Source: Aphanothece sacrum FPU1 (lineage in GTDB: Bacteria > Cyanobacteriota > Cyanobacteriia > Cyanobacteriales > Microcystaceae). Taken from it: DNA of 64,000 nucleotides. The stretch is from assembly GCF_003864295.1 (NCBI RefSeq), contig NZ_BDQK01000016.1, positions 248,001 through 312,000 of the forward strand. The letters are read 5' to 3'. The notes beneath the pieces are model-generated. The model was not told the DNA's origin. It worked only from the letters and a program-made list of their open reading frames with translations, and did not search any database. Within the stretch, counting starts at the first letter, position 1. Every line of letters begins with the position of its first letter. This document shows, piece after piece, positions 1-64,000 of the stretch. The translations under genes and the position numbers were made by a program.

Positions 1-766
1 AAACAATGCCAATTCTAGGGTCTATAATGGTATCTAAAGCTTGTTGATAAGCGGTTGAATTTTTTAAATTTAAGTCAGGAACTTGTACATTATTGATCGC
101 TTCTTTTAACACAATTGGATCGTTAGCAAATAACACCATGTTATTAACAAATGCACTCGCTGACAGAGGAGTTTTAGAATTAATTTCACGAGAACGTTGA
201 TAAATTAAATTAATGCCTTTGTAAGCTTCAAAAACCAAATCAGAAGTTCCCGCGATCGCGTCTTTAGAATAGGAAGTTTGGAGAAATTCTTTAGCTAACT
301 GTTGATCTTTTGTGGAAACTGCTAATAAATAACCAGCATTAATACCATTATCTCGATTATGATCAAAATCAAGAGAAGTAACAGCTAGAGTAATTTCTTC
401 TCCTAACCAAGGTTGAATTTGAGTGGAATAGTCTAAACCTGTTTTAGCGAGTAAAGTTTCTTCTATCTGACGAATTTCTCGACGCGATCGCCGTCTATTT
501 TGAGGCAAGGCGATCAAACGAGCAAAGCTTTCTAAGCGATCAGGATTGGTTAGTAATGATACCATAACTGGGGCTTGTTTAGGAACAAAAACTGCTGCCA
601 CAGGATTTTTTGTTACCCCACCCTCTAACAAATTGAGGGGACTTTGGGCTAAGATCGAATAGAGACTACCACCAGCGAGGGATAGGAAAAGGACAGCAGT
701 TATAGCGAGGGTGATCAAGAAAGGACGAAACTTCACAGTAATTTTTCTGGGGTGATCGACTACCAT
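1..766 (-). CDS. DUF3352 domain-containing protein (3' end beyond window)
   Basis: Reading the minus strand from the ATG at 764-766 gives an open frame with no stop to the window edge, so about 255 N-terminal residues are present and the C-terminus is missing. It begins MVVDHPRKITVKFRPF, followed by one hydrophobic segment (about residues 18-40), which looks like a signal anchor, then a soluble domain with 'VTKNPVAAVFVPKQAP' and 'MVSLLTNPDRL'. This layout matches the cyanobacterial DUF3352 family (about 550 residues, function unknown, probably exported). The family assignment is from memory of its conserved N-terminal pattern. It is divergently oriented from the rhodanese gene, with 87 bp between the two starts that must hold both promoters. 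Confidence 0.7.
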   Translation of the reverse strand, partial: MVVDHPRKITVKFRPFLITLAITAVLFLSLAGGSLYSILAQSPLNLLEGGVTKNPVAAVFVPKQAPVMVSLLTNPDRLESFARLIALPQNRRRSRREIRQIEETLLAKTGLDYSTQIQPWLGEEITLAVTSLDFDHNRDNGINAGYLLAVSTKDQQLAKEFLQTSYSKDAIAGTSDLVFEAYKGINLIYQRSREINSKTPLSASAFVNNMVLFANDPIVLKEAINNVQVPDLNLKNSTAYQQALDTIIDPRIGIV

Positions 767-853
767 TATTGATTGTAATCTGCTTTGATAATTAAAACCG
801 TATTAATCGTTTAAGCTGTTAAGTTAGATAACAATATTCTTTTTTTTACCATT

Positions 854-1204
854 ATGTCTCCATATCCACCCCTTTCTCAGATTACAGTTGAAGAATTAGC
901 TAAAAAATTAACACAAAGAGATCATGAGTTACAATTGATAGATGTGCGAGAATTTCATGAAGTAGAGATAGCCTATATCCAAGGGTTTGAAATACTTCCC
1001 CTAAGTCAAGCAACCCAATGGTCTGAGGAGATTAACACTCGCTTTAACCCTGAGATAGAAACTTTAGTAATCTGTCATCATGGAATGCGATCGGCCCAGA
1101 TGTGTTATTGGTTACTGAATAAGGGCTTCACTAATGTTAAAAATGTCTTGGGTGGTATTGATGCTTATTCCCTGAAAGTTGATCCGAGTATCCCTCAATA
1201 CTAA
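854..1204 (+). CDS. Rhodanese-like domain protein
   Basis: A 116-residue single-domain rhodanese. The active-site loop CHHGMRS begins at Cys74, the cysteine that carries the persulfide in this family, and the upstream signature LIDVREFHEVEIAYIQG (residues 28-44) is the usual CH2A-type motif. There is no signal peptide, so it is probably cytoplasmic. Stand-alone rhodaneses move sulfane sulfur to acceptors such as thiols or cyanide, but the physiological acceptor cannot be read from the sequence. It stands alone between a divergent DUF3352 gene and hrcA (152 bp downstream), so probably a monocistron. Confidence 0.9.
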   Translation: MSPYPPLSQITVEELAKKLTQRDHELQLIDVREFHEVEIAYIQGFEILPLSQATQWSEEINTRFNPEIETLVICHHGMRSAQMCYWLLNKGFTNVKNVLGGIDAYSLKVDPSIPQY

Positions 1205-1356
1205 TTATCGGCAACTGAGGGCAAGAACTCAAATCTTCTGCTGTATTTTTTAAGAATCTTGGTTCAACCTGTCTATTTTCTCCCAAGAGGCGTTATACTG
1301 TCAGGAAAAATTGACTTAAGATTTTGTTTTTTTAATACAATTAGCCAATTTATCTA

Positions 1357-2442
1357 ATGATGACTGTTGCAACCTCTTTAACTAAACGGTATCAAAATAT
1401 TTTACGAGCAACTATTCAACATTATATTGCCACGGCCGAACCTGTTGGGTCAAGAACCTTGGTAGAAGAATATAATTTTAGTGTTAGTTCAGCGACTATT
1501 CGTCAAGCATTAGGAAAATTAGAAAAAGATGGGTTATTATATCAACCTCATACCTCTGCGGGAAGAATTCCTTCTGACTGTGGTTATCGAATTTATGTTG
1601 ATAGTTTGATGACACCAGATAATAAAATTGGTCAAAAGATAGAACAACGTTTAACTAAGGAATTAAGACGAGAAACCTATAGTTTTGAGAGTTTGTTACA
1701 GAGGGCCACTCAAATTTTAGCTAATTTAAGTGGTTATATTGCCCTAATTACTCTGCCTCAAACTTCTACTAATCAATTACGTCATCTGCAATTAGTTGAA
1801 GTTTCTTCAACACAAGTTATGTTAGTTATTGTGACTGAAAATTATCAAACTCAGTCAATTTTAATTGATCTTCCTGCTTCTAATTGTCAAAATGAGTCAA
1901 ACAATGAAGATAATTTAACGGAAGAATTACATATTTTATCTAATTTTTTAAATGCTCAACTAAAAGGCAAATGTATATCAGATTTTGCTACTTTAAATTG
2001 GCGAGAAATTGATCAAAATTTTGCTTGTTATAGAGATTTTTTAAAACAATTATTACAACAATTACATTACTCTTTAAAATCATCAATTTCTACTCCGATA
2101 ATGGTTCATGGTGTGTCAGAAGTCCTCAGACAACCAGAATTTTCTCAATTACAACAGGTGCAAATGTTGTTACATTTATTAGAAGAAGAACAAGATCAAT
2201 TATTACCGTTAATTTTTGAAACATTTGAACATCAACCATTAAATAGACGGGTTAGTATTAAAATAGGCTCAGAAAATCCTTTAGAATCTATGCGTCCCTG
2301 CACTTTAATTTCGGCTATTTATCGACAGGGTGATATTCCCGTAGGAAGTGTAGGAATTATTGGGCCAACACGAATGTTATATGAGAATACTATCTCCTTA
2401 GTTGAATCCACTGCCGATTATTTATCAGAAACGTTACGTTAA
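1357..2442 (+). CDS. hrcA: Heat-inducible transcription repressor HrcA
   Basis: A 361-residue HrcA. Residues 8-80 form the winged-helix DNA-binding domain (RYQNILRATIQHYIATAEPVG, then SVSSATIRQALGKLEKDGLL and the 'HTSAGRIPSDCGYRIYVD' signature). The C-terminal GAF-like part ends with the typical 'GDIPVGSVGIIGPTRMLYE'. HrcA represses groESL and related chaperone genes by binding CIRCE operators (TTAGCACTC-N9-GAGTGCTAA), with GroEL assisting its folding. I see no CIRCE upstream of hrcA itself, and no groEL lies in the window, so it acts in trans here. Two ATGs stand in tandem at 1357 and 1360; either may be used. The stop codon runs straight into a heptamer tandem repeat. Confidence 0.95.
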   Translation: MMTVATSLTKRYQNILRATIQHYIATAEPVGSRTLVEEYNFSVSSATIRQALGKLEKDGLLYQPHTSAGRIPSDCGYRIYVDSLMTPDNKIGQKIEQRLTKELRRETYSFESLLQRATQILANLSGYIALITLPQTSTNQLRHLQLVEVSSTQVMLVIVTENYQTQSILIDLPASNCQNESNNEDNLTEELHILSNFLNAQLKGKCISDFATLNWREIDQNFACYRDFLKQLLQQLHYSLKSSISTPIMVHGVSEVLRQPEFSQLQQVQMLLHLLEEEQDQLLPLIFETFEHQPLNRRVSIKIGSENPLESMRPCTLISAIYRQGDIPVGSVGIIGPTRMLYENTISLVESTADYLSETLR

Positions 2443-2487
2443 ATTATGAATTATGAATTATGAATTATGAATTATGAATTATGAATT
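2442..2487. repeat. Heptanucleotide tandem repeat (AATTATG)n
   Basis: About 6.6 perfect head-to-tail copies of AATTATG begin at the hrcA stop codon. This is the short tandemly repeated repetitive (STRR) type known from many cyanobacteria. A weaker inverse tract of TAATTTA units occurs at about 2655-2675. Confidence 0.9.
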
Positions 2488-2585
2488 AAGTAAGTACACA
2501 AGATTAATTACCCAAAATTTGTAGTAGGGGCGGGTTTTTTACATAAATCAATGATTCTCACCAAATAAATAAACCTGCCCCTACC
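2488..2585. repeat. Dispersed GGGCGGGTTT inverted repeat, copy 1
   Basis: The segment starts AAGTAAGTACACAAGATT, continues GTAGGGGCGGGTTTTTTAC and ends with the reverse complement AAACCTGCCCCTAC, so it can fold into an imperfect hairpin. Relatives occur at 12836-12946, 17484-17560, 46925-47075, 53173-53296 and 61502-61657, all in spacers or at gene ends. Confidence 0.8.
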
Positions 2586-2685
2586 GTTGTCTCTGTTAAA
2601 CTTTATCTAGGTATTAAAACGAAAAATGAACCGATTAAAAAAAGTCAATAAAATTCTAATTTATAATTTATAATTTATTTAAAGG

Positions 2686-2979
2686 TTATAACCAGGTGGA
2701 AACTGAGCGTAAAGTATCAGGAATAGGAGTATCTAGAGGGAATTCTAAAATTGTTTCTGAATAGCCTAAATAACCCGACTCAGAAAAGGAGAGAAGCATT
2801 CGAGATAAAGCAACCCAAACAGGTTGATCAAATTCCCAATTACATTCTTTTCTAGTATAACAGGCAATAGATTTCAATGCCCAAAAATAACCATTGCGAA
2901 CAATAGATCCACCTTTTTTATAAGGGGGTAAATCTTCTTTGTCAATTACCAAAATTTCATCTTTTAAATAAGCTCTCAT
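2686..2979 (-). CDS. Conserved hypothetical protein, 97 aa
   Basis: A small soluble protein starting MRAYLKDEILVIDKEDLPPY with an ATG at 2977-2979 and ending RSVSTWL. It has no signal peptide or membrane segment. Coding-like composition and a clean start support a real gene, but I do not recognise the family. It lies alone between a repeat-rich spacer and the thioredoxin-aminotransferase operon, on the same strand as the latter but about 100 bp beyond its end. Confidence 0.55.
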   Translation of the reverse strand: MRAYLKDEILVIDKEDLPPYKKGGSIVRNGYFWALKSIACYTRKECNWEFDQPVWVALSRMLLSFSESGYLGYSETILEFPLDTPIPDTLRSVSTWL

Positions 2980-3083
2980 AACTTATAATAACTATATCTT
3001 TTTCTTTTTCTATTAAATCACAAAAAATAAAACCATAGAAATATTGTTAAAAATGAATAATAAGTCAATATATAGGATAATTT

Positions 3084-4250
3084 TTATAAAAATTGAGCAA
3101 TTTTTTCTACTGCTAATTCTAAAATTGGTGGCTCATGAACTAAAGCAAATCTAACATAACCCTCACCCTGTTGACCAAACCCCGCACCAGGAGATACAGC
3201 TACTCCTGTTTGAGCAACTAACTCAGTACAAAATTCAATAGATCGTCTTTCCCAAGGTTTAGGTAACTTAGCCCAAACATACATTGTTGCTTGAGGATAA
3301 TCAACTGGCCAACCCCTATTATTTAACGCTTTAATAAAAGTATCCCGTCGCTTTTGAAACCTTGCTACAGTCTCTTTAACCGTCTCTTGAGAACCTTGCA
3401 AGGCAGCGATCGCCCCATTTAAAATGCCTCGATATTGATTAAAATCAACGACGGCTTTAACTTGTCTAAGTGCCTTAATAATTTCAGCATTACCGATAGC
3501 ATAACCAATACGAAACCCTCCCATATTATAAGATTTCGAGAAGCTAAATAATTCAATAGATAAAGACTTATCTCGATCTGCTTGAAAAATAGACGGAGGT
3601 GAAGCAATACCATCAAAAACAATATCCGCATAAGGAAAATCATGGACTAAAATTAACCCATGTTTCTCACAAAAAACAACAGCTTCCTCAAAAAAAGATA
3701 AAGGGGCGATCGCGGTTGTTGGGTTGTGGGGATAACTCAAGAGCATTAAACGAGCTTTAGCCAATACCGAAGACGGAATATCAGGGAAAATAGGCAAAAA
3801 TTGATTCTCGGACCGTAAGGGCATAGGATAAATTTGTCCCCCGGCTAAATAGACACCCCCCGCATGAGAAGGATAACCCGGATCGAGTAATAAAGCATAA
3901 TCTCCCGGATTAAGGAACGCTAGGGGCAAATGAGCCGTCCCTTCTTGAGAACCGATCAACGGTAACACCTCCGTCTGAGGATTAACCGGAATACCGAAAC
4001 GTTGAGTATACCAATGAGCCACCGCTTCCCGGAAATCATGAGTCCCATGATAGAGTAAATAACCGTGAGTCGTTGGGTCATGTAACGACTGCTCAATAGT
4101 AGCGATCGCCACCGCCGAGGCCTGAAGATCGGACGATCCCAAGGATAAATCTAGGATAGTTTTCCCAGAGGCGATCGCTTGAGACTTAGACCGATCCATA
4201 TCGGCAAAAACATTAGTTTGCAGGGCTTGTAGGCGGTTGGCAAAACGCAT
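3084..4250 (-). CDS. PLP-dependent class I/II aminotransferase
   Basis: A 388-residue fold-type I aminotransferase. Visible active-site landmarks are the PLP lysine Lys239 in SFSKSYNMGGFRIGY, the cofactor residues Asn176 in SYPHNPTTA and Asp204/Tyr207 in HDFPYAD, and a substrate-carboxylate arginine near the C-terminus (GYVRFALV). It is closest in pattern to the LL-diaminopimelate/aspartate aminotransferase group, often annotated as succinyldiaminopimelate transaminase-like; the exact substrate cannot be decided from motifs. The start lies only 7 bp after the thioredoxin stop, so the two genes are probably co-transcribed. Confidence 0.85.
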   Translation of the reverse strand: MRFANRLQALQTNVFADMDRSKSQAIASGKTILDLSLGSSDLQASAVAIATIEQSLHDPTTHGYLLYHGTHDFREAVAHWYTQRFGIPVNPQTEVLPLIGSQEGTAHLPLAFLNPGDYALLLDPGYPSHAGGVYLAGGQIYPMPLRSENQFLPIFPDIPSSVLAKARLMLLSYPHNPTTAIAPLSFFEEAVVFCEKHGLILVHDFPYADIVFDGIASPPSIFQADRDKSLSIELFSFSKSYNMGGFRIGYAIGNAEIIKALRQVKAVVDFNQYRGILNGAIAALQGSQETVKETVARFQKRRDTFIKALNNRGWPVDYPQATMYVWAKLPKPWERRSIEFCTELVAQTGVAVSPGAGFGQQGEGYVRFALVHEPPILELAVEKIAQFL

Positions 4251-4257
4251 AGTTCAT

Positions 4258-4590
4258 TTAATCGTGGGTCAGATGAGGATCAAGCATTGATTGAAGTTGT
4301 TGTTTACCGATCGCCCCTTCATAAGAAACTAAAAGTTCTTGTCCCTTAAAGAGTCTAATAGCGGGAACCCCTTCTACTTGGCATTTTGAACGAGCATTAG
4401 GGTTAGGATCAACCGCTAATTTCACCACCTTGAGGCGATCGCCATACATTTCCGCAAGGGCCTTGACGGAAGGAGAAACCAGACGACAGGGGCCACACCA
4501 GTCTGCCCAAAAATACACTAATACAGGGACATCGGAGTTAAAGACTTCTGTTTCAAAGTTAGGATCAGTAATTTCGAGAACACTACTCAT
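4258..4590 (-). CDS. trxA: Thioredoxin
   Basis: A 110-residue thioredoxin with the intact redox site W31-C-G-P-C35 and the cis-proline segment VEGVPAIRLF. It has no signal peptide, so it is a cytosolic (stroma-type) thiol reductant of target enzymes. It is the first gene of a likely two-gene operon with the aminotransferase. The symbol trxA is used for the canonical fold; the precise cyanobacterial subtype (m, x, y) is not resolved here. Confidence 0.85.
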   Translation of the reverse strand: MSSVLEITDPNFETEVFNSDVPVLVYFWADWCGPCRLVSPSVKALAEMYGDRLKVVKLAVDPNPNARSKCQVEGVPAIRLFKGQELLVSYEGAIGKQQLQSMLDPHLTHD

Positions 4591-4650
4591 TTTGATAATT
4601 GATAAATTCGAGGTAATTATCTATTGTCGATTTTTGAACGTTGATGAATA

Positions 4651-5436
4651 TTAGAGATTATCGAGTTGTTTGCGTAACTGTTCTAATTCATCATCAACCA
4701 CTGAATCTTTAGAAGTCCCTTGTGGGGGTAAAGACTTTTGATCCATAGAAGAACCTGAGATTTGTTGACCAGTCCCAGAACCCGAAAACTGAGCTTTGAG
4801 CATAGCTAATTCGTCTTCTACATCACTTCCTGATTCTAAAGCAGCCCATTGATTTTCCACCCCAGTTCCGGCCAATTCTCCCATAGCTTGAGAACGAGCT
4901 TCCATGTCTAAGACCTTGTTTTCCATGCGTTCAAAAGCGGCCATAGAACTGCCCACATCCATGTTGCCCAAAGTTTTGTTGACTTCTTCGGTTGCTTTAG
5001 CTGCTTTTGCTCTAGCGATGAGCATATTTTTCTTAGTTTTAGCTTCAGAAATTTTGCTCTCTAAAGCCACTAAATTACGGCGTAGGGTATCAACTTGACT
5101 ATTTTGCATATCGAGTTGTCCTTTCATGGTAGTGGCTGTTTCCGTAAAGGTTTTTTTACGGACTAAGGCCTCTCTGGCCAAAGACTCCTCTCCTTTAGAA
5201 AGAGCTAGTTTAGCCCGTTGTTCCCATTTATTGGATTCAGAGAGATTTTGTTTATATTGTTGTTCAGTGCGGTTACGATCAGCCATAGAACGAGCGACAG
5301 CTTGTTTCAATTGAATCAAGTCCTCATTCATGTCAATGATCGTTTGTTCTAAAACTTTTTCAGGGTCTTCGGCTTTACTAACCAGATCATTAAGGTTAGC
5401 GCGGACAACTCGGCTTAGGCGATCAAATAATCCCAT
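4651..5436 (-). CDS. vipp1: PspA/IM30 family membrane-remodelling protein Vipp1
   Basis: A 261-residue, almost wholly helical protein beginning with the amphipathic helix MGLFDRLSRVVRANLNDLV, followed by the long coiled coil of the PspA/IM30 family. About 40 extra residues at the C-terminus (through 'VVDDELEQLRKQLDNL') form the additional helix that separates Vipp1 from PspA. Vipp1 forms large rings or rods on membranes and is needed for thylakoid biogenesis and repair. The gene stands alone, 61 bp upstream of trxA on the same strand. The minus-strand ATG at 5434-5436 fits the invariant MGLF start. Confidence 0.92.
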   Translation of the reverse strand: MGLFDRLSRVVRANLNDLVSKAEDPEKVLEQTIIDMNEDLIQLKQAVARSMADRNRTEQQYKQNLSESNKWEQRAKLALSKGEESLAREALVRKKTFTETATTMKGQLDMQNSQVDTLRRNLVALESKISEAKTKKNMLIARAKAAKATEEVNKTLGNMDVGSSMAAFERMENKVLDMEARSQAMGELAGTGVENQWAALESGSDVEDELAMLKAQFSGSGTGQQISGSSMDQKSLPPQGTSKDSVVDDELEQLRKQLDNL

Positions 5437-5550
5437 GATTCTATATTATCCTCTCAGGGTTTACAGGGTGGAGTCAAAGTTTAAAATATTGATTGCTTTT
5501 TCTAGTTTGGCATATCACAGGTCAAGAATTGCTGTAGTTAGGGTAGTTTC

Positions 5551-5582
5551 GTAGGTTGGGTTGAGGAACGAAACCCAACAGA
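5551..5582. repeat. Dispersed GTTGGGTTTCGTTCCTCAACCCAAC palindrome family member
   Basis: The segment reads GGTTGGGTTGAGGAACGAAACCCAAC. GTTGGGTT and its complement AACCCAAC flank a short centre, so it can form a hairpin. Other members lie near 8024, 8661, 9267, 46565 and 48039. Confidence 0.8.
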
Positions 5583-5707
5583 CAGATTTTTTTTGTGAGG
5601 TAAGGGCGAGTTTATTTAATATATTGCTTAAAATCCCGTTTCCTAGGCTCTCCATCTATAATCAAATAAAATGTAGCGATAGCTACGTTTTACCTCCCTG
5701 GTGAAGA

Positions 5708-7025
<1,318 letters not shown>

Positions 7026-7178
7026 TTTAAGCAGGTAGATTTTTTATTGACTCTGGATGTAAATAAACAATATCCACTACATAAGTATTTTTGCTAATGT
7101 AGCCTATCAGATCGGCGATCGCACTATTAATTATGTAGGGTGGAAAAGCGTGCGCGTAATCCACCATGAAATCAATAA

Positions 7179-7219
7179 GCGTAACTCCTAGGTGCGTTAC
7201 ACGCACCTAGGAGTTACGC
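7179..7219. repeat. Perfect 41-bp palindrome (19-bp arms, 3-nt loop)
   Basis: GCGTAACTCCTAGGTGCGT, then TAC, then the exact reverse complement. It contains the GTGCGTTACACGCAC core found again near 8579. It may act as a terminator hairpin downstream of frmA (190 bp away) or be a small mobile palindrome. Confidence 0.85.
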
Positions 7220-7373
7220 ATTGACAGAATCCTATAAATGTGTATCTAGGTAGAACGGTATAAAATAATACAAAAAACTACCGTGAATGAATATCACTGG
7301 CGATCGTTCAATGGTTCAAACAATTGAAAAATCGTAGCTAGATTATAGTAATAATGTACGATTCGTAACTCCT

Positions 7374-7409
7374 AGCACGTTTTCGCACCCTACAAGATCA
7401 GCGATCGCA
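7374..7409. repeat. Module-end repeat, copy 1 (3' of toxin/immunity pair)
   Basis: On the minus strand, immediately after the stop codon TAG, the sequence reads GTGCGATCGCTGATCTTGTAGGG. Related segments follow the hicA, 71-aa partner and brnA genes. Confidence 0.75.
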
Positions 7410-7652
7410 CTATAGTGCGGGTTCACCAAATTCAGGAAGGGCTACTTTAACTTCTGTCGAGTTGTAACCAAAGGCTTCAACTTGAGATTTAATAAGTTCA
7501 AGGGAATCATAATAAGCAAGACTTATTCCTTTATAGAAGGAGGAATCTTCACCTTTAATGTTAGCTTCTTTAATCTGTTGTAGTGACTCGTTGTACTTTT
7601 CTTTGAGAAGAAGTACATGATCTTTAATAAAATTAACTGATTCTGGATTCAT
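7410..7652 (-). CDS. Putative immunity protein for the adjacent toxin tip
   Basis: An 80-residue acidic, helical protein (MNPESVNFIKDHVLLLKEKY..., with SFYKGISLAYYDSLELIKSQ in the middle) and no signal peptide. Its ATG overlaps the stop codon of the upstream toxin-like gene by 4 bp (ATGA), so the two are translationally coupled. The immunity role is inferred from this gene order (toxin tip then small acidic protein), typical for polymorphic toxin systems; I do not identify a named immunity family. The last residues (GEPAL) are followed directly by a dispersed repeat. Confidence 0.5.
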   Translation of the reverse strand: MNPESVNFIKDHVLLLKEKYNESLQQIKEANIKGEDSSFYKGISLAYYDSLELIKSQVEAFGYNSTEVKVALPEFGEPAL

Positions 7653-7936
7653 TGTCCTCTTTCCTTAAGTATTCCTTCAAGTATGGTTTTCTGCTCTATT
7701 TGTCGCTTGATATCGCTTTGCCATTTTTGAGGAAGGGCTTTTTGTTGTCTGGGATCAAGATTATTAAAGTTAGATATATATTTTTGAGGGTTTCTAATTT
7801 TATCTTCATGTTCTGAAATTTGCTTATTTATAGAGTCAATACCCTTTTGAATTTCAGTGTTTGACCTTGTGGTATATTCGTTATAGAAGCCAGAGTGTTT
7901 ACCTCCTTGTTGAGCAATATTATATGCTTCATTCAC
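7649..7936 (-). CDS. Orphan C-terminal toxin domain of a polymorphic toxin
   Basis: A 95-residue open frame, GTG start at 7934-7936, rich in the pattern GGKHSGFYNEY, EIQKGIDSINKQISEHEDKI, NPQKYI and LDPRQQKAL..WQSDIKRQ. I recognise this from the extreme C-termini of large polymorphic/RHS-type toxins, where it follows variable N-terminal carriers; the biochemical activity is not known to me. The frame stays open for about 10 codons upstream of the GTG, to a TAG, without an ATG or clear ribosome site. This suggests a fragment cut from a larger protein. It could be a decayed module or a stand-alone toxin expressed from a new promoter. Confidence 0.5.
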   Translation of the reverse strand: MNEAYNIAQQGGKHSGFYNEYTTRSNTEIQKGIDSINKQISEHEDKIRNPQKYISNFNNLDPRQQKALPQKWQSDIKRQIEQKTILEGILKERGQ

Positions 7937-8023
7937 TATTTTATCCTTAGTTATATCTGAGCTTCTCTAATACAACTATTATAACTATAATACGAGATCG
8001 CCTATGTATTAGGTTATTATCGT

Positions 8024-8091
8024 TGGGTTTCGTTCCTCAACCCAAGCTAAATTCGTCGGCGTTGCATCCGCACTCGCAAAGCGAGACCGCA
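8024..8091. repeat. Module-end repeat, copy 2 (3' of hicA)
   Basis: On the minus strand the hicA stop TAG is followed by TGCGGTCTCGCTTTGCGAG and, about 45 bp on, by the hairpin TTGGGTTGAGGAACGAAACC, the same family as at 5551 and 9267. Confidence 0.7.
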
Positions 8092-8307
8092 CTACAGATC
8101 TTTAGGTTGCAAACCTGTTTTTTTAGCAATACGGGACAGCATCTTGGGGCCTATCTCCTCTCTATCATGAAAGGCAAAAACGAAGTCTGGCCAGTCAGGA
8201 TGGGAAAGAATACAATGAGATCCTTTTGTTTCTCGTTTAATCTTCCAACCAATTTGCAGTAATGCGGCTAATAATTGCTTAGCTTTTGTTGATCTCCATT
8301 GACTCAT
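8092..8307 (-). CDS. hicA: HicA-family toxin (mRNA interferase)
   Basis: A 71-residue HicA/YcfA protein. It has the dsRBD-like layout STKAKQLLAALLQIGWKIKR, then the catalytic-histidine segment ETKGSHCILSHPDW, and ends IAKKTGLQPKDL. HicA toxins cleave mRNA and are neutralised by HicB. Its ATG overlaps the hicB stop by 4 bp (ATGA), so expression is coupled. The antitoxin comes first here, the reverse of the classic E. coli order but common among hicBA loci. Confidence 0.88.
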   Translation of the reverse strand: MSQWRSTKAKQLLAALLQIGWKIKRETKGSHCILSHPDWPDFVFAFHDREEIGPKMLSRIAKKTGLQPKDL

Positions 8308-8513
8308 GCTGGTTGAAAAGATACGTTAATTAACCCTGATGAGACATTCTTACCATTTTCTAGATTATCTGCTAAGATTCGTAATGCTAGTGCTTGAACT
8401 CGTGTTATTGCTTCTTCAACGGTTTGACCATAAACCATGACACCTGGTAAATCTACTACTTCCGCAATCCAGCGTCCGTCTTCTTCTTGTTCAACTTCAA
8501 TTGTATAATTCAT
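8304..8513 (-). CDS. hicB: HicB-family antitoxin
   Basis: A 69-residue protein with the HicB N-terminal partial RNase H-like fold: MNYTIEVEQEEDGRWIAEVVDLPGVMVYG, then TVEEAITRVQALALRIL. It is short and lacks the C-terminal ribbon-helix-helix or HTH DNA-binding domain of longer HicB proteins, so autoregulation would need another factor. It precedes hicA in a two-gene operon. A TATAAT box at 8558-8563 lies 45-50 bp upstream of the ATG. Confidence 0.85.
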   Translation of the reverse strand: MNYTIEVEQEEDGRWIAEVVDLPGVMVYGQTVEEAITRVQALALRILADNLENGKNVSSGLINVSFQPA

Positions 8514-8557
8514 AATATTACTCTTAATAAGCTTTTAATGCCCAGATTTTAACAACA

Positions 8558-8563
8558 ATTATA
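8558..8563 (-). promoter_or_regulatory. Candidate -10 box of hicBA, shared with brnTA
   Basis: On the minus strand the text is TTATAATTGTTGTTAAA. The same 16-nt core TATAATTGTTGTTAAA stands just upstream of brnT (-10 at 9796-9801). No convincing -35 hexamer is seen. Confidence 0.5.
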
Positions 8564-8571
8564 ACCCAATA

Positions 8572-8632
8572 AATTAGGTGCGTTACACGCACGTTTTCGC
8601 ACCCTACAAGATCGGCGATCGCACTTTGATTC
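8572..8632. repeat. GTGCGTTACACGCAC / CCTACAAGATCGGCGATCGC repeat unit
   Basis: The segment reads AGGTGCGTTACACGCACG, TTTTCGCACCCTACAAGATC, GGCGATCGCAC. Its parts recur at 7190-7219, 7375-7405, 9297-9318 and 9813-9825. Confidence 0.7.
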
Positions 8633-8654
8633 AGCAACGCCAGTCACATAATAG

Positions 8655-8711
8655 GGCATTGGTTGGGTTTCGTCCCTCAACCCAACCAACAAGATCGATG
8701 ATCGCACTGCA
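8655..8711. repeat. Module-end repeat, copy 3 (3' of the DUF4258 module)
   Basis: On the minus strand, after the stop TAG of the 71-aa gene, the text reads TGCAGTGCGATCATCGATCT and then the GGTTGGGTTGAGGGACGAAA hairpin. It is a close relative of the copy after brnA. Confidence 0.75.
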
Positions 8712-8927
8712 CTATACTCTAACAGGTGTTAGATGATAAATACAAGCAAATTTAGCAGCCGTTTTCAGGTCATTGTCACCCAGTGCTAAACGAACAGTAT
8801 CCAATTTTTCTGCATCTTCAAGGGATAAATAAGGAGACCATTCATCATCATTATAACTCAGTTCAACTTCAATTTCTGCCATATATTCTCCTTCGTGAAT
8901 GATTTTAGTTTGAGTTTTAGTCTTCAT
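8712..8927 (-). CDS. Putative antitoxin partner of the DUF4258 protein, 71 aa
   Basis: A 71-residue acidic protein: [23 protein letters not shown], then [20 protein letters not shown] and a C-terminal [12 protein letters not shown]. It overlaps the stop of the upstream DUF4258 gene by 4 bp (ATGA). The paired, coupled layout and small size suggest an antitoxin, but I recognise no DNA-binding fold. Function is inferred only from neighbourhood. Confidence 0.55.
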
Positions 8928-9247
8928 GATTTTTTCCTCGTAAAATTATTTTCCCAAAGGCTAGGATCTGGTCGATAGGCTGTCACTAAAACCGCAGGAG
9001 ATTCAGCATTTTTAGGAATTCCCCAAACAACGTGAATCGGCTGATTTTCTGCATCTTGTTGTAGTACGAGAACACAAGCTCCTTTGGGATAATCAGGATA
9101 GTCTTCTATGATTTGAGCCTGTGTTATGCTATTGACAATATCTCCGACAAAAATATTGTCGTTAGCCAGTTCATCATAGCCATGTGCTGATATTTTGACT
9201 TCCCTATTTTTAACCAATTTTATAATTTTTGTGAATGTTTGACTCAT
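8924..9247 (-). CDS. DUF4258 domain protein, putative toxin
   Basis: A 107-residue protein with the DUF4258 signature: a basic N-terminus ([20 protein letters not shown]), then [25 protein letters not shown] and [13 protein letters not shown]. The closing 'TAYRPDP.W' motif is characteristic. Members resemble RelE/ParE-type small toxins in size and pairing and commonly sit in TA-like loci, but biochemical activity is not established to my knowledge. It is translationally coupled to the downstream 71-aa gene. Confidence 0.75.
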
Positions 9248-9261
9248 AGAATTTAATATTG

Positions 9262-9322
9262 ATTTATCGTTGTTGGGTTTCGTTCCTCAACCCAACCTAC
9301 AAGATCGGCGATCGCACTTTCC
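9262..9322. repeat. Module-end repeat, copy 4 (overlaps the brnA 3' end)
   Basis: On the minus strand AAAGTGCGATCGCCGATCTT runs into GTAGGTTGGGTTGAGGAACG. The first part encodes the last seven residues and stop codon of brnA (KVRSPIL). Confidence 0.8.
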
Positions 9323-9527
9323 CCGTTAGTGATTGTTCAGATGAATTTTTAAGATAAGCTTTCAAAGCCTCATTAATTAATGTTTGATAACCTAGTCCAG
9401 CAGTTTCAGCACGTTCTTGGAAAGTGGCTAAAATTTCATCGTCTAGATATAGGGTGATGCTTGTTTTCCCTTCTGATGGAATGATAGCACCACGCTTACC
9501 TTTTGAAAAATCATATTCCTTCCTCAT
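9297..9527 (-). CDS. brnA: BrnA-type CopG/ribbon-helix-helix antitoxin
   Basis: A 76-residue antitoxin with N-terminal MRKEYDFSKGKRGAIIP and the ribbon-helix-helix segment KTSITLYLDDEILATFQERA followed by GYQTLINEALKAYL. BrnA binds its own promoter as a dimer and blocks BrnT. It overlaps the upstream brnT gene by 17 bp. The final residues KVRSPIL and stop are encoded by a dispersed repeat containing a HIP1 site, so the native C-terminus has been replaced; the DNA-binding part is untouched. Confidence 0.85.
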   Translation of the reverse strand: MRKEYDFSKGKRGAIIPSEGKTSITLYLDDEILATFQERAETAGLGYQTLINEALKAYLKNSSEQSLTGKVRSPIL

Positions 9528-9783
9528 AAGATTTAGCCTCGTGGGATGTTGCGCGACGAGCAGAAATTAGCCTAATTTTGTCACCGCGCATGGTGTAAAC
9601 AACGACCAACAATAATCCTGAGTTTCCCACTCCCACTGCAATGAAACGTTCTTCTCCTATTGCGTCAGGATCAATGTCATGAATGGCAAGGGGATCAAAA
9701 AACACCAATTCAGCTTCAGCAAAGGAAATCCCATGCTTTTGCCGATTAGTTTGTGCTTTTCGGGGATAATATTCAAAGGTCAT
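9511..9783 (-). CDS. brnT: BrnT-type ribonuclease toxin
   Basis: A 90-residue BrnT family protein: FEYYPRKAQTNRQKHGISF, the typical 'FDPLAIHDIDPDAIGEERF' and the C-terminal IRLISARRAT signature. BrnT toxins are RelE-like ribonucleases that stop translation. It is the first gene of the brnTA operon. A TATAAT box lies 13-18 bp before the ATG, so the leader is very short or transcription starts at the gene. Confidence 0.88.
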   Translation of the reverse strand: MTFEYYPRKAQTNRQKHGISFAEAELVFFDPLAIHDIDPDAIGEERFIAVGVGNSGLLLVVVYTMRGDKIRLISARRATSHEAKSYEEGI

Positions 9784-9795
9784 TGTTTAACAACA

Positions 9796-9801
9796 ATTAT
9801 A
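9796..9801 (-). promoter_or_regulatory. Candidate -10 box of brnTA
   Basis: TATAAT on the minus strand within GGTATAATTGTTGTTAAACA, directly ahead of the brnT ATG. The same context occurs upstream of hicB. Confidence 0.5.
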
Positions 9802-9920
9802 CCTTAACAAATTAGGTGCGTTACATTTAATTAAAATCTCCGACAAGATCTGCAACAAATATTTAGAGTTAAGGAGGAGATGATATATAACAATGCCATC
9901 ACCATAAAAGATTAATTACA

Positions 9921-10049
9921 ATGTCAAATTATCGAAGATTATCTGTGTCTGGAGGGACATATTTTATTACTCAAGTCACTTACCATCGGCAAAAATGGTT
10001 ATGTAGTGAAATAGGACGAAAATTTCTGAGAGAAGCTATAGAAAAAGTC
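9921..10049 (+). pseudogene. RAYT (REP-associated tyrosine transposase), N-terminal fragment
   Basis: Forty-three residues match the start of IS200-like Y1 transposases of the RAYT type: MSNYRRLSVSGGTYFITQVT, then LCSEIGRKFLREAIEKV. The gene is cut at 10050 by the left end of the IS4 element. The open frame continues 20 codons into the IS by chance. No remaining RAYT sequence is found right of the element, so the HUH and catalytic tyrosine parts are lost. Confidence 0.75.
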
Positions 10050-11322
10050 CTGGCGTGGGGACATGAAACCCTGAAAGCCTTACCAGATGACGAAAAGAGC
10101 AAAACATGGTAAAAAGAAAATGTTCTTTTTTTAGCGATCGCCGTCTAAACCCAAAATGTTACCAGAAATTTATAACAACCATTTAACAAAGTATCTGAAA
10201 AAATCGGAATATTTAATACTGTTAATCATGATAGAATTAGTGCAAGTATATAGGAAAATTAGGTTTTATGAGTTAGCTAGTTATTTTCCCAGTCCCATTT
10301 TATTTGAAAGTAAGAGAAAAAAGTTAAAACGGTTTTTCGAGATTCCTTGTTTGACAATTGAAGGAGTATGGATACCTATCATAAAACAGTGGTTAAAGCA
10401 ATCATTTAGTACAGGAGATGTCTTACATATTGCCATAGATAGAACCCAATGGGGGTTGATTAATATTTTGATGGTAAGTCTGGTAATTGATAATAGAGGA
10501 ATTCCCTTATATTTTGAGTTGCTAGATCACATCGGTAATAGTAACTTTGACACACAGAAAAGTATATTAGCCCGAATATTACTCTTTCTAAAAGAATATA
10601 AAATAGTTGTCTTAGGGGATAGAGAATTCTGCTCAGTTGAACTAGCAAAATGGTTACATGGACAAAAAAGAGTTTATTATGCACTCAGATTGAAGAAAAG
10701 CAACTATATTGAAGTAGAAAAGGAAATGTGGACGCGACTAAAAGATTTAGGATTATCTTCAGGAATGTCTTTATTTTATCAAGGAGTTAAAGTTACGAAA
10801 ACAAAAGGATTTATAGGCAGTAATATAGTGGCGAAATGGAAAAAGAAGTATAGAGGAATAGAGACAAAAGAAGCTTGGTTTATTATCACAAATTTAACCA
10901 GTATTGATGAGACGATTGACGCTTATAAAAAGAGATTTTGTATTGAGGAAATGTTTCGGGATTTTAAGAAAGGTGGTTATGATTTAGAAAGAACGAAATT
11001 AACAGGACATCGCCTTACTTCCTTAATTATATTGATTACTCTAGCTTATTCAATGGCAACATTTTCTGGAAAAATTATTAAAGAGAAAGGATTGGCAAAA
11101 TATGTGGGGAGAGTCAGAAAAAACAAGAAAATGCGACGGAGACACAGTAACTTTTATATCGGTCTTCATGGAAAAGATTGGGTTGACTCTTGTGATTTAT
11201 TTACCGTTGAAGCCCAGGCATTAATGCAATTAAGCCCCGAAAAACGCGCCTATTATCGACGAGGACGACGGGCTATATCCCTGATTAAGTCTAGCTTATA
11301 GATTTTTATGTCCCCACGCCAG
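10050..11322 (+). mobile_element. IS4-family insertion sequence, copy 1 (1273 bp)
   Basis: Terminal inverted repeats CTGGCGTGGGGACAT (10050-10064) and its complement (11308-11322) bound one transposase gene. The length equals that of copy 2 at 27550-28822, and the translated transposases are identical over 381 residues. The flanking 9 bp differ (GAAAAAGTC left, AACAATTTC right), so no target duplication remains here. Confidence 0.93.
10156..11301 (+). CDS. IS4-family DDE transposase
   Basis: A 381-residue transposase. The three DDE residues are readable as IAIDRTQWG, VLGDREF and the glutamate of the IS4 YREK signature, Y-x2-R-x3-E-x6-K, present as YKKRFCIEEMFRDFK. The C-terminal part is very basic (RVRKNKKMRRRHS). 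The reading frame is intact, and the identical protein occurs in copy 2, so the family is probably still active or was very recently. Confidence 0.93.
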   Translation: MLPEIYNNHLTKYLKKSEYLILLIMIELVQVYRKIRFYELASYFPSPILFESKRKKLKRFFEIPCLTIEGVWIPIIKQWLKQSFSTGDVLHIAIDRTQWGLINILMVSLVIDNRGIPLYFELLDHIGNSNFDTQKSILARILLFLKEYKIVVLGDREFCSVELAKWLHGQKRVYYALRLKKSNYIEVEKEMWTRLKDLGLSSGMSLFYQGVKVTKTKGFIGSNIVAKWKKKYRGIETKEAWFIITNLTSIDETIDAYKKRFCIEEMFRDFKKGGYDLERTKLTGHRLTSLIILITLAYSMATFSGKIIKEKGLAKYVGRVRKNKKMRRRHSNFYIGLHGKDWVDSCDLFTVEAQALMQLSPEKRAYYRRGRRAISLIKSSL

Positions 11323-11418
11323 AACAATTTCCTAAAGTCCGACTACAGAAAGGATAAAGGGCAGGTTTTAAAAGTAACTTTACCCCTAAAACTCGCCCTA
11401 AAAAATCATAACAATTAA

Positions 11419-12789
11419 TTAGTTATTATTAGCTAAATTCAGCATAGCGATCATAACCCCTAAACTTTCTTGATACAAAGCATCAGGCCCCCACCGTTGC
11501 AGTTGTTTTCCTAATAATTGTTCGGTTTTTTGATCCGCTAAAGAGGTCACTTGTTCAATACGACAAGCTTGGGCCCCACCCGATGCTTCCATACGCATAC
11601 ATCCGGTAGTTCCCGAACACAACACCGTACAACAGTCAGCTTGTAGATTAGTAGAACTCAATTTTAGACTAATTAAGTCCCCTAAAACTTCGCCCCAGTC
11701 GGTCATAGGAACGCCCGCTAACTCCGCTTCAATGGTCTTCTGTTCACCGTTGAGGAACTTAATACGACGGATATCATAATCTCCCCCTTCGTATTCGTAA
11801 GCAACAGGCCGCCATTGTAAACGATTTGCCACCCAAGCTAAATACATCAACGCTTGAGACGGATTTCCTTGTTCATAATCAATGGTAACCCGATCAACTT
11901 CCTTAACCGCATTGCGACGTTCTGGAGGATCAAAAGCTGCGGCCGTTAATTCTTGCCAAGGGCCAATTCTTGCCCAGTTTAAATCAGCTAGAGGAATCTT
12001 TTGCTCTAACATCTGGCCTAATTCTAACAGATTCTCTTGAGGATTAATAAAGGTACTAGAATCAATAATAACCGTATCCCCTCTAGACGCTAAGCGTTTA
12101 AACAGTCCATATTCTGGTTGTGGACTCGCTTTCCACCAAACAAAGGTAGGAAGTCCACTAATAATCAATTCTGAGATAATACCGCCAATTCTTTCTAAAG
12201 CGGCAGCAGTCCCCCGTAAAGTAACATATTCACAACAAATTAGGGCATTATGACTGCGTTTATTAATGGGACAGTAGGCAGATACTTGCGCTTTGACCCC
12301 TTCATCTTCCCCAACGGTGGGACATAGGGTAATAATACGGCAAGGGTTAGATGCTGCAATACTATCCGTCAAACCTGTTCCTTCTAAGTCAGGAGAATAG
12401 GACTTAGCCGCTTTTTGTTGTGCTTCACTTAATCTACCATCGGTTTTAGCTAACTCAAATTCTGCTTGTAATTTTTCGATAAATGCTTCATTAGATTTGC
12501 CCGTTGTTTCCATTCCGTAAGCTTTCTGGGCTGATTTAATGGCGGCCATTGTACGAGGGCCGGCAATACCATCAACAGGGCCCGTATAAAAGCCTAAAAC
12601 AGATAACAAATATTGAGTCGGTTCGGGTTCATAGACAATAAAGGTGAAAGTAGTCGCCCTGGTAGCGGCTATTCCATCTTCATTATTGCTGTATGTTTGC
12701 CAAATACCGCGTAATTCTTGCTCAATGACATCAATAGAGACATCTTTGGGGTCTTGTAGGGAAACGAGAGGGGGAGTTTGAGTCGTCAT
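11419..12789 (-). CDS. opcA: Glucose-6-phosphate dehydrogenase assembly protein OpcA
   Basis: A 456-residue OpcA. The C-terminal two-thirds carry the OpcA signatures CCEYVTLRGTAAALERIGG, LPTFVWWKASP and DTVIIDSSTF. An N-terminal segment (about residues 55-110, VLGFYTGPVDGIAGPRTMAA) resembles a peptidoglycan-binding-type helical repeat, a feature I associate with cyanobacterial OpcA. OpcA is an allosteric activator needed for full G6PDH activity and its redox control by thioredoxin. It lies downstream of zwf on the same strand, separated by 201 bp that contain a dispersed repeat. Co-transcription is likely but may be modulated by that hairpin. Confidence 0.93.
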   Translation of the reverse strand: MTTQTPPLVSLQDPKDVSIDVIEQELRGIWQTYSNNEDGIAATRATTFTFIVYEPEPTQYLLSVLGFYTGPVDGIAGPRTMAAIKSAQKAYGMETTGKSNEAFIEKLQAEFELAKTDGRLSEAQQKAAKSYSPDLEGTGLTDSIAASNPCRIITLCPTVGEDEGVKAQVSAYCPINKRSHNALICCEYVTLRGTAAALERIGGIISELIISGLPTFVWWKASPQPEYGLFKRLASRGDTVIIDSSTFINPQENLLELGQMLEQKIPLADLNWARIGPWQELTAAAFDPPERRNAVKEVDRVTIDYEQGNPSQALMYLAWVANRLQWRPVAYEYEGGDYDIRRIKFLNGEQKTIEAELAGVPMTDWGEVLGDLISLKLSSTNLQADCCTVLCSGTTGCMRMEASGGAQACRIEQVTSLADQKTEQLLGKQLQRWGPDALYQESLGVMIAMLNLANNN

Positions 12790-12835
12790 AGTGTTTTTGG
12801 TAGTGACTGAGAAGTTTGTCGGGAAGTTTTTTCAC

Positions 12836-12946
12836 CGTAGGGGCGGGTTTTTCACAACAATTTGTTATTGTCACAAATAGATCAAATAAACCCGCCCGTG
12901 CATTATTGTTTTAACCGATAAATTAGATCAACCCGCCCGTACATTA
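12836..12946. repeat. GGGCGGGTTT repeat between zwf and opcA
   Basis: GTAGGGGCGGGTTTTTCAC is followed about 45 bp on by AAATAAACCCGCCC and a second CAACCCGCCCGTACATTATG. It is an imperfect inverted repeat of the family listed at 2488. Confidence 0.75.
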
Positions 12947-12990
12947 TGATTCAGCATTAGGGGCTTAATATTATTAAGCCCCCACAGAAC

Positions 12991-14520
12991 TTACAAGCGT
13001 CTCCAACGACGACCATCACGGTTAATTAAGAATTCAGCTTCGGTGGGTTCCCAGGTTCCTGCTTCATATTGAGGCACACTATTAGGTTCTGCGGGGCCAT
13101 CCCAAGCGGACAGTACAGGTGTTACCACACGCCAAGCTTCTTCTACTTCATCCGCACGGGTAAACAGGGTTTGATCCCCTAACATAGCATCAAGTAAGAG
13201 ACGATGATAAGCATCAGCACTAGCCATTCCAAAGGAGGAACCATAGTCAAAGTCCATTTCTACCGTACGGGTGCGTAGTTCTGACCCTGGCATTTTGGCT
13301 TCAAACCTCAGCGCAATACCTTCATTGGGTTGTATCCGCATACTCAAAATATTGGGACTGGTTTGATGGGCCGCAGATTGGAAAATGAGCAAAGGTACTT
13401 CTTTAAACTGAATGGCGATCTCGCTGACTTTTTTGGGTAGGCGTTTTCCTGTTCTCAAATAGAAGGGAACCCCTTTCCATCGCCAGTTATCGATCATCAA
13501 TTTCATGGCCACATAAGTGGGGGTAGTGGAGTTGGGGTCAACCCCTGGTTCTTCTAAATAACCGGGGATGGGTTTTCCTTTCATCCATCCGGCTTTATAT
13601 TGTCCCCGAATGGCTGATTTTTCCAGGTTATGAATATCTGCTAAATGGGTAGCTTGTAGTACCTTAACTTTTTCGTTACGAATACTATCCGCATTGAGGG
13701 CGTTGGGTGCATCCATCGCCGTTAGACAAAATAGCTGCATTAAGTGGTTTTGCAGCATATCCCGCAAGGCCCCAGAATGATCATAATAACCGGCCCTATC
13801 TTCTACTCCAACGGTTTCAGCAACGGTTATCTGCACATGATCAACAAATTGACGGTTCCACAATGGTTCAAAAATGGCGTTAGCAAAGCGGAATACTAAC
13901 AGGTTTTGAACGGTTTCTTTGCCTAAATAGTGGTCAATACGATAAACTTGTTCTTCTTTACAGACTTTTTGAACAATACGGTTCAGTACCTGGGCTGAAC
14001 TTAAGTCTTTACCAAAGGGTTTTTCAATGACAATACGATGTTTCAGGGGATCATTTAACATCCCGGCGGCCCCTAATTGTTTGATACCAGGGGGGAAGAA
14101 ATTGGGCGCGACGGAGAGATAAAAGACGCGGTTGCCTCTTGTTCCTCGTTTGCCGTCTAATTCTTCGAGAAATACTTTTAATTTCTGATAACTTTCCCCT
14201 TCATCCATGTTACCGGAACAATAGTATAATCCTTCGGCAAAGTCAGCCCATAATTCTTCGTTACCAATGCCATCGGAAAATTCTTCAATTCCCTGACGCA
14301 TTTGTTCTCTAAAATAGTCATGAGTCCAATCTCGACGGGCTACCCCAACAATGGTTAATTCGGGGGGTAGTCGTCGTTCCTGTTTCATTTTGTAGAGGGC
14401 AGGAACGAGTTTGCGTTGTGTGAGGTCGCCAGAGGCTCCAAAAATAACGAGTATTAAGGGTTCTGGGGTTCTTTCTTGGCGTAATCCAACGCGAAAAGGG
14501 TTTTCTAACAGCGTTACCAT
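12991..14520 (-). CDS. zwf: Glucose-6-phosphate 1-dehydrogenase
   Basis: A 509-residue G6PDH, the expected length. NADP-binding GASGDLT is at 28-34 and the active-site signature RIDHYLGKE at 194-202. It catalyses the first step of the oxidative pentose phosphate pathway, the main NADPH source of cyanobacteria at night. The gene precedes opcA, as in most cyanobacteria. The ATG at 14518-14520 gives the standard start [12 protein letters not shown]. Confidence 0.97.
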
Positions 14521-14693
14521 AGGCTTTACTTGGCTCCTTCAATAGTCTCTAGTTTAGCGACAACTTTTTTAAGAGAGGGTAAGTTATTACACAAAATTAA
14601 GCTTTCCTCCTGTTTATTTGATTTTGAAGGTTTTAAAGTAACATAACCGAAAATCTATCCGTAAAGTGACTTCACTTTGATACATTGGTATAA

Positions 14694-15368
14694 TTATGTA
14701 ATCTTCTCAATTAGGGGGGCTTTTGTAGCAATAACAGCAATGCCTAAAACATTTATTCCCTTCTTTTGTAGCAACTTTGTTACTTCTTTGGCTGTTGTTC
14801 CTGTGGTATAAATATCATCAATCAGCAGAATTGGTGTTTGAGGGGGGTGTTTTTGGAATGATGAATCTAACTCAAATGCTTGCTTAATATTTTCTTGTCT
14901 TTGCTGTGGGTTTAAGCCAAACATGGCTTCTGTTGCACGAATTCTAATTAATCCCTTAACTTTTAAAGGATATTTCGTAATTTGACAAAATCCTTTAGCC
15001 ATCATTTCAGCTTGGTTAAATCCTCTTTCTTTCTGTTTTTGTGAATGAAGGGGAATAGGTATCACAATGGGTTTTATATTAGTTTTAATTAATCCTAACT
15101 CTTGCCAAGTTTCCCCTAACCAATAGCCAAAAAGTTCGCCAATTTGAGGATGTTTATCATACTTTAACGTAGCGATCGCTTTTTTCAATTTACCATCATA
15201 TTTTCCCCAAGCCAAGAAAGGTAAATCTCCTTGCCAAAATTGACGAGGATTTTTAAACTGATAGCTTTTAACTTGTCGAGAACAGTCACGACAAATCTGA
15301 TCTTCTGTGGGTCGCTTACATAAAGGACAGTTATCTTTGAGAAACAAAGACAGGAAACTTTTTAACAT
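14694..15368 (-). CDS. comF: ComF family phosphoribosyltransferase-like protein
   Basis: A 224-residue protein with an N-terminal four-cysteine zinc finger (Cys14, 17, 26, 29 in CPLCKRPTEDQICRDC) and a C-terminal phosphoribosyltransferase domain whose PRPP loop is ILLIDDIYTTGTTA (Asp184/185). ComF proteins are needed for DNA uptake in naturally competent bacteria, including cyanobacteria, though the biochemical role is unclear. The length is close to the family norm of 220-240. Monocistronic, between zwf and rpaA. Confidence 0.88.
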   Translation of the reverse strand: MLKSFLSLFLKDNCPLCKRPTEDQICRDCSRQVKSYQFKNPRQFWQGDLPFLAWGKYDGKLKKAIATLKYDKHPQIGELFGYWLGETWQELGLIKTNIKPIVIPIPLHSQKQKERGFNQAEMMAKGFCQITKYPLKVKGLIRIRATEAMFGLNPQQRQENIKQAFELDSSFQKHPPQTPILLIDDIYTTGTTAKEVTKLLQKKGINVLGIAVIATKAPLIEKIT

Positions 15369-15498
15369 TAAATAAGGGAGTGAGAAATTGAAAAAAAGTT
15401 TGAGGAAGTAACTGAGTGGGGGATTTTAGGTGAACAAATCCCTTACTTCCTCGTCTTACAGAGTAGGTTTGACTGACCAAGGGATGATCTAACCTTAA

Positions 15499-16239
15499 TT
15501 AAACCGTTGCTGCATCAACTTCAACGATTAATTGATTGCCACTTGGTAACTCTAAACAGTAACCTGCACCATACACTGTTTTGATATAACAGGGATGTCT
15601 GGGATCTGGTTCTAATTTAGTTCTCAAATGACGAATATGAACCCGAATGGTTTCGATATCGTCATCAGGATCATATCCCCACACTTCTTTGAGAATTTCA
15701 CTGGGGGAAACAGTTTGTCCATGACGCTGTAACAAGCAATGAAGTAATTCAAACTCTAAATGAGTTAGTTTGACGGTTTTGTCAAACCAAATTGCTTCAA
15801 ATCGCTCTGGAATCAGAGTTAATGGCCCAAAGTTCAGTATTTCTGAATGTTTAGCGGCTTGGGGAATGCGATCAGTACGACGTAATAAGGCACGAACCCT
15901 GGCTAACATTTCTTCGACTTCAAAGGGTTTGGTCAGATAATCATCTGCCCCCGCATTGAAACCTTCGACTTTATCTTGTGTTTGACCTAACGCACTCAAC
16001 ATCAAAACGGGGATATCAGCAGTTCTCTCATCTCGTCTGAGTCGCTGACAAACCGTAAACCCATCCACTTTGGGTAGCATCAAGTCAAGCATAATTAAGT
16101 CCGGTTGTAGCTGAACAGCTAATGCCTGCCCTTTAATGCCGTCTTCTGCTTGATTGATATCGTAACCGGCCATCTCCAGGTTTATGGAGACTAGTTCTGA
16201 AATTGCTGAATCATCGTCTATTACAAGTATTCGAGGCAT
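15499..16239 (-). CDS. rpaA: Response regulator RpaA (clock output / phycobilisome association)
   Basis: A 246-residue OmpR/PhoB-class regulator. The receiver has the acidic cluster DDD at 8-10, the phosphoacceptor in LIMLDLMLP (Asp52 from the chosen start) and Lys in DDYLTKPF; the winged-helix effector ends [14 protein letters not shown]. The run [20 protein letters not shown] and the [19 protein letters not shown] region are near-diagnostic for RpaA over RpaB. In other cyanobacteria SasA phosphorylates it to drive circadian gene expression, including zwf-opcA. I chose the ATG at 16237-16239; the GTG one codon earlier is less likely. Confidence 0.93.
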
Positions 16240-16430
16240 CACTAGAAATGAATTACTATTGTTTAATGTAAATGTTCGCGAAGAATTGCGATCGGATTAT
16301 CAAGAATCCTGTCCTGATTATAAGCACGATTCCCAAAATGGTTCTCTTTTTGTTAAATTTTCCAGATACAATTTTTTTTGTCCCCTGTTTATATTGAGAT
16401 TTGTAACAATTCTTAAATTTTTGTTAAATT

Positions 16431-17483
16431 ATGTCTTTATTATTCTATCCTACACCTTTGCTTAGAGATGGCTTAGGGATGACGCTTTATGCGGCCTTTC
16501 GTATTGGTCATATTTGGGAAAATATCACTCCTTATCCAGAACCATTATATCAAGATCATATTTTTCGGGGAGCCAATGATGTCCCGATTTTTGGACGTAT
16601 TGCCCTTCCTGATGCGCCTAAAGGCACAATTATTGCTACTTATGGTATTACTGGGGATTTAAACAATCAATGGTTTCTGCGGGCCTTGGGGCGTAAAGGA
16701 CTAGGGCGACAGTATGGTATGGTTTTATTTGATTGGCGGGCCCATGGCAAAACGGCTGAATTATCCCCTGCCTTAACTTCTGATGGGTTGTATGAGGGGG
16801 AAGATTTTGTTTGTATTGCCTCTCAAGCGAAACAGATGGGCTTTCCTGCACCCTTTTGGTTTGTGGGCTATTCTTTAGGGGGACAATTAGCTTTATGGGG
16901 TATTAAAACGGCTCAAACTTTAGACAGTTGGGGACATAATTTAGGATTAGAAATTTCAGATATTGGAGGAGGGGCAGTTGTTTGTCCAAATTTGGATTCT
17001 AATCGTTCTTTAAAATATTTAGTTCGTCATCCTTTGGGACGCTATATTGAGCGTTCTATTGCTAATAAATTAAAAAATCTGGCTTGGGAAATTTATCAGA
17101 ATTATCCTGATTTTATTGACCCAGATGCTATTGAACGGGCTAATAGTATTTGGGGATTTGATCAAGAATTAGTTATTGGCAAATTAGGTTTTTCTACTGT
17201 TGAAGAATATTATCAAGCTAGTAGTCCTTTGCCTTTATTACCTCATTTAACTAAACCTACTTTAATTTTATATGCGGCGGATGACCCGATGTTTGATCCT
17301 TCCATTATACCAGATTTACAAACAGGTTGTCAAGATAATAATTTTATTAAATTAATGTTAACTAAGTTTGGAGGTCATGTTAGTTATATTAATAGTCAAA
17401 AAGGTAAAAAATTAGCTAATGATGTTGATATTTGGTGGGCTTGGAATCGCGTCTTAGATTGGATAGATTCACACTCATTATAG
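16431..17483 (+). CDS. Alpha/beta-fold hydrolase, YheT-like
   Basis: A 350-residue serine hydrolase. The nucleophile elbow is GYSLGG (Ser148), the probable acid lies in YAADDPMFD and the histidine in FGGHVSYI. The overall pattern (DGLGMTLYAAFRIG, YGITGDLNNQWFLRALG) matches large YheT-type hydrolases, whose substrates are mostly unknown. No signal peptide or membrane segment. Divergent from rpaA; the 191-bp spacer carries both promoters. Confidence 0.8.
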   Translation: MSLLFYPTPLLRDGLGMTLYAAFRIGHIWENITPYPEPLYQDHIFRGANDVPIFGRIALPDAPKGTIIATYGITGDLNNQWFLRALGRKGLGRQYGMVLFDWRAHGKTAELSPALTSDGLYEGEDFVCIASQAKQMGFPAPFWFVGYSLGGQLALWGIKTAQTLDSWGHNLGLEISDIGGGAVVCPNLDSNRSLKYLVRHPLGRYIERSIANKLKNLAWEIYQNYPDFIDPDAIERANSIWGFDQELVIGKLGFSTVEEYYQASSPLPLLPHLTKPTLILYAADDPMFDPSIIPDLQTGCQDNNFIKLMLTKFGGHVSYINSQKGKKLANDVDIWWAWNRVLDWIDSHSL

Positions 17484-17560
17484 TAAGTAGGTAGACAAAA
17501 TTAATTACACAAAATTTGTAGGGGAGGGTTTTTTACATAAATCATGGAATAATGACAAAA
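17484..17560. repeat. GGGCGGGTTT repeat, 5' half only
   Basis: Reads GTAAGTAGGTAGACAAAATT, TTGTAGGGGAGGGTTTTTTA, CATAAATCATGG; nearly identical to the start of the copy at 46925. The complementary CCCGCCCC arm is missing. It lies between two convergent genes. Confidence 0.7.
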
Positions 17561-17607
17561 CAATAATGGGACTTAAGTTGTGATAAAAATTTAATAATTA
17601 AAGTTAA

Positions 17608-18573
17608 TTAATCGTAATTTTTTTGAGTTTTAATTTGATTAATTTCACGTTGAAGTTCTTCGATTTGTTGACGTAAATTATCGACTTCATTTTCTTTAAT
17701 ATCAGCATTAACTGACCCTTCTTTGCCAGCTTTTTGGTAATTACCTTGACGAATGTTTTGATAATCATTTGAAGTTGACCATTCTTGCAGATAATGTAAT
17801 CTTTCTACAGGAAAAGGATGAGTTAAAAATACCCCATTTCCTCCATTATACATGAAAAATTTATACAATTGATTTAAGTTATCTTGATCTAAATCTCGAT
17901 AATTATTAGATTGACGAATAAATTCATCTAAATGACATTCATGGGCATATTTTTGACTGCCTCCTGCCATTTTCATCATGGTGGTTAAAATGGGGTTAAC
18001 ATCATCCATTACTAATAAAGCGGCCCTATCTGCTGATAATTCTGCTTTGCGTCGCCATTCATAAAAAGCATAAATTAATCCGGTAGTAATTAAATTTCCT
18101 AATCCTAAGGTAATTTCTCCTAATAAAGAAGCCGCTCCCATGGCCCAAATTGCCATTTGAGTTAAGATGGTATGATTACATTTAATATGCCCTAATTCAT
18201 GAGCAACAACGGTTCTTAATTCGGTTTCACTTAATAAGTCCAATAAGCCTGTATTAAAAATTAAATAAGGTTGTTCATGACCTAAAGAATAAGCATTAAC
18301 TTGAGGATTTTGGCTTACATATAAAGTCGGTTCAGGATAAATATCTAAGTCTTTTACTGTCTCCCGAAATATGCCATAAAGGGTAAAATATTGTCGAGGG
18401 CCAGCTTTAACGCTATTGCCCATCAAATAAATTTGCTGTGGTCTTTCATATAAGTATTCTATAAAACTTTTAGCCAAAATATCAAAGCCAGGAACACTTC
18501 TTAAAGTTTGTTCGGCTTGTTTATCAAGGGGATGACGAAAAGCTTCGCTTGAAATTCCAGGATAAGTAGGCAT
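17608..18573 (-). CDS. M48-family zinc metalloprotease
   Basis: A 321-residue protein with the zincin motif HELGH at 125-129 and the third ligand glutamate in ELSADRAALL. A hydrophobic stretch after the motif (about residues 138-170) would anchor it in the membrane, and the C-terminus is a coiled coil (VDNLRQQIEELQREINQIKTQ). This matches the HtpX/M48 group of membrane proteases often tied to stress and protein quality control. It lies 7 bp after the AbrB-type gene, so the pair is probably an operon. Confidence 0.85.
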   Translation of the reverse strand: MPTYPGISSEAFRHPLDKQAEQTLRSVPGFDILAKSFIEYLYERPQQIYLMGNSVKAGPRQYFTLYGIFRETVKDLDIYPEPTLYVSQNPQVNAYSLGHEQPYLIFNTGLLDLLSETELRTVVAHELGHIKCNHTILTQMAIWAMGAASLLGEITLGLGNLITTGLIYAFYEWRRKAELSADRAALLVMDDVNPILTTMMKMAGGSQKYAHECHLDEFIRQSNNYRDLDQDNLNQLYKFFMYNGGNGVFLTHPFPVERLHYLQEWSTSNDYQNIRQGNYQKAGKEGSVNADIKENEVDNLRQQIEELQREINQIKTQKNYD

Positions 18574-18580
18574 TTTTCCT

Positions 18581-19792
18581 CTAGTTTATTAGTTGAGATT
18601 TAGCAGGATTTTTGACTGATTTAGAAAACCAATGTAATAAATTAATGGCTAATAAAATCAATAATTGTCTGGTCATTTGTATGGCTAAAACTGTACCAGT
18701 ATCACCCCCTAATTGTGTGACTGTAGCTATCATTGCTTCCACTGCACCAGGGGTAAATGCTAATAATGAAGTAATGGTATCTACATGAGTAATTAAATGA
18801 AATTCATAGCCAATTCCTAAACAACAAAATACTAGGATAACCACTAAAAAGCTTTTAATTAATACCGCTTTCCATAGTCTATGAATAGTCTGCCAATCAA
18901 ATTTTAGTCCCGTAGAAAGAGCCACTAAAATGAGTCCAATAATGAATAAAATTCGGGGTACATAAAATTGATGAGGAAAGCTCCAAAATAGGGTAATTGC
19001 TAAGAGAAAAGACCCTAAAAATCCCGACGTGGGAAGATTTAACCACTTTCCTAATATAATTCCTAAACTACAACATCCCGCCAATGCTAAAAGATTAACA
19101 CTTGTTGGTACAGTATGAACGCTAAGATTTGTAGGCAATAAATATGTATTATTGGCATGATCCAGATTAGGAGCGAGAAAAGTTGCGATCGCGGGAACTA
19201 TTAATAAGACTAACATCATGCGCAGGTACTGCAGTACAGCAACTGAAGCTGCATCCGCCCCCAGTTCCTCACTCATGGCCACCACACTAGAAGCTGAACC
19301 GGGAATTGATCCTAAAAAGCTACTAATTTTGTCAATTCCTGTCCATTTTGACAGTAAATAACCATTGAACATACTTAGTGCGGCGGTGGTGATAATACAC
19401 AATAATAGGGGTATGGTGTAATGTTGAGCCAGACTGAGGGTTTCCGGGGAGAAACGAGCGGCCGAGGACACTCCAATCAAAGCTTTACCAACGGTGATAA
19501 AATTAGAAGGTAGGGGCTTAGGAGTGCCTTGAATGAAGGCATAGACAATGCCTAAGACTAAGGGGCCCATTAGCCAGGCTACAGGAACCTTAAGCCAGTT
19601 AAAGAGGAACCCGGTGGCTACGGCCAAGGCTAAGGGTTCAAGGACACTGTATATCTTTTTCCCACCTAAAATCATAGACTCCTGCCAAGTGATTAAAGAG
19701 TCGTCATCTGTGTTAACTAAGAGTTGGGGGTTAAGAGAAACAAAGCGCACCCAATTAGTGGTTAGATAGGTAAAAATAGCGAGTAAATTCAA
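18581..19792 (-). CDS. AbrB-family integral membrane protein (putative transporter)
   Basis: A hydrophobic protein of up to 403 residues with roughly ten membrane segments and two related halves. Each half has the AbrB (PF05145, 'ammonia monooxygenase/duplication') signature, such as LGSIPGSASSVVAMSEELGAD and LLAFTPGAVEAMIATVTQLG. The family is often mislabelled as ammonia monooxygenase; transport or regulation are suggested roles, none proven for this gene. The longest frame uses a TTG at 19790-19792; an ATG at 19673-19675 would remove 39 residues and keeps all membrane segments, so the start is uncertain. Confidence 0.8.
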   Translation of the reverse strand: MNLLAIFTYLTTNWVRFVSLNPQLLVNTDDDSLITWQESMILGGKKIYSVLEPLALAVATGFLFNWLKVPVAWLMGPLVLGIVYAFIQGTPKPLPSNFITVGKALIGVSSAARFSPETLSLAQHYTIPLLLCIITTAALSMFNGYLLSKWTGIDKISSFLGSIPGSASSVVAMSEELGADAASVAVLQYLRMMLVLLIVPAIATFLAPNLDHANNTYLLPTNLSVHTVPTSVNLLALAGCCSLGIILGKWLNLPTSGFLGSFLLAITLFWSFPHQFYVPRILFIIGLILVALSTGLKFDWQTIHRLWKAVLIKSFLVVILVFCCLGIGYEFHLITHVDTITSLLAFTPGAVEAMIATVTQLGGDTGTVLAIQMTRQLLILLAINLLHWFSKSVKNPAKSQLIN

Positions 19793-20034
19793 GGCAAAAT
19801 AAGATCGATTTTAGAATATAATATAATTTTAGCGCATTTGATTCACTTAATGCTACCCTCTGGATAACTTTTCTGATGAAAAATCAAGTTCTTAGTTAGG
19901 GCTTTAGCCTGTAAAAAAGTTATAAATGACTGACTACAAGCCTAAATAAATGAATTTTGTCGTTAAGATTTTATCCATGAGAAAGGGTTGATAAAATCCT
20001 AGAAAATTTGCTCCCTATCAATAGGAAATTAATT

Positions 20035-21000
20035 ATGGAAAAATTTGCTCTTGAATTTACTTTGTATGAGAATAATTTAAGTGTATCAGAATTGTTATAT
20101 AAATATCTCAATCAATACTGTTCTGCTTCCGAATTTACCACCGAATTTAAACGGAGATCCCATTTATTTGTTCCCATCAATAAGCCCAGATATCTAGAAA
20201 AAGTAGGTAAGGGAGAAATTGCAGCAGATGGCTTTATTTGGGATCTAGAAGATAGCATACCCACAGAACAAAAACAAGCAGCAAGAGACAGTATTAAACA
20301 CATTCCTCCTAAACCTGGCAATGTGGAATATAATGTTAGAATTAATGTGGGTGATGTTCAAGAATTAGCGGCTGATATTAAAGCGATCGCTCAATTTCCT
20401 TTTGATTCTATTACTTTACCAAAAGGAGAATCTGCGGCTGAAATTTATCATCTGATGGAGACAATAGGAACCGATAAAAATTATATTGTTACCATTGAAA
20501 CAATTAAAGGTCTTAATGCAGTAGATGAAATTGCCAGCGTGTTAAGAAAAGGCAAAGATGGGTTAGGATTTGGCGTAGGTGATATTTCAACAGATTTAGA
20601 GGTAGCGCGAATTTCAACTTTTGAGAGTCCCCTATTTCAACAAATTTTAGGGATGATTGCTTTAACGGGTAAAAAATACGGACTGGATTTATTTGATAGT
20701 GTTTCAGCTAAATTTAATAAGCCAGAAAATGCTCGTAATGAAGCCCAACTTTCTCGTCATATTTTTGGATTTACAGGCAAAAAATTAATTAATCCTAAAC
20801 AATTAGAAGCCATTAATTCAGTCTATTCACCCAAATTATCAGAAATTGAAGAACATTTAGCCACCTTAGAATCATTTCTCGGTTCTGGAGAAACTAATGC
20901 TCATGTGGTAGGAGGTGAATATAAAGGAATGCCTGCTTTTAAGAAAGCCGATCACAAAATCAAGAAGTATTTGAGACAAGGTTATCTTATTTTAAAATAA
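20035..21000 (+). CDS. HpcH/HpaI aldolase / CitE-like lyase family protein
   Basis: A 321-residue TIM-barrel protein: HLFVPINKPRYLEKVGKGEI, the metal-site aspartate region DGFIWDLEDSIP, arginine-bearing NVRINVG, catalytic-site glutamate in VTIETIKGL and the FGVGDISTDL segment. CitE-like enzymes cleave or form acyl-CoA C-C bonds ((3S)-malyl- or citramalyl-CoA type); the substrate is undetermined. I chose ATG 20035 over an in-frame TTG at 20008. The next gene is an SDR protein 76 bp downstream; both probably belong with the MmgE/PrpD gene at 24780. Confidence 0.8.
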   Translation: MEKFALEFTLYENNLSVSELLYKYLNQYCSASEFTTEFKRRSHLFVPINKPRYLEKVGKGEIAADGFIWDLEDSIPTEQKQAARDSIKHIPPKPGNVEYNVRINVGDVQELAADIKAIAQFPFDSITLPKGESAAEIYHLMETIGTDKNYIVTIETIKGLNAVDEIASVLRKGKDGLGFGVGDISTDLEVARISTFESPLFQQILGMIALTGKKYGLDLFDSVSAKFNKPENARNEAQLSRHIFGFTGKKLINPKQLEAINSVYSPKLSEIEEHLATLESFLGSGETNAHVVGGEYKGMPAFKKADHKIKKYLRQGYLILK

Positions 21001-21076
21001 TTCTTTGGTGGGAATTGCCCACCCTATGCAAGTCTAAGCTACTGCTATAAAAAACTCAAAAAATCACCCAATAATT

Positions 21077-21826
21077 ATGGATATCAACTTACAAAATAAA
21101 CTCGCCTTAGTAACAGGTTCTAGCCGAAATATTGGCAAAGCTATAGTCAAAGAATTAGCTTATCATGGGGCTACAGTTGTTATTAATGCTCGTACCAGTC
21201 AAGAAGAAGCAGAAAAAACAGTCAAAGAGATAGAAATTTTAGGAGGAAAAGCCATCTATGTTTTAGCCGATGTGGGGGATGAAATACAAGTTAAAAATAT
21301 GGTTAGAACGGTTTTAGAACAGTTAGGAGCAATTGATATTTTAATCAATAATACAGGATTAAGACGTTCTTGTTCTATAACTGAAATGACAACAGAACAA
21401 TGGCGTAATGTTTTAGCGGTTAATTTAGACGGGCCTTTCTTTTGCTGTCGAGAAGTTGTCCCCAGTATGTTAGCTAAAGGTGGGGGAACAATTATTAATG
21501 TATCAGGACTTAATGCTTTTATTGGACGTGCTAACTGGAGTCATGTTTGTGCTTCAAAAATGGGAGCGATCGGCTTAACTAAAGCATTAGCGGTAGAATT
21601 AGCACTAAATAATATTACTGTTAATCATATTGTTCCAGGTCTAATTGATACAACCCAAGGCTATTCAAACGATAAATTAATCAAAAAAGATCCTTCAGCT
21701 TCTCCTCAAAAACGGTTAGGACTACCGGAAGAAATTGCCAGTATGTGTCTATATTTAGCATCAGATGCTGCCCGTTTTATTACGGGTCAAACCTTACATA
21801 TTAATGGGGGTGCATTGCGATATTAA
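21077..21826 (+). CDS. SDR-family protein lacking the catalytic tyrosine
   Basis: A 249-residue classical short-chain dehydrogenase/reductase scaffold: NAD(P)-binding TGSSRNIG (13-20), NNTG (91-94), Ser143 in NVSG and Lys161 in CASK. In the YxxxK motif the tyrosine position is Val157 (HVCASK), so the usual proton donor is missing. The C-terminal GQTLHINGG is normal. Either the enzyme works differently, or it has lost reductase activity and binds cofactor only. It follows the CitE-like gene on the same strand. Confidence 0.85.
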   Translation: MDINLQNKLALVTGSSRNIGKAIVKELAYHGATVVINARTSQEEAEKTVKEIEILGGKAIYVLADVGDEIQVKNMVRTVLEQLGAIDILINNTGLRRSCSITEMTTEQWRNVLAVNLDGPFFCCREVVPSMLAKGGGTIINVSGLNAFIGRANWSHVCASKMGAIGLTKALAVELALNNITVNHIVPGLIDTTQGYSNDKLIKKDPSASPQKRLGLPEEIASMCLYLASDAARFITGQTLHINGGALRY

Positions 21827-22064
21827 ATAAGTAAATACCCATAAATAAAAGAATGTTTGTAGTAATTCTTTTAGGAATAACAAGTTTTGTTTAATATGAG
21901 GCTAAAGCCATTACTACAAATTTTTATATTTTATAATAATGACAAGTTGCTCAAGATCTTTGTTATAATTGTAACTTAATATAAATATAGCAAGATAATC
22001 TTAAGATAACGCGATTTTCCTCTCCCAATTAAGATACCATTATTGATAATCGCAGTAGAAAGCC

Positions 22065-22922
22065 ATGACCATCACCCAAACCCTATCCCTTACTAATACC
22101 CCAGCAAAACATGAGATAATCTATCCTCAAGGAGAATTTTGGAGTGACGAACCCCCATTGGAAACTAACTTACATCTGACTCAAATTATTTTATTGATTA
22201 AATGTTTAGAATGGCTATGGCAAGATAGAGAAGATTACTTTGCAACAGGGAATTTAACAATTTATTATAGTCCCAATCAGAAGAAATCAGAATTCTTTCG
22301 TGGCCCAGATTTTTTTGTAGTATTAGGAACAACCCGCAATGAAAACCGTAGAAGTTGGGTAGTATGGCAAGAAGAGGGAAAATATCCCAATGTAATTATT
22401 GAAATATTATCTGATAGTACCGCCAAAACAGATAGAGAAGAGAAGAAACAAATCTATCAAGATACCTTTCGGACTCCTGATTATTTTTGGTTTGAGCCTT
22501 ATAGTTTAGAATTTAAAGGATATACGTTAATTAGGGGAAAATATCAAGAGATTGAAGCCAATGAAAATGGCTGGTTATGGAGTGAAGAATTAGGCTTATA
22601 TTTAGGAATATATGAGTCTAAATTGCGTTATTTTAGTCCTAATGGGGAATTAATATTAACACCTGAAGAAGCCAATCTTCAAGAAAGACAAGAAAAAGAA
22701 TTAGCCTTACAACAACAGGAATATGAACGCCAGCAAAAAGAGTTAGCTTTACAACAACAGGAATATGAACGGCAACAGAAAGAGTTAGCCTTACAACAAC
22801 AGGAATATGAACGCCAGCAAAAAGAATATGAACGTCAACAAAAAGAATTAGCTTTGCAAAAAATTGCCGAATTAACGGCAAGATTAAGAGAGTTAGGCAT
22901 CAATACCGATGAAAATTTGTGA
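22065..22922 (+). CDS. Uma2-family putative endonuclease with Q-rich coiled coil (paralogue 1)
   Basis: A 285-residue protein. Residues 1-200 are a Uma2 (DUF820) domain of the PD-(D/E)XK nuclease fold; the likely metal-site residues lie in [20 protein letters not shown] and the KTDREEKK run. Residues 210-270 are a coiled coil of tandem [14 protein letters not shown] units (14 residues, two heptads). The Uma2 part is nearly identical to paralogues at 23051, 23881, 26389 and 30162. Uma2 genes are hugely expanded in cyanobacteria; function is unproven. Start: ATG after a conserved TTATTGATAATC leader. Confidence 0.8.
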   Translation: MTITQTLSLTNTPAKHEIIYPQGEFWSDEPPLETNLHLTQIILLIKCLEWLWQDREDYFATGNLTIYYSPNQKKSEFFRGPDFFVVLGTTRNENRRSWVVWQEEGKYPNVIIEILSDSTAKTDREEKKQIYQDTFRTPDYFWFEPYSLEFKGYTLIRGKYQEIEANENGWLWSEELGLYLGIYESKLRYFSPNGELILTPEEANLQERQEKELALQQQEYERQQKELALQQQEYERQQKELALQQQEYERQQKEYERQQKELALQKIAELTARLRELGINTDENL

Positions 22923-23050
22923 TTTTGCCAGAGACTAAAAATAACCTTATCCCCCTACACATCAATTTAGTGAATTTCAACATAGGGGATAGATTATTTT
23001 ACAGAATTAGAAGTGTAAAATATTATTATCGATAATCAGAACCTAAAGCC

Positions 23051-23803
23051 ATGACCATCACTCAAACTCTATCTCCTAGCCATACTCACCCCAATAATGA
23101 GATAATCTATCCTCAAGGAGAATTTTGGAGTGACGAACCCCCATTGGAAACTAACTTACATCTGACTCAGATTATTTTATTGATTAAATGTTTAGAATGG
23201 CTATGGCAAGATAGAGAAGATTACTTTGCAACAGGGAATTTAACAATTTATTATAGCCCCAATCAAAAGAAATCAGAATTCTTTCGTGGCCCAGATTTTT
23301 TTGTAGTATTAGGAACAACCCGCAATGAAAACCGTAGAAGTTGGGTAGTATGGCAAGAAGAGGGAAAATATCCCAATGTAATTATTGAAATATTATCTGA
23401 TAGTACCGCCAAAACAGATAGGGAAGAAAAGAAACAAATCTATCAAGATACCTTTCGGACTCCTGATTATTTTTGGTTTGAGCCTTATAGTTTAGAATTT
23501 AAAGGATATACTTTAATTAGGGGAAAATATCAAGAGATTGAAGCCAATGAACAAGGATGGTTATGGAGTGAGGAATTAGATTTATATTTAGGAATATATG
23601 AGTCTAAATTACGTTATTTTACAGTTGATAGAGAGTTAGTGCCAACACCTGAAGAAGCGGCCATTCAACAACAGCAAGAGAAGGAATACGAACGGCAACA
23701 GAAAGAATATGAACGTGAACAAAAAGAATTAGCTTTGAAAAAGATAGAGGAATTAACAGCAAAATTGAAAGAATTAGGCATCAATACCGAGGAAAATTTG
23801 TGA
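23051..23803 (+). CDS. Uma2-family putative endonuclease (paralogue 2, short tail)
   Basis: A 250-residue sister of the gene at 22065. The nuclease-fold domain is almost unchanged at nucleotide level, including many silent positions, which points to recent duplication or gene conversion. The coiled-coil tail is shortest here, with only two EYERQQK-type units before the shared C-terminus [19 protein letters not shown]. The N-terminal dozen residues (SPSHTHPNNEI) match paralogues 4 and 5 rather than 1 and 3. The leader holds the palindrome TTATCGATAA 18-20 bp before the ATG. Confidence 0.8.
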   Translation: MTITQTLSPSHTHPNNEIIYPQGEFWSDEPPLETNLHLTQIILLIKCLEWLWQDREDYFATGNLTIYYSPNQKKSEFFRGPDFFVVLGTTRNENRRSWVVWQEEGKYPNVIIEILSDSTAKTDREEKKQIYQDTFRTPDYFWFEPYSLEFKGYTLIRGKYQEIEANEQGWLWSEELDLYLGIYESKLRYFTVDRELVPTPEEAAIQQQQEKEYERQQKEYEREQKELALKKIEELTAKLKELGINTEENL

Positions 23804-23880
23804 TTTTGCCGGAGGCTAAAAATAACCTTTGCAGAATTAGAATTGTAAGATATTATTATCGATAATCAGAGCCTAAAGCC

Positions 23881-24735
23881 ATGACCATCACTCAAACCCT
23901 ATCCCCTACTAATACCCCAGCAAAACATGAGATAATCTATCCTCAAGGAGAATTTTGGAGTGACGAACCCCCATTGGAAACTAACTTACATCTGACTCAG
24001 ATTATTTTATTGATTAAATGTTTAGAATGGCTATGGCAAGATAGAGAAGATTACTTTGCAACAGGGAATTTAACAATTTATTATAGCCCCAATCAAAAGA
24101 AATCAGAATTCTTTCGTGGCCCAGATTTTTTTGTAGTATTAGGAACAACCCGCAATGAAAACCGTAGAAGTTGGGTAGTATGGCAAGAAGAGGGAAAATA
24201 TCCCAATGTAATTATTGAAATATTATCTGATAGTACCGCCAAAACAGATAGGGAAGAAAAGAAACAAATCTATCAAGATACCTTTCGGACTCCTGATTAT
24301 TTTTGGTTTGAGCCTTATAGTTTAGAATTTAAAGGATATACTTTAATTAGGGGAAAATATCAAGAGATTGAAGCCAATGAACAAGGATGGTTATGGAGTG
24401 AGGAATTAGATTTATATTTAGGAATATATGAGTCTAAATTACGTTATTTTACAGTTGATAGAGAGTTAGTGCCAACACCGGAAGAAGCGGCCATTCAACA
24501 ACAGCAAGAGAAGGAATACGAACGCCAACAGAAAGAGTTAGCCTTACAACAACAGGAATATGAACGTCAACAAAAAGAATATGAACGTCAACAAAAAGAA
24601 TATGAATGTCAACAAAAAGAATTAGCCTTGCAACAACAGGAATATGAATGTGAACAAAAAGAATTAGCCTTAAAAAAGATAGAGGAATTAACAGCAAAAT
24701 TGAAAGAATTAGGCATTAATTCTGAGAAAATTTAG
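23881..24735 (+). CDS. Uma2-family putative endonuclease (paralogue 3, long tail)
   Basis: A 284-residue member of the array. The domain sequence equals paralogue 2, while the N-terminus ([11 protein letters not shown]) follows paralogue 1: a mosaic. The tail has about seven heptad units, some with an R-to-C change ([14 protein letters not shown]) not seen elsewhere. It ends [11 protein letters not shown]. It lies 44 bp upstream of the MmgE/PrpD gene. Leader sequence is nearly the same as that of paralogue 2. Confidence 0.8.
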
Positions 24736-24779
24736 TAAATTTAATCAATTTTATCCTTAACAATATTGTTAAAAAAAAC

Positions 24780-26282
24780 ATGAAAATTCATCAAGTCCGA
24801 ACCTATCCTTCTAAAGTTTATTTACCCCGTGAAGATCAATTAGCTTGGAAAATTGCCTCTGTTGCTTCTGATAATGTCGAAGTCGAAAAAGACGTAATAG
24901 AAATGATTATTAACCGTATTATTGATAATGCGGCCGCTGCTTGTGCAGCCCTTAATTATCATGGGGTACAAACAGCTAGGGCCCAAGCTTTAGCCCATCC
25001 CCGTCAAGGTGGGGCCACCCTTTTTGGTGTTACTCCAGAAACTACCGTCTGTGCAGAATGGGCAGCCTGGGCTAATAGTGTAGCCGTCCGAGAACTCGAT
25101 TATCATGATACCTTTCATGCGGCTGATTATTCCCATCCAGGAGACAATATCGCCTCAATTTTAGCTGTAGCGCAACAATGCGATCGCAATGGTGCAGATT
25201 TAATTCGGGGGTTAGCTACAGGATACGAAATTCAGATTGATCTCGTCAAGGGAATATGTCTGCATAAGCACAAAATTGACCATATTGCCCATTTAGGCCC
25301 CTCAGTCGCTGCCGGAATTGGTTCTTTGTTAGGATTAGACACAGAAACCATCTATCAATCAGTACAACAAGCCGCCCATACTACCATTACCACCCGACAG
25401 TCTCGCAAAGCAGACATCTCCAGTTGGAAAGCTTACGCCCCTGCTTATGCAGGTAAAAACGCCCTAGAAGCCGTAGATCGTTGTATGCGGGGGGAAGGTT
25501 CCCCTTCACCCATTTATGAGGGAGAAGATAGCATTATTGCTTGGATTTTGGGGGGACCTGATGCTGTTTATGAAGTGCCTTTACCCGAACCGGGAGAACC
25601 CAAACGGGGCATTCTTGAATCTTATACTAAAGAACACGCAGCAGAATATCAGGCCCAAGGTTTAATTGATTTAGCCTTTCGCATGAGAACTCAAATTGAT
25701 GATTTTGAGAAGATTAAGGAAATTGTGATTCATGGCAGTCACCAAACTCATTATGTCATTGGTACAGGTTCAGGTGATCCACAAAAAATCGATCCCAATG
25801 CCAAACGAGAAACCCTGGATCATTCTATCATGTATATCTTTACTGTAGCGTTACAGGACGGACGCTGGCATCATTTTGACTCTTATACCCCAGAACGGGT
25901 CAGTCGTCCCGATACGGTGCGTTTATGGCATAAAGTACGGACATTAGAAGATCCCGAATGGACAAGACTGTATCATCATCCTAACCCGAAAGAACGAGCT
26001 TTTGGGGCGCGAGTTGAGATATTTTTGGAAGATGGGTCTAAAATTGAGGATCAATTAAGGGTTGCTAATGCTCATTCTTATGGGGAAAAACCTTTTCAAA
26101 GACCCAATTATATTCATAAGTTTAAGACCTTAACTGAAGCCATTATTGAACCTCAAGAACAGGAATTTTTCTTAGATTTAGTTCAGCAATTACCTACACT
26201 TAAAACGGAGGATTTAAGAAAACTTAATTTAATCGCGGTGAAAGGTTATTTATTAGAGAATTCTTTATCGGGAATTTTTTGA
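24780..26282 (+). CDS. prpD: MmgE/PrpD family protein (2-methylcitrate dehydratase-like)
   Basis: A 500-residue MmgE/PrpD protein of normal length. Landmarks include [14 protein letters not shown], the catalytic-region ELDYHDTF and [16 protein letters not shown], and [12 protein letters not shown]. PrpD dehydrates 2-methylcitrate in the methylcitrate cycle of propionate; other family members act on related tricarboxylates such as citrate or aconitate. No methylcitrate synthase or methylisocitrate lyase gene is in the window, but a CitE-like lyase and an SDR protein lie upstream on the same strand, so a small C-C-cleaving acid pathway is possible. A second, truncated copy of its 5' end is found at 30991. 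Confidence 0.88.
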
Positions 26283-26298
26283 AATATGAACATTTTTG

Positions 26299-26319
26299 GT
26301 ACAGGCTAGAAGCCTGTAC
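26299..26319 (+). terminator. Hairpin after prpD
   Basis: GTACAGGCT, AGA, AGCCTGTAC: a perfect 9-bp stem starting 17 bp after the prpD stop. No T-run follows, so terminator activity is only suggested. Confidence 0.4.
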
Positions 26320-26388
26320 GATGAACAGATGTTAGTATATATTCATCGTGCTAAAACCCATTATGTCAGTTTACCAACTCAACCAGTA

Positions 26389-27120
26389 ATGACGACAACT
26401 CAAACCCTATCTCCTAGCCATACTCACCCCAACAATGAGATAATCTATCCTCAAGGAGAATTTTGGAGTGATGAACCCCCATTGGAAACTAACTTACATC
26501 TGACTCAAATTATTTTATTGATTAAATGTTTAGAATGGCTATGGCAAGATAGAGAAGATTACTTTGCCACAGGGAATTTAACGATTTATTATAGTCCCAA
26601 TCAAAAGAAATCAGAATTCTTTCGTGGCCCCGATTTTTTTGTAGTATTAGGAACAACTAGAAACCCAAAGCGAAAAAGTTGGGTAGTCTGGCAAGAAGAG
26701 GGAAAATATCCTAATGTAATTATTGAAATATTATCTGATAGTACTGCTAAAACAGATAGGGAGGAAAAGAAAGAAATTTATCAAAATACTTTTAGAACTC
26801 CTGATTATTTTTGGTTTGAGCCTTATAGTTTAGAGTTTGAAGGATATACATTAATTAGAGGAAAATATCAACCCATTGAACCCAATGAACAAGGATGGTT
26901 ATGGAGTGAGGAATTGGGCTTATATTTAGGAATTTATGAAGATAAATTACGTTATTTTAGTGCTAATGGGGAATTAATCCCAACGCCTGAAGAAGCGGCC
27001 ATTCAACAAAAGCAACAGAAGGAATATGAACGTCAACAAAAAGAATTAGCTTTGCAAAAAATTGCCGAATTAACCGCAAGATTAAGAGAATTAGGCATTA
27101 ATCCTGATGAAAATTTGTGA
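26389..27120 (+). CDS. Uma2-family putative endonuclease (paralogue 4)
   Basis: A 243-residue Uma2 protein starting MTTTQTLSPSHTHPNNEI. It differs from paralogues 1-3 at several domain positions (NPKRKSW, EEKKEIYQNTF, QPIEPNEQG), defining with paralogue 5 a second subgroup. The tail is short: one [14 protein letters not shown] unit. An in-frame TTG at 26296 would add 31 residues, but that upstream stretch is shared with the leader of paralogue 5, where it holds a stop codon; so the ATG at 26389 is preferred. Confidence 0.8.
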   Translation: MTTTQTLSPSHTHPNNEIIYPQGEFWSDEPPLETNLHLTQIILLIKCLEWLWQDREDYFATGNLTIYYSPNQKKSEFFRGPDFFVVLGTTRNPKRKSWVVWQEEGKYPNVIIEILSDSTAKTDREEKKEIYQNTFRTPDYFWFEPYSLEFEGYTLIRGKYQPIEPNEQGWLWSEELGLYLGIYEDKLRYFSANGELIPTPEEAAIQQKQQKEYERQQKELALQKIAELTARLRELGINPDENL

Positions 27121-27172
27121 TTTTTTGCAGGATAAAAATAACCTTGGGGTTTTAAACCCAAATTTTCGATAA

Positions 27173-27192
27173 GGGTCAACAGCCGTTGACCC
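27173..27192. repeat. GGTCAACGGCCGTTGACC palindrome family, variant
   Basis: GGGTCAAC, AGCC, GTTGACCC; 8-bp arms. It lies between convergent genes (Uma2 paralogue 4 and the PEP-CTERM pseudogene). Full-length members are at 36529, 45751 and 46718. Confidence 0.75.
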
Positions 27193-27540
27193 CTACGAAT
27201 TATTTATTTTTTGTTAGTTTTCTTGGCTAATTTTCGTTTGAATGTTGCACCAAATCCCAGAGCGGTTCCTGCACCAAGGACAGTTAAAGGTTCAGGTATC
27301 GGTTGCGGAGTACCTACTGTGATGGTGTAAAATGTCTCTTCTCCAGTGCGAAAGAAAGCGCCTAGATTGCTACCTACTCCAAATAGGCTATAACCATCTG
27401 CATTGGGTAAACTATTAAAGTTAGTAAGCGCAATCGTTGCCGTCTTGTCTGTTAAAAATTCCCAATCGGTTAAATCAGCTAGGGTAAAGGTAGTTGTCGT
27501 GGGACTGCTCGCTAAACCCGTAAAGGAGAGGGAAAACCCT

Positions 27541-27549
27541 AACACTCCG
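27541..27549. repeat. Target site duplication of IS4 copy 2, left
   Basis: AACACTCCG, identical to 28823-28831 on the other side of the element. Confidence 0.95.
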
Positions 27550-28822
27550 CTGGCGTGGGGACATAAAAATCTATAAGCTAGACTTAATCAGGGATATAGC
27601 CCGTCGTCCTCGTCGATAATAGGCGCGTTTTTCGGGGCTTAATTGCATTAATGCCTGGGCTTCAACGGTAAATAAATCACAAGAGTCAACCCAATCTTTT
27701 CCATGAAGACCGATATAAAAGTTACTGTGTCTCCGTCGCATTTTCTTGTTTTTTCTGACTCTCCCCACATATTTTGCCAATCCTTTCTCTTTAATAATTT
27801 TTCCAGAAAATGTTGCCATTGAATAAGCTAGAGTAATCAATATAATTAAGGAAGTAAGGCGATGTCCTGTTAATTTCGTTCTTTCTAAATCATAACCACC
27901 TTTCTTAAAATCCCGAAACATTTCCTCAATACAAAATCTCTTTTTATAAGCGTCAATCGTCTCATCAATACTGGTTAAATTTGTGATAATAAACCAAGCT
28001 TCTTTTGTCTCTATTCCTCTATACTTCTTTTTCCATTTCGCCACTATATTACTGCCTATAAATCCTTTTGTTTTCGTAACTTTAACTCCTTGATAAAATA
28101 AAGACATTCCTGAAGATAATCCTAAATCTTTTAGTCGCGTCCACATTTCCTTTTCTACTTCAATATAGTTGCTTTTCTTCAATCTGAGTGCATAATAAAC
28201 TCTTTTTTGTCCATGTAACCATTTTGCTAGTTCAACTGAGCAGAATTCTCTATCCCCTAAGACAACTATTTTATATTCTTTTAGAAAGAGTAATATTCGG
28301 GCTAATATACTTTTCTGTGTGTCAAAGTTACTATTACCGATGTGATCTAGCAACTCAAAATATAAGGGAATTCCTCTATTATCAATTACCAGACTTACCA
28401 TCAAAATATTAATCAACCCCCATTGGGTTCTATCTATGGCAATATGTAAGACATCTCCTGTACTAAATGATTGCTTTAACCACTGTTTTATGATAGGTAT
28501 CCATACTCCTTCAATTGTCAAACAAGGAATCTCGAAAAACCGTTTTAACTTTTTTCTCTTACTTTCAAATAAAATGGGACTGGGAAAATAACTAGCTAAC
28601 TCATAAAACCTAATTTTCCTATATACTTGCACTAATTCTATCATGATTAACAGTATTAAATATTCCGATTTTTTCAGATACTTTGTTAAATGGTTGTTAT
28701 AAATTTCTGGTAACATTTTGGGTTTAGACGGCGATCGCTAAAAAAAGAACATTTTCTTTTTACCATGTTTTGCTCTTTTCGTCATCTGGTAAGGCTTTCA
28801 GGGTTTCATGTCCCCACGCCAG
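27550..28822 (-). mobile_element. IS4-family insertion sequence, copy 2 (1273 bp)
   Basis: Bounded by CTGGCGTGGGGACAT and its complement and flanked by perfect 9-bp direct repeats AACACTCCG. It is inserted in the PEP-CTERM gene. The orientation is opposite to copy 1; sequence and length match copy 1. Confidence 0.97.
27571..28716 (-). CDS. IS4-family DDE transposase (copy 2)
   Basis: A 381-residue transposase identical in protein sequence to the one at 10156-11301, with the same DDE residues and YREK motif (YKKRFCIEEMFRDFK). The 105 bp between the outer end and the start codon contain a HIP1-like GCGATCGC site, also present in copy 1. Confidence 0.95.
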   Translation of the reverse strand: MLPEIYNNHLTKYLKKSEYLILLIMIELVQVYRKIRFYELASYFPSPILFESKRKKLKRFFEIPCLTIEGVWIPIIKQWLKQSFSTGDVLHIAIDRTQWGLINILMVSLVIDNRGIPLYFELLDHIGNSNFDTQKSILARILLFLKEYKIVVLGDREFCSVELAKWLHGQKRVYYALRLKKSNYIEVEKEMWTRLKDLGLSSGMSLFYQGVKVTKTKGFIGSNIVAKWKKKYRGIETKEAWFIITNLTSIDETIDAYKKRFCIEEMFRDFKKGGYDLERTKLTGHRLTSLIILITLAYSMATFSGKIIKEKGLAKYVGRVRKNKKMRRRHSNFYIGLHGKDWVDSCDLFTVEAQALMQLSPEKRAYYRRGRRAISLIKSSL

Positions 28823-28831
28823 AACACTCCG
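28823..28831. repeat. Target site duplication of IS4 copy 2, right
   Basis: AACACTCCG, identical to 27541-27549. Confidence 0.95.
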
Positions 28832-29087
28832 TTGACATTGCCGGGGTAGCTAATGAAGGTATCCACTTGTAATAAACTATCATCAATGTCAAAATAACCG
28901 CTTCCCGCAGAATTAAAAGAAGTTCCAGAAAAATAAGTATAGGTCAATGGGACGCGAACGGTAGCCGCTTCAGCAGCAAAGGAAATGGTAGTTAAACCGA
29001 TGGCGGTAGCAGCGATCGCTAAAGAGGTTTTAAAGGACATTTATGACTCCTTAATAAAAAAACATGATTAGTTACGAAGCTTAACAC

Positions 29088-29100
29088 GGGGGGGGGGGGG
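29088..29100. repeat. G13 homopolymer upstream of the PEP-CTERM gene
   Basis: Thirteen consecutive G on the plus strand (C13 on the coding strand of the PEP-CTERM gene), 48 bp before its start codon. It is striking in such an A+T-rich neighbourhood. Confidence 0.9.
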
Positions 29101-29255
29101 AAGTCAAGTATGTTCAAAAAAATTTATATCTTTTAACAATTAATGCCTGATCAATAAAATATATCCCAGATTATCGTCAAAACAAGGCGAGAACCAAAGA
29201 CTAAGGATATTAATGCTATGATTATTAGTTGTAATGGTTCTTTATTTTCTCCTTT

Positions 29256-29672
29256 ATGTCTGCCAAAGATATTTTTCATGATGCAGTGAGAAAAGGATTA
29301 GAAAAAGAGGGTTGGCTGATTACCGATGACCCTTTAAGGCTTGAAGTGGGTGATGTTGAAATGTATGTTGATTTAGGAGCAGAACAACTTTTAGCCGCAG
29401 AAAAAGACTCAGAAAAAATAGCTGTTGAAATTAAAAGTTTTATTGGTAAATCCAGTATTTCAGAATTTCATACAGCCATTGGACAATGTTTGAACTATCG
29501 CATTGCTTTAGAAGAAAAACAACCCGAAAGACGGTTATATTTAGCTATTCCTTCAGATATTTATTATAGTTTTTTTGAGTTGCGATTTATTCAAACCGTT
29601 ATTAAACAATTGCAAATTCACTTAATTATTTACGATCCCATTGAGGAGGTTATTGTCGAATGGAAAAATTAG
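29256..29672 (+). CDS. xisH: XisH (fdxN-element excision-controlling-type protein)
   Basis: A 138-residue XisH protein: MSAKDIFHDAVRKGLEKEGW, DPLRLEV, then the nuclease-like core GAEQLLAAEKDSEKIAVEIK followed by FHTAIGQCLNYR. The E...VEIK pattern is a PD-(D/E)XK-type active site. XisH and XisI were described as factors controlling excision of the Anabaena fdxN element, but are widespread in non-heterocystous cyanobacteria, where their role is unknown. It overlaps xisI by 13 bp. Confidence 0.9.
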   Translation: MSAKDIFHDAVRKGLEKEGWLITDDPLRLEVGDVEMYVDLGAEQLLAAEKDSEKIAVEIKSFIGKSSISEFHTAIGQCLNYRIALEEKQPERRLYLAIPSDIYYSFFELRFIQTVIKQLQIHLIIYDPIEEVIVEWKN

Positions 29673-29995
29673 AAAAATATCGTCACTATGTTAAACAATT
29701 GATTACCGAATATTCTCAGATAGGAGCATCAAAAGATCCTATTGAACAACAGTTAATTTTTGATACCGTTAACGATCATTATCAATTAATGTATGTGGGT
29801 TGGCAAAATAGAAAAAGATATCATGGTTGTGTCTTACATCTTGACATTAAAAATAGCAAAATTTGGATTCAACATGATGGAACGGAGATTGGAATTGCCA
29901 ATGAATTAGTTAATTTAGGTGTTCCTAATGAGGATATTGTTTTAGCTTTTCATGAACCTTTAGTTAGACAATATACAGGGTTCGCAGTAGGTTAA
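29660..29995 (+). CDS. xisI: XisI (fdxN-element excision-controlling-type protein)
   Basis: A 111-residue XisI: MEKLEKYRHYVKQLITEYSQ, FDTVNDHYQLMYVGW, then the hallmark KIWIQHDGTEIGIANELVNL and GVPNEDIVLAFHEPLVRQYT. Translationally coupled with xisH (13-bp overlap). The pair resembles a two-component module of nuclease-fold protein plus small partner, and toxin-antitoxin-like behaviour is possible, but that is inference. No xisF recombinase or fdxN element ends are seen nearby. Confidence 0.9.
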   Translation: MEKLEKYRHYVKQLITEYSQIGASKDPIEQQLIFDTVNDHYQLMYVGWQNRKRYHGCVLHLDIKNSKIWIQHDGTEIGIANELVNLGVPNEDIVLAFHEPLVRQYTGFAVG

Positions 29996-30161
29996 TTTTT
30001 TAATTTTAAGCATTAGAGATGAAATAAGTCCGGTAGAACCTAAATTTTGTTTGAGGAGACATAACTATTGATGATGAACAGATGTTAGTATAGATTCATC
30101 GTGCTAAAACCCATTATGGGGAATAGTTGCTCTTTATGTCAGTTTACCAACTCAACCAGTA

Positions 30162-30953
30162 ATGACGACAACTCAAACCCTATCTCCTAGCCATACTCAC
30201 CCCAACAATGAGATAATCTATCCTCAAGGAGAATTTTGGAGTGATGAACCCCCATTGGAAACTAACTTACATCTGACTCAAATTATTTTATTGATTAAAT
30301 GTTTAGAATGGCTATGGCAAGATAGAGAAGATTACTTTGCCACAGGGAATTTAACAATTTATTATAGTCCCAATCAAAAGAAATCAGAATTCTTTCGTGG
30401 CCCCGATTTTTTTGTAGTATTAGGAACAACTAGAAACCTAAAGCGGAAAAGTTGGGTAGTGTGGCAAGAAGAGGGAAAATATCCTAATGTAATTATTGAA
30501 ATATTATCTGATAGTACTGCTAAAACAGATAGGGAGGAAAAGAAAGAAATTTATCAAAATACTTTTAGAACTCCTGATTATTTTTGGTTTGAGCCTTATA
30601 GTTTAGAGTTTGAAGGATATACATTAATTAGAGGAAAATATCAACCCATTGAACCCAATGAACAAGGATGGTTATGGAGTGAGGAATTGGGCTTATATTT
30701 AGGAATTTATGAAGATAAATTACGTTATTTTAGTGCTAATGGGGAATTAATCCCAACGCCTGAAGAAGCGGCCATTCAACAAAAGCAACAGAAGGAATAT
30801 GAACGTCAACAAAAAGAATTAGCCTTGCAACAACAGGAATATGAACGGCAACAGAAAGAATATGAACGTCAACAAAAAGAATTAGCCTTGAAAAAGATAG
30901 AGGAATTAACAGCAAAATTAAGAGAATTAGGCATTAATTCCGATGAAGTTTAA
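30162..30953 (+). CDS. Uma2-family putative endonuclease (paralogue 5)
   Basis: A 263-residue copy, almost identical to paralogue 4 (one visible domain change, NLKRKSW for NPKRKSW), but with a longer tail of about four heptad units. Its leader shares about 60 bp with the leader of paralogue 4 (GATGAACAGATGTTAGTATA, then TCAGTTTACCAACTCAACCA), with a 20-bp insertion. Downstream it is followed by a stub of the prpD gene, as paralogue 3 is followed by prpD itself. Confidence 0.8.
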   Translation: MTTTQTLSPSHTHPNNEIIYPQGEFWSDEPPLETNLHLTQIILLIKCLEWLWQDREDYFATGNLTIYYSPNQKKSEFFRGPDFFVVLGTTRNLKRKSWVVWQEEGKYPNVIIEILSDSTAKTDREEKKEIYQNTFRTPDYFWFEPYSLEFEGYTLIRGKYQPIEPNEQGWLWSEELGLYLGIYEDKLRYFSANGELIPTPEEAAIQQKQQKEYERQQKELALQQQEYERQQKEYERQQKELALKKIEELTAKLRELGINSDEV

Positions 30954-30990
30954 TCAATTTCTCGATTAACCGTATTGTCAACAAAAAATT

Positions 30991-31031
30991 ATGAAAATTC
31001 ATCAAATCCGAACCTATCCTCTAAAATATTA
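30991..31031 (+). pseudogene. Stub of a second prpD 5' end
   Basis: ATGAAAATTCATCAAATCCG, AACCTATCCT encodes MKIHQIRTYP, matching prpD residues 1-10 ([10 protein letters not shown]), after which similarity stops and the frame closes. The 40 bp before it also match the prpD leader (TTTAATCAATTT, GTATTGT). Confidence 0.8.
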
Positions 31032-31124
31032 ATTAAAATAGTATATTTAGCCTACTGTACATAGCAGGTGAGATACATCTTGTACCTTTATATCTCATGT
31101 GAAATATATAAATACAAAAAAGCA

Positions 31125-31310
31125 ATGAATAAACACAGCAAAAAACATAAATTTCAATTCTATTTTATCTATTTATTTATTAGTGTTAGTATAGTAATAA
31201 TTCTACCTTATATATTCTCTAAACCAATCATTGCCCAAACCTCAAAAGTTGAGCAAATTGCCCAATCTTCTAAAATTAAAGTTCAGAATCTCCAATTATT
31301 GGTTCTACAG
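31125..31310 (+). pseudogene. N-terminal part of a small exported/membrane protein, cut by an ISL3-type relic
   Basis: Starting at the ATG, MNKHSKKHKFQFYFIYLFIS introduces one strongly hydrophobic segment ending near AQTSKVEQIAQ, a signal-peptide-like pattern typical of cyanobacterial exported proteins. About 60 residues are present before the frame enters the inverted-repeat end of the mobile relic at 31303. No continuation is found after 31630. The family is not recognised. Confidence 0.4.
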
Positions 31311-31628
31311 GACTTATTATGCTAAAATGTTAGTAAATATTTGAGAAATTGCCAAAAATGAAGCGACAATTAACTAAACTTCTTAGTCTCCCAGGGTTAA
31401 TAGTAAAATCGCATAAACAATTAGAAAAAACTCTGATTTGAGAAATTCAAAATTGTTGGCTATTTTGAACAAAGAACAACTAACGCAGTAGTAGAAGGAA
31501 TTAATAACCGTTTAAAGGTTTTAAAACGTTGTGCTTTTGGGTTTAGAAATTTTGATAATTTCAAAAAAAGAGCCTTATTATTTTGGCATTTAACTGATAG
31601 TTTAGCATAATAAGTACTGTAGAACCCT
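31303..31628. mobile_element. Internally deleted ISL3-family element
   Basis: Ends are 26-bp inverted repeats starting GGTTCTACAG and ending TATTATGCTAAA (31303-31328), matched with one mismatch at 31603-31628. The inside keeps only the 3' end of a transposase gene. Flanking bases show no clear target duplication. The ends are about 85% identical to those of the 188-bp MITEs at 46335 and 52054. Confidence 0.75.
31468..31610 (+). pseudogene. ISL3-family transposase, C-terminal relic
   Basis: The frame reads EQRTTNAVVEGINNRLKVLK, RCAFGFRNFDNFKKRALLFW, HLTDSLA and a stop, which is the conserved C-terminus of ISL3 transposases and includes the catalytic glutamate in VVEGINNRLK. Upstream the frame is broken by stops. 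Confidence 0.8.
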
Positions 31629-31703
31629 AAATGTTCAGGGATATTTACAATTTCTAAACCGCGTGGTCGCAAAAGTGACGCAACAAACTCATGATTTTTA
31701 TAC

Positions 31704-32267
31704 CTACCTCTTATCTTCTTCAATTAACCATAATTTAGCCATGAAAAAACTAGCAATTGATTTAGCATCAATTAATTCTCCAGTTAAAATTGCCTGTTCA
31801 AATTCATCAAAACTCATTAAAATAACTTCAATATCTTCATCATCATCCTGTTGAGGTGGTTTCTCTAATTTTTCTAAATCTTGTGCTAAAAAAGCATAAA
31901 TATATTCATCAGAATAACCAGGGGCCAGAGGAAATTGACCTAAATAATTCCATTTGTGAGCATGATATCCCGTTTCTTCTTCTATTTCTCGTTGAATAGT
32001 AATAGACGCATCTTCATTAACTTCAAGAGTTCCGGCCGGAAATTCTAAAATACGTCCTTCTATCGCAAAACGATATTGTTTCACTAATACCAGTTTACCT
32101 TCTGATGTAATAGGAACTGCTAAGGCCCCTCCAGGATGACGAATACACTCCCAGTTACCCTCAACCCCATTCGGTAAACGTAAAGTATGAACATCAAAAT
32201 TAAATTTTCGTCCTCTATAAAAGAGACGTTGTTGTAAATAAGTTGGCGATTCTTTTTGATTAGACAT
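31704..32267 (-). CDS. Nudix hydrolase, ADP-ribose pyrophosphatase type
   Basis: A 187-residue Nudix protein. The complete Nudix box GTLEVNEDASITIQREIEEE (followed by TGY) fits Gx5Ex7REUxEExGU. Upstream VKQYRFAIEGRILEFPAGTL and the spacing resemble ADP-ribose/NDP-sugar pyrophosphatases (NudF type), which recycle ADP-ribose or other nucleoside diphosphate derivatives. It follows folK by 3 bp, so it belongs to the RND-folK-nudix operon. Confidence 0.88.
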   Translation of the reverse strand: MSNQKESPTYLQQRLFYRGRKFNFDVHTLRLPNGVEGNWECIRHPGGALAVPITSEGKLVLVKQYRFAIEGRILEFPAGTLEVNEDASITIQREIEEETGYHAHKWNYLGQFPLAPGYSDEYIYAFLAQDLEKLEKPPQQDDDEDIEVILMSFDEFEQAILTGELIDAKSIASFFMAKLWLIEEDKR

Positions 32268-32270
32268 AGA

Positions 32271-32780
32271 TTAATTTAAGAAATTATAGTCTCTAGGTTG
32301 ATAAAGATTAACACCTTCACAGTTTACCTTATTAAGTAGTTCAATGATCGTTTTTTTTGCAACTGGATGTATCCAATTTGGTGCAATTTCGGACAAAGGG
32401 ACTAATACAAATGCCCGTTCTATCATACCAGGATGAGGAACTTGTAAAATAGGAGTTTCTAAGATGAAATCACCATATAATAATAAATCCAAATCTAGGG
32501 TTCTTGGTCCCCATTTTTCTCGACGAATTCGCCCAAATTGTTGTTCAATATTAAGGAGAATTTGTAATAATGCTTCCGGGATTAAACAAGTTTCTAGGAT
32601 AGCACAACCATTGAGATAATCGGGTTGAGGTGGGCCAATGGGGGCGGTTTTATACCAATGAGAATGAGAAATTAAATCAATTGATGGGGTTTCGGATAAA
32701 AGAGTAATTGTTTTCTCCAAAATGAGTAAAGAATCTCCTAAATTACTTCCTAAAGCAATCGCACATTTAGCTTTATCCAT
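32271..32780 (-). CDS. folK: 2-amino-4-hydroxy-6-hydroxymethyldihydropteridine diphosphokinase
   Basis: A 169-residue HPPK: ALGSNLGDSL near the N-terminus, the substrate loop WYKTAPIGPPQPDYLNG and the signature EKWGPRTLDLDLLLYGD. It transfers pyrophosphate from ATP to 6-hydroxymethyl-dihydropterin in folate synthesis. It starts 6 bp after the RND gene stop; the association with an efflux pump looks incidental. Confidence 0.95.
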   Translation of the reverse strand: MDKAKCAIALGSNLGDSLLILEKTITLLSETPSIDLISHSHWYKTAPIGPPQPDYLNGCAILETCLIPEALLQILLNIEQQFGRIRREKWGPRTLDLDLLLYGDFILETPILQVPHPGMIERAFVLVPLSEIAPNWIHPVAKKTIIELLNKVNCEGVNLYQPRDYNFLN

Positions 32781-32786
32781 TCTTAA

Positions 32787-35450
32787 TTATTTTTGAATCT
32801 GTTTAAATTTGTTCACTGATAATTTACCCCAACTATCCTCTAGTAAAGTATACAAAACAGGAACAACAATTAAACTTAATAAAGATGAGGTTATTAATCC
32901 TCCAATAATAGCAACTGCCATCGGTTGTCTTAATTCGGCCCCTGCACCTAATCCTAACGCAATAGGTAACATTCCTAAAATCGTTGATGCAGTTGTCATC
33001 ACAATGGGACGTAAACGAGTTTCTCCTGTGGTTAAAATCGCCTCATAACGACTTATTCCCCTTTGTCGTAACTGATTAATATAATCCATCAATAATACGG
33101 CATTTTTATTTAATAATCCTAATAAGAAAATTAAGCCGATTAAAGAAATCATACCAAACTCACTTTGAGTAATTAATAAACCAAACATGGCCCCGACAAT
33201 AGAAAGGGGTAAAGATAACACCACTACTAAGGGTTCTAACCACCGTCCAAACGGAATATATAACACAGTTAACATACAAATAATTGCCAAAATTAATGCA
33301 AATCCAAATTCCTGAAAAATACTACGAACTTGTGCTGATGCACCTTGTACATCTAACTTAACCCCTGATGGCACGATAGTTTTAGCTGTTTTGACGACTT
33401 TATTAGTAACATCTCCTAAGCCAACTTCTTCTAGTAAATTAGCAGTTATATAAACAACTCTTTGTTGTTGGAAATGCTCAATAATTAGATTATTTTTGTC
33501 TCCAGATATTTTAATATCAACTAAACCAGGAATGTCTTTAAGCTGTTTTTTGAGAGTTTCTGCTGTTTGATTAAGAGTTTGTAAATTCTCTCCTAATAAC
33601 GCCACTTTTAGGGGTGCATCGTCTCCTGTTTCCACAAATAAAATATCTTCTATACTAATAGTTCCCCCTTTTAATGGAGGTAATTTTTCTCTAATTTTTT
33701 CCTGCATTTCACTGGTGTTAAGTTGGCGATCGCTTTTTAATTGAACATGAATTTTTCCCTTCAAAGGATTTCCTTGAAATCCGGCGATAATATAAGCTGA
33801 TTCTACATTAGCATTGTCTAAGGCTATTCCTTCTAATTTTTTACCCACTCTATAAGTTTTTCGTAATAAAAAACTCTCTGGAGATTTAGCTATTTCTCCG
33901 AGTAAAGAAGAACCGCTATCATCGGTTTTATTTGCTTCAATATTCTTGAGAAATCTTGCAGGAATTTTCGGAGTTGGTAAGGTATAGATAATATTAAATT
34001 CTCCCCGATCAAGTTTAGGAATAAATCCTTTAGGAATCAAAGGAATTAAACTAACTCCTGCAACAAAACTCACCATAGCTATCCCAATAACTAGCTTACG
34101 ATGACTCAAAGACCAAATTAATAATTTACGATAAATTGGCACTAAAAAAGAATCAGTAAGGCTTTTTTTAGTTGCTTTTATTGGATTAGGTTTCATCCAA
34201 TAAATAGCTAATACTGGAGATAAAGTACGCGCCACTAATAAAGAAATTAATACGGATGCTGCTACCGTAATACCAAAGGGTTTAAAGAATTGTCCTAAAT
34301 TGCCCCCAATAAAAGCAATAGGAAGAAAAACAGCCGCTAAAGTTAAGGTAGAAACTGTTACAGTTAAGCCAATTTCATCTGTCCCTTCAATTGCAGCTTG
34401 ACGGGGACTTTCTCCAAGATCAATATGTCTAGAAATATTTTCAACGTCTACAATGGCATCATCAACAATAATACCAATTACTAATGCTAGACCTAAAAGT
34501 GTAATAGTTTCTAAGTTAAATCCAGCAATAGCCATCACAATAAATGTTCCTAACAATGAGATAGGAATAGCTAAAGCTGTAATTAAAGTAGACTCAAAAT
34601 TCTTTAAAAAGAAGAAAATAATTAAAACAGCTAAAACAATCGCCCCAATTAGAGCTTCAATAGTAGCATTAGTAGCTTCTTCAATATAACCGGCTGGGGT
34701 ATCTCCTAAATTGAATTGTAGCTCAGGTAAGCTTTTTTTGACTTGTCCCATGACTTGCTCTACCTGACTCATCACATCTAAAGTATTAGCATCGGCCCGT
34801 TTAACAATTTGTAGGGCTAAACTATCGGTTTTATTAAACTGAATTAAAGTAGGAGGGTTAGTAGTAGGAGTATTTTCTATTTTTGTTTCTCTAAAATTAC
34901 CATCTCCTAATAAATCAACCCGAAGCAAACCAGATATTTTTTCTAGGGAAGGAACGATTTTATTTCTAACAATTTGAGCGACACTTTCTAGAGATTGGTT
35001 TTCACTCGAAATTGCATAAGTAACAACTATTGATTCATTTAAGTTAAAAGGAATGACCTCTAGAGTAGCATTCGGAGGCAAAGAGACATTTTTTAAAGCA
35101 GTTTCTACAGCTTTTGTAGAATCATCTAGGTTAGAACCTCCGGAAAAAGCTACATTAATAACTGCTTGTCCTGGATAGGTAGAAGAAAATACCTCTGCCC
35201 CAGACAGCGATCGCAAAGAGGTTTCAATAGGATTAGTTAATTTGGACTCAGTGACTTGGGTAGTGTCTAAGGTCGCACTAGCATTAACAATAACAACCGG
35301 AAAAGGAACTTCAGGAAAAAGGGCGTATTTGAGAGAACTAAAGGCAAACATTCCCGCAACAGCCACAGCAATCCAGAAAAATAAAGTAATTCGTGCGTAT
35401 TTAATAGCTAAACGAGAAATATTTAAGTTTTCTCGCAAGGATTGTTTCAT
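32787..35450 (-). CDS. RND-family efflux permease (AcrB/HAE1 type)
   Basis: An 887-residue RND permease. An N-terminal membrane helix (ITLFFWIAVAVAGMFAF) precedes the first porter domain. Conserved membrane motifs include the GxxxDD pair VIGIIVDDAIVDVENISRHI, whose aspartates carry protons, and the C-terminal helix group ending VVPVLYTLLE. It is shorter than the roughly 1050 residues of E. coli AcrB, mainly through reduced periplasmic loops. No membrane-fusion or outer-membrane partner gene is adjacent. Substrate unknown. Confidence 0.88.
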   Translation of the reverse strand: MKQSLRENLNISRLAIKYARITLFFWIAVAVAGMFAFSSLKYALFPEVPFPVVIVNASATLDTTQVTESKLTNPIETSLRSLSGAEVFSSTYPGQAVINVAFSGGSNLDDSTKAVETALKNVSLPPNATLEVIPFNLNESIVVTYAISSENQSLESVAQIVRNKIVPSLEKISGLLRVDLLGDGNFRETKIENTPTTNPPTLIQFNKTDSLALQIVKRADANTLDVMSQVEQVMGQVKKSLPELQFNLGDTPAGYIEEATNATIEALIGAIVLAVLIIFFFLKNFESTLITALAIPISLLGTFIVMAIAGFNLETITLLGLALVIGIIVDDAIVDVENISRHIDLGESPRQAAIEGTDEIGLTVTVSTLTLAAVFLPIAFIGGNLGQFFKPFGITVAASVLISLLVARTLSPVLAIYWMKPNPIKATKKSLTDSFLVPIYRKLLIWSLSHRKLVIGIAMVSFVAGVSLIPLIPKGFIPKLDRGEFNIIYTLPTPKIPARFLKNIEANKTDDSGSSLLGEIAKSPESFLLRKTYRVGKKLEGIALDNANVESAYIIAGFQGNPLKGKIHVQLKSDRQLNTSEMQEKIREKLPPLKGGTISIEDILFVETGDDAPLKVALLGENLQTLNQTAETLKKQLKDIPGLVDIKISGDKNNLIIEHFQQQRVVYITANLLEEVGLGDVTNKVVKTAKTIVPSGVKLDVQGASAQVRSIFQEFGFALILAIICMLTVLYIPFGRWLEPLVVVLSLPLSIVGAMFGLLITQSEFGMISLIGLIFLLGLLNKNAVLLMDYINQLRQRGISRYEAILTTGETRLRPIVMTTASTILGMLPIALGLGAGAELRQPMAVAIIGGLITSSLLSLIVVPVLYTLLEDSWGKLSVNKFKQIQK

Positions 35451-35489
35451 AGAATTGCCTAAAAGAATGTTACCTTGTTTGGTTATCGA

Positions 35490-35910
35490 AAAATTGGGTT
35501 TAAAACCCCGTCCTTTTAGGACTGCTTTGTGTTATACTATTAGAATCTTCAGGTTGAAATTCCGGCGTACATCGTGAAAATTCTACTGAAATAGTGTAGC
35601 ACTTTTGAGAGCGAAATAGAAAGACAAGAGCCACCGAAAACTCTTAAAACGCTCGCAGTAACCAATTTGCATTGGTGAATGAACAACTAAAAAAGCTTTT
35701 GTGGCAAGACAGATAGGGTAGGGCATACCCGAATCTTGCTTGAAATACCAAAACGCTTGGGGAGTCATCCACAAAAGGGTATCTAGATAACAAGTGATCT
35801 TCTAGCAAACTCGCATGGGACATAACCGTGTAAGACCTAAGTAGGGGTAGCTCGAAAGGGCGGTGCTTAGCGCAAGAATCCCCGCAGTTTTAGGGCGCGG
35901 GAGATTGTAT
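35490..35910 (+). mobile_element. Probable non-autonomous IS200/IS605-type relic
   Basis: The right end reads AGCGCAAGAATCCCCGC, AGTTTTAGGGC, GCGGGAG, the hairpin style of IS605-group right ends in cyanobacteria. The left end has GTTTAAAACCCCGTCCTTTT with a GTCCT/AGGAC stem. No tnpA or tnpB frame survives between them. The interior is rich in short stems (ACCAAT/ATTGGT, AAGAG/CTCTT, GAGCG/CGCTC), so a structured RNA is possible. The assignment rests on end similarity remembered from such elements. Confidence 0.4.
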
Positions 35911-36005
35911 TTAGGATGAGTTGGGAAGTCAAAAAAATAAAAAAACTTCCCGAAAAAAACCAAACAACTTAATTTTCTGTGATTTATTGCTGTTGGCTGG
36001 ATTTT

Positions 36006-36347
36006 CTAATTGTCAAAGAGTACGTTGTCTAAAATTTCCTCAAAGCAAGTTTGTCCATAAGTTGTTAAGGTTTTTTTCGCGTTGGCATCTCCACTGCGAT
36101 ATTTAGTTAATAATCCAGTAAAGGCTGGCGATGAGTATTTTTTACGCAAAGTACTGACAGTACAAGTACAGCCTTGTTGGGCCTCAGCTTTAGTCATGCC
36201 CGCTTTTTGAGCTTGGGGAACACAATCTTTATTAAAGAAATCCATAAAGGGGTCTGAGGCTGCATTGACCTGTTGTGTGGCGATCGCAGTACCTAAACTC
36301 AAGGTTAATAAGGCCATGAAAGTCAGAATATTTCGACTGTAGTTCAT
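36006..36347 (-). CDS. Small exported protein with conserved cysteines
   Basis: From ATG 36347 the product has 113 residues: a signal peptide MNYSRNILTFMALLTLSLGT ending near VNA, then a mature part of about 85 residues with CVPQAQKAGMTKAEAQQGC, TCTVSTLRKKY and a final CFEEIL. Four cysteines could form two disulfides in the periplasm. A longer frame from 36407 adds 20 hydrophilic residues before the signal peptide and is unlikely. Function unknown. Confidence 0.7.
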   Translation of the reverse strand: MNYSRNILTFMALLTLSLGTAIATQQVNAASDPFMDFFNKDCVPQAQKAGMTKAEAQQGCTCTVSTLRKKYSSPAFTGLLTKYRSGDANAKKTLTTYGQTCFEEILDNVLFDN

Positions 36348-36528
36348 ATTATTTTTAGGACGCGAAACGAATAAACTTGATGGGTGGACGCGCCTAACCT
36401 CCTCCATACATTAGTCTATCGCTTCCTTAGTCAGAGAAAGTATGATTTATGGCAGTTTGTTAAATTGCACAATCTATAGCATTACGTATTAAGGTTAGCA
36501 CATTTATGACCTCTAAAACCTTGTCTGG

Positions 36529-36556
36529 GTAGGGGTCAACGGCCGTTGACCCCTAC
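36529..36556. repeat. 28-bp perfect palindrome (GTAGGGGTCAACGG arm)
   Basis: GTAGGGGTCAACGG followed by its exact reverse complement. It lies in the spacer upstream of tRNA-Cys. Same family as at 27173, 45751 and 46718. Confidence 0.9.
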
Positions 36557-36619
36557 TTAAACTTTTCGAGTAGTGCTATATCTTTAGGTTTTGTGATATG
36601 ATCAAAAGAATGTAAAGAT

Positions 36620-36690
<71 letters not shown>

Positions 36691-36947
36691 CTCTCCCTAA
36701 CCTATATATAATGCGGACTTTCGGCTTTTTGAATTTTTAGTTTTCATAGCCGAAATCCTATTATATTTTGGCTCTCATTTTTCAGGAGATTAGGCACTCT
36801 AATTGGTTATCTTTTCCCTGAGTATCAAAAAAGAGTACCCCGTTTCCGTAGGCATAATTTCTAAAATAAAGAAAATTAGCGATCAGTCAATATCCTTGAA
36901 AATTGTTATTATAACTTAATAGCAAATCATAAGGTGTGAAGAGATTT

Positions 36948-37964
36948 ATGGCTGTTCAATTAAAACAAGCTCTCGTTGTTGCTCAGTATATCATTACCCA
37001 ACGTTTAAGGGGTCGTAAACGCTTTCCTCTAGTGTTAATGCTAGAACCTTTGTTTCGTTGTAACTTAGCTTGTTCAGGATGCGGAAAAATTCAACATCCT
37101 GCTGAAATTTTAACCCGTAATCTTACCCCTGAAGAATGTTTTACCGCAGTTGAAGAATGTGGTGTTCCTGTGGTATCTATTCCTGGTGGTGAACCTTTAC
37201 TTCATCCCCAAATTGGTGAAATTGTTAAAGGTTTAGTCGAACGGAAAAAATTTATCTATTTTTGTACTAATGCTATTCTTTTAGAAAAAAGTCTCGATAA
37301 ATTTGAACCTTCTCCTTATCTAACTTTTAGTGTTCATTTAGATGGTTTACGGGAACATCATGATAAATGTGTTGATCGTAAAGGTGTATTTGATAAAGCA
37401 GTTCAAGGAATTCGTGCAGCTAAAGCTAAAGGGTTTCGGGTAACAACAAATACCACTGTATTTGAAGGAACAGACCCTAAAGAAATGCAGGATTTTTTTG
37501 ATTTTGTGCAAACATTAGATACAGATGGAATGATGATTTCTCCTGGATATAGTTATGAATGGGCCCCAGACCAAGATCATTTCTTGAAACGGGAACAAAC
37601 TAAAGCTTTATTTCAAGAAATTTTAAGTCCTTGGAAATCAGGTAAAAAGCGATGGAATTTTAATCATAATCCTCTATTTTTAGATTTTCTTTTAGGAGAT
37701 AAAGATTATGAATGTACCCCTTGGGGAAGTCCTAGTTATAGCGTTCTTGGTTGGCAAAAACCTTGTTATCTTCTCAATGAAGGTCATTATAAAACCTTTA
37801 AGGAATTGTTAGAAGAAACTCAATGGGAAAATTATGGAAATAAAAGCAATAATACCCAATGTGCCGATTGTATGGTACATTGTGGATATGAACCCACTGC
37901 GGCTGTTGATGCTATGAACCCTGCTAATATGGGCCGTGCTTTAGGTAGTTTGTTAAGTGCTTAA
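36948..37964 (+). CDS. hpnH: Adenosyl-hopene transferase HpnH (radical SAM)
   Basis: A 338-residue radical SAM enzyme with the [4Fe-4S] motif C38-NLA-C42-SG-C45, the [11 protein letters not shown]-binding segment and a C-terminal cysteine region ([12 protein letters not shown]). HpnH joins the 5'-deoxyadenosyl radical to diploptene, the first step towards C35 bacteriohopanepolyols. The start chosen is ATG 36948 ([11 protein letters not shown], the usual family start), preceded by AAGGTGTG; a GTG at 36936 is in frame. No other hopanoid gene is near. Confidence 0.93.
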
Positions 37965-38045
37965 TTAGTCTTATAATCAGGGAATGGACGCTATATTTAT
38001 AGTTGCCATTCTCTGTTTCAAGTTAAGAGATAATGGTGAAAAATA

Positions 38046-38150
38046 ATGATTTATTTATCAGATCTTAATAAATTTAATATTTTTATAGTCTTAATTTTGA
38101 TGGCTTTATATGGAGCATCTACAATAATTTTGATCTTAGAAAAAATCTAA
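38046..38150 (+). CDS. Possible 34-residue single-span membrane peptide
   Basis: ATG to TAA encodes MIYLSDLNKFNIFIVLILMA followed by LYGASTIILILEKI, one continuous hydrophobic segment bounded by charged ends. This resembles small subunits of photosynthetic complexes in size and layout, but I cannot match it to a known Psa, Psb, Pet or Ndh peptide. No strong Shine-Dalgarno is seen. It may be chance in A+T-rich DNA. Confidence 0.3.
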   Translation: MIYLSDLNKFNIFIVLILMALYGASTIILILEKI

Positions 38151-38151
38151 A

Positions 38152-38331
38152 ATGGTTAATAATTCTGAATCTAGAGAAAGCAACAAAATTTTCGGTAGTT
38201 TAATTCCTATTATTTATAAAAGTAACTTATTAGCAACTGAAACAGAACCTAAATCTTTACCTATGTTAGATAAAATAAATCTAGATTTAACAGCAGATAA
38301 AATTTTTTCTTGGTTAAAAATAAAACCTTAA
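38152..38331 (+). pseudogene. Uma2 C-terminal relic
   Basis: The frame carries IIYKSNLLATETEPKSLPML, then DKINLDLTADKIFSWLKIK, matching the last 40 residues of the intact Uma2 gene at 38430-39026 (IYRSDLLETETEQKTLPILD...). The nuclease core is missing. The 16 leading codons do not match Uma2. Confidence 0.75.
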
Positions 38332-38429
38332 TAAAAACATTATTATTTTCTTAAATTATTATGTTAAAATAGTAATATTGAGTGCCTAATTTTATATAAA
38401 TCACTGCCTATATTAATTTTTAATCTCTC

Positions 38430-39026
38430 ATGACTACCACATCTATTCTAACCCTTAGTCTCGCAGATTTTCTGAATAAATCCCAGATTGATGAATCACC
38501 CGCTTGGGAATATATTAATGGCAAAATGTTGCAAAAGCCTATGCCTCAAACTCACCATAGCCGACTACAACTTAAATTAGCGACCACGATTGAATTAGTT
38601 GCTGAACCTAATCAAATTGCCCTTGCTTTTCCTGAATTGCGCTGTACTTTTGGTGGACGTTCTATTGTTCCTGATATTGCTGTTATTCTTTGGGAAAAAA
38701 TACCCTTTAATGAAGTAGAAGAACCTGAAAATAGCTCGTTCTTCTCTGCACCTGATTGGACAATTGAAATACTTTCTCCTAAACAAAATTCAACCAAAGT
38801 CATTGATAATATACTTTATTGTTTACAACATGGTAGCAAATTAGGATGGTTAATTGATCCTGATGAACGCTCAATTTTGGTCTTTCAACCAAACCAAACC
38901 CCAACTATTTATAGAAGTGACTTATTAGAAACTGAGACAGAGCAAAAAACTTTACCTATTTTAGATAAAATTAATCTAGATTTGACAGCAGATAAAATTT
39001 TTTCTTGGTTAAAAATTAAACATTAG
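38430..39026 (+). CDS. Uma2-family putative endonuclease, 198 aa
   Basis: A second Uma2 type, unrelated in detail to the 22-31 kb array: no coiled-coil tail and a different N-terminus (LSLADFLNKSQIDESPAWEY). Nuclease-fold residues lie in SIVPDIAVILW and WTIEILSPKQNSTKVIDNI. The C-terminus TADKIFSWLKIKH is duplicated in the relic just upstream. Length and layout match ordinary stand-alone Uma2 proteins. It is 23 bp upstream of tex but not obviously related functionally. Confidence 0.85.
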   Translation: MTTTSILTLSLADFLNKSQIDESPAWEYINGKMLQKPMPQTHHSRLQLKLATTIELVAEPNQIALAFPELRCTFGGRSIVPDIAVILWEKIPFNEVEEPENSSFFSAPDWTIEILSPKQNSTKVIDNILYCLQHGSKLGWLIDPDERSILVFQPNQTPTIYRSDLLETETEQKTLPILDKINLDLTADKIFSWLKIKH

Positions 39027-39049
39027 ACAAATAATCCTGATTAAATATT

Positions 39050-41209
39050 ATGGTTAATTTTATTACACTCATTGCTTCTGAATTATCCCTTACTTCCCAA
39101 CAGATAAAAAATGCTTTAGACTTATTAATAGAAGGTGCAACTATTCCCTTTATCGCACGTTATCGGAAAGAAAAAACAGGTTCTCTAGATGAAATACAAA
39201 TCAGAGATATTTGGGAACGATATAATTATTTGATGGAGTTAGAGAAACGAAAACAAACAATTTTAGAATCAATTAATGCTCAAAATAAACTCACGGATGA
39301 AGTGAGAAACCAAATAGAAACTTGTTTACAAAAAAACGAACTCGAAGATTTATATTTACCCTATAAACCAAAACGACGTACTAAAGCAACTGTTGCTAAA
39401 GAAAAAGGATTAGAACCTTTAGCATCATTGATTAAATCTTTGAACAATCCTACCACAACAACTCTATCTTTAGAACAAGAAGCAAGTCAATATATTTCTG
39501 AAGAAAACGGAATTATAACTGTTCAAGATGCGCTCAATGGTGCTGCTGATATTTTAGCAGAAGAAACCGCAGACAAAGCTAATTTACGTGCTTATCTTCG
39601 AGAATATTTCATGAAAGAAGGAGTCTTTATCTCTCGTATAAAAAATGAACATCCTGAAGGCAGTACCAAATATGAAATGTATCGAGACTTTAGAATTGGT
39701 GTTCAAAAAATAGCTTCTCATAATATTTTGGCTTTATTTCGTGGAGAAGAAGAAAAAATAATTTCTCTTGATATTGAATTTGATGAATCCTTTGTTTTAT
39801 CTTATTTAGCTTCTCAGGAAATTAAGACTAAAAACTCTCAAATTAAAGCTGTTTATCAAGAAATGCTTAAAGATTCATTTAACCGTTTAATTAAACCTTC
39901 ATTACTAAGAGAAGTACGTTCAGATCGCAAAAATTGGGCCGATATTGAATCTATCAAAACCTTTGAAACTAACTTAAGAGAATTACTTTTATCTTCTCCT
40001 GCAGGAATGAAACCAACCTTAGCTATTGATCCAGGATTTCGTACAGGTTGTAAGGTCTCTATTCTATCAGAAACAGGTCAATTTTTAGAGTATCAAGCTA
40101 TCTTTCCCCATACGGGAGAAGGAAAACGAAAAGAAGCAGAAAAAATCTTGACAAATCTAATTCAAAAATATAAAATACAATTAATTGCTATTGGAAATGG
40201 AACCGCTTCTCGTGAAACAGATCAGTTTGTATCTGAAGTCATGAAACCTTTAGAAAACAAACCAATTCAAGTGATAGTTAATGAGTCAGGTGCATCAATT
40301 TATTCTGCAAGTGATGTTGCAAGAGAAGAATTTCCTGATCTAGATATTACCATTAGAGGTGCGATTAGTATTGGGAGAAGATTACAAGATCCTCTTGCTG
40401 AATTAGTAAAAATTGATCCAAAATCTATTGGAGTTGGACAATATCAACATGATGTTGATCAGAAATTATTAAAAAAGAAACTAGAAGAAACAATTGAAAG
40501 TTGTGTGAATTATGTAGGAGTTGACTTGAATACTGCTTCCCAACAATTATTAACCTTTGTCTCTGGTATCACTCCAACTATTGCTAATAATATTGTTAAT
40601 TATCGTAATCAAAATGGGGTTTTTAAAAACCGTAAAGAGTTATTAAAAGTAGCAAAATTAGGAGCAAAATCATTTGAACAAGCAGCAGGTTTCTTAAGAA
40701 TTCGTGGAGGAAATAATCCTTTAGATAATACCGCAGTTCATCCTGAAAGTTATCCTGTAGTTGAAGCGATCGCCAAGACTTTAAATATCTCCTTAAACCA
40801 AATCAGTGAAGCAAATTCTCCTCTAAAGTCTCTTGATCTTAACTTATTTGTTACTGATAAGATTGGTTTACCAACCCTAAAAGATCTTATCACAGAATTA
40901 GAGAAACCAGGACGAGATCCTAGAGAAGAATTTAAGTATGCAACCTTTAAAGAAGGGGTAACAGAAATTAGTGATTTAAGGGAAGGAATGATTCTAGAAG
41001 GAATTATCACTAATGTGGTTAATTTTGGTGCATTTGTTGATATTGGAGTTCATCAAGATGGGTTAGTTCATATTTCCCAACTTGCTAATTATTTTATCAA
41101 AGATCCTAAACAAGTTGTCAAGGTAGGACAAGTTGTCAAAGTCAAAGTATTAGAAGTCAATGAACAACTTAAAAGGATTAATTTATCCATAAAAGATGCT
41201 CTACAATAA
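39050..41209 (+). CDS. tex: Tex family transcription accessory / RNA-binding protein
   Basis: A 719-residue Tex protein of normal length. The N-terminal helical domain includes IPFIARYRKEKTGSLDEIQI; the RuvC-like YqgF domain has LAIDPGFRTGCKV; two HhH motifs follow (GITPTIANNIVNYRNQNG); the C-terminal S1 domain begins GMILEGIITNVVNFGAFVDI. Tex binds nucleic acids nonspecifically and affects transcription and stress tolerance in several bacteria. Confidence 0.95.
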   Translation: MVNFITLIASELSLTSQQIKNALDLLIEGATIPFIARYRKEKTGSLDEIQIRDIWERYNYLMELEKRKQTILESINAQNKLTDEVRNQIETCLQKNELEDLYLPYKPKRRTKATVAKEKGLEPLASLIKSLNNPTTTTLSLEQEASQYISEENGIITVQDALNGAADILAEETADKANLRAYLREYFMKEGVFISRIKNEHPEGSTKYEMYRDFRIGVQKIASHNILALFRGEEEKIISLDIEFDESFVLSYLASQEIKTKNSQIKAVYQEMLKDSFNRLIKPSLLREVRSDRKNWADIESIKTFETNLRELLLSSPAGMKPTLAIDPGFRTGCKVSILSETGQFLEYQAIFPHTGEGKRKEAEKILTNLIQKYKIQLIAIGNGTASRETDQFVSEVMKPLENKPIQVIVNESGASIYSASDVAREEFPDLDITIRGAISIGRRLQDPLAELVKIDPKSIGVGQYQHDVDQKLLKKKLEETIESCVNYVGVDLNTASQQLLTFVSGITPTIANNIVNYRNQNGVFKNRKELLKVAKLGAKSFEQAAGFLRIRGGNNPLDNTAVHPESYPVVEAIAKTLNISLNQISEANSPLKSLDLNLFVTDKIGLPTLKDLITELEKPGRDPREEFKYATFKEGVTEISDLREGMILEGIITNVVNFGAFVDIGVHQDGLVHISQLANYFIKDPKQVVKVGQVVKVKVLEVNEQLKRINLSIKDALQ

Positions 41210-41225
41210 GGGATTGTATCCTGAG

Positions 41226-41540
41226 TTAAAGATAACCTGATCTTTCCTTTTTAAGAACCATCGCTAAATTACTGGGTAATTCTTCTAATTTAGCAGATAT
41301 TTCTACTTGAGAAAAGGGAGAAGAAAAAGTATAACAAGGATCACATTCTCCATCTTCATAAACTTGAATAACCCACTTATCGGGTAAATCTTTGATAGCA
41401 ATTTCCACAATATACCACCATCTATCGGGAATTGTACGAGAATTAAGCACAACAAACCAATCTTTTTCTTGACTGGGAAGTTCCCATTCTTCCATCACAA
41501 AATTGATGGCTAAATCTTCAGCATCAGCTAGAGAAATCAT
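41226..41540 (-). CDS. Conserved hypothetical protein, 104 aa
   Basis: An acidic 104-residue protein, MISLADAEDLAINFVMEEWE, with the core SRTIPDRWWYIVEIAIKDLP and VIQVYEDGECDPCYTF. It resembles the fold style of small immunity/inhibitor-like proteins, but I cannot name a family. Its ATG lies 2 bp after the stop of a 58-residue gene, so both are expressed together. Convergent with tex (16-bp spacer). Confidence 0.6.
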   Translation of the reverse strand: MISLADAEDLAINFVMEEWELPSQEKDWFVVLNSRTIPDRWWYIVEIAIKDLPDKWVIQVYEDGECDPCYTFSSPFSQVEISAKLEELPSNLAMVLKKERSGYL

Positions 41541-41542
41541 GA

Positions 41543-41719
41543 CTAATTTTCCACCTCAATAACTTTTTCAAATTCCCAATGATCCGCATCCATTTCACTC
41601 AGTAATGCCTCAAGTTTTTGTTTAGCTTCTTGACTTGTTTTCGCTTTAATTGAAAAACAAGCACTGATAACAATTTCGTAAATTTTATCGGGATTAAATG
41701 GCTTAATAGTGTGTTGCAT
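41543..41719 (-). CDS. Small conserved protein, 58 aa
   Basis: An open frame from ATG 41719 encodes MQHTIKPFNPDKIYEIVISA, then CFSIKAKTSQEAKQKLEALL and ends WEFEKVIEVEN. The 'F.IKAKT..EA...LE' layout looks like a compact alpha/beta protein. It is upstream of, and 2 bp from, the 104-aa gene. Function unknown; the tight spacing and codon-like composition argue for a real gene. Confidence 0.55.
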   Translation of the reverse strand: MQHTIKPFNPDKIYEIVISACFSIKAKTSQEAKQKLEALLSEMDADHWEFEKVIEVEN

Positions 41720-42023
41720 AGTAATAATTAATCACAAATAAGAGGAGCAGTAGACAGGTCAAAGAATATTTTTATTGGGTTACTCTCATAAGAGAATTAT
41801 AAATCAATATTCTCAGCCTTATCTATAAAATTAATGTTAATGTTATCTTTTTGTGTTCTCTTTTAATTTATTTAATGTTAATTTTCTTATATAATATTTA
41901 TTAATCTATAAATAATTTAACAATTTAGCTTAATCATTTTTAGTGATAATTAGTAAATATTTTTAAATCATATTTTTGTATTTTATGTTACGATAGATAC
42001 AAAATATTCTACAGAAAATCTCT
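41720..42023. other. A+T-rich spacer, no gene seen
   Basis: About 300 bp of low-complexity A+T-rich DNA between divergent genes. It must contain both promoters; ATGTTACGATAGATACAAAA near 41985-42003 may include a -10 box for the downstream gene. Confidence 0.5.
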
Positions 42024-42362
42024 ATGAAGCAGACAAATAGCCAAGCGATTGAAATTCAGCAGATTACTGGACTCAAACCGAGGCATTTTGCTGATTTAGT
42101 CAGGGCAGCACAATTGATTTTCGATCCCAGTGGAGGGGTGTTAGGTAGACACTCCCAAGTGAATTGGTCTGTATTTGGTCTTTCGGAAACCATCTTAGAA
42201 AATTTAAAGGAATTAGGGCAAAAATATCAATATGCGTCTCCTCACATTCCTGTGCAAATCATCTGGAATCAGTTAATACCAGAAACTCGTAGTTGGTTCA
42301 TTGATCACAAAAATATTTTGTGGCAAATTGAGGAGGTTTTACCTCCTCTGGATGAGGACTAA
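42024..42362 (+). CDS. Conserved hypothetical cyanobacterial protein, 112 aa
   Basis: A soluble 112-residue protein, MKQTNSQAIEIQQITGLKPR, with central DPSGGVLGRHSQVNWSVFGL and ending WQIEEVLPPLDED. No motif I can assign. The start is supported by the ATG following a long A+T leader. Monocistronic. Confidence 0.65.
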   Translation: MKQTNSQAIEIQQITGLKPRHFADLVRAAQLIFDPSGGVLGRHSQVNWSVFGLSETILENLKELGQKYQYASPHIPVQIIWNQLIPETRSWFIDHKNILWQIEEVLPPLDED

Positions 42363-42473
42363 TTTGACAGTGAATAGTTAACAGTTAACAGTTATCCGTT
42401 AAGTAGGTATTCACGGATTGAATGGGAGTTAGGGGCATAATATATTATGCCTCTACTCAATACCTAAGTTATT

Positions 42474-42728
42474 TTATCGATATTTAAGTTTCAACACCAG
42501 AATTGGAAAAGCTAAGATAAAAGTTGCTGTATTGGTCAGAATAACCGGTACATTTTGCAAAAAAAATCCATAAAGAATCCATAACAAAAGTCCAGTACAA
42601 AACAGAAGAAACATTTCTAAAGAGATATCTTTAGTAGAATGAGTTTTCCAAGTTTTAATAACTTGAGGTAAAAAAGATATGGTTGTAAAAGTACCAGCTA
42701 ATAAACCCAGAAAAGTAATAGGTTCCAT
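42474..42728 (-). CDS. SemiSWEET-type sugar transporter (PQ-loop/MtN3)
   Basis: An 84-residue protein with three membrane helices: ITFLGLLAGTFTTISFLPQV (PQ motif in the first helix), KDISLEMFLLFCTGLLLWIL and a C-terminal hydrophobic span. Half-SWEETs dimerise into sugar uniporters. Single gene between the 112-aa gene and rpsU. Confidence 0.9.
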   Translation of the reverse strand: MEPITFLGLLAGTFTTISFLPQVIKTWKTHSTKDISLEMFLLFCTGLLLWILYGFFLQNVPVILTNTATFILAFPILVLKLKYR

Positions 42729-42849
42729 CGGTTAGTCATTGAAATTTAAAGGTTAATTCTATCTACAGTAACGTACCAGAAAAAACAGATAAAAACGCGT
42801 CAATCTATGACGCGCTGCCTGTTTAATGTTCCTGTATCATTGATATTTA

Positions 42850-43035
42850 CTAGCTGTAATGTCTTTTGCGTTGTTTATGTTTAGCTAGTGCTTTGCGCTT
42901 GCGTTTTTCAATGGGGGTTTCAAAATGCCGATGTTTTTTCATGTCAGTAAAAATTCCTGCCTTACTGACTTGTCTTTTAAATCGACGTAAAGCTGATTCG
43001 ATACCTTCATTTTCTCCCAGAATTACTTGGGTCAT
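42850..43035 (-). CDS. rpsU: 30S ribosomal protein S21
   Basis: A 61-residue, highly basic protein: [20 protein letters not shown] followed by RQVSKAG and a Lys/Arg-rich tail ([18 protein letters not shown]). This is the standard S21 pattern and size for cyanobacteria. Confidence 0.96.
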
Positions 43036-43071
43036 TCCTTCTTTTCTCCTATACTTAATAAAGTTTTTAGC

Positions 43072-43383
43072 TTAGGTGTGTAAACCATCAGACATAATTG
43101 TCCCACGTAGATGAGCGTTCGTTAAATTGATCGTACTCAAATCTACACCACTTAAATTAGCTGATATTAGATTGGTTTCAGTTAAATCTGCACCAGTCAA
43201 AACAGCATCCGTTAGATTAGCATAGCTTAAATTCGTTCGTGTTAAATTAGCGCCCCTAAGATCAGCCCCTGTAAAATCAGCACCACTGAGATTTATGTTT
43301 CTGAGATTAGCTGCAATCAGCGTCAGATTCCTAAAATCTCTTTGTCCTGCCAGATATCGACTTAAAAGTTCTTTGATATTCAT
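43072..43383 (-). CDS. Pentapeptide-repeat protein
   Basis: A 103-residue protein with about 13 consecutive A(D/N)LXX repeats (LRNINLSGADFTGADLRGAN, LTRTNLSYANLTDAVLTGAD), forming a right-handed quadrilateral beta helix. An N-terminal helix IKELLSRYLAGQRDF caps it. No signal peptide. Function unknown; members range from gyrase-protecting to structural. It lies 36 bp upstream of rpsU on the same strand. Confidence 0.88.
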   Translation of the reverse strand: MNIKELLSRYLAGQRDFRNLTLIAANLRNINLSGADFTGADLRGANLTRTNLSYANLTDAVLTGADLTETNLISANLSGVDLSTINLTNAHLRGTIMSDGLHT

Positions 43384-43525
43384 TGAGTCCTTTCATGATT
43401 TGCTTGAATAATCGAGTTGAACTAAAGTAAGAGTTTTTTAGCTAGTTAATCTATTGCGAAGCAAACCATTACTCAGTAATGGCCTAACTTCACGACTTTA
43501 GAGATAACACCGTCAATAACAATAC

Positions 43526-43826
43526 TTAGTAGCGTCTGGCAGCCCCACCACCTTTATTATTCCGATTTGCCGGTTTTTTATCTTCACGGGGTTTTGCCTT
43601 ATTAACCTTAAGATTACGACCCATCCACTCAGGCCCCGTCAAGAGCTTCTATTGCAGCCGTTTCCTGGTCTTCTGTTGCCATTTCTACAAAACCGAACCC
43701 TCTGGGTTGGCCAGTTTCGCGATCCATCGGAAGTTGAACGCGCTCAACCGTACCGTATTCCGTAAAAATCTCCTTGAGGTTTTCTTGCGTTACCTCATAA
43801 GACAGGTTGCCAATGTAAATGGACAT
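43526..43826 (-). pseudogene. RRM RNA-binding protein (Rbp) with +1 frameshift
   Basis: The first 65 residues form most of an RRM domain: RNP2 IYIGNLSY and RNP1 RGFGFVEM. The frame stops at TGA (43629-43631) right after EALDGA. Skipping one T (A at 43631 on the plus strand) restores the normal end EWMGRNLKVNKAKPREDKKP followed by ANRNNKGGGAARRY to a stop at 43526-43528. So a single inserted base separates the two halves: a sequencing error, a fresh mutation, or less likely recoding. Rbp proteins of this type are cold-induced and bind mRNA in cyanobacteria. Confidence 0.85.
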
Positions 43827-43965
43827 AGAAATAATTCCAAAACGAGAAAGTGTAGAGAGTTAGATTCGTCCAGATGCCTGTAAATAAATATCAACAAAAC
43901 AAACTACGAAAATAAGTCCTATGAAGGTATCCTAACACAGTCTTTAGGGATCATTATGGGAATCT

Positions 43966-44727
43966 TTAGAGGGTTCCCCCCAAAAATTCTTCTAGTTCCC
44001 TATCTCCCAGACGAAAGCTTTGACTAGAAATGACTGAATTTTCAGAACAAGATTTAGTCACCGATTGAGCTACTAACTCCCAATCTCTAACTTTAGCTTG
44101 TTGTAATTCTGTGACTTGCTGTTCTAAGATTTCAATTCGGTCGAGCAACAGTCGAATAACTTTAGCTTCTGAGTCAGGAAGATTGCCATGTTCTAAGGGA
44201 TTGACTCTTACCCCTGATTGATAAATTACTCGTCCGGGAACCCCAACAACTGTACAGTCAGAGGGAACATCTCGTAACACCACAGATCCTGCTCCAATCC
44301 GCACATTGTTACCAATATTAATATTACCCAGGACTTTAGCTCCTGCGCCAACTACAACATTTTTACCCACGGTTGGATGGCGTTTACCACTTTCTTTCCC
44401 TGTTCCCCCTAAAGTAACCCCTTGATAAATTAAGGTATAGTCACCAATTTGGGCTGTTTCTCCGATAACTACCCCCATACCGTGGTCAATAAATATCCCT
44501 TGTCCAATGGTTGCCCCTGGATGAATCTCAATACCAGTGAAAAAACGAGCAAAATGAGAGATAAGTCGAGGAATTAACGGAAGCTTTAGATGGTATAGTC
44601 CGTGAGCGATACGATGGAATAGTAAAGCCTGTAAACCAGGATAACAAAACAGAACTTCCAGCCAGTTACGGGCGGCTGGGTCACGTTCAAAGATAATACG
44701 AAAGTCAGCAATCAGGGATGATAGCAC
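43966..44727 (-). CDS. cysE: Serine O-acetyltransferase
   Basis: A 253-residue CysE. The helical N-terminal domain ([20 protein letters not shown]) is followed by a left-handed beta helix of hexapeptide repeats with the active-site [13 protein letters not shown] and the [16 protein letters not shown] loop. It makes O-acetylserine for cysteine synthesis. The start is GTG (44725-44727); the C-terminal 60 residues beyond the helix are a variable coiled-coil tail, as in other cyanobacterial CysE proteins. Confidence 0.95.
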
Positions 44728-44956
44728 TGATGATTTTCCTGCTCGGTAATAAGCGTCTTAAACTTATTTTATCATTAGGGGTCAATCCCGTGCTTAAAGA
44801 ATCTTAATTATTAAAGATCTTAATGACATCACAGACAATTATGACGGCTTTCGTTGAAATAATTTATCATAAAGTTAAGGAATCTCATAAAGAAGCGTGA
44901 TTTTACCGATTCTTTTGTTGTTGTGTTTCTTCCTCCTCATTATTCGTTATTATTGA

Positions 44957-45712
44957 ATGTTAGACCAGATTCTTGATTCTTCTCTCTCTTTGAGCCTAAA
45001 AACTCCTTTATTGCTCCTTGTTCTTATTGCCTTAGAAGCCGTATTGTCTGCGGATAATGCTATTGCTTTAGCGGCGATCGCCCAAGGGTTAGAGGATCGC
45101 AAATCCCAGCGTTTTGCTCTTAATGTTGGGTTGGTAGGGGCTTATATTTTACGAATGTCTCTGATTTTGACTGCCACCTGGGTAATTAAGTTTTGGCAAT
45201 TTGAATTATTAGGGGCTGTTTATTTGCTGTGGTTAGTCTTTAATTACTTTACCTCTCAAGAAGACGAACAGCATCATCACCATGGCCCTAAATTTCGATC
45301 TTTGTGGCAAGCTATTCCTTTAATTGCTGTGACAGATTTAGCCTTTTCTCTTGATAGCGTTACCACTGCGATCGCTGTTTCTGATGAAACTTGGCTAATC
45401 TTAATTGGAGGAACTATTGGCGTAATTACTCTACGGTTTTTAGCCGAATTATTTATCACTTGGTTGCATGAATATACCCACCTGGAAGATGCGGGATTTA
45501 TGACCGTTGGTTTGGTAGGATTAAGATTATTAGTAAGGGTTATTAATCCAGCTTGGATTCCCCCAGAATGGGTTATGATTAGTGCGATCGCTATCGTATT
45601 TGCTTGGGGATTTTCTCAACGTACAAACCCCATTACAGAAACAGAAACTGAAATTATTCCTCAAAAAACCGAGATTCAGGAAACTAAAGAACCGGAAAAA
45701 ATTTCGTCTTAA
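44957..45712 (+). CDS. TerC family integral membrane protein
   Basis: A 251-residue protein with about seven membrane helices and the TerC signature EAVLSADNAIALAAIAQGLE and VTDLAFSLDSVTTAIAVSD, where conserved acidic residues sit in the membrane. A HHHHGP loop in the middle could bind metal. The family is linked to tellurite resistance and, in chloroplasts and bacteria, to thylakoid protein insertion or Mn2+ export. The exact role here is open. Confidence 0.85.
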   Translation: MLDQILDSSLSLSLKTPLLLLVLIALEAVLSADNAIALAAIAQGLEDRKSQRFALNVGLVGAYILRMSLILTATWVIKFWQFELLGAVYLLWLVFNYFTSQEDEQHHHHGPKFRSLWQAIPLIAVTDLAFSLDSVTTAIAVSDETWLILIGGTIGVITLRFLAELFITWLHEYTHLEDAGFMTVGLVGLRLLVRVINPAWIPPEWVMISAIAIVFAWGFSQRTNPITETETEIIPQKTEIQETKEPEKISS

Positions 45713-45750
45713 ATCTCTTTTCACTGCTCAGAAAAAGAGTTTGGTTACTG

Positions 45751-45785
45751 TAGGGGTTAACGGCCGTTAACCCCTAATTTTTTTA
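45751..45785. terminator. Bidirectional terminator: 26-bp palindrome plus T-run
   Basis: TAGGGGTTAACGG with its exact complement, followed by ATTTTTTTAG. It lies between convergent terC (+) and ndk (-). It belongs to the GGGTCAACGG palindrome family; the two C-to-T changes are compensated on both arms, so pairing has been kept. Confidence 0.75.
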
Positions 45786-45789
45786 GGTT

Positions 45790-46239
45790 TTATTCGTATA
45801 ACCAAGGAGTCATAGTGGGTTCCCAACTGACTAATTCTTGATCACTAAACCAAAGACTAATCTCCCGTTGAGCAGTTTCAATAGCGTCTGAACCATGAAT
45901 AAGGTTCCGTCCAACACTAACCCCATAATCTCCGCGAATGGTTCCTGGTGCAGCAGCTAAGGGGTTAGTAGCACCAATTATATTGCGGGCCGAAGCTACT
46001 ACTCCATCCCCTTCCCATACCATCGCTACTACAGGGGAAGAAACAATAAATTTAACTAAGCTGCCAAAAAAAGGACGTTCTTTATGAACATCATAGTGTT
46101 GTTCTGCTAATTCCTTAGAAACTTGCATCAACTTGAGTCCTACTAAAGTAAACCCTTTAGTTTCAAAGCGATGGATGACTTCACCCACTAAACCTCGTTG
46201 GACTCCATCCGGTTTGATCATGATAAATGTACGTTCCAA
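45790..46239 (-). CDS. ndk: Nucleoside diphosphate kinase
   Basis: A 149-residue NDK with the phosphohistidine His115 in [10 protein letters not shown] and the N-terminal [12 protein letters not shown]. It balances NTP pools using ATP. The start is TTG (46237-46239), giving [10 protein letters not shown]; the next in-frame ATG would remove conserved residues, and an AAGGAG Shine-Dalgarno sits 6 bp before the TTG. Confidence 0.96.
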
Positions 46240-46245
46240 AGCTAA

Positions 46246-46251
46246 CTCCTT
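46246..46251 (-). promoter_or_regulatory. Shine-Dalgarno AAGGAG deciding the TTG start of ndk
   Basis: AAGGAG on the minus strand with 6 nt between it and the TTG start codon. Confidence 0.75.
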
Positions 46252-46334
46252 GTTATTTTTCGATAATCAATTAGAGGACAGATCGCCCCTTCAAGATTTT
46301 ACCGATATTGGTGACAATAAACTCTAATTAAGTG

Positions 46335-46522
46335 GGTTCTACCATATAATTTATGCTAAATTATTACCAATAAAAGACCTTAACTCTTTAGAGTTAAGCT
46401 ATATAAACAAAGGTTGCCTACGCAACCTAGAATTTAGTCCCAAAAAGCGGACTTCGTTTTCATATAATAAGGCTTTAGCCTTTTATTAATTATTAGTTTA
46501 GCATACTAAGTCTGGTAGAACC
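46335..46522. mobile_element. ISL3-related MITE, copy A (188 bp)
   Basis: Terminal inverted repeats begin GGTTCTACCA and run to TATGCTAAA on both sides. Inside are, in order, hairpins TTAACTCTTTAGAGTTAA, GGTTGCCTACGCAACC and AGGCTTTAGCCT. No coding frame. Confidence 0.8.
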
Positions 46523-46666
46523 GAATAATATAGGACTCAATATTGTGTAGATTTTGAATAAATGTAGGTTGGGTTGACGAACGAAACCCAACACAAGAGT
46601 TTTGTTGTTTGATTTCACTTTAATTTTTAATTAATCTGCAAAAATATTGTGTCAGAATAAAATTTA

Positions 46667-46866
46667 GTTTCCTCTGTATATGTGATGCTAAATTATCACA
46701 AATAATAACTCTTCATAGTAGGGATCAACGGTCGTTGACCCCTACTATACAAACAAAAGTTGCCTACGCAACCTAGAATGAGCGTCCGCGCTTGTCAGAC
46801 GTGGTTTTTATATAATTAGGCTTGAACGTATTATTAATTATCAGTTTAGCTTACTGAAATGTTCCG
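46667..46866. mobile_element. ISL3-related MITE, copy B (degenerate, palindrome swapped in)
   Basis: Shares TGATGCTAAATTATCA, GTTGCCTACGCAACCTAGAA, ATATAATTAGGCTT and TTATCAGTTTAGC with copies A and C. The outermost bases have decayed. The first hairpin is replaced by the unrelated palindrome at 46718-46745. Confidence 0.7.
46718..46745. repeat. GTAGGGATCAACGG palindrome inside MITE copy B
   Basis: GTAGGGATCAACGG with GTCGTTGACCCCTAC: one mismatch in a 28-bp palindrome. Confidence 0.85.
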
Positions 46867-46924
46867 TTAATTAAATAATCATTAACATTCTATTATTTAT
46901 CCTAATTAGTGATTATAATATAAT

Positions 46925-47075
46925 TAAGTAGGTAGACAAAATTAATTACACAAAATTTGTAGGGGCGGGTTTTTTACATAAATCCATGATTCTCACAAAA
47001 AATTTCAATAAACCCGCCCTTACTACCTTTGTTACTCAACCATTACGACTATATCAAAACCCGCCCCGACTGTGC
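46925..47075. repeat. GGGCGGGTTT inverted repeat
   Basis: AAGTAGGTAGACAAAATTAA, TTGTAGGGGCGGGTTTTTTA and the opposing AATAAACCCGCCCTTAC and AAAACCCGCCCCGACTG. Near-identical in its first 70 bp to the copy at 17484. Confidence 0.8.
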
Positions 47076-47124
47076 AATTAATTTTGCGCACGGTACTTAT
47101 ATTTATCTTGAAAAAAAATAAATT

Positions 47125-47892
47125 ATGACCTATTGTTTAGGAATTATTAATCATGCTGGAATTGTAATGGGGGCTGATTCTCGGACTAATGCAGGAGTAG
47201 ATTATATTTCAGCATATCGCAAATTGTTTGATTTTTCTAAACCAGGTGAACGAGTAATTTTAGTTTGTGCATCAGGAAATCTTTCTGTTACTCAAGGGGT
47301 GATTAGTCAAATTAAAAGAGATCTTCAGAACCCCGAAGAAATCAATCTTCATAACCTGTCTAGTTTCTCAGATATTGCTCATTATATTGGTCAGAAAAGT
47401 AGAGAAATTCAAGATAGAGATCGTTCTTGGTTAGAACGAGATAATATTGATTATCATTGTAATTTTTTAGTAGGGGGACAGATTAAAGGAGAAGAAGCAC
47501 AACTTTATTTAATTTATCCTCAAGGAAATTGTATTCAAGCAACGAAAGAAACCCCATTTTTACAAATCGGGGAAACTAAATACGGTAAGCCGATTTTAGA
47601 TAGAACAATTAAATATGATACTCCTTTAGAAGCTATAGCAAAATGTGCTTTACTTTCTATTGATTCTACCATGAAATCTAATATTTCTGTGGGGCCACCA
47701 ATTAATTTAGTGATGTATGAAATCGATAGTTTAGTGATTCGTCATAAATTACAATTACGATTAGGTGATCCTTATTTAGCCAAAATTCGTAAATTATGGG
47801 AAGAATCTTTACGTCAAGCGTTTGATGCTATTCCTAATCTTGAATGGGAACCAGAAGAAAGTCAATTAAATGATGATATTTTAATTGATTAA
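47125..47892 (+). CDS. Anbu-type bacterial proteasome homologue
   Basis: A 255-residue N-terminal-nucleophile protease: MTYCLGIINHAGIVMGADSR, with Thr2 as the expected nucleophile after Met removal, then TNAGVDYISAYRKLFDFSKP, which is typical of Anbu rather than HslV or 20S subunits. Anbu forms helical or ring assemblies and usually sits in an operon with an ATP-grasp protein, an alpha-E protein and a transglutaminase. None of these is adjacent here. The upstream region is a repeat. Confidence 0.88.
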   Translation: MTYCLGIINHAGIVMGADSRTNAGVDYISAYRKLFDFSKPGERVILVCASGNLSVTQGVISQIKRDLQNPEEINLHNLSSFSDIAHYIGQKSREIQDRDRSWLERDNIDYHCNFLVGGQIKGEEAQLYLIYPQGNCIQATKETPFLQIGETKYGKPILDRTIKYDTPLEAIAKCALLSIDSTMKSNISVGPPINLVMYEIDSLVIRHKLQLRLGDPYLAKIRKLWEESLRQAFDAIPNLEWEPEESQLNDDILID

Positions 47893-47918
47893 AATAAATC
47901 TTAGATACCCTAGATATC

Positions 47919-48008
47919 ATGATAGTGAAAACCAAGCAAGACGTATTAAAAATATTGGAACAACATCAAGACCTTTCTAATGGACGTTATACAGATCCGT
48001 TTAAATAA
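47919..48008 (+). CDS. Possible 29-residue peptide or gene remnant
   Basis: ATG to TAA encodes MIVKTKQDVLKILEQHQDLS followed by NGRYTDPFK. It may be the start of a larger, lost gene, since the region right after it is repeat DNA. No family assigned. Confidence 0.2.
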   Translation: MIVKTKQDVLKILEQHQDLSNGRYTDPFK

Positions 48009-48038
48009 CACAATTTTAGTGTATTTAAGATTAGGGTT

Positions 48039-48108
48039 TGTTGGGTTTCGTTCCTCAAACGCCACTTCCTCTACTTGGGGAAACCCCAAGACCGGAGTGG
48101 CTCCTCAA
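48039..48108. repeat. GTTGGGTTTCGT palindrome interrupted by a 43-bp hairpin insert
   Basis: The family sequence GTTGGGTTTCGTTCCTCAA is broken after CCTCAA. A 43-bp insert (48059-48101) with stems GCCACT/AGTGGC and CTTGGGG/CCCCAAG follows, then TCCTCAACC resumes. The 7-bp TCCTCAA occurs on both sides (48052-48058, 48102-48108). Confidence 0.75.
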
Positions 48109-48133
48109 CCTAGGAGAATTGTTAGTCTTGTAG

Positions 48134-48153
48134 GGGCGAATGGCTATTCGCCC
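48134..48153. terminator. Hairpin downstream of rlmN
   Basis: GGGCGAAT, GGCT, ATTCGCCC; 8-bp perfect stem, 13 bp past the rlmN stop on the minus strand. Confidence 0.5.
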
Positions 48154-48165
48154 TTAATTAGTATA

Positions 48166-49188
48166 TTAACGATGAGACGCTCTTAATTGTCCACAAGCGG
48201 CATTCGCTTCTAGTCCCCTAGAATAACGGATACTCACAGCAATGTTATTATCTTGAAGTAGCTTCATAAATTGTTGTATTTGCTGTGGTTTTGGTCGTTG
48301 ATAGTCTGCTTCAGCAATGGGGTTATAAGGAATTAAATTAACATGATTTTGGAACCCTTTTAAGTGTTTGACTAATTCTAGAGCATGATGAGGTAAATCA
48401 TTGACTCCCCCTAATAAAACATATTCAAAAGTGATCCGTCTTCCCGTTATTTCCACGTATTTACGACAGTCAGCTAAAAGTGCTTCGAGACGATAATGTT
48501 TAGCACTGGGAATGAGTTTTTCCCGTAATAATTGATTAGACGCATGAAGACTAACCGCAAAAGTTACTTGCAGATGCTGTTTAGCAAACTCTATGATTTT
48601 TTTCGGTATTCCTACCGTAGAAATTGTCAACGATCGCTGTCCAATTCTTACATCTTGATTGAGAGTTTTTACAGCTTTAACCACTTCCTCTAAATTGAGT
48701 AATGGTTCTCCCATTCCCATAAAAACAACATGACTAACTCTTTCTTGAAAATCTTGTTGAACTGTTAACACTTGATCGACAATTTCTGAGGCAGTAAGAT
48801 TACGATCATAACCCCCTTTTCCCGTAGCGCAAAAATCACAGGCCATGGGACAACCCACTTGTGAAGACACACAAACTGTTAGACGTTTAGAACTAGGAAT
48901 ACCCACCGCTTCAATGATTAATCCATCGGACAAACATAAGAGGTATTTACGAGTAGCATCGAGGGCAATAGTACGATGATGAATTGTAGAACGACCAAGG
49001 GGATAATTAATTAGTTTCTCGCGCCAATCTTTAGGAAAAACTGAGATTTCATCGAGCGATCGCGCCCCCTTTTCATATAACCATTGATGGAGTTGTTTAC
49101 CTCGATAAGCAGGTTGTCCTTGTTGTTGTACCCATTGGGTTAATTCGTCTAAAGATTTACCTAAGAGGGTTTCTTGCGTTAGAACCAT
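48166..49188 (-). CDS. rlmN: 23S rRNA (adenine2503-C2)/tRNA methyltransferase RlmN
   Basis: A 340-residue radical SAM methyltransferase. Cluster cysteines are Cys113, 117 and 120 in [14 protein letters not shown], followed by [11 protein letters not shown]; the methyl-carrying cysteine lies near the C-terminus ([13 protein letters not shown]). It methylates A2503 of 23S rRNA and A37 of some tRNAs. Length and motifs are complete. Confidence 0.96.
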
Positions 49189-49235
49189 TACCTTGTATTG
49201 ATAAAAAATATAATCTATCTTTCAGTGTATCTTAT

Positions 49236-50591
49236 TTATTCAGAAGTGTTTAATTGTTCTGTTAATACTTCATGAAAATGACGAATACGAGATTCTTGAT
49301 AATTACCTAACGTAATTCCCTGTTTTGCCGATGTTTTTAAGCCTTTTTGGATACGATATAAATTAGATGTATCTTGCTCTAAAACTGCTCCAAGTCCACC
49401 TAATTCTGGGGCATCCGTCCACTTTTGTTCTGGGGTTAGGTAACGGGTTTTAGCGGGGTTAGGAGAACTATTAGGAGGAATCGGTTGTAAAAGCAGAATA
49501 TCCATGATACAACTATCAGGATTATTACCATCAGGACGAAAGCGAAATTGAAGGGGTGAACCTACACCTGGCCAACTCATAAAGTTTGGGAAAATAAAAT
49601 AAGAAATCACATCTAACATCTCTGTATCTGAAACATTATTATATTCTATTCCTAATAACTGTTTAAAGGTTTGTCGAGATAATTGGGCAACATAACTACG
49701 GGGTTCAATATCATTATTTTCTGGTATTTGTATGCTGTCTGGGTTGCCTCCTGAAAAGGCTAAAAATGCTTTAATGGGATCATATTTATTTTGGGGTATT
49801 CCTAAGTGGGGACTTTGTACGGCAAAGGGAGTAATCATGCGATTGTGACGACCATAAATATCATACTGGGAATTAGCATCTCCGGTAAATTTAAGAATTT
49901 GTGGATGGGTTGTAATGGTGTGATACGCTTCTAAAAATGCCCCTAAGACAACTTTCCAATTAGCGGGCATTGTTTTGACAACATGAGCAGCAATAAACCG
50001 TTTTTGCAGAGAAAATTGTTGAAAATGTTCAGGTAAGTTTTCGAGATAATTTTCTAAAGATTCAGAGTTGTGATCAAAATTAATAAAAACAAAATCTTGC
50101 CATGTTTCAACTTTAATTTCTGGAAGACTAAATTCTTCGGTTTGAACATGATTAAAATCCCATTGACAAGGTATATGAGCTAAAGTGCCATCTAATTTCC
50201 ATGTCCAACCATGAAAGGGACAACGTAAGGCTAAACTATGACCACTATCTACACATAATTGAGTGCCTCGATGCAAACAAGCGTTATAAAAAGCCCGGAT
50301 TTTATGATTGTTGCTACGAACAATAATGACTGAAAGATCAGCAATATCATAAACAAGATAGTCTCCAACATTAGGTATATTTTCTTCTCGACAAACCCAT
50401 TGCCAAACTTTTTTCCACAACTTTTCAAATTCTAAATCGTGATATTGATGAGATAGGAAAACTTCGTTAGGTATATCTTCAGTTCCTAGATTTTTTTGAG
50501 ATTCTTGTAATAATACAGCAGGGACATTTCGGCTATCTTTTTCTAAAATAGACTGAACATTTTCCATCTTATCTTGAGTTGGTTTATTCAT
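49236..50591 (-). CDS. Rieske-type aromatic ring-hydroxylating oxygenase, alpha subunit-like
   Basis: A 451-residue oxygenase. The Rieske [2Fe-2S] ligands are C105-L-H107 and C124-P-F-H127. The mononuclear iron site is visible as EAYHTITTHP (His-x4-His). No reductase, ferredoxin or beta-subunit gene is adjacent, so a general electron donor is likely. In cyanobacteria such single proteins act on pigments, sterol-like or choline-type substrates; the substrate here is unknown. 47 bp upstream of rlmN on the same strand. Confidence 0.85.
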   Translation of the reverse strand: MNKPTQDKMENVQSILEKDSRNVPAVLLQESQKNLGTEDIPNEVFLSHQYHDLEFEKLWKKVWQWVCREENIPNVGDYLVYDIADLSVIIVRSNNHKIRAFYNACLHRGTQLCVDSGHSLALRCPFHGWTWKLDGTLAHIPCQWDFNHVQTEEFSLPEIKVETWQDFVFINFDHNSESLENYLENLPEHFQQFSLQKRFIAAHVVKTMPANWKVVLGAFLEAYHTITTHPQILKFTGDANSQYDIYGRHNRMITPFAVQSPHLGIPQNKYDPIKAFLAFSGGNPDSIQIPENNDIEPRSYVAQLSRQTFKQLLGIEYNNVSDTEMLDVISYFIFPNFMSWPGVGSPLQFRFRPDGNNPDSCIMDILLLQPIPPNSSPNPAKTRYLTPEQKWTDAPELGGLGAVLEQDTSNLYRIQKGLKTSAKQGITLGNYQESRIRHFHEVLTEQLNTSE

Positions 50592-51088
50592 GTTTATTCT
50601 GGGTTTAGGCTAAGTCTGATTTGGTTAAATTATAGCCCAAAATATTACTTATTACTTAATGGACTTGAAAGTTTCTATATATTAGCAAAACTTATTAAAA
50701 TCAATTTAATTGATCATTTATTTGAATCCTTTGACTTTCTTCACATAACTTTATACATATTAAGTTTTGCTTGATTTTGCTCAAATTTGCCAGAAAATCA
50801 AAATTTGGCTTTTTTCAAAATTTGCTATACTGATGTTATATTGGCCTATCTATGTGCATTTATCAATTTATAGCCCTAAATCCTCTCTATCTCGTTATTT
50901 GTCTCTTTCCTCCTCTCCAAAATTCTTCTGTTTTAATTTCTATTTTAAACAATATTTATTTACTATAATAAAGTTTTGTAAATTTAAGTTTGACAATAAT
51001 TGTTTTTTGTGTATTTGTCTTGACCTTGTGGGTATTATTATTACAAAGCTGAAAATTTGACGAATAAATTTAAGAACATAAGTAATAA
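50592..51088. other. A+T-rich spacer, no convincing gene
   Basis: About 500 bp between a divergent... Rieske gene start and the coiled-coil gene end. Short open frames occur on the plus strand, but they are Phe/Ile/Leu/Lys-rich low-complexity translations with no domain or ribosome site. Confidence 0.6.
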
Positions 51089-51448
51089 TTAATTATCATT
51101 TTTAAATTGATTAGTTAATAATTTAAGAATTTCTACAATGTCTTGTTGTCGTCGAGAAAGTTCATCTTGTCGTTGATCTAATGCTTCATGACGTTGATAG
51201 ATATTACTCTGAAACTGTGCATGAGTTTCAGCCATTTGTACTTGGGATAATGCCAGATCTGCCATTGCTTGATAAAATCTTGCGCGATCGCGTTGTGCTT
51301 CTTGTTGATTAGCTACCATATTATTAGTTAAAGCTTCGATAGCGCGAGCATTAGAATCAACTCTTTTTCCAAGTGCTTCGATAGCACGCGCATTAGCTTC
51401 AATCAGTGCTTCAATACGATCTAGACGGTTGGGATCTGAATAAGTCAT
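51089..51448 (-). CDS. Coiled-coil protein, 119 aa
   Basis: MTYSDPNRLDRIEALIEANA opens a protein made almost entirely of heptads, with internal repeats ANARAIEALGKRVDSNARAI and later QRHEALDQRQDELSRRQQDI. It is soluble with no signal peptide. Such DUF1664/t-SNARE-like predictions are common in cyanobacteria without assigned function. It precedes nothing closely; the next coiled-coil gene is 89 bp upstream on the same strand. Confidence 0.75.
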   Translation of the reverse strand: MTYSDPNRLDRIEALIEANARAIEALGKRVDSNARAIEALTNNMVANQQEAQRDRARFYQAMADLALSQVQMAETHAQFQSNIYQRHEALDQRQDELSRRQQDIVEILKLLTNQFKNDN

Positions 51449-51537
51449 AATCTTAATTTAAAATCTGTCTAGTAAGAATTATAGCAAATAGTAGTTTATA
51501 ATTTACTCAATCTATAATAATTCATTTATATGATAAT

Positions 51538-52050
51538 TTATCTCTCTTGATTTTCATCTTGATTTAAAAGTATTTGTTTAAGTAAAGAGATAATCTGATT
51601 ATTTTCTATACTCATATTTTTTAGATCATTCTCAATCATTATAAGACGTGCATATAAATCTGAAATTGAAGGTTCTCTAACATTATTCTGTGTAGATTCA
51701 ATTATTGGTTGATGATTAAGTTTATTGGCTAAGCTTTCCCAACTATTAGCTTTAATGTCAAAGTATAATTTTGCCTCTCGTAATGTTTTATACTGTTGTT
51801 TGAGATTGTTAACTGTATATAAAATAGTCTCAGGAGATGAAGTGTCTTTGTCTAAGTCTTCATTAACCATATCAACAACTTCATCAATTAATTGATCATG
51901 ATTTTCTGCGATTTGAGCAGCAGCACCTAAAATACGAGAGGTGGCTTTAATTTGTATTTTTGTTTCTTGTTTAAGTTGATCAGCAATGGTGCGTATTTGT
52001 TCTGCCATTGATGATTTTTTCTGGTTTATAGGTGCTGACTTTTTATTCAT
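51538..52050 (-). CDS. Helical hypothetical protein, 170 aa
   Basis: MNKKSAPINQKKSSMAEQIR begins a 170-residue helical protein with TSRILGAAAQIAENHDQLID and VVDMVNEDLDKDT in the middle and a final coiled coil (NNQIISLLKQILLNQ). No known domain recognised. Its start codon is only 4 bp from the end of a MITE (52054), so its promoter is now MITE-derived or lies in the MITE. It probably pairs with the coiled-coil gene at 52259. Confidence 0.6.
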   Translation of the reverse strand: MNKKSAPINQKKSSMAEQIRTIADQLKQETKIQIKATSRILGAAAQIAENHDQLIDEVVDMVNEDLDKDTSSPETILYTVNNLKQQYKTLREAKLYFDIKANSWESLANKLNHQPIIESTQNNVREPSISDLYARLIMIENDLKNMSIENNQIISLLKQILLNQDENQER

Positions 52051-52053
52051 TTT

Positions 52054-52242
52054 GGTTCTTTCGTATATGTTATGCTAAATTATCATAAATAATAGAGCTT
52101 AACTCTAAAGAGTTAAGCTAGATAAACAAAGATTGCCTACGCAACCTAAAATTTAGTCCGCGCTCGTCGGACTTAGTTCTTGTAGAATCAGGCTTTAGCC
52201 TGTTACTAATTATCAATTTAACATAGTAAGTCCCGTAGAAGC
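52054..52242. mobile_element. ISL3-related MITE, copy C (189 bp)
   Basis: Left end GGTTCTTTCGTATATGTTAT then GCTAAATTATCA, matching copies A and B; internal hairpins TTAACTCTAAAGAGTTAA, GATTGCCTACGCAACC, GTCCGCGCTCGTCGGAC and AGGCTTTAGCCT; right end TTTAACATAGTAAGTCCCGT. It is inserted between two same-strand coiled-coil genes. Confidence 0.8.
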
Positions 52243-52258
52243 TTCATTTTTTCTTGAT

Positions 52259-53041
52259 TTACTCCCCTAAAATCTCTCTAATTGCTTGCCAGATTTTTTT
52301 GAGTTTATCTAACAAAGCAATAGGAGTATTACTAGATTCATTGTCTACAGAATCAACTAAGTCCTGAATCCTCTCCATTCGTTCAGCTACAAGATATAAA
52401 TTATTGACAGCTTCTTCTTTTCTTTCTAAAGAATCTTTAAGTAACAGTGTCATTTTACCTATTTCTTGTTTTAATTTTTCATTTTCTTTCTTTCTGCGGG
52501 TATTCCATCCTTTAATTCCTGCTTTGGATTGACGCTCATGTTTAAGCTCTGTTTGAGCTTCATGATATAATGTTAGATAAGTCTCTTTTTGAACATTTGC
52601 TTCCTGATAAAGTGTCAAGGTTGTATGATATTTATTTTCCCATTCATTTCGTTCATTGACTACTGTATTTAATTGTGTATTTGTTTGTTGATATTTATGC
52701 AATAATTCGATTGATTTTACTTTTTCTTGCTCATAAAGAATCAAAACTTCTTGCTGTTTATACTGTTCATCTAAATAAAGCTTATGGTTGTTATTAGCCT
52801 GAACTTTCCAGTCTTTAAGTTCACCCTGAACTATTTCAATTTCCTGCTGAAAATGAACTAATTGTGTCGCTGCTGCCTCGTTTTCTTTAGCTTTTTGTTG
52901 CCATTCATCTCGTTGATTACGAACTGTTGCTAAAAGTTGCTCTAGTTCACGAGTTGGAACTGGTTCTTTTTGATGACCTATAGGATATTTAATCGCGTGA
53001 TCATCATTAGAAGTTTTTCTATCTGCCCTTCTCATTGCCAT
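52259..53041 (-). CDS. Long coiled-coil protein, 260 aa
   Basis: A 260-residue highly charged protein, MAMRRADRKTSNDDHAIKYP, then continuous coiled coil from about residue 30 to 230 with many Q/E/K heptads and a conserved basic knot SKAGIKGWNTRRKKENEKLK. The ends carry no membrane segment. The family is not recognised. It lies upstream of the 170-aa gene, separated from it by the MITE, so the two may once have been an operon. Confidence 0.65.
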   Translation of the reverse strand: MAMRRADRKTSNDDHAIKYPIGHQKEPVPTRELEQLLATVRNQRDEWQQKAKENEAAATQLVHFQQEIEIVQGELKDWKVQANNNHKLYLDEQYKQQEVLILYEQEKVKSIELLHKYQQTNTQLNTVVNERNEWENKYHTTLTLYQEANVQKETYLTLYHEAQTELKHERQSKAGIKGWNTRRKKENEKLKQEIGKMTLLLKDSLERKEEAVNNLYLVAERMERIQDLVDSVDNESSNTPIALLDKLKKIWQAIREILGE

Positions 53042-53172
53042 AACCTAAATCCCTAATTATAAGAAAGATTAAAATCAGGAATATCAACTACAGATATTCT
53101 ATTAATATTGTACTTAAATTTCTGACAATTCGTCTTCAGTAAATTCACGGATAATTAGTGAGCATCGTGTAG

Positions 53173-53296
53173 TGTCGGGGCGGGTTTATTTAACTTTTTT
53201 GTGAGCATCATGGAAAGAGGGCGGGTTTATTTAACTTCTGTGTGAGCATCATAATTTCTGTAAAAAACCCGCCCCTACAAAAACCCGCCCCTACAT
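53173..53296. repeat. GGGCGGGTTTATTT tandem/inverted repeat cluster
   Basis: Two direct copies of GGGCGGGTTTATTTAACTT, each with GTGAGCATCAT after it, then two inverted AAAACCCGCCCCTAC units. It ends just before the PPK2 gene stop on the minus strand, so it may act as its terminator. Confidence 0.8.
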
Positions 53297-53300
53297 CTAA

Positions 53301-54794
53301 TTAATTGCGTCGTTTTAACTCAGCTTCAACAGCATTAATTACTGTGTCCAAAACATGAACACGGGCATAATATTTGTCATTTCCAGGTACAATACTCCAA
53401 GGTGCAGCAGGGGTACTTGTACGAGCAACCATTTGATTAACTGCCACATAATATAAAGGCCATTTTTCACGATTTCGCCAATCTTCATCCGTTAACTTAT
53501 ACTCTTTAAACTGATTATCTTTCCTCTCCTCAAAACGTCTTAATTGTTCCTCATAACTGATATGCAACCAAAACTTAACTAACACATATCCTGCAGTAGT
53601 TAATTGCGCTTCAAACTCATTAATTTCCTTATAAGATTGTCTCCAGTCTAACTCAGATGCAAATCCTTCAATTCTTTCAACTAATACCCTTCCATACCAA
53701 CTACGATCAAAAATTCCAATGGTTCCCCCACCAGGAATATGTCGCCAAAATCGCCATAAATAATGATATTGTTTCTCCTCAAAACTTGGGGCAGCAAAAG
53801 CATTGACTTTATAACTTCTGGGATCTAAAGTATCTGTAAGACGTTTAATGGCCCCTCCCTTACCTGCTGCGTCCCAACCTTCAAACAAAACTAAAACAGG
53901 AACCTTTTCTTTAAAAATCTTGAGTTGCAACTGTCGTAGTTTAACTTGCGCTTCCCTTAAACGTTGACGATAATCTTCTTTAGGCAAATGCAAACTTAAA
54001 TCTATCTTCTCTAAAAAATCCGGTTCTGTGGGTTGTAATTCTGTTTGAGGAGGTAAAGCAGGAATATCCGTTTTCGGCAGTTTAAGACGGTCTAAAGCTT
54101 GGGTAATCGTAGCAACTATCTGAGATAACACCTTAACCCTAGCCCATCGTTGACAATCTCCTTCTACCAACGTCCAAGGAGCATGACCCGTACTCGTATA
54201 GGTTAACATTTCCTCAGCTAAAGTCGCATATTCATCATAACGCTTAGCCTGTTGCCAATCTTCTGGGCGAACTCGCCATGATTCTAACTCATCAGACTCA
54301 TATTTTTTCAGTCGCTTTTTCATCTCTTTAAGACTCAAATGAGTCCAAAATTTAGCAATAGCAACCCCATCATCTACAAGCTGACGTTCAAACGCATTAA
54401 TATCTCCCATTAATAAGGGAACACCCCCATCTGTTACCCTATCAAATAATCTATCTTCCAACACATGGGTATACCAACTATGATAAAAAATACCAATGCT
54501 ACCTTTAGGGGGTAATTTATGCCAAAATCGCCACAGAAACGGATAATTTTGCTCATGTTCAGTTGCAGCTAAAATTGGATGAACCACAAACCCACGAGGG
54601 TCCATATATCCGATAGTTTTTTGTAATAATTTTCCTTTTCCTGCTGCTGCCCAACCTTCTAAGACTATAATTACAGGTAATTTGTTATCCCAACAGTCTT
54701 TTTGTAGCGATCGCAAATGACGCATTAATTCTTCTATTTGGGATTGATATGTCTCTTTATCGAGGGTTAAATTGAGATCTAGGGTATCTAACAT
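53301..54794 (-). CDS. pap: Polyphosphate:AMP phosphotransferase (two-domain PPK2)
   Basis: A 497-residue fusion of two PPK2 domains. The first has the Walker A motif GWAAAGKGK (47-55), the second GWDAAGKGGAIKR (near 305), each followed by a WRFWHKLPPKG / WRFWRHIPGGG lid region and Arg-rich phosphate-binding segments. Two-domain enzymes of this kind phosphorylate AMP to ADP with polyphosphate, in contrast to single-domain PPK2 acting on ADP/GDP. Both halves look catalytically complete except that the first Walker loop has KGK instead of KGG. Confidence 0.88.
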   Translation of the reverse strand: MLDTLDLNLTLDKETYQSQIEELMRHLRSLQKDCWDNKLPVIIVLEGWAAAGKGKLLQKTIGYMDPRGFVVHPILAATEHEQNYPFLWRFWHKLPPKGSIGIFYHSWYTHVLEDRLFDRVTDGGVPLLMGDINAFERQLVDDGVAIAKFWTHLSLKEMKKRLKKYESDELESWRVRPEDWQQAKRYDEYATLAEEMLTYTSTGHAPWTLVEGDCQRWARVKVLSQIVATITQALDRLKLPKTDIPALPPQTELQPTEPDFLEKIDLSLHLPKEDYRQRLREAQVKLRQLQLKIFKEKVPVLVLFEGWDAAGKGGAIKRLTDTLDPRSYKVNAFAAPSFEEKQYHYLWRFWRHIPGGGTIGIFDRSWYGRVLVERIEGFASELDWRQSYKEINEFEAQLTTAGYVLVKFWLHISYEEQLRRFEERKDNQFKEYKLTDEDWRNREKWPLYYVAVNQMVARTSTPAAPWSIVPGNDKYYARVHVLDTVINAVEAELKRRN

Positions 54795-54946
54795 AGTCTA
54801 AAATCAATAAACTTTTTAGTGTAAAAGCATAAATGCCAAAGTTCGGAATCATTTGGCTTTTCTTAATAGATGGATATATATTATATTAAACTAACCCGTG
54901 TAATGATAGAGATCGCAGCTTTGTTTCCTATTAACCCATTTAATTT

Positions 54947-54952
54947 AAGGAG
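54947..54952 (+). promoter_or_regulatory. Shine-Dalgarno AAGGAG deciding the GTG start of galE
   Basis: AAGGAG with 5 nt to the GTG at 54958. Confidence 0.75.
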
Positions 54953-54957
54953 TTCTT

Positions 54958-55965
54958 GTGTCTAATATAAAACCAACTATTTTAGTAACAGGTGGAGCAG
55001 GATACATAGGTTCTCATGCTGTTCTAGCCTTACAAAAATCAGGTTATGAAGTGATTGTATTTGATAATCTTTCTTATGGTCATCCTGAATTAGTCCATGA
55101 TATTTTAAAAGTAGAATTAATTGTCGGAGATACTAGCGATCGCCTTCTATTAGATAAAATATTTGCCACTCGTAATATTACTGCAGTAATGCACTTTGCT
55201 GCTTTTATTGCCGTAGGAGAATCTGTGACGAATCCGGCTATGTATTATCGAAATAATGTGTTAGGAACCCTAACTTTATTAGAAGCGATGATCGCGGCTA
55301 AAATCAATAAATTTGTCTTTTCTTCTACCTGTGCAATTTATGGGATGCCGCAAGAAATTCCCATGACTGAAACTCATCCTAATAACCCATTAAGTCCCTA
55401 TGCTGCAAGTAAGTATATGGTAGAACAAATGTTGAAAGATTTTGATCAAGCTTATGGATTAAAGTCCGTCACTTTTCGTTATTTTAACGCATCAGGAGCC
55501 GATCCAAATGGACAGTTAGGAGAAGATCACACCCCCGAAACTCATTTAATTCCCTTGGCGTTATTAACTGCCCTAAAGAAAAGAGAATTTTTGTCAATTT
55601 TTGGCACTGATTATGAAACACCCGATGGAACAGCCGTCAGAGATTATATTCATGTCAATGATTTAGCCTCAGCCCATGTTTTAGGATTAGAATATCTCTT
55701 AAATGGGGGTAAAAGTGATATCTTTAATTTAGGTAATGGTAACGGTTTTTCAGTCCGAGAAGTAATAGAAACCGCTAAAAAGATCACCGGAATAGACTTT
55801 TTGGTTAAAGAAAGCGATCGCCGTGCAGGAGATCCTTCTATGTTAGTGGGAAGTAGTCAAAAAGCCCAGTCAATATTGGGTTGGAAACCTCAATATGCAG
55901 ATTTAGAAACCATTGTTTCTCATGCTTGGCAATGGCATCAAAAACGTCATGGTAAGCTAGAATAA
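54958..55965 (+). CDS. galE: UDP-glucose 4-epimerase
   Basis: A 335-residue extended SDR. NAD binding GGAGYIGS is at 12-19, the catalytic Tyr-Lys pair in SPYAASK, and the GalE-specific VRDYIHVNDLASAHVLGLEY region is present. It interconverts UDP-glucose and UDP-galactose for exopolysaccharide and galactolipid precursors. The start is GTG, supported by the ribosome site AAGGAG. Confidence 0.93.
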   Translation: MSNIKPTILVTGGAGYIGSHAVLALQKSGYEVIVFDNLSYGHPELVHDILKVELIVGDTSDRLLLDKIFATRNITAVMHFAAFIAVGESVTNPAMYYRNNVLGTLTLLEAMIAAKINKFVFSSTCAIYGMPQEIPMTETHPNNPLSPYAASKYMVEQMLKDFDQAYGLKSVTFRYFNASGADPNGQLGEDHTPETHLIPLALLTALKKREFLSIFGTDYETPDGTAVRDYIHVNDLASAHVLGLEYLLNGGKSDIFNLGNGNGFSVREVIETAKKITGIDFLVKESDRRAGDPSMLVGSSQKAQSILGWKPQYADLETIVSHAWQWHQKRHGKLE

Positions 55966-56019
55966 ATCTGGGCAATATTTCACTAATAAACTTTCAAAAT
56001 TAACCTCTTAAGTATTAAC

Positions 56020-56316
56020 ATGAATTCTCATTTAGACCTGTTAGAATCAATTATAGAGCGTATAGGAGAATCCGTAATTGCCAGTAATGATACCGTAGAA
56101 AAATTCGCGCATAGTATGAATACTCTAAGCGAAAAAATACAACAACAAGAGTATCAAATTGAACAGCAAGGATATCAAATATTTGCTTTGACTGAAACTA
56201 TACAAACCTTAGTAGATAGTCAAGTAGAATCAAGAGAACAGTTAAATCAAGTAACCTCTTTATTACAAACCTTAGTAACCACTCTCAATGATCAAGTTGT
56301 GAACAATGAAAAATAA
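56020..56316 (+). CDS. Coiled-coil protein, 98 aa
   Basis: MNSHLDLLESIIERIGESVI, then a Q-rich heptad stretch QQQEYQIEQQGYQIFALTET. Soluble, family unknown. Its end overlaps the start of the lipoprotein gene by 11 bp, so the two are coupled. Confidence 0.6.
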   Translation: MNSHLDLLESIIERIGESVIASNDTVEKFAHSMNTLSEKIQQQEYQIEQQGYQIFALTETIQTLVDSQVESREQLNQVTSLLQTLVTTLNDQVVNNEK

Positions 56317-56737
56317 AAAAGCCCTGTCTCTAATCCTTTCATATTTAGCAATTTCTCTCAATTTTATCTTAGTTAGTTGTGCAGAAACCAAGGTTTCCCA
56401 ATGTCAAAAAATTATTTTAATTACTCAAAAAATTGTACAAGAAAGTCAAAATAATCGTCAAACAAAAGATATTAAACAAGCCTTAAAATTTGCCGATGTC
56501 TTTGAAGAAGCAGGACAAAAAATGAAACAGTTAAAAATAGAAGACGAACAATTAGCAAAATATCAACTAGGATTTGCTGAAATCTATCAAGGAAATGCCG
56601 ATACTACCCGTCAATTTGTGTCAGCATTAAACAATAAAGATATTAGTACCGCCAGATTAATGAAACAACAAGTTCAACAATTAGGAAAAAAAGAGCAAGA
56701 ATTAGGAAATCAAATGAATACTTATTGTCAAAAATGA
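56306..56737 (+). CDS. Putative lipoprotein, 143 aa
   Basis: A signal sequence MKNKKALSLILSYLAISLNF ends in the lipobox LVSC, so Cys25 would be lipidated. The mature part is a helical, charged domain of about 118 residues (KIILITQKIVQESQNNRQTK, FADVFEEAGQKMKQLKI) with a final cysteine near the C-terminus. This pattern is common among cyanobacterial lipoproteins of unknown role. Coupled to the upstream coiled-coil gene. Confidence 0.65.
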   Translation: MKNKKALSLILSYLAISLNFILVSCAETKVSQCQKIILITQKIVQESQNNRQTKDIKQALKFADVFEEAGQKMKQLKIEDEQLAKYQLGFAEIYQGNADTTRQFVSALNNKDISTARLMKQQVQQLGKKEQELGNQMNTYCQK

Positions 56738-56899
56738 CATAAGAGTAATACAAAAGGTTTAAGATTAAAAATATAATTCAATTAAAGGAACAATTTAGCT
56801 AACTGTCTTACAATTTAGTTAAGCTTGGGGAAATTCAGGCGATCGCAAGTTTTGCCGTCCCAGTCCTTCCCTTCCCAACTTTTGCACTAATCCTAGTTT

Positions 56900-57262
56900 A
56901 TGCAGACTAACACTTTAATCCAACTGTTACAACAAAGCTTTCATATCGGGGTGGGAGCAACCGCTTCCCTCCTAGAAACTTTCCAAGACCCCCAAAAACG
57001 GGCCGAAACCTTATCACAATTCCACCAACAGTTTAACCTACAAACTCAGCAATGGGCAGAAAAAGGAGAACTCACCGAAAAAGAAGCTCGTCGTATACTC
57101 GATGAGTTGTTAAAGCAACAAAAAAACTCAGACAAAACTGGGGTTCAGTCTCCCTCCTCGTCTGACCCCAGTAATTCTAATATTGAATCGGAAATTGAGG
57201 AACTCACCCAACAAGTGATTGCCCTACGCACCGAACTCGAAAATTTACGTCAATCTAATTAG
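56900..57262 (+). CDS. Phasin-like helical protein, 120 aa
   Basis: MQTNTLIQLLQQSFHIGVGA then TASLLETFQDPQKRAETLSQ and a C-terminal coiled coil (IEELTQQVIALRTELENLRQ) after a Ser-rich linker. The amphipathic first helix with a following heptad region recalls phasin/PhaF-like granule-associated proteins, but the family assignment is uncertain. Convergent with, and overlapping by 4 bp, the DUF4327 gene. Confidence 0.6.
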   Translation: MQTNTLIQLLQQSFHIGVGATASLLETFQDPQKRAETLSQFHQQFNLQTQQWAEKGELTEKEARRILDELLKQQKNSDKTGVQSPSSSDPSNSNIESEIEELTQQVIALRTELENLRQSN

Positions 57263-57501
57263 TCACTATTCCAGGATTCTGAACCTATTAGTTCTCCAAT
57301 GCGATCACGCAGTAAATAGTCACATCTCTCTAATTCACTCTCAATACAGACCCATTCTCGGGCCGGAATATACTCACATAACTTATAAATTGGTTGTTGA
57401 CGACTGATTATACCTCGCTTGACGAGTTGACGAGCTTCCTCTTGAAGCACTTCAACGGAATAACGGGTATGTAAAGAGGAGGGTAAGGTGGGAGTATTCA
57501 T
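57259..57501 (-). CDS. DUF4327 family protein (paralogue 1)
   Basis: An 80-residue cyanobacteria-specific protein with the core YSVEVLQEEARQLVKRGIIS, the strongly conserved CEYIPAREWVCIESELERCD and YLLRDRIGEL. The function of DUF4327 is unknown. The second copy at 57827 shares about 60% of positions. Confidence 0.88.
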   Translation of the reverse strand: MNTPTLPSSLHTRYSVEVLQEEARQLVKRGIISRQQPIYKLCEYIPAREWVCIESELERCDYLLRDRIGELIGSESWNSD

Positions 57502-57826
57502 GAGACACCAAATGAGTTAGTATTGAGTCCTACTTACATGGTAATCTAACTTCACTAGAAAAAAAGCGAAGTCAATTTCGTAATTCTAGTTACATTTTTG
57601 TACGCTTTTGTCAGAATATTGATAAAATTCTGATTTTCTTAAGGATCTTGAACTAAATTATCCCCATTTACCATGCTCTCGTTATCAAGGAACCTATATA
57701 ATTTAAGTCCCAGTCAAGGGACTAGGACTTGATAAGATTGAAAAGAAAATGATAAGTGACAATGTTTATTAGTGCTTCATTTAAGCATCATACAGTAGAA
57801 AAAAAGTTACCCTAATAGGAGACAAT
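57502..57826. other. Spacer between DUF4327 paralogues, no gene seen
   Basis: About 325 bp without a coding frame or recognised repeat; it must hold the promoter of the 57259 gene. Confidence 0.5.
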
Positions 57827-58093
57827 TTAGTCACTGTCCCAATTCTCACAAGCTATTAAATCTCCAATTTGATCTCTTAGTAAATAATCACATCTCTCTA
57901 ACTCGCATTCAACACCTACCCATTCGCGAGCAGGAATGTACTCACACAACACATACAAGGGTTGATGACGACTCACCGTTCCTTTTTCGACGAGTTGGCG
58001 AACTTCGTCTCTAATTAAACCAATACTATAATGGGTTGTGGGACGAGGGGATAAGGTAGTAAGGCTCATAAAAATTTTCTGACTGGCTAACAA
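57827..58093 (-). CDS. DUF4327 family protein (paralogue 2)
   Basis: Up to 88 residues. The first methionine gives MLASQKIFMSLTTLSPRPTT; an internal ATG at 58069 (MSLTTLSPR) fits the family length better. The core YSIGLIRDEVRQLVEKGTVS, CEYIPAREWVGVECELERCD matches paralogue 1. Two copies only 325 bp apart on the same strand point to tandem duplication followed by divergence. Confidence 0.85.
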   Translation of the reverse strand: MLASQKIFMSLTTLSPRPTTHYSIGLIRDEVRQLVEKGTVSRHQPLYVLCEYIPAREWVGVECELERCDYLLRDQIGDLIACENWDSD

Positions 58094-58233
58094 CGCTCCA
58101 TGACTACTATAATCTAATTCGCTCAGATAAAATAGCCCCTTTGCTGTAACAAGGTATACAATTTTCTTATCATTCCCTTAAGTCTTATCCTGTCAGGCTT
58201 TTCATAATGTTAAAATATATTAACGTTAAGGGG

Positions 58234-58947
58234 TTAACTGACCTTAACTATGAGCAAGGAGAAATAAGACAATTGAAGTTGGGGGCGATCGCTAAGATCA
58301 TTATAAATCTTTTGATCCCTTTGAGTCGCTCGTTCAACCACCCAAGATCGTTGCAAAAGCTGGAACTGTTGCAGTATTTGCCAAACTTGATCATAGACAG
58401 AACTAACTTTGAGCAGTACCACCACATCAGCATTTTTAAAGATTTGGTCTAAATGTTCTATGTGATATAGAGCAGGAACAATAACTAGGCGATCGCTTCC
58501 CTTGGTCAGAGGAATGCCTAAAACAGAGGTGGCCGCCATAGGTGAACAAATACCCGGAACTGTCTCTATTTTAATCTGAGGGTCGTAGTCAAGGATAGTT
58601 TGGGCTAAATAAGTAAAGGTGCTGTAAAAGCTGATATCTCCTTCGCAAGCAAAGGCTACATCTTGTCCTTGTTGAAGATGGGGTAAAATCTCCATAGCCG
58701 CTTTTAGCCAAGCTTGTTGTAATTCTTGCTCATCTTGGACATAGGGAAAGGATAAAGATAGGGTTATTTGTTCAACTTTTAACCAAGGTGCGATAATTTG
58801 TTGAGCGATACCTGGTTTATTATTAATTCCGGCAGGAAAAGCCACAATAGAGACTTTTTGTAATAAGCGTAACCCTTTAACTGTAATTAGTTCAGGATCT
58901 CCTGTTCCTACACTAATGCCATACAATATCCCTAATTTTTTGCTCAT
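58234..58947 (-). CDS. cobI: Precorrin-2 C20-methyltransferase
   Basis: A 237-residue tetrapyrrole methylase. The N-terminal GILYGISVGTGDPELITVKG and central DVAFACEGDISFYSTFTYLA with VPGICSPMAATSVLGIPL are typical of CobI/CbiL. It methylates C20 of (cobalt-)precorrin-2 in adenosylcobalamin (pseudocobalamin) synthesis. No other cob gene is adjacent. Full length. Confidence 0.92.
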   Translation of the reverse strand: MSKKLGILYGISVGTGDPELITVKGLRLLQKVSIVAFPAGINNKPGIAQQIIAPWLKVEQITLSLSFPYVQDEQELQQAWLKAAMEILPHLQQGQDVAFACEGDISFYSTFTYLAQTILDYDPQIKIETVPGICSPMAATSVLGIPLTKGSDRLVIVPALYHIEHLDQIFKNADVVVLLKVSSVYDQVWQILQQFQLLQRSWVVERATQRDQKIYNDLSDRPQLQLSYFSLLIVKVS

Positions 58948-59397
58948 ATTTCTTAATATTAATTTAATATCTTTTTCCTAATAACCATAACTAAGCTTGA
59001 AGTATTATAACTGAACCAATACAAATAAATATTGACAAAAAGTTAAGCAAAATGCTAAGTTTATTATCAACTAGATAGTAAATCATCTAGATTATTGGAT
59101 GTTAAAACTAAAAATTATTGATTTTTTGGTCAAAATCATAGATTGGTATAACCTGGCCTATGAAATATAAACTTTACTAATCACCACAGATAGGAGAGAG
59201 TTATTTATCTCCTTTTGCCAGATGGGGCGTTGTCTTTTCCCTGTTCCTTATTCCTCGTAAGATAGCAACATAAGTATTTTGTGTATAGCTAATATTATAA
59301 GTTAATTACTTTTGTATTTATTACAAAAAAAGAGAAAGCGGAAATTGAAGATTGGACAAAAATTGTTAATCAAAAAAAAGCAAGCAGGGAAAAAGTT
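58948..59397. other. Promoter-bearing spacer, no gene seen
   Basis: 450 bp between divergent cobI and the GGDEF-EAL gene. A+T-rich with a hairpin GGAGAGAGTTATTTATCTCC-like element near 59191-59214; no reading frame, RNA or known repeat identified. Confidence 0.5.
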
Positions 59398-61521
59398 ATG
59401 AATTACCAGAGTTACACCGAAGATAACCTTCAAATAGAGGGAGAAAAATCCTATAAATTTATTCTTGAAAATTTGCCTGATTGTCTAGCTTGTCATAAGT
59501 TAGATGGCTGTTATAATTATGTTACTCCTGCCTGTCAATCTTTACTAGGATATGCTCCAGAAATCATAATTGGGCAATCAATTAAGAGTTTTTGTCACCC
59601 CGAAGATTATCACTTAATTGAGCAGTTTTATCAACAACTACAACAGCAGTCAGTCATTAATCCTATTGTTTACCGAATGCGTCATCAAAGTGGTCATTAC
59701 TTATGGATAGAAACTTCGGCTAAAGTGATTTTAGAACCCCGGACAGGAGCGATTGAACAAATTATATGTATTTCCCGTGAGATTACTAAATATAAACAAA
59801 TAGAAGAAGCATTTAATCAAGCGGAAAATCAATATCGTCGGATTTTTGCTCATAGTAGTCAGGGCATCTTTAAAATGACTGCTAAAGGCTATTATTTGAA
59901 CATTAATACTGCTTTAGCTCAAATCTACGGTTTTGGTTCTCAAGAAGAATTTATGCAGAGTGTAATTCATCGAGAAAAGCAACTTTATGTAGAACCGAAA
60001 CGTCGAGAAACCCTATTAAAAATTTTAGATATAGAACAAGAAATTGTCAACTTTGAATCCCAAGTTTATCACCAAGATGGGAATGTAATTTGGATTTCAG
60101 AAAATGCCTGGACAGTCTGTGATCAATCGGGTAATTTTCTTTACTATGAAGGAACCGTTGAAGATATTACTTTTCTTCATAATACAGAAGAAAAATTACA
60201 CAGGGCAACCTTTTTTGATAACTTAACAGGGCTGCCTAATCGAGATTGGTTTTCCTTACAAATACAAGAAGTTATTGCTCTATCTTCTCTGCATGAATAT
60301 TATAACTTTGCTGTCCTTTTTGTTGATCTCGATAGCTTTAAAGTGGTTAATGATAGCTTCGGTCATTTAGTAGGAGATAAACTCTTAGTTCAGGTAGCAA
60401 AACGGTTACAAGGAAGTTTAAGAACAGGGGATAAAATTGCCAGATTTGGGGGAGACGAATTCGCCATATTATTAGAAAATATTCAATCTGTCCGAGAAGC
60501 GATAAACGTCGCGGAACGTATCTTAGCGAGACTTCGTTCTCCCTTTAACTTAGAAACTGGACAAATTTTTACTAAAGCTAGTATTGGAATTACTTTTAGT
60601 GATATAAATTATCAACTTCCTGAAGATGTACTCAGAGATGGGAATTTAGCTATGTATCGAGCTAAAACCGAAGGAAAAGATTGTTATGCTGTATTTAATA
60701 GTAATATGCAACTTGCCGCCTTAAATCGCTTACAGATAGAAAACGATTTAAGAGAAGCAATTAAGCAAGAACAATTATGTTTATATTATCAACCGATTAT
60801 TGAGCTTATGAGTGGTCATTTAAGTGGTTTTGAAGCCTTAATTCGTTGGCAACATCCCACTAAAGGATTAATTTATCCCGATGAATTTATCCCTATTGCT
60901 GAAGAAACTGGACTCATTAATCCTATCGGTTGGTGGGTAATTCAGCAAGCTTGTTATCAATTAAAATGTTGGGAAAAAGAACATCCCAAAGGGTTGAAAT
61001 TAAGCATTAATGTTAATTTATCCGCTCAACAACTCAAACAAAAAGGATTAGTTGAAAAAATAGGAGATTTACTAACAGAAACGAAAATAGAGGGGAATCG
61101 TTTAAAATTAGAAATCACGGAAAGTTGTTTACTCGAAACTGTAACAATAGAAGCACAAAGAGTTAATCAAATCAAGGAATTAGGTATTGGTTTATGTATC
61201 GATGATTTTGGGACTGGTTATTCTTCTTTAAGTCGTTTGTATGAGTTTCCTATTGATACTTTAAAAATTGATCGTTCGTTTATTAGAAGATTAGAATTTT
61301 CACAAACTGCTATTGTACAAATTATTGTGAGTTTAGCTCATACTTTGGGTATTAATGTGGTTGCTGAAGGTATTGAAACCCTTGAACAATTAAACCATCT
61401 GCAAGGATTAGGCTGTGAGTTAGGACAAGGTTATTTATTCTCAAAACCCGTTGATAGTGCTAAAGCTAATCAACTCTTGCATAACTATAATTCAGAAGGT
61501 AATAGGGGCGGGTTTATTTGA
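59398..61521 (+). CDS. PAS-PAS-GGDEF-EAL cyclic-di-GMP turnover protein
   Basis: A 707-residue signalling protein. Two PAS domains (about 17-135 and 140-262, each ending in a PAC-type 'ICISREIT'/'EGTVEDIT') are followed by a GGDEF domain with intact GGDEF at 351-355 and a product-inhibition RxxD site (R342-D345), then an EAL domain with EALIRW at 479-484 and DDFGTGYSSL. Both diguanylate cyclase and phosphodiesterase signatures look complete. No transmembrane segment, so a cytoplasmic sensor. The last residues (GNRGGFI) and the stop codon are encoded by a dispersed GGGCGGGTTT repeat. Confidence 0.93.
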   Translation: MNYQSYTEDNLQIEGEKSYKFILENLPDCLACHKLDGCYNYVTPACQSLLGYAPEIIIGQSIKSFCHPEDYHLIEQFYQQLQQQSVINPIVYRMRHQSGHYLWIETSAKVILEPRTGAIEQIICISREITKYKQIEEAFNQAENQYRRIFAHSSQGIFKMTAKGYYLNINTALAQIYGFGSQEEFMQSVIHREKQLYVEPKRRETLLKILDIEQEIVNFESQVYHQDGNVIWISENAWTVCDQSGNFLYYEGTVEDITFLHNTEEKLHRATFFDNLTGLPNRDWFSLQIQEVIALSSLHEYYNFAVLFVDLDSFKVVNDSFGHLVGDKLLVQVAKRLQGSLRTGDKIARFGGDEFAILLENIQSVREAINVAERILARLRSPFNLETGQIFTKASIGITFSDINYQLPEDVLRDGNLAMYRAKTEGKDCYAVFNSNMQLAALNRLQIENDLREAIKQEQLCLYYQPIIELMSGHLSGFEALIRWQHPTKGLIYPDEFIPIAEETGLINPIGWWVIQQACYQLKCWEKEHPKGLKLSINVNLSAQQLKQKGLVEKIGDLLTETKIEGNRLKLEITESCLLETVTIEAQRVNQIKELGIGLCIDDFGTGYSSLSRLYEFPIDTLKIDRSFIRRLEFSQTAIVQIIVSLAHTLGINVVAEGIETLEQLNHLQGLGCELGQGYLFSKPVDSAKANQLLHNYNSEGNRGGFI

Positions 61522-61657
61522 CTTTTTTGTGAACATCATAAAAGAGGGGCGGGTTTATTTGACTTTTTTGTGAACATCATGGACTTATGTAAAAAACCCG
61601 CCCCTACAAAACCTGCCCCTACAAAAACCTGCCCCTACAAAACCTGCCCCTACAAAA
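61502..61657. repeat. GGGCGGGTTTATTT repeat cluster at the end of the GGDEF-EAL gene
   Basis: Two direct 40-bp units (AGGGGCGGGTTTATTTGACT, TTTTTGTGAACATCAT) are followed by four inverted CTACAAAACCTGCCC-type units. The cluster begins inside the coding region. Confidence 0.85.
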
Positions 61658-61739
61658 TGCTTGCCAAGTGTCAGGCAAATGTGAGATAATAACCGATTGT
61701 GTGTAAATTTAATCAAGCACTGACTTGTTCAATTAAACT

Positions 61740-61934
61740 ATGGCCAGCAAAAAAGGTGTCCGCCTCATTATTACTATAGAATGTACCGAGTGCCGGACAA
61801 ATACTAACAAGCGTAGTCCCGGAGTTTCCCGCTATACCACCAGCAAAAACCGTCGTAATACTACCGCTAGACTCGAAATCAAAAAATTCTGTCCCCACTG
61901 TAATACTCACACCGTCCATAAAGAAATTAAATAA
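61740..61934 (+). CDS. rpmG: 50S ribosomal protein L33
   Basis: A 64-residue L33: [20 protein letters not shown], zinc ligands Cys15, 18, 52 and 55 (the zinc-binding, C+ form). It is followed 41 bp later by rpsR, the usual cyanobacterial and plastid order. Confidence 0.96.
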
Positions 61935-61975
61935 CTTACCTACCACAAAATCCGTAAAAAGTCAAGAAAAAGATT

Positions 61976-62191
61976 ATGAGTTACTATCGCAAACGTTTGT
62001 CCCCCATTGCCCCTAGTCAACCCATTGACTACAAAGATATAGAAATGTTAAGGAAATTTATCACAGAACGGGGTAAAATTTTGCCTAGACGAATTACAGG
62101 GTTAACTGCTCAACAGCAAAGAAATTTAACTGCTGCCGTCAAACGGGCTAGATTTTTAGCTTTATTACCTTTTGTCAATACAGAAGCGTGA
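61976..62191 (+). CDS. rpsR: 30S ribosomal protein S18
   Basis: A 71-residue S18 with the core [40 protein letters not shown] and basic [10 protein letters not shown]. Co-transcribed with rpmG. Confidence 0.96.
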
Positions 62192-62345
62192 AACAATGAA
62201 CAATTGACAATGAACAATTGAGAATTACCTCTCCCTTGAAGGATGAGTACCCTCGAAATAGAAAAATTTTTGCTTTTTTCCTCTTAAAAAGGGAGGTTTA
62301 AAACCTCAAATTAATCAATTGTCAATTGTCAATTATCAATTGTCC
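62192..62345. repeat. CAATTGACAATGAACAATTG repeat pair flanking a spacer
   Basis: Heptad-like units (ACAATGAACAATTG) at 62197-62220 and their inverse (CAATTGTCAATTGTCAATTA) at 62317-62340 could pair to a long stem-loop between rpsR and the RNase gene. Confidence 0.7.
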
Positions 62346-62389
62346 ATTGATAATGACCAGCAAGCGTTAGTAAACAAGGCGTAAAGCCG

Positions 62390-64000
62390 GTGGAAAAAGG
62401 AAAACTCATTGAAATTAGGCTACAAGGAGAACGCCGTCTGGCGGTTTTAGATCGTCCAGAAGGCAAAAAAGATTGGATTGTTATTGATGAAGCAGGGCAT
62501 CCTCATAAAATTCGACCGCAACGGATAGAATATGAAATAGAAGGAGGCCCCTACGAAAAATCCGATATTCCTCAATTTCTCAAGCAGGTTCAAGCTTATC
62601 TTGATCCTTCTAGTTTGGAAGTCGCTTGGGAATTATTAGTAGAAGATGGAGAAGCGGTAACACCTAGTGAGTTAGCTCAACTTTTGTTTTCCGAAAAAAG
62701 CCCCGTGTTGTGTTATGCTGCCCATAGCTTATTGTGTGAAGATAAAATTTATTTTAAGAACAAAGGCAATAAGTATGAACCTCGTTCTGCTAACCAAGTT
62801 GAAGAAATTAAACATCAATTAGATGTAGAACAACAACGTCAAGAAGAAAAAGAAGTATTTTTTCGTCATATCCAACAAGCGATCGCTAAAGAAAAAATCC
62901 AATGGACAGATAACGATCGCAACCGTTTAGAATCATTAGAAAGGTTTGTTTTACAACCAGAACAAACCCATCGTAACGCTCAAGATATTCTTAGCGAAAT
63001 TGGGCGAGCAACCACCCCAGAAGCTGCGTTTAATTTATTATTAGAGTTAGGGTGGTGGAGTCCTCACGAAAACCTCTTTCTTCGTCGTAGTTCTTATCCT
63101 ATTAACTTTTCTAAGAAGGTACTTGACGTGGCGCATTCCTATTTACACACACCTCCCCCTGATGCTGATAGCGATCGCTTAGATTTAACTCATTTCAAGG
63201 TATATACTATTGATGATGAGAGTACCGAAGAAATTGACGATGGTTTAAGCGTTGAATTTTTAGAGGGTGATCAGATAAAATTATGGATTCATATTGCTGA
63301 TCCTACTCGTTTAGTGAGTCCTGGGGATGAACTGGACTTAGAAGCAAGACGACGCAGTACCACTCTGTATTTACCTACGGGCATGATTTCCATGTTTCCC
63401 CTAGAATTGGCTACAGGCCCCATGAGTTTACGTCAAGGTAAAATCTGTCCTGCCCTGAGTTTTGGGGTCAGATTAGATGATAAAGGGGCGGTACTGGATT
63501 ATTCTATCCATGCTAGTCTGATTAAACCGACTTATCGCCTAACTTATCATGATGTGGATGAGATGTTACAGTTAGGTATTACGGCTGAACCAGAAATTGA
63601 CCTATTGGCTAAAGCGTCTCAACAGCGTCACTTATGGCGACAGTCTCAGGGGTCGATTACTATTAAGATGCCAGAAGCGGTGATTAAGGTTAAATCTGAA
63701 GACGATATTGTTATTGAATTGGTGGATAATTCGAGATCTCGTCAATTAGTGGCAGAAATGATGATTTTAGCGGGTGAAGTAGCAGGCCGTTACTGTCAAG
63801 AACATAGTCTTCCTGTTCCTTTTCGTGGCCAACCCCAACCGGAATTACCTTCTGATGAAGAACTTCTGGCCTTACCACCTGGCCCAGTAAGGGCTTGTGC
63901 TTTGCGTCGTTGTATGCCTCGTAGTGAGATTGGAACTTTGCCCAGTCGTCATGCGAGTTTGGGGTTAAATACTTACACTCAAGTAACTTCACCAATTCGC
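62390..64000 (+). CDS. RNase II-family (RNB) 3'-5' exoribonuclease, 3' end beyond window
   Basis: From the GTG at 62390 the frame stays open to the window edge (537 codons). The N-terminal part (KGKLIEIRLQGERRLAVLDR) is a divergent OB region. The RNB domain starts near LTHFKVYTIDDESTEEIDDG, where the acidic metal ligands are, and continues with LWIHIADPTRLVSPGDELDL, SMFPLELATGPMSLRQG and ASLGLNTYTQVTSPIR, the end of which is the conserved RNB C-terminal signature. It degrades single-stranded RNA. Downstream of rpmG-rpsR, a common cyanobacterial arrangement. No ATG start is nearby, so GTG is the likely start. Confidence 0.9.
   Translation, partial: MEKGKLIEIRLQGERRLAVLDRPEGKKDWIVIDEAGHPHKIRPQRIEYEIEGGPYEKSDIPQFLKQVQAYLDPSSLEVAWELLVEDGEAVTPSELAQLLFSEKSPVLCYAAHSLLCEDKIYFKNKGNKYEPRSANQVEEIKHQLDVEQQRQEEKEVFFRHIQQAIAKEKIQWTDNDRNRLESLERFVLQPEQTHRNAQDILSEIGRATTPEAAFNLLLELGWWSPHENLFLRRSSYPINFSKKVLDVAHSYLHTPPPDADSDRLDLTHFKVYTIDDESTEEIDDGLSVEFLEGDQIKLWIHIADPTRLVSPGDELDLEARRRSTTLYLPTGMISMFPLELATGPMSLRQGKICPALSFGVRLDDKGAVLDYSIHASLIKPTYRLTYHDVDEMLQLGITAEPEIDLLAKASQQRHLWRQSQGSITIKMPEAVIKVKSEDDIVIELVDNSRSRQLVAEMMILAGEVAGRYCQEHSLPVPFRGQPQPELPSDEELLALPPGPVRACALRRCMPRSEIGTLPSRHASLGLNTYTQVTSPIR

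Follow-up and report, generated by a model that had tools for sequence, protein, structure and literature searches.

What kind of element is the hairpin-rich repeat that begins at position 46335 of the window (the whole stretch of 64,000 nucleotides analysed here), and how did a chain of hairpins come to lie between the ends of an insertion sequence? The initial annotation had assigned three copies of it to an ISL3-related MITE family, and all three proved real, each matching the family model, with the middle one degenerate. We regard it as quite probable that the repeat is a composite non-autonomous element, in which ISL3 ends surround a gene-less form of a Y1 (HUH) transposon. The parts of the three copies, together with an ISL3 remnant found in the same window, are listed in Table 1.

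Table 1. Positions in the window of the three repeat copies, their parts and the ISL3 remnant
Feature	Position	Strand	Remarks
Internally deleted ISL3 element, MITE-like ends	31301–31626	+	PF01610 match 31443–31571 (genome 279443–279571), 7.3e-13
ISL3-type MITE copy 1	46335–46522	+	R1 family model 160.6 bits, positions 1–188 of 188
Copy 1, left ISL3-type terminal inverted repeat	46335–46360	+	GGTTCTACCATATAATTTATGCTAAA
Copy 1, palindrome A of module	46379–46398	+	CTTAACTCTTTAGAGTTAAG; R2 match begins at 46379
Copy 1, left arm of stem enclosing B and C	46399–46412	+	CTATATAAACAAAG
Copy 1, hairpin B	46412–46427	+	GGTTGCCTACGCAACC
Copy 1, hairpin C, eroded in copy 1	46437–46452	+	GTCCCAAAAAGCGGAC
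Copy 1, right arm of enclosing stem, mutated	46453–46467	+	TTCGTTTTCATATAA; R2 alignment marks non-standard pairs
Copy 1, palindrome D	46469–46482	+	AAGGCTTTAGCCTT
Copy 1, right ISL3-type terminal inverted repeat	46497–46522	+	TTTAGCATACTAAGTCTGGTAGAACC
Copy 2, degenerate ends	46667–46866	+	R1 46669–46856, 92.9 bits; R2 37.9 bits
Copy 2, foreign palindrome GTAGGGATCAACGGTCGTTGACCCCTAC, replacing part of hairpin A	46718–46745	+	
Copy 3, 8-bp target duplication, left	52046–52053	+	TTCATTTT
Copy 3	52054–52242	+	R1 146 bits, positions 1–186 of 188; R2 79.7 bits at 52098–52209
Copy 3, 8-bp target duplication, right	52243–52250	+	TTCATTTT

A dispersed family and its ISL3-type ends

The three copies are members of one dispersed family, here called MITE-1. 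In the genome from which the window comes (4.49 Mb in 20 contigs), a sequence-only model built on 27 aligned copies gave at least 153 matches, which is a lower bound because only 150 of 4350 candidates were scored, and a profile search of the stretches fetched from this genome gave 162 non-overlapping matches, fragments counted. When up to three mismatches were allowed, the end pattern of MITE-1 scored 148 matches on one strand of this genome and 142 on the other, as against 6 and 12 for a reversed control. The same genome holds a second ISL3-ended family, MITE-2, with B and C stems unlike those of MITE-1 and with ends and arms that can be aligned to them.

ISL3 transposition generates 8-bp target duplications. 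Among 65 two-ended copies (copy 2 of the window being left out of this test), the identity of the two flanks was clearly above that of permuted pairs at length 8 only (0.52 versus 0.39); the duplication was perfect over 8 bp in 12 of the 65 and reached at least 7 of 8 bases in 16, and no perfect duplication of 5–7 or 9–12 bp was found among them. No recognisable 8-bp duplication is present in the other 49. Copy 3 of the window is among the 12, with TTCATTTT perfectly repeated over 8 bp, and copy 1 has no target duplication, its flanks being equal at 2 of 8 bases. A related element family is found in genome G007, of another genus in the same taxonomic family, where 10 of 13 fetched copies (L446–L458) have perfect duplications; its right end shares 25 of 26 bases with an end of the ISL3 element L065 in G012, the gene of which is an open frame of 413 aa.

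The ISL3 remnant of the window had been noticed before and placed at 31303–31628, two bases away from its true position. Out of 22 fixed positions of the family ends, its own ends, GGTTCTACAGGACTTATTATGCTAAA and GGTTCTACAGTACTTATTATGCTAAA, share 21 and 20. The nearest to the remnant among the loci compared is L084, a near-full ISL3 element of another genus with an interrupted gene: one stretch of the remnant, aligned over 177 bases, has 86% identity to one end part of L084, and a second, aligned over 152 bases, has 81% identity to the other, as if the remnant had arisen from an ISL3 element by loss of the middle. The ends of L084 share 21–24 of 26 positions with the two consensus ends of the family. 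ISL3 matches were obtained in 32 of the 58 genomes searched, the genome of the window counted, and at 11 of 29 ISL3 loci of relatives (L065–L093) both ends agree with the family ends at 16 of 22 positions or more. In the genome of the window itself there are two PF01610 matches, one to the remnant and one to a fragment, and no intact ISL3 transposase was found in its 20 contigs, which may be incomplete. Elsewhere, the open-frame L065, one end of which is nearly identical to that of the G007 family, may be a candidate for an autonomous partner.

Because the ends are ISL3-like and the duplications stand out at 8 bp only, mobilisation by ISL3 is supported, and transposition of the whole unit in ISL3 fashion is well supported; the naming of the family as ISL3-related MITEs, with ISL3 as the mobiliser, can thus be retained.

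The four-hairpin module and its link to a Y1 gene

The interior of the repeat follows a shared plan, in the order palindrome A, CTAYACAAACNAAG, hairpin B, spacer, hairpin C, CTTNGTTTGTRTAG, palindrome D, which bears out its earlier description as a chain of hairpins; the two hairpins that had been named, GGTTGCCTACGCAACC and AAGGCTTTAGCCTT, are present in copy 1 as B and D. When family copies and free loci are aligned, the core of B reads ..GCCTNCGC.. and that of C ..GCGNAGGC... As hairpin C mirrors hairpin B and the two arms can pair with each other, the module is an imperfect inverted dimer, and a structure model matches it on both strands. GTAG or RTATAG stands beside palindromes A and D, as seen by eye, and the inverted-dimer form and dispersal, two of the traits of GTAG REPs and REPINs, are found in the module. 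In several copies of this genome, including copy 2 of the window, a palindrome like GTAGGGGTCAACGGCCGTTGACCCCTAC takes the place of part of hairpin A; it occurs in flanks too, so that the element harbours a further repeat of GTAG type. An inverted repeat, GTAGGGGCGGG ... CCCGCCCTTAC, was also seen by eye downstream of copy 2, at about 46959–47022 of the window.

The module also exists outside the MITE. Matches of the sequence-only model to the interior alone were found in five other genomes (G009, G044, G048, G050 and G054), and 11 of 12 such loci checked have no ISL3-like end, with at most 13/22 on both sides, the remaining one (L043) having a possible eroded end with 16/22 on one side; random windows average 10.9/22 and reached 15 once in 500. 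With the structure model (E≤1e-4, up to 12 candidates scored per genome), the module was detected in 56 of 291 cyanobacterial genomes and in 32 of 131 genera. A blastn search of plasmids gave no match to it.

In the genome of the window, the structure model gave at least 150 matches, both strands of a place being counted. Of 44 places inspected outside MITE-1, 11 have an ISL3-like end (at least 17/22) on one side or both; judged by eye, these are ten members of MITE-2 and L337, which is similar to the G007 family. An ISL3-like end is absent from the remaining 33, some of them lying in arrays, and a few (L359, L333, L334, L344 and L357) are enclosed by other inverted ends, in the case of L359 by a perfect 34-bp inverted pair, TAGGGGTTTAACACTGTTCATTGGTGTCAACTTA. 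The idea that modules always lie inside another MITE was rejected, most of 40 other module places or arrays in this genome being free of inverted flanking ends; among these 40, clear inverted flanks were seen at L333, L334 (144921), L344, L357 and L359, and flanks of ISL3 type at L358 and L360. Tandem arrays of modules were observed as well, with five at steps of 134–138 bp (L336), nine at 164 bp (L273) and several at 217 bp (L387).

Some free modules keep company with a transposase gene. In G009 a Y1_Tnp gene is placed between two modules, and its relative in the genome of the window, L224, has tandem modules on either side. The L224 protein measures 135 aa if read from the start that was chosen and 147 aa if read from the first TTG; in a search that may pass over the record of the window itself, the nearest named genome with this gene was a Crocosphaera metagenome bin (90% identity). 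A lone ISL3-type end (20/22) lies just outside this array at G000:C1:258967 (L224:1468), and no partner for it was found within the stretch. A close relative of the Y1 protein, defined by at least 50% identity over nearly the whole protein and thus excluding the partial matches in G277 and G084, was found class-wide in 12 genomes, 11 of which have modules as compared with 45 of the 279 others (Fisher p 6e-8); in 45 of the 56 module-bearing genomes the close gene was not found. Model matches lie beside 11 of the 12 close genes, matches up to E 0.1 being listed, and the exception, L277, is a miss of the model, though half-modules are visible there. Scores beside the genes are weak (about 20–30 bits), as is to be expected of half-modules.

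The next 18 relatives, all cyanobacterial and mostly 37–46% identical, have a match with E≤0.001 at L286, L290, L294, L298 and L299 and a weak one at L283, so that with 5 of 18 the link extends beyond the nearest group. In named genomes there are 28 close relatives (at least 48% identity, L366–L393, the fragment L394 being left out), and for 26 of them a module match with E≤0.01 lies no more than about 300 bp from the gene, the misses being L388 and L393; two of the close relatives belong to Chloroflexota bins (L390 and L392). More distant relatives (31–43%, L395–L445) have a match beside 1 of 51 genes, L395. A search of plasmids with the Y1 protein gave two distant matches.

In several lineages (L276, L280, L372 of Trichormus sp. 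NMC-1, L378, L382 and L385) the gene, as judged by eye, is inside one module, with B on one side of it and C on the other. Three further candidates for this arrangement, L272, L277 and L279, were rejected, the sides of the gene being a full module, incomplete or damaged. Inverted repeats bracket the gene (p≤0.01) in 23 of 28 close and 27 of 49 distant relatives, as against 4 of the 28 other Y1 genes and 1 of the 38 shifted windows, in a test that used mononucleotide shuffles, counted very short matches and had the gene end of L388 misplaced. Some of the bracketing repeats of distant relatives look like a hairpin followed by TGTAGC. Such bracketing is frequent where Bacteroidetes, Planctomycetes and Verrucomicrobia carry Y1 genes resembling subclass 1.2 (L396–L445), which is a lead rather than an established finding.

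Both Y1 proteins that were compared with curated models pass the NCBI IS200/IS605 model NF033573 (75.2 and 72.7 bits, cut-off 55) and match Pfam Y1_Tnp at 7.1e-25 and 2.4e-25. Classic RAYT identity was rejected for both, their scores with NF047646 being 27.8 and 33.9 bits against a cut-off of 80, and the tyrosine motif is YIKNQPQHH, not the Y---NP of RAYTs. With DHIH, WQ and YIKNQPQHH, the module-linked transposase has the motifs given for TnpA_Y1 subclass 1.2 and on this basis would belong to it; Y...Q..HH is found in 25 of the 28 close relatives and in 49 of the 51 distant ones. In the accessible part of PMC6006769 this subclass is characterised by DH[IV]H, WQ and Y---Q--HH, a median of 148 aa and occurrence in Cyanobacteria and Bacteroidetes, and is described as generally without terminal IS200 secondary structures, with 'no' in the REP column and as not IS-like. 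Since 26 of the 28 close relatives adjoin a module, this description does not hold for them, and the linkage contradicts the published lack of terminal structures for many cyanobacterial members.

Covariation, decay and alternative explanations

It had been claimed from the window copies that compensating changes keep the stems, and that this points to selection on structure rather than decay. In a cross-species alignment (A3) of 19 rows, made up of family copies and free modules, standard pairs occupy 85.9% of pair cells versus 72.8% after shuffling and 28–45% when slid, with the enclosing-stem pairing biased by the partial use of the arms as anchors for cutting the rows and the counts for palindromes A and D lowered by rows that are out of register. 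Hairpins B and C, which did not serve as anchors, are paired at 97% and 95%, and double changes occur at 23 of 35 pairs. Four of five covariation measures were reached by none of 500 shuffles; further pair types were not above the shuffles in these 19 rows (197 of 500).

Within the family, 136 of the 162 copies were used, the other 26 being too short or weak. Parsimony on their tree gave 20 compensating branches, six each in hairpins B, C and D, versus 2.6 (sd 1.6) in 100 simulations, none of which reached 20, and 1–4 when slid. There are also 192 breaking branches, and two of the 12 enclosing-stem pairs are formed in just 7% and 21% of the copies; as breaking branches exceed compensating ones about ten to one, the copies mostly decay after insertion. 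What stands of the claim is thus an excess of compensation beyond chance, in the family as well as between species, where covariation is strong; what needs qualifying is the contrast with decay, since within the family breaking prevails. Selection on structure would apply to DNA hairpins before their capture rather than to copies already inserted.

The whole-stem differences, shared D variants and rare flipped loops that were seen show that part of the apparent compensation may reflect exchange or hairpin-templated repair and not selection. Stem B is wholly different between the two ISL3-ended families (GGTTG/CAACC versus ACCCG/CGGGT), the flipped loop GCGTAGGC occurs in 2 of 136 MITE-1 copies and the D variant of MITE-2, AGACATAAGGTCT, in 15 of 136. 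That templated repair, stem swapping or gene conversion produced the compensation in the window family, selection playing no part, is possible, if on the unlikely side, but it would leave unexplained why different orders keep the architecture and why the module is tied to a single transposase subtype.

Covarying stems would also be expected if the module were an RNA element (a small RNA, terminator or mRNA stabiliser) kept for the host and spread secondarily by transposases, and according to the abstract of PMC3733652 transcription, and a role as RNA elements, is plausible for many REPs. This we consider improbable: the linkage to a transposase gene, the position of that gene inside the module and the tandem arrays all speak against it, the near-symmetry and the matches on both strands favour DNA, and a window scan with Rfam at gathering thresholds returned one tRNA only, no family reaching threshold in the MITE copies. 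A DNA structure recognised by the Y1 transposase is the better explanation.

The interior could instead be arbitrary filler of an ordinary ISL3 MITE, its hairpins palindromic by chance or through repeat insertion. Short ISL3-ended elements with an unrelated interior do exist (L047 and L057 of G056, ends 20–22/22, interior without a module match), from which it follows that ISL3 ends and core are separable, and most changes in the family do break stems, but the strong covariation and the recurrence of the same ordered module in other genomes, free of ISL3 ends and linked to a Y1 gene, make filler very hard to believe. Equally implausible is the suggestion that gene and modules are neighbours only through insertion into the same safe intergenic sites, for, even if both look mobile and arrays exist, several lineages have the gene at the same point of the module, between B and C, and when 28 other Y1 loci from eight genomes were examined only two held a module match (L206 and L219, both away from the gene), as did one of the 51 distant relatives.

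The composite element and known systems

The free modules, their linkage to the Y1 gene and the location of that gene between B and C are the reasons why the module looks like a gene-less Y1 element caught between ISL3 ends. The earlier statement that the interior is not transposase-derived is therefore correct as regards ISL3 and misses a probable derivation from the ends of a Y1/HUH single-strand transposon. In the composite that we propose, the outer 26–40 bp or so would be ISL3 ends and the core would comprise two inverted half-units, each with a palindrome (A or D) bearing a GTAG-like tag, an arm of about 13 nt and an inner hairpin (B or C), joined at the site that tnpA occupies in gene-bearing copies. 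A Y1 element with ends that fold as single strands would have given rise to gene-less dimers, one of which would then have been captured between ISL3 ends; the composite would have been moved and amplified, with 8-bp target duplications left behind, by a DDE transposase of the ISL3 family, for which no intact gene was found in this genome. The free core would most likely be recognised as a folded single strand by the Y1 transposase with subclass 1.2 motifs, and recognition of this kind would account for stems being kept while their sequence changes. We infer that the Y1 enzyme moves, or did so in the past, the module, and that capture took place just once and long ago, the subfamilies having diverged afterwards; in the ISL3 copies of today the core would for the most part be carried as a passenger.

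A wider proposal, to which we would give an even chance, is that the orphan subclass 1.2 owns mobile four-hairpin modules, with the gene between the halves when present, in about a fifth of the sampled cyanobacteria and some Chloroflexota bins, and look-alike repeats in Bacteroidetes, Planctomycetes and Verrucomicrobia; ISL3, and probably one or two further DDE transposons, would capture and amplify these modules, giving rise to elements that answer to two unrelated transposition chemistries. What was vaguely a structured MITE now has a testable origin, and a subclass described as lacking IS properties gains a concrete candidate substrate in many genomes. The results also suggest that REP-like hairpin repeats may spread in two ways, mobilised by a single-strand transposase of their own and carried along within DDE MITEs.

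The kinds of components are known: MITEs, REP dimers, Y1 transposases and, in the accessible part of PMC3733652, cyanobacterial GTAG-12, GTAG-15 and GTAG-16 repeats, with GTAG-15 dimers inside longer palindromes in A. variabilis. A module family tied to subclass 1.2 and packaged in DDE ends appears to be new within the open-licence literature, where the exact arm sequence was not found in any paper, GTAG-15 and GTAG-16 being compared by description only. Nezha, named in the same part of PMC3733652, is likewise a cyanobacterial MITE, and the likeness is one of description only.

GTAG REP dimers, REPINs and REPtrons, as portrayed in the accessible parts of PMC3733652 and PMC3116915, share with the module inverted palindrome dimers, a GTAG-like tag, a structured spacer, arrays and a nearby Y1 gene, whereas here each half has an extra inner hairpin, the gene lies between the halves and the transposase is not of the Y---NP type. 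TIRtrons and TIRYTs (PMC3733652, accessible part) also have a Y1 gene bracketed by long inverted repeats that are dispersed as well, but their transposases are probably of subclass 2.1 (PMC6006769, accessible part), while the one described here has subclass 1.2 motifs. With subclass 1.2 itself, as published in the accessible part of PMC6006769, the transposase shares DHIH, WQ, Y---Q--HH and an occurrence in cyanobacteria, yet there the subclass is generally without terminal IS200 structures, and its cyanobacterial members here are bracketed by a dispersed hairpin family. IS200/IS605 elements (subclass 1.1) have an HUH-Y transposase and hairpins near both ends in common with the gene-bearing modules, but these are single subterminal hairpins, in contrast with two hairpins per end in inverted symmetry. 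The ends of IS200/IS605 elements are not known to carry long inverted repeats. Finally, MITEs of the ISL3 family and internally deleted ISL3 elements share with MITE-1 the ISL3-like ends, the 8-bp duplications, the lack of a transposase and a high number of copies, and differ from it in that the core of MITE-1 is a defined module of another transposon class.
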